Assembly: GCA_946644025.1 (NCBI GenBank)
Contig: CAMPCG010000187.1
Span: forward strand, 1-6,055
Origin: an uncultured Prevotellaceae bacterium
Lineage (GTDB): Bacteria > Bacteroidota > Bacteroidia > Bacteroidales > Bacteroidaceae
Length of the DNA stretch: 6,055 bases
Direction of reading: 5' to 3'
The stretch's first letter is position 1. Each line of letters starts with the position of its first letter. Under the pieces are notes generated by a model. That model ran no database searches. It saw nothing but the letters and a program-made list of their open reading frames with translations, and was not told where the DNA came from. Position numbers and translations under genes: made by a program. Positions 1 to 6,055 of the stretch are shown in pieces.

Positions 1-658
1 CATGCCCTACCTCTACAGCATGGCGGGATGGGTACACCTCAGCGACTACAGCATGATGCGCGCACTGGTGATGGACTTCGGCAGCGACACGCAGGTACGC
101 GACGTCAAAGACCAATGGATGTTCGGCCCGTCGCTCATGGCCTGCCCCGTCAGCGAATACAAGGCCCGCAGCCGAGCCGTGTACTTCCCCAAGCAATGCG
201 GGTGGTATGACCTCTACACGGGTGAGCAAATCGTCGATGACAAATTGACAAGCCGCAACTTAATCGTCTCGGCCCCCTACGACCGCATACCCGTCTTCGT
301 GCCGCAGGGCAGCATCATCCCCTTCGGCCCGGCCATGGAGTGGAGCGACGAGAAGCCCGCCGAACTCATCAACCTCTACGTCTATAGCGGGCGCGACGCA
401 CGGTTCACCCTCTACGAAGACGAAGGCACGAACTACAACTACGAGCGGGGACGCTATGCCACCATCGACATCAGCTACGACGACACCGCGCGCACCCTCA
501 CCATCGGACAGCGAAAGGGCTCGTTCGACGGGATGCTCAAGCAGCGGCGCTTCAACATCGTCTACGTCACGCCCGACAGCCCCAAGCCCCTCAACATGGA
601 CAGCCAGCAGGGCACAATGGTGAAATACGACGGCAAGGAAACGACCACAAAGCTATAA
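1..658 (+). CDS. GH31 family alpha-glycosidase (alpha-xylosidase-like), C-terminal part only
   Basis: This is the last 218 codons of a glycoside hydrolase family 31 enzyme; the reading frame enters from the left edge, so the Met at base 2 is internal and not a start. GH31 enzymes remove terminal alpha-linked xylose or glucose from oligosaccharides. What is visible is the end of the catalytic barrel (MPYLYSMAGW, then MMRALVMDF, then DQWMFGPSLMACPV at about residues 37-50), the beta-sandwich (WYDLYTGEQ, then VFVPQGSIIPFG at about 98-109) and a DUF5110-like tail (LYVYSGRDARFTLYEDEGTN onward, about 125-200). The catalytic nucleophile and acid/base lie upstream, outside the window, so activity and substrate cannot be judged. 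The wording of the DQWMFGP region resembles Bacteroidota alpha-xylosidases more than starch-type glucosidases, but this is from memory of the family. It ends in TAA, 90 bp before the next gene, which has its own promoter. Confidence 0.9.
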   Translation, partial: MPYLYSMAGWVHLSDYSMMRALVMDFGSDTQVRDVKDQWMFGPSLMACPVSEYKARSRAVYFPKQCGWYDLYTGEQIVDDKLTSRNLIVSAPYDRIPVFVPQGSIIPFGPAMEWSDEKPAELINLYVYSGRDARFTLYEDEGTNYNYERGRYATIDISYDDTARTLTIGQRKGSFDGMLKQRRFNIVYVTPDSPKPLNMDSQQGTMVKYDGKETTTKL

Positions 659-693
659 AATACCGGCAGGAGATGCAAAAATAAGCACGTATT

Positions 694-725
694 CTTGTGC
701 AGTTCCCATTTTTTTCGTACTTTTG
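694..725 (+). promoter_or_regulatory. Bacteroidota-type housekeeping promoter for the GH105-DUF4861 operon
   Basis: The -7 element TACTTTTG (718-725) matches the Bacteroidota consensus TAnnTTTG exactly. A -33 element CTTG (694-697, consensus TTTG) lies 20 bp upstream, inside the usual 19-21 bp spacing, and a run of seven T lies between them (709-715). Transcription would begin near 730-733 and leave a leader of under 20 nt before the ATG at 749. This supports ATG 749 as the true start, since the longer in-frame reading from 695 would begin upstream of the transcript. The leader is A-rich with no Shine-Dalgarno sequence, as is normal in this phylum. Confidence 0.72.
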
Positions 726-748
726 CCCGAAAATTCAGAACACTGACC

Positions 749-3175
749 ATGAAGCAAGCTATCATTTCCTTAGTCCTAATCATGCTGATGATACCCTTGG
801 CAGAGGGGCGCACACGCAAGAAACAGGCGGTGCAGACGCCTACGCCGTCGACCATCGAAATCATCAAGCAGGTAAACGACTACTGGCAGCAACACCACCG
901 GCCACAGGTGCGCGCCTTCTGGGACGACGCCGCCTACCACACCGGCAACATGGAGGCCTACCGCCTGCTGGGAAACGCCCGCTGGCTGGAGTACAGCACC
1001 ACCTGGGCACGCCACAACCGGTGGATGGGTGCCACGGAGCAGGACCCCGCAAAATGGAAATACAAGACCTACGGCGAAGGACCGCAGCACGTGCTCTTCG
1101 GCGACTGGCAGATATGCTTCCAGACCTACCTCGACCTCTATGAGATTGAGAAAGGAGAAATGACAAATTATAAATATGATTACCAGCAGGGGCAGCGGGC
1201 TGCGCTTGCCGATAATCATATCTATCATTTCTCACCTATCACCTATAATTACAAGATTGCCCGTGCCATCGAAGTGATGGACACCGAGTGCCGCTCGCAG
1301 GCCACCGACTTCTGGTGGTGGGCCGACGCACTCTATATGGTCATGCCCGTCTTCACCAAGCTGTACAAGACCACGGGCGAAGTGAAGTTCCTGGACAAGC
1401 TCTACGACAACTTCCGCTGGGCCGACGAGCTGATGTACGACTCGCTGGAGCAGCTCTATTACCGCGACGCGAAGTACATCTTCCCCAAAGTGAAGACCGC
1501 CAGCGGCGGCAAGAGCTTCTGGGCACGCGGCGACGGCTGGGTGCTCGCCGGACTGGCAAAGGTGCTGGCCGACATGCCCCAGGACTACCCCCACCGCCCG
1601 TTCTTCGAGCAGCGCTTCCGCCAGCTGGCCGAGGGCGTGGCCCGCGTGCAGCGACCCGGAGGCTACTGGAGCCGCTCCATGCTCTGCGAAGAGGACGCAC
1701 CGGGACCGGAGACCAGCGGAACGGCCTTCTTCACCTACGGTATGCTCTGGGGAGTGAACCACGGACTGCTGGAACGCGAGAAATATGTGCCCGTCATCGA
1801 CAAGGCATGGAAATACCTCACCACGACGGCCCTGCAGTCCGACGGCAGCGTGGGCTTCGTGCAGCCCATCGGAGAGAAGCCCGACCCCACCAAGACCGTC
1901 GACGCCCACTCGCAGGCGAACTTCGGCGTAGGAGCATTCCTGCTTGCCGCCTGCGAGCACCTGCGCTTCGAGGACAGTTCTGTAGATTGCGGTACTACCG
2001 CAATAAACTTGACCGTAGAGAACACCAGCAATGAGTTCCGCCAGCAAGTGGTCGAGATTGACGCGCAGGAGATTTACAAGCGCTTAGGCATACAGGGCGG
2101 ACGCCAGTTCGTCGTCCTCGACCCCGCCAAGCTGGAGCTGCCCTACCAGCTGTCCTACGACGGCAAGGTGCTCGTCGATGTCGGCGTTAGCCCCCGCAGC
2201 ACGCTCAAGCTCACCGTCCAAAAGGGTTCGCCCAAGACCTACCCCACCGTCTGTTACGGCCAGCTCTACCCCGAGCGCAAGGACGACTACGCCTGGGAGA
2301 ACGACCGCGCAGCCTACCGTGCCTACGGCCCCGCCCTGCAGAAGTCGGGTGAGCGCTCATTCGGCATAGACGTGTGGTCGAAGAATACGCCCGAGCTGGT
2401 GGTGGAGCAACGCTACTGGACCGAGGACATGGTGATGATGCCCACCGTGGAGCGGCTGCGACGCGAGAACCGCCACTACGGCGACTCGGTCTATCGCACC
2501 TTTTCCTATCACCACGACCACGGACGCGGCATGGATCTCTACCGCGTAGGCGCCACGCTGGGATGCGGCACACCGGCACTCATGCTGCCCGGCGGCGAAC
2601 TGAAATATCCCTACTGCTTCGAGAAATACACCATCCTGGACAACGGCCCGCTGCGCACTACCGTGCAGCTGGACTACGGCAAGACGACTTTCGGCACAGA
2701 CAGCATCACCGAGCACCGCATCATCTCGCTCGACAAGGGCTCCAACTTCTGCCGCACAACGGTGTGGTACGACGGCATGACGCAGCCCGCACGGCTGGCA
2801 TCGGGCGTGGCACTGCACGCTGAGGCCTACGGCGGAAAGGCCGACGCCACTGCCGACCGCATCGTGGCAAAGGACTACGTGGCCTACGCCGACCCGACGG
2901 ACAACCCGCGCGTGAACAGCTGCCAGCTCTTCGTGGCAGCACTGTTCCCCCAGGAAAGCGTAGAGACCACCACACAGCTCTTCGACAAACCCCACGACGG
3001 CTCCGAGGGACACCTGCTGGGCATCCACAATAATTATATAGGGAAGCCCTACACCTACTACTTCGGCTCTGCATGGTCGAAGAACGACGTGCGCACCATG
3101 CAGGAGTGGCAGCAGCGCATCGAGTGGACCCTGCGCTCGCTCAGCAAACCTCTTGTTTGGAAGATTGACAATTAA
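749..3175 (+). CDS. Secreted two-domain enzyme: GH105/GH88-type unsaturated uronyl hydrolase fused to DUF4861
   Basis: An 808-residue exported protein. The start at 749 gives a clean signal peptide (MKQ, a hydrophobic stretch to about residue 18, then LAEGRTRKK) with no lipobox Cys. Residues about 30-408 form a GH88/GH105-like (alpha/alpha)6 domain. Family enzymes hydrate and release the 4,5-unsaturated uronic acid left by pectin lyases. WWWADALYMVMP (189-200) holds the probable catalytic Asp193 (equivalent to Asp143 of YteR), and FWARGDGW (257-264) provides Arg260 and Trp264, spaced like the sugar-binding Arg213/Trp217 of YteR. Residues about 430-800 match DUF4861, with a striking HHDHGRGMD motif at 588-596; its function is not known to me. 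Compared with my memory of homologues, residues about 136-168 are extra and are encoded by a heptamer inverted repeat. The next gene starts 8 nt downstream. The exact substrate (rhamnogalacturonan, ulvan-like or other) cannot be fixed from sequence. Confidence 0.88.
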   Translation: MKQAIISLVLIMLMIPLAEGRTRKKQAVQTPTPSTIEIIKQVNDYWQQHHRPQVRAFWDDAAYHTGNMEAYRLLGNARWLEYSTTWARHNRWMGATEQDPAKWKYKTYGEGPQHVLFGDWQICFQTYLDLYEIEKGEMTNYKYDYQQGQRAALADNHIYHFSPITYNYKIARAIEVMDTECRSQATDFWWWADALYMVMPVFTKLYKTTGEVKFLDKLYDNFRWADELMYDSLEQLYYRDAKYIFPKVKTASGGKSFWARGDGWVLAGLAKVLADMPQDYPHRPFFEQRFRQLAEGVARVQRPGGYWSRSMLCEEDAPGPETSGTAFFTYGMLWGVNHGLLEREKYVPVIDKAWKYLTTTALQSDGSVGFVQPIGEKPDPTKTVDAHSQANFGVGAFLLAACEHLRFEDSSVDCGTTAINLTVENTSNEFRQQVVEIDAQEIYKRLGIQGGRQFVVLDPAKLELPYQLSYDGKVLVDVGVSPRSTLKLTVQKGSPKTYPTVCYGQLYPERKDDYAWENDRAAYRAYGPALQKSGERSFGIDVWSKNTPELVVEQRYWTEDMVMMPTVERLRRENRHYGDSVYRTFSYHHDHGRGMDLYRVGATLGCGTPALMLPGGELKYPYCFEKYTILDNGPLRTTVQLDYGKTTFGTDSITEHRIISLDKGSNFCRTTVWYDGMTQPARLASGVALHAEAYGGKADATADRIVAKDYVAYADPTDNPRVNSCQLFVAALFPQESVETTTQLFDKPHDGSEGHLLGIHNNYIGKPYTYYFGSAWSKNDVRTMQEWQQRIEWTLRSLSKPLVWKIDN
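1141..1250. repeat. Heptamer-based inverted repeat inserted in frame in the GH105 coding region
   Basis: This AT-rich island sits in a GC-rich gene. Its left arm reads as 7-base units (GAGAAAG 1148-1154, GAGAAAT 1155-1161, GACAAAT 1162-1168, TATAAAT 1169-1175). Its right arm reads as complementary-type units (CTATCAT 1222-1228, TTCTCAC 1229-1235, CTATCAC 1236-1242, CTATAAT 1243-1249). The arms pair: 1155-1163 with 1225-1233 (9 of 9), 1174-1190 with 1205-1221 (14 Watson-Crick plus one G-U of 17), and 1192-1196 with 1199-1203 (5 of 5) around a 2-nt centre. The unpaired bulges are 1164-1173 and 1222-1224. It encodes residues of about 132-169 without breaking the frame. No transposase or clear target duplication is visible. 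Confidence 0.75.
1986..2004. repeat. Perfect 19-bp palindrome at the GH105/DUF4861 linker
   Basis: ATTGCGGTA (1986-1994) and TACCGCAAT (1996-2004) are perfect reverse complements around a single C at 1995. The palindrome encodes residues 413-419, exactly between the end of the GH105 domain and the start of DUF4861, in a short stretch with less GC-biased codons than either side. A smaller one, ACAG-TT-CTGT, lies just upstream at 1974-1983. The role is unknown. It could be an operator-like site, a scar of the domain joining, or chance. Confidence 0.6.
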
Positions 3176-3183
3176 AGAAAGAC

Positions 3184-4512
3184 ATGAAAACGACAATACG
3201 GACTGTCAAGCGATGCCTGGTGCTTGCCCTTCTGCTGCTCTGCACGCAGGGCCTGCTGGCGCAAACCACCACGATAGAGCACAAGGTGAAGAAGAAGGAG
3301 ACCATCTTCGGAATTGCCCGCGACTATGGTCTCACCCTGCAGCAGCTCATCGATGCTAACCCGAAGATGAACACGCCGGGCTATCAGCTGAAGAAGGACG
3401 AAGTGCTCACAATACCCCTCTCGGCCGGCCTGGCCAAAGGGAAGGCCTCTGCCCTGGGCCGCACCATCCGTCTGGGCGTGATGCTCCCCCTGCACAACAT
3501 CAACGGCGACGGCCACCGCATGGTGGAATACTACCGCGGCGTGCTCATGGCCTGCGACTCGATGAAGAAAGAGGGCATCTCCGTCGACGTGAGGGCATGG
3601 AACCTGGCCGAGAACGGCGACCCGGAAGAGCTGCTGAAAGACAAGAACGCGCAGCAGCTGGACATCATCATCGGTCCGCTCTACTCGAAGTTCATGGAGC
3701 CGCTGAGCAACTTCGCCAAGAAGTACGACATCCTGCTCGTGGTGCCCTTCTCCATCCATGCGCCGCAGCTGTCGAGCAACAAGAACATCTTCCAGATTTA
3801 CCAGGCCCCGGAGAGCATGACCGACGTCACGGCCCGCCGCTGTGCCGAGTGGTTCCGCGACTACCACCCCATCATCGTGGACTGCCAGGACACCACGAGC
3901 ACGAAAGGCGCCTTCACCACCGCCCTGCGCCGCCAGCTGGAGCAGCACGACGTGCTCTACAACGTCACCAGCCTTAACACCGCCGAGGACAACTTCGCCA
4001 AGGCGTTCGTGGCCAACGCGCCCAACCTGGTGGTGCTCAACACGGCGCGCTCTCCCGAGCTGCTGCGCACCTTCGCCCGGCTGAAACGCCTTCTTGCATC
4101 GCGCCCCAACCTGGAGATAGCCCTGTTTGGCTATACCGAGTGGCTGATGTATATGAACCAGCAGAAGGACAACTTCCACAAGTTCAACGTCTACATCCCG
4201 TCCTATTTCTACACCAACATGCAGTCGCCCCTGGCCATCCGTCTGGAGCGCCGCTATGCGAGCACGTTCGGTCAGCCCATGCAGCAGGCCCTGCCCCGCT
4301 TTGCCCTCAGTGGCTTCGACCACGCCGTGTTCTTCCTTCGCGGCCTGAGCAAGTATGGCAAGAGCTTCGACGGCATGGCGGGCCGCTTCAGCTACCAGCC
4401 GGTGCAGACGCCGCTGTGGTTCGAGCGCATTGCCGGCGGCGGCCACCAGAACCGTGCCTACATGTTTGTACACTACAAGCCCGACGGCACCATCGAGGCA
4501 ATCAATTATTGA
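3184..4512 (+). CDS. LysM domain protein with periplasmic binding protein (PBP1) fold
   Basis: A 442-residue exported protein. The signal peptide is residues 1-26 (basic start, Leu-rich core, LLA before Gln27). A LysM domain follows at about 31-78 (HKVKKKETIFGIARDYGL, then LIDANP, then KKDEVLTIP), a fold that binds the N-acetylglucosamine backbone of peptidoglycan. After a linker (80-93), residues about 94-440 look like a type I periplasmic binding fold related to the amino-acid ABC transporter receptor family (Peripla_BP_6-like): RLGVMLP at 96-102, EYYRGVLMACDSM, and DIIIGPLYSKF from 160. No permease or ATPase gene is present nearby, so transport is not supported. A cell-wall-anchored sensor or structural role is equally plausible. 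It starts 8 nt after the previous stop, and its TGA stop lies inside the heptamer repeat that also supplies the next start codon. No Cys lipobox is seen, so it should be soluble or wall-bound in the periplasm. Confidence 0.85.
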   Translation: MKTTIRTVKRCLVLALLLLCTQGLLAQTTTIEHKVKKKETIFGIARDYGLTLQQLIDANPKMNTPGYQLKKDEVLTIPLSAGLAKGKASALGRTIRLGVMLPLHNINGDGHRMVEYYRGVLMACDSMKKEGISVDVRAWNLAENGDPEELLKDKNAQQLDIIIGPLYSKFMEPLSNFAKKYDILLVVPFSIHAPQLSSNKNIFQIYQAPESMTDVTARRCAEWFRDYHPIIVDCQDTTSTKGAFTTALRRQLEQHDVLYNVTSLNTAEDNFAKAFVANAPNLVVLNTARSPELLRTFARLKRLLASRPNLEIALFGYTEWLMYMNQQKDNFHKFNVYIPSYFYTNMQSPLAIRLERRYASTFGQPMQQALPRFALSGFDHAVFFLRGLSKYGKSFDGMAGRFSYQPVQTPLWFERIAGGGHQNRAYMFVHYKPDGTIEAINY

Positions 4513-4579
4513 AAATGAAAGATGAAACGCTATAAGCTCCTGACAGGTTTATCATTTATCATTTATCATCTATCATTTA
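4508..4579. repeat. Heptamer inverted repeat spanning a stop codon, start codon and signal peptide
   Basis: The left arm is three heptamers, ATTGAAA (4508-4514), ATGAAAG (4515-4521) and ATGAAAC (4522-4528). The right arm is four tandem heptamers, TTTATCA at 4548, 4555 and 4562 and TCTATCA at 4569, followed by TTTA (4576-4579). Bases 4513-4528 can pair with 4547-4564 (imperfect, one 2-nt bulge and one A-A mismatch) around an 18-nt loop. The left arm contains the TGA of the upstream gene (4510-4512) and the ATG of the downstream gene (4522-4524). The right arm encodes the hydrophobic core LSFIIYHLSF of its signal peptide. The two-arm, 7-base-period layout is the same as in the element at 1141-1250. 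Confidence 0.78.
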
Positions 4580-5310
4580 GCCCTGCAGCGGCCCAGGTGG
4601 GCGACCACCGCAGCGAGTTTGCCGTCGGTGTGAACGGCGGCTACGTCATGAGCCAGGTGGGCTTCCTGCCCGAGGTGCCGCAGAACATGCATCCCGGCAA
4701 GACTTTTGGCGTGACGATGCGCTACACGTCGGAGAAATACTTCAAGAGCATCTGCGCCATCGTGGCCGAGGTGAACTACGCCCAGATGGGCTGGAAGGAG
4801 CGCATCCTCACCCGTCAGGACGAGCCCGTCATCAACGCCGAGACCGGCCTTGCCGAGGCCTATAGCCGCAACCTGGACTACATACAGATACCCGTCTTTG
4901 CCCGTCTGGGCTGGGGCCGCGAGCGTCGCGGCCTTCAGGTCTACGCCCAGGCCGGGCCTCAGGTGGGCTTCTGCATCAGAGAGAGCACCGAGGCCAACTT
5001 CGACCTGCACAACCCCAACACCTATTCCCGTATCTCGCTCACCTCAAGCTCGTTGGAGAACGCCTCCAACATGTACTTCATGCCCTTAGAGAAGAAGTTC
5101 GACTACGGCATCGCGGTCGGCCTGGGCCTGGAGTTCTCTCACACGAAGGTGGGCCACTTCCTGCTCGAGGGCCGCTACTACTACGGTCTTGGCAACATCT
5201 ACGGGAGCACCAAGCGCGACTATTTCTCCATATCGAACTATAGCTCCATTTACGTGAAGCTGACATACCTGATGGACATCAGTCGATCCAATAACTCCAA
5301 AATCAAATAA
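4522..5310 (+). CDS. Outer-membrane beta-barrel protein (porin family, PF13568-like)
   Basis: A 262-residue protein. Its signal peptide (residues 1-24, ending AAA before Gln25) is unusual because its hydrophobic core, LSFIIYHLSF (10-19), is encoded by tandem TTTATCA heptamers. The mature part is rich in alternating aromatic and polar residues with Gly turns, typical of a small 8- to 10-stranded barrel: EFAVGVNGGYVMSQVGF, then SICAIVAEVNYAQMGWKE, then LDYIQIPVFARLGWG, then LQVYAQAGPQVGFCI, then FDYGIAVGLGLEF, then FLLEGRYYYGLGNIYG, and a final strand IYVKLTYLMDI. This matches Bacteroidota porin-family barrels (the OMP_b-brl_2 group that also includes PorT). I see no basis for calling it PorT of type IX secretion. 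Function is unknown; it sits in the outer membrane. ATG 4522 is preferred over ATG 4515, which is out of frame. The gap to the previous gene is 9 nt and to the next 3 nt. Confidence 0.85.
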   Translation: MKRYKLLTGLSFIIYHLSFSPAAAQVGDHRSEFAVGVNGGYVMSQVGFLPEVPQNMHPGKTFGVTMRYTSEKYFKSICAIVAEVNYAQMGWKERILTRQDEPVINAETGLAEAYSRNLDYIQIPVFARLGWGRERRGLQVYAQAGPQVGFCIRESTEANFDLHNPNTYSRISLTSSSLENASNMYFMPLEKKFDYGIAVGLGLEFSHTKVGHFLLEGRYYYGLGNIYGSTKRDYFSISNYSSIYVKLTYLMDISRSNNSKIK

Positions 5311-5313
5311 TCT

Positions 5314-6055
5314 ATGTTCAAAAACCATCCCAAGGGGCTGCTACTTGCCGCCCTCAGCAACATGGGCGAGCGTTTCGGCTACTACATCATGAACGCCGTG
5401 CTTGCCCTTTTTCTGTGTTCCAAGTTTGGTCTGAGCGACGGCCAGAGTGGTTTCATCGCCGCCATGTTCCTCACTGCCATCTACGTGCTGAGCCTTGTGG
5501 GCGGCTACATAGCCGACCGCACCCAGAACTACAAGGCCACCATTGCCTGGGGTCTGGTCATCATGGCCAGCGGCTACGTGCTGCTGTCCATCCCCGTGCT
5601 GGCCACTCCCGACAACTCGTCGATGCTCCTGGCCTTCACCGTCTTTGCCCTGGCGCTCATTGCCTGTGGTAACGGTCTGTTCAAGGGCAACCTCCAGGCC
5701 ATCGTGGGCCAGATGTACGACAACTTCGAGGCCGACGCCAAGAAGGAAGGCCCCGAGAAGCTGAAATGGGCTCAGGGCCAGCGCGACGCCGGTTTCCAGA
5801 TTTTCTACGTGTTCATCAACATCGGTGCGCTGGTGGCTCCGTTCATCGCCCCCCTGCTGCGCAGCTGGTGGCTGAACGTCCACGGCCTGGCCTACAACGC
5901 CGACCTTCCCAAGCTGTGCCATGCCTACATCAGCGGCAGCATCAGCGACGGCGAGATGTCCAACCTCATGGAGCTGGTGGCCAAGGTTGGGGGCGACGGC
6001 AGCGACCTGTCGGCCTTCTGCACGCAGTACCTCGACGGGTTCAACACCGGCATCC
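5314..6055 (+). CDS. Proton-coupled oligopeptide transporter (POT/PTR2, MFS), N-terminal part
   Basis: The first 247 codons of an inner-membrane peptide transporter; the frame is open to the window edge and the C-terminal half is missing. POT proteins import di- and tripeptides with protons. Evidence is the NMGERFGYY signature in helix 1 (residues 16-24, the ExxERF proton-site region), MFS-like GGYIADRTQNYK after helix 2 (63-74), and the PTR2 signature FYVFINIGALVAP in helix 5 (164-176). Five membrane segments are visible at about 8-35, 43-67, 75-97, 103-127 and 160-183. The first Glu of ExxERF is Asn16 here; I recall this as normal in the Bacteroidota subgroup. After helix 5 there is an unusually long polar stretch (184-247). 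ATG 5314 follows the previous TAA by 3 nt, so it is probably co-transcribed and translationally coupled. Confidence 0.9.
   Translation, partial: MFKNHPKGLLLAALSNMGERFGYYIMNAVLALFLCSKFGLSDGQSGFIAAMFLTAIYVLSLVGGYIADRTQNYKATIAWGLVIMASGYVLLSIPVLATPDNSSMLLAFTVFALALIACGNGLFKGNLQAIVGQMYDNFEADAKKEGPEKLKWAQGQRDAGFQIFYVFINIGALVAPFIAPLLRSWWLNVHGLAYNADLPKLCHAYISGSISDGEMSNLMELVAKVGGDGSDLSAFCTQYLDGFNTGI

Follow-up and report, generated by a model that had tools for sequence, protein, structure and literature searches.

The window analyzed here, a stretch of 6,055 nucleotides from an uncultured Prevotellaceae bacterium (assembly GCA_946644025.1, contig CAMPCG010000187.1), encodes a two-domain GH105-DUF4861 protein, with a LysM gene and an outer-membrane barrel gene as neighbors. 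A palindromic element is embedded in frame in the GH105 gene and a degenerate one overlaps the start of the barrel gene. The features are listed below; R1 denotes a covariance model built from 13 copies of the element.

749..3175, + strand: host gene, 808 aa, GH105 (PF07470) and DUF4861 (PF16153); open reading frame, Pfam matches and 120 listed homologues
1147..1176, + strand: left arm of worn TGAGAAA-type heptamers; TRF period 7 at 1147-1168 and lag-7 test
1153..1249, + strand: palindromic element, 97 bp, in frame; alignment with 5noa_A and an R1 match of 93.8 bits, obtained by construction, as this is one of the 13 training copies
1161..1234, no strand: inverted repeat with arms 1161-1196 and 1199-1234; best inverted repeat and fold z-scores
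1177..1183, + strand: inner junction TGATTAC, common to the dispersed copies
1184..1211, + strand: 28-nt core with a small GC-rich hairpin; fold, and core length shared with other copies
1212..1218, + strand: inner junction ATAATCA (GTAATCA in most of the dispersed copies)
1219..1249, + strand: right arm of worn TTTCTCA-type heptamers; TRF, copy comparison and lag-7 test
1325..1327, + strand: codon of Asp193, aligned with YteR Asp143; invariant in 49 rows, offset of the 5noa_A alignment
4508..4576, + strand: second, degenerate copy over the start and signal-peptide codons of the outer-membrane barrel gene (ORF 4522-5310); R1 34.2 bits, E 1.1e-5 with filters off

The AT-rich block with heptamer periodicity that was proposed in the original prediction is apparent both in base composition (GC 0.40 over 1150-1249 compared to 0.61 for the whole GH105 gene) and in lag-7 matching, which exceeds that of shuffled sequences in both arms (p 0.0025 and 0.02, 2000 shuffles each), although the periodicity of the arms in 1153-1249 is imperfect; the strongest in the window is found at 4547-4579, and TRF reports (TTTATCA)4.6 at 4548-4579, within the leader region of the barrel gene. 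The complementary arms had been placed at 1155-1190 and 1205-1233, which is near the best pair but not identical to it: the optimal arms are 36 nt long, 81% complementary and 2 nt apart. When folded alone, the segment 1147-1249 is more stable than every one of 200 dinucleotide-shuffled sequences (z -3.4 as DNA and -4.9 as RNA).

At the protein level, residues 136-167 (32 residues, bases 1154-1249) take the place of a two-residue turn (133-134) in the solved structure 5noa_A, that is, 30 residues are extra at a point where, as had been anticipated, homologues join closely. The loop is short in 91 of the 121 aligned rows and longer in the remaining 30 (the rows comprise the query and the 120 homologues listed out of 2991, of which one is identical to the query), so that the alignment contains a gap at the loop and most of the listed relatives lack the insert. 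In a quick tree with SH-aLRT support only, built without the inserted columns and without the homologue identical to the query, 29 of the 120 rows are filled; a minimum of 17 changes between the filled and the empty state is required, and at least 10 of them follow from well-supported branches. P0002, the homologue closest to the window protein, is empty, and in other species the same site is filled with different inserts. This distribution suggests that the element landed in the GH105 gene. It is in frame, as predicted; however, the short turn was replaced rather than merely split.

In a structure prediction of the enzyme (mean pLDDT 81.7, from 49 sequences), for which 5noa and 4q88 are the top-ranking Foldseek matches, residues 140-166 have pLDDT below 50 and lie between two helices (117-135 and 171-182). 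The new loop, expected 24 residues ahead of Asp193, is thus modelled as a low-confidence linker about 25 residues before this residue; D143N is named in the title of 2gh4. Because Asp193 follows a helix that is itself preceded by the loop, the loop probably lies on the face opposite the active site, as far as the sequence allows this to be judged. Between the window and the related locus L001, dN is 0.115 in the element codons compared to 0.038 downstream and 0.065 upstream, and dS is 0.34 compared to 0.75 and 0.95, respectively, on few sites. On these few sites, the element codons appear to be under weaker constraint at the protein level, perhaps combined with constraint at the DNA level or conversion. 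The extra loop is probably neutral for the enzyme or nearly so.

Distribution of the family among Prevotellaceae

When the L001 copy was compared with eight sister genomes, full-length relatives were identified at unrelated places, among them two more copies in genome G001 with 91% and 88% identity over 87 and 96 bp. G002 carries copies of the family elsewhere, and its GH105 gene is empty. All of these copies follow one plan, (TGAGAAA)n-ta-TGATTAC-core-GTAATCA-ta-(TTTCTCA)n. Of 18 distinct copies, 10 have a core of 28 nt, and core length ranges from 4 to 70 nt in the rest; the complementary terminal arms are terminal inverted repeats, as in MITEs. The claim of a small, non-autonomous palindromic element built from heptamers is thus borne out, the copies being short, dispersed in sister genomes and devoid of a gene of their own. 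Copies in sister genomes, together with the second one at 4508-4576, here take the place of a search of the host genome.

With a threshold of E <= 0.01 and counting both strands, R1 matched 36 of 47 genomes, all 36 within the 43 Prevotellaceae (records with titles naming Prevotella, Prevotellaceae or Xylanibacter); three of the 36 supplied training copies, and the cultured strain Xylanibacter brevis ATCC 19188, genome G041, is among the positives. At this threshold there was no match in 7 of the 43 Prevotellaceae or in any of the four other genomes (Alistipes, two Chitinophaga and Sphingobacterium). Under stricter filters, a sample of 121 genomes from the same family as G041 contained 15 positives, G041 itself included, and the other 106 gave no match at that stricter threshold.

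A search for compensatory changes yielded no double change among 18 predicted stem pairs in a first test and, in a stem of 23 pairs, two pairs with double changes, no more than in shuffles. Given that double changes are few and at the level of shuffles, covariation provides no support for a role of the element as RNA.

Placement, reading frames and host proteins

Copies were mapped in 12 of the 36 positive genomes, with script-called open reading frames standing in for annotation. Because R1 was trained mostly on internal copies, the shares of the three placement classes are biased: among 67 places, deduplicated by hand from the matches listed, 24 are internal to genes, 15 N-terminal and 28 intergenic. 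About 22 further listed places are outside this set. The copy L111, although assigned to the intergenic class, extends over the beginning of an open reading frame of 403 aa and is probably N-terminal, like its counterpart at L117. The 24 internal copies were all found in metagenome-assembled genomes (G001, G002, G003, G018, G030 and G042); G041, the sole cultured genome examined for placement, has three intergenic copies and one N-terminal copy.

The element can be read in two open frames, namely frame A, which is hydrophilic (KLEMRNEKYDY...NHISHFSPLIS), and frame B, which has a hydrophobic end (MRNMIT...VIIFLISHFSFLIS); the third frame runs into the TGA of the heptamer. Both strands give nearly the same frames because the element is nearly palindromic. 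Since an internal copy by definition has an open reading frame across it, the results on frame and length are partly imposed by the classification: frame A is used in all 17 anchored internal copies (the 7 unanchored ones show the frame-A motif when read), and 22 of the 24 internal copies, compared to 7 of the 28 intergenic ones, have a match length of 1 modulo 3. Eleven of the internal copies were used to train R1, and 11 of the 13 that were not have such a length as well. By contrast with the internal copies, frame B is used in 13 of 13 anchored N-terminal copies (of 15). Intergenic copies are located between convergent open reading frames in 19 of 28 cases, compared to 80 of 435 pairs of neighboring open reading frames in the same stretches (Fisher p 2.8e-9). 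The convergent copies often abut both stop codons.

A profile scan took 14 host proteins, which carry 15 of the 24 internal copies. Matches above the NCBIfam cut-offs identify the NAD-dependent DNA ligase LigA (two copies in one gene), RecG, IspG, the exonuclease VII large subunit XseA, an IGHMBP2-family helicase and a sugar porter; Pfam matches add glycogen synthase, GH2, a GH3-family enzyme, GH67, GH43, a PIF1-like helicase, a second transporter and a family-2 glycosyltransferase. In the host proteins, the internal copies have open frames and the flanking domains are intact.

In the N-terminal copies, the left arm provides the ATG and the right arm a hydrophobic run, for example VIIFLIFHFSF, which by eye precedes putative lipoprotein or AxA-type cleavage sites. 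Both neighbors of the GH105 gene differ in this respect between the two loci: by eye, the LysM gene has an ordinary leader in the window and a half-element leader in L001, and the barrel gene has a worn copy in the window and a full copy with a 70-nt core in its L001 orthologue. These leaders suggest how elements may turn into leaders.

Orthologues of four host genes were sought in 30 genomes each and matched in 26 for LigA, 29 for the GlgA-like glycogen synthase, 27 for IspG and 29 for RecG, the RecG matches in G027 and G042 being merely 39% and paralogue-like. At LigA site 2 (CPECGTPLV-RYEGEA-AWYCPN), the loop is short in 18 of 26 orthologues, slightly longer in G024 and carries a long insert in seven: the present family in G001, unlike inserts in G006, G008, G012 and G014, and, in G005 and G007, inserts with folding not beyond chance. 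Short and filled variants also occur at LigA site 1, at two RecG loops, two GlgA-like loops and the IspG loop; in the GlgA-like enzyme, the present family occupies the same position in G002 and G018. A loop was counted as filled at 9 or more residues above the base length (L073, at +8, is therefore uncounted), which resulted in 46 filled loops at eight sites in five genes. A fold z-score of -2 or lower was found for 27 of these 46 compared to 6 of 45 control stretches from the same five genes (p 1e-7); 8 of the 46 belong to the present family, all with z <= -2, and among the other 38, 19 reach this value. In the LigA, GlgA-like and GH105 comparison, 12-18 bp present in the empty loop are missing from the filled alleles.

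Origin of the element and relation to known repeats

Very probably, 1153-1249 is a copy of a dispersed, non-autonomous palindromic family of rumen Prevotellaceae that is situated in frame in the GH105 gene and translated as a loop, the family having spread in trans and then been sorted by selection. Under this scenario, copies would be spread by trans-acting machinery, and selection would retain three kinds of them, corresponding to the placements observed: (i) copies in intergenic gaps, mostly convergent; (ii) frame-keeping copies in frame A, in protein loops able to accommodate roughly 25-40 additional residues; and (iii) copies in frame B at gene starts, where they would supply the start codon as well as the hydrophobic core of the leader.

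A search for the machinery and for the ends of the element gave the following results. No target-site duplication was seen at the LigA, GlgA-like and GH105 sites, for which the compared orthologues are not from close strains, and no sharp element ends were found in the comparison of filled and short loops. Fourteen matches to Y1_Tnp (PF01797) were detected in 8 of 10 genomes, and the element was present at none of these 14 loci (up to about 1.5 kb on each side); G019 has 21 R1 matches and no Y1_Tnp match. An origin through RAYT is unsupported, given that no element is near the 14 Y1_Tnp matches and that the copy-rich G019 has no such match. The GTAG/CGTC tag is absent, by eye, at the arm ends of the window copy and of the consensus of the 13-row alignment. 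The description of the element as REP- or MITE-like accordingly holds for its terminal inverted repeats, but neither the tag nor a linked Y1 transposase was found. The half-site scan for an autonomous parent, run on the stretches around the mapped copies, employed a strict motif that paired 10 copies and left 21 solo; many of the sites printed as solo have a partner just beyond its tolerance, and no weight is placed on this count.

More tentatively, some protein loops may be docking sites at which unlike palindromes recur and replace each other in place, steered by the structure of the target or by exchange between palindromes, with frame B serving as a portable start and signal-peptide core. 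We consider this possible rather than probable. At least five unlike inserts occur at one LigA loop, and the situation is similar at RecG, IspG, GlgA-like and GH105.

An origin of the hairpins in situ, by heptamer slippage and copying of one arm into the other through template switching, would dispense with mobility altogether. The heptamer flavor of the arms varies from genome to genome and in one case inside a single genome, two hairpins of Chitinophaga in L051 have heptamers in common but differ in their long inner stems, and neither a transposase nor a target duplication was found, all of which fits such a process. Slippage, however, cannot yield junctions and cores that are 80-91% identical at unrelated places in one genome, so an in situ origin appears improbable, and slippage may instead shape the arms after insertion.

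It is still less probable that a conserved regulatory hairpin, such as a bidirectional terminator or a protein-binding site, is selected at each place. The strong folding and the position of 19 of 28 intergenic copies between convergent open reading frames, often abutting both stops, would be expected of such a hairpin, but 24 of the 67 mapped copies are inside open reading frames, the cores vary in length and sequence, there is little covariation, and no Rfam family matched in the window at the gathering threshold. Finally, a normal surface loop of the glycoside hydrolase that evolves fast and has DNA that is palindromic by chance would agree with the variable length and sequence of the loop among homologues and with the elevated dN of the element, but this is highly implausible given the lower dS (few sites) and the dispersed copies, the same DNA being present in LigA, RecG, IspG and other unrelated proteins as well as between genes.

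The family of mobile palindromes thus remains the preferred reading. Given a hairpin repeat in frame in genes, with many copies in sister bacteria, a counterpart of the protein-coding palindromes of Rickettsia seems to be present. Protein-coding palindromes have been described mainly from Rickettsia and Wolbachia, with scattered cases elsewhere, and the title of a 2002 paper reportedly called them 'a unique but recurrent feature' in Rickettsia. For Prevotella, no report of in-frame palindromes was found in literature titles or abstract openings, in a search that covered few of the subscription journals.

The Rickettsia palindromic elements (RPE) and their Wolbachia counterpart are described, in the portions of the sources consulted, as palindromes of 105-146 bp without a gene of their own, both intergenic and in frame inside conserved genes, with terminal inverted repeats and an unknown target duplication (PMC2229807; PMC10969869). 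The present family is similar in its length of about 97 bp, its many copies, its in-frame positions in unrelated conserved genes and the existence of orthologues without the insert. Judged by these descriptions, it is set apart by its host phylum, its sequence, its heptamer-built arms and variable cores, the use of a second frame for leader peptides, and the recurrence of unlike families at the same loops in Prevotellaceae.

GTAG/CGTC REPs are, according to the parts of the account used here, short dispersed hairpins that are enriched between convergent open reading frames and provide stop codons with their ends; some intragenic ones lie in replication and repair genes including a DNA ligase, and CGTC-type REPs are reported from Bacteroidetes among five phyla (PMC3733652). 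The present family likewise consists of short dispersed hairpins with convergent enrichment, one host gene again being a DNA ligase, but its copies measure about 97 bp compared to 20-40 bp, the window copy lacks the tag, and no RAYT is linked. The MITE-like enterobacterial repeats ERIC (RU-1), YPAL (RU-2) and RU-3 have open frames fused into genes, and one YPAL copy is part of a predicted signal peptide, as stated in excerpts of the respective studies (PMC2759123; PMC2229807). Fusion of open frames into genes and leaders is shared with the present family, which differs in sequence and hosts and in the heptamer arms, a trait that does not appear in those excerpts.

Two further systems involve tandem repeats. 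The BrickBuilt MITE of Porphyromonas gingivalis combines inverted repeats with a tandem repeat of a 23-nt unit and, by the portion of its description available, is always intergenic (PMC4596501); the present family shares with it a Bacteroidota host and an inverted-repeat element with a tandem repeat but, by comparison of descriptions, has a heptamer unit and 24 of 67 copies internal to genes. TAACTGA heptamer repeats of Beggiatoaceae, Cyanobacteria and five Bacteroidetes form direct arrays which, in the main genome studied, are mostly just upstream of start codons, again as far as the consulted part of the source goes (PMC4679880). Tandem units of seven bases are common to both, whereas the present heptamer is different and the arms are inverted pairs.

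If the reading as a mobile, protein-coding palindrome is correct, this family of gut Bacteroidota represents a large natural experiment on the conversion of selfish DNA into protein sequence, from which it could be learned which loops tolerate inserts, how often this happens and with what effect on the protein. Some loops and leader peptides of ordinary enzymes in these bacteria would then be of repeat origin, a point of relevance to gene calling and structure prediction, and enzymes with and without the loop would be directly comparable.

Second copy in the window and other loop inserts

One further feature of the window belongs to the dispersed palindromic repeat family with heptamer arms:

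4508-4576, degenerate second copy of the palindromic family, lying across the start codon and leader sequence of the gene for the outer-membrane barrel (ORF 4522-5310)

The loops of LigA, the GlgA-like protein and RecG, which are short in many relatives, are also occupied by other insert families that are GC-rich and palindromic (loci L104, L113, L197 and L328 from other genomes), such as those of the TPNPSQGEG...SPLPSGGAGGG and TLPQPLPVGRG types. At site 1 of LigA in genome G002 (locus L202), the loop is made of the arm only, EEIRMKNEE, and appears to be what is left of an element that has collapsed.

Tandem arrays and other heptamer layouts

Periods of 21 and 22 are common alongside 7 in the TRF tally, and 21-nt units occur in tandem at several Prevotella loci (L007, 8380-8489; L009, 8723-8825; L005, 11341-11422; L017, 5689-5764). 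A further array in L009 (13420-13560), in which (CATTTAT)n heptamers alternate with GGCCGCAGGCCG, is a tandem hybrid of palindrome and heptamer. In L017 (9449-9681), GGTGAGA heptamer arrays (22 copies) lie opposite a shorter inverted array; this is the layout of the palindromic family in a different flavour, and a search of the genome carrying L017 with R1, the covariance model built from 13 copies of the family, gave no match.

Heptamer-armed hairpins beyond Bacteroidales

Chitinophaga solisilvae (L051) carries two hairpins with heptamer arms of the GAATTAC type (1064-1212 and 10789-10929), the inner stems of which are long, nearly perfect and different from each other. The architecture of the palindromic family is also present outside Bacteroidales.
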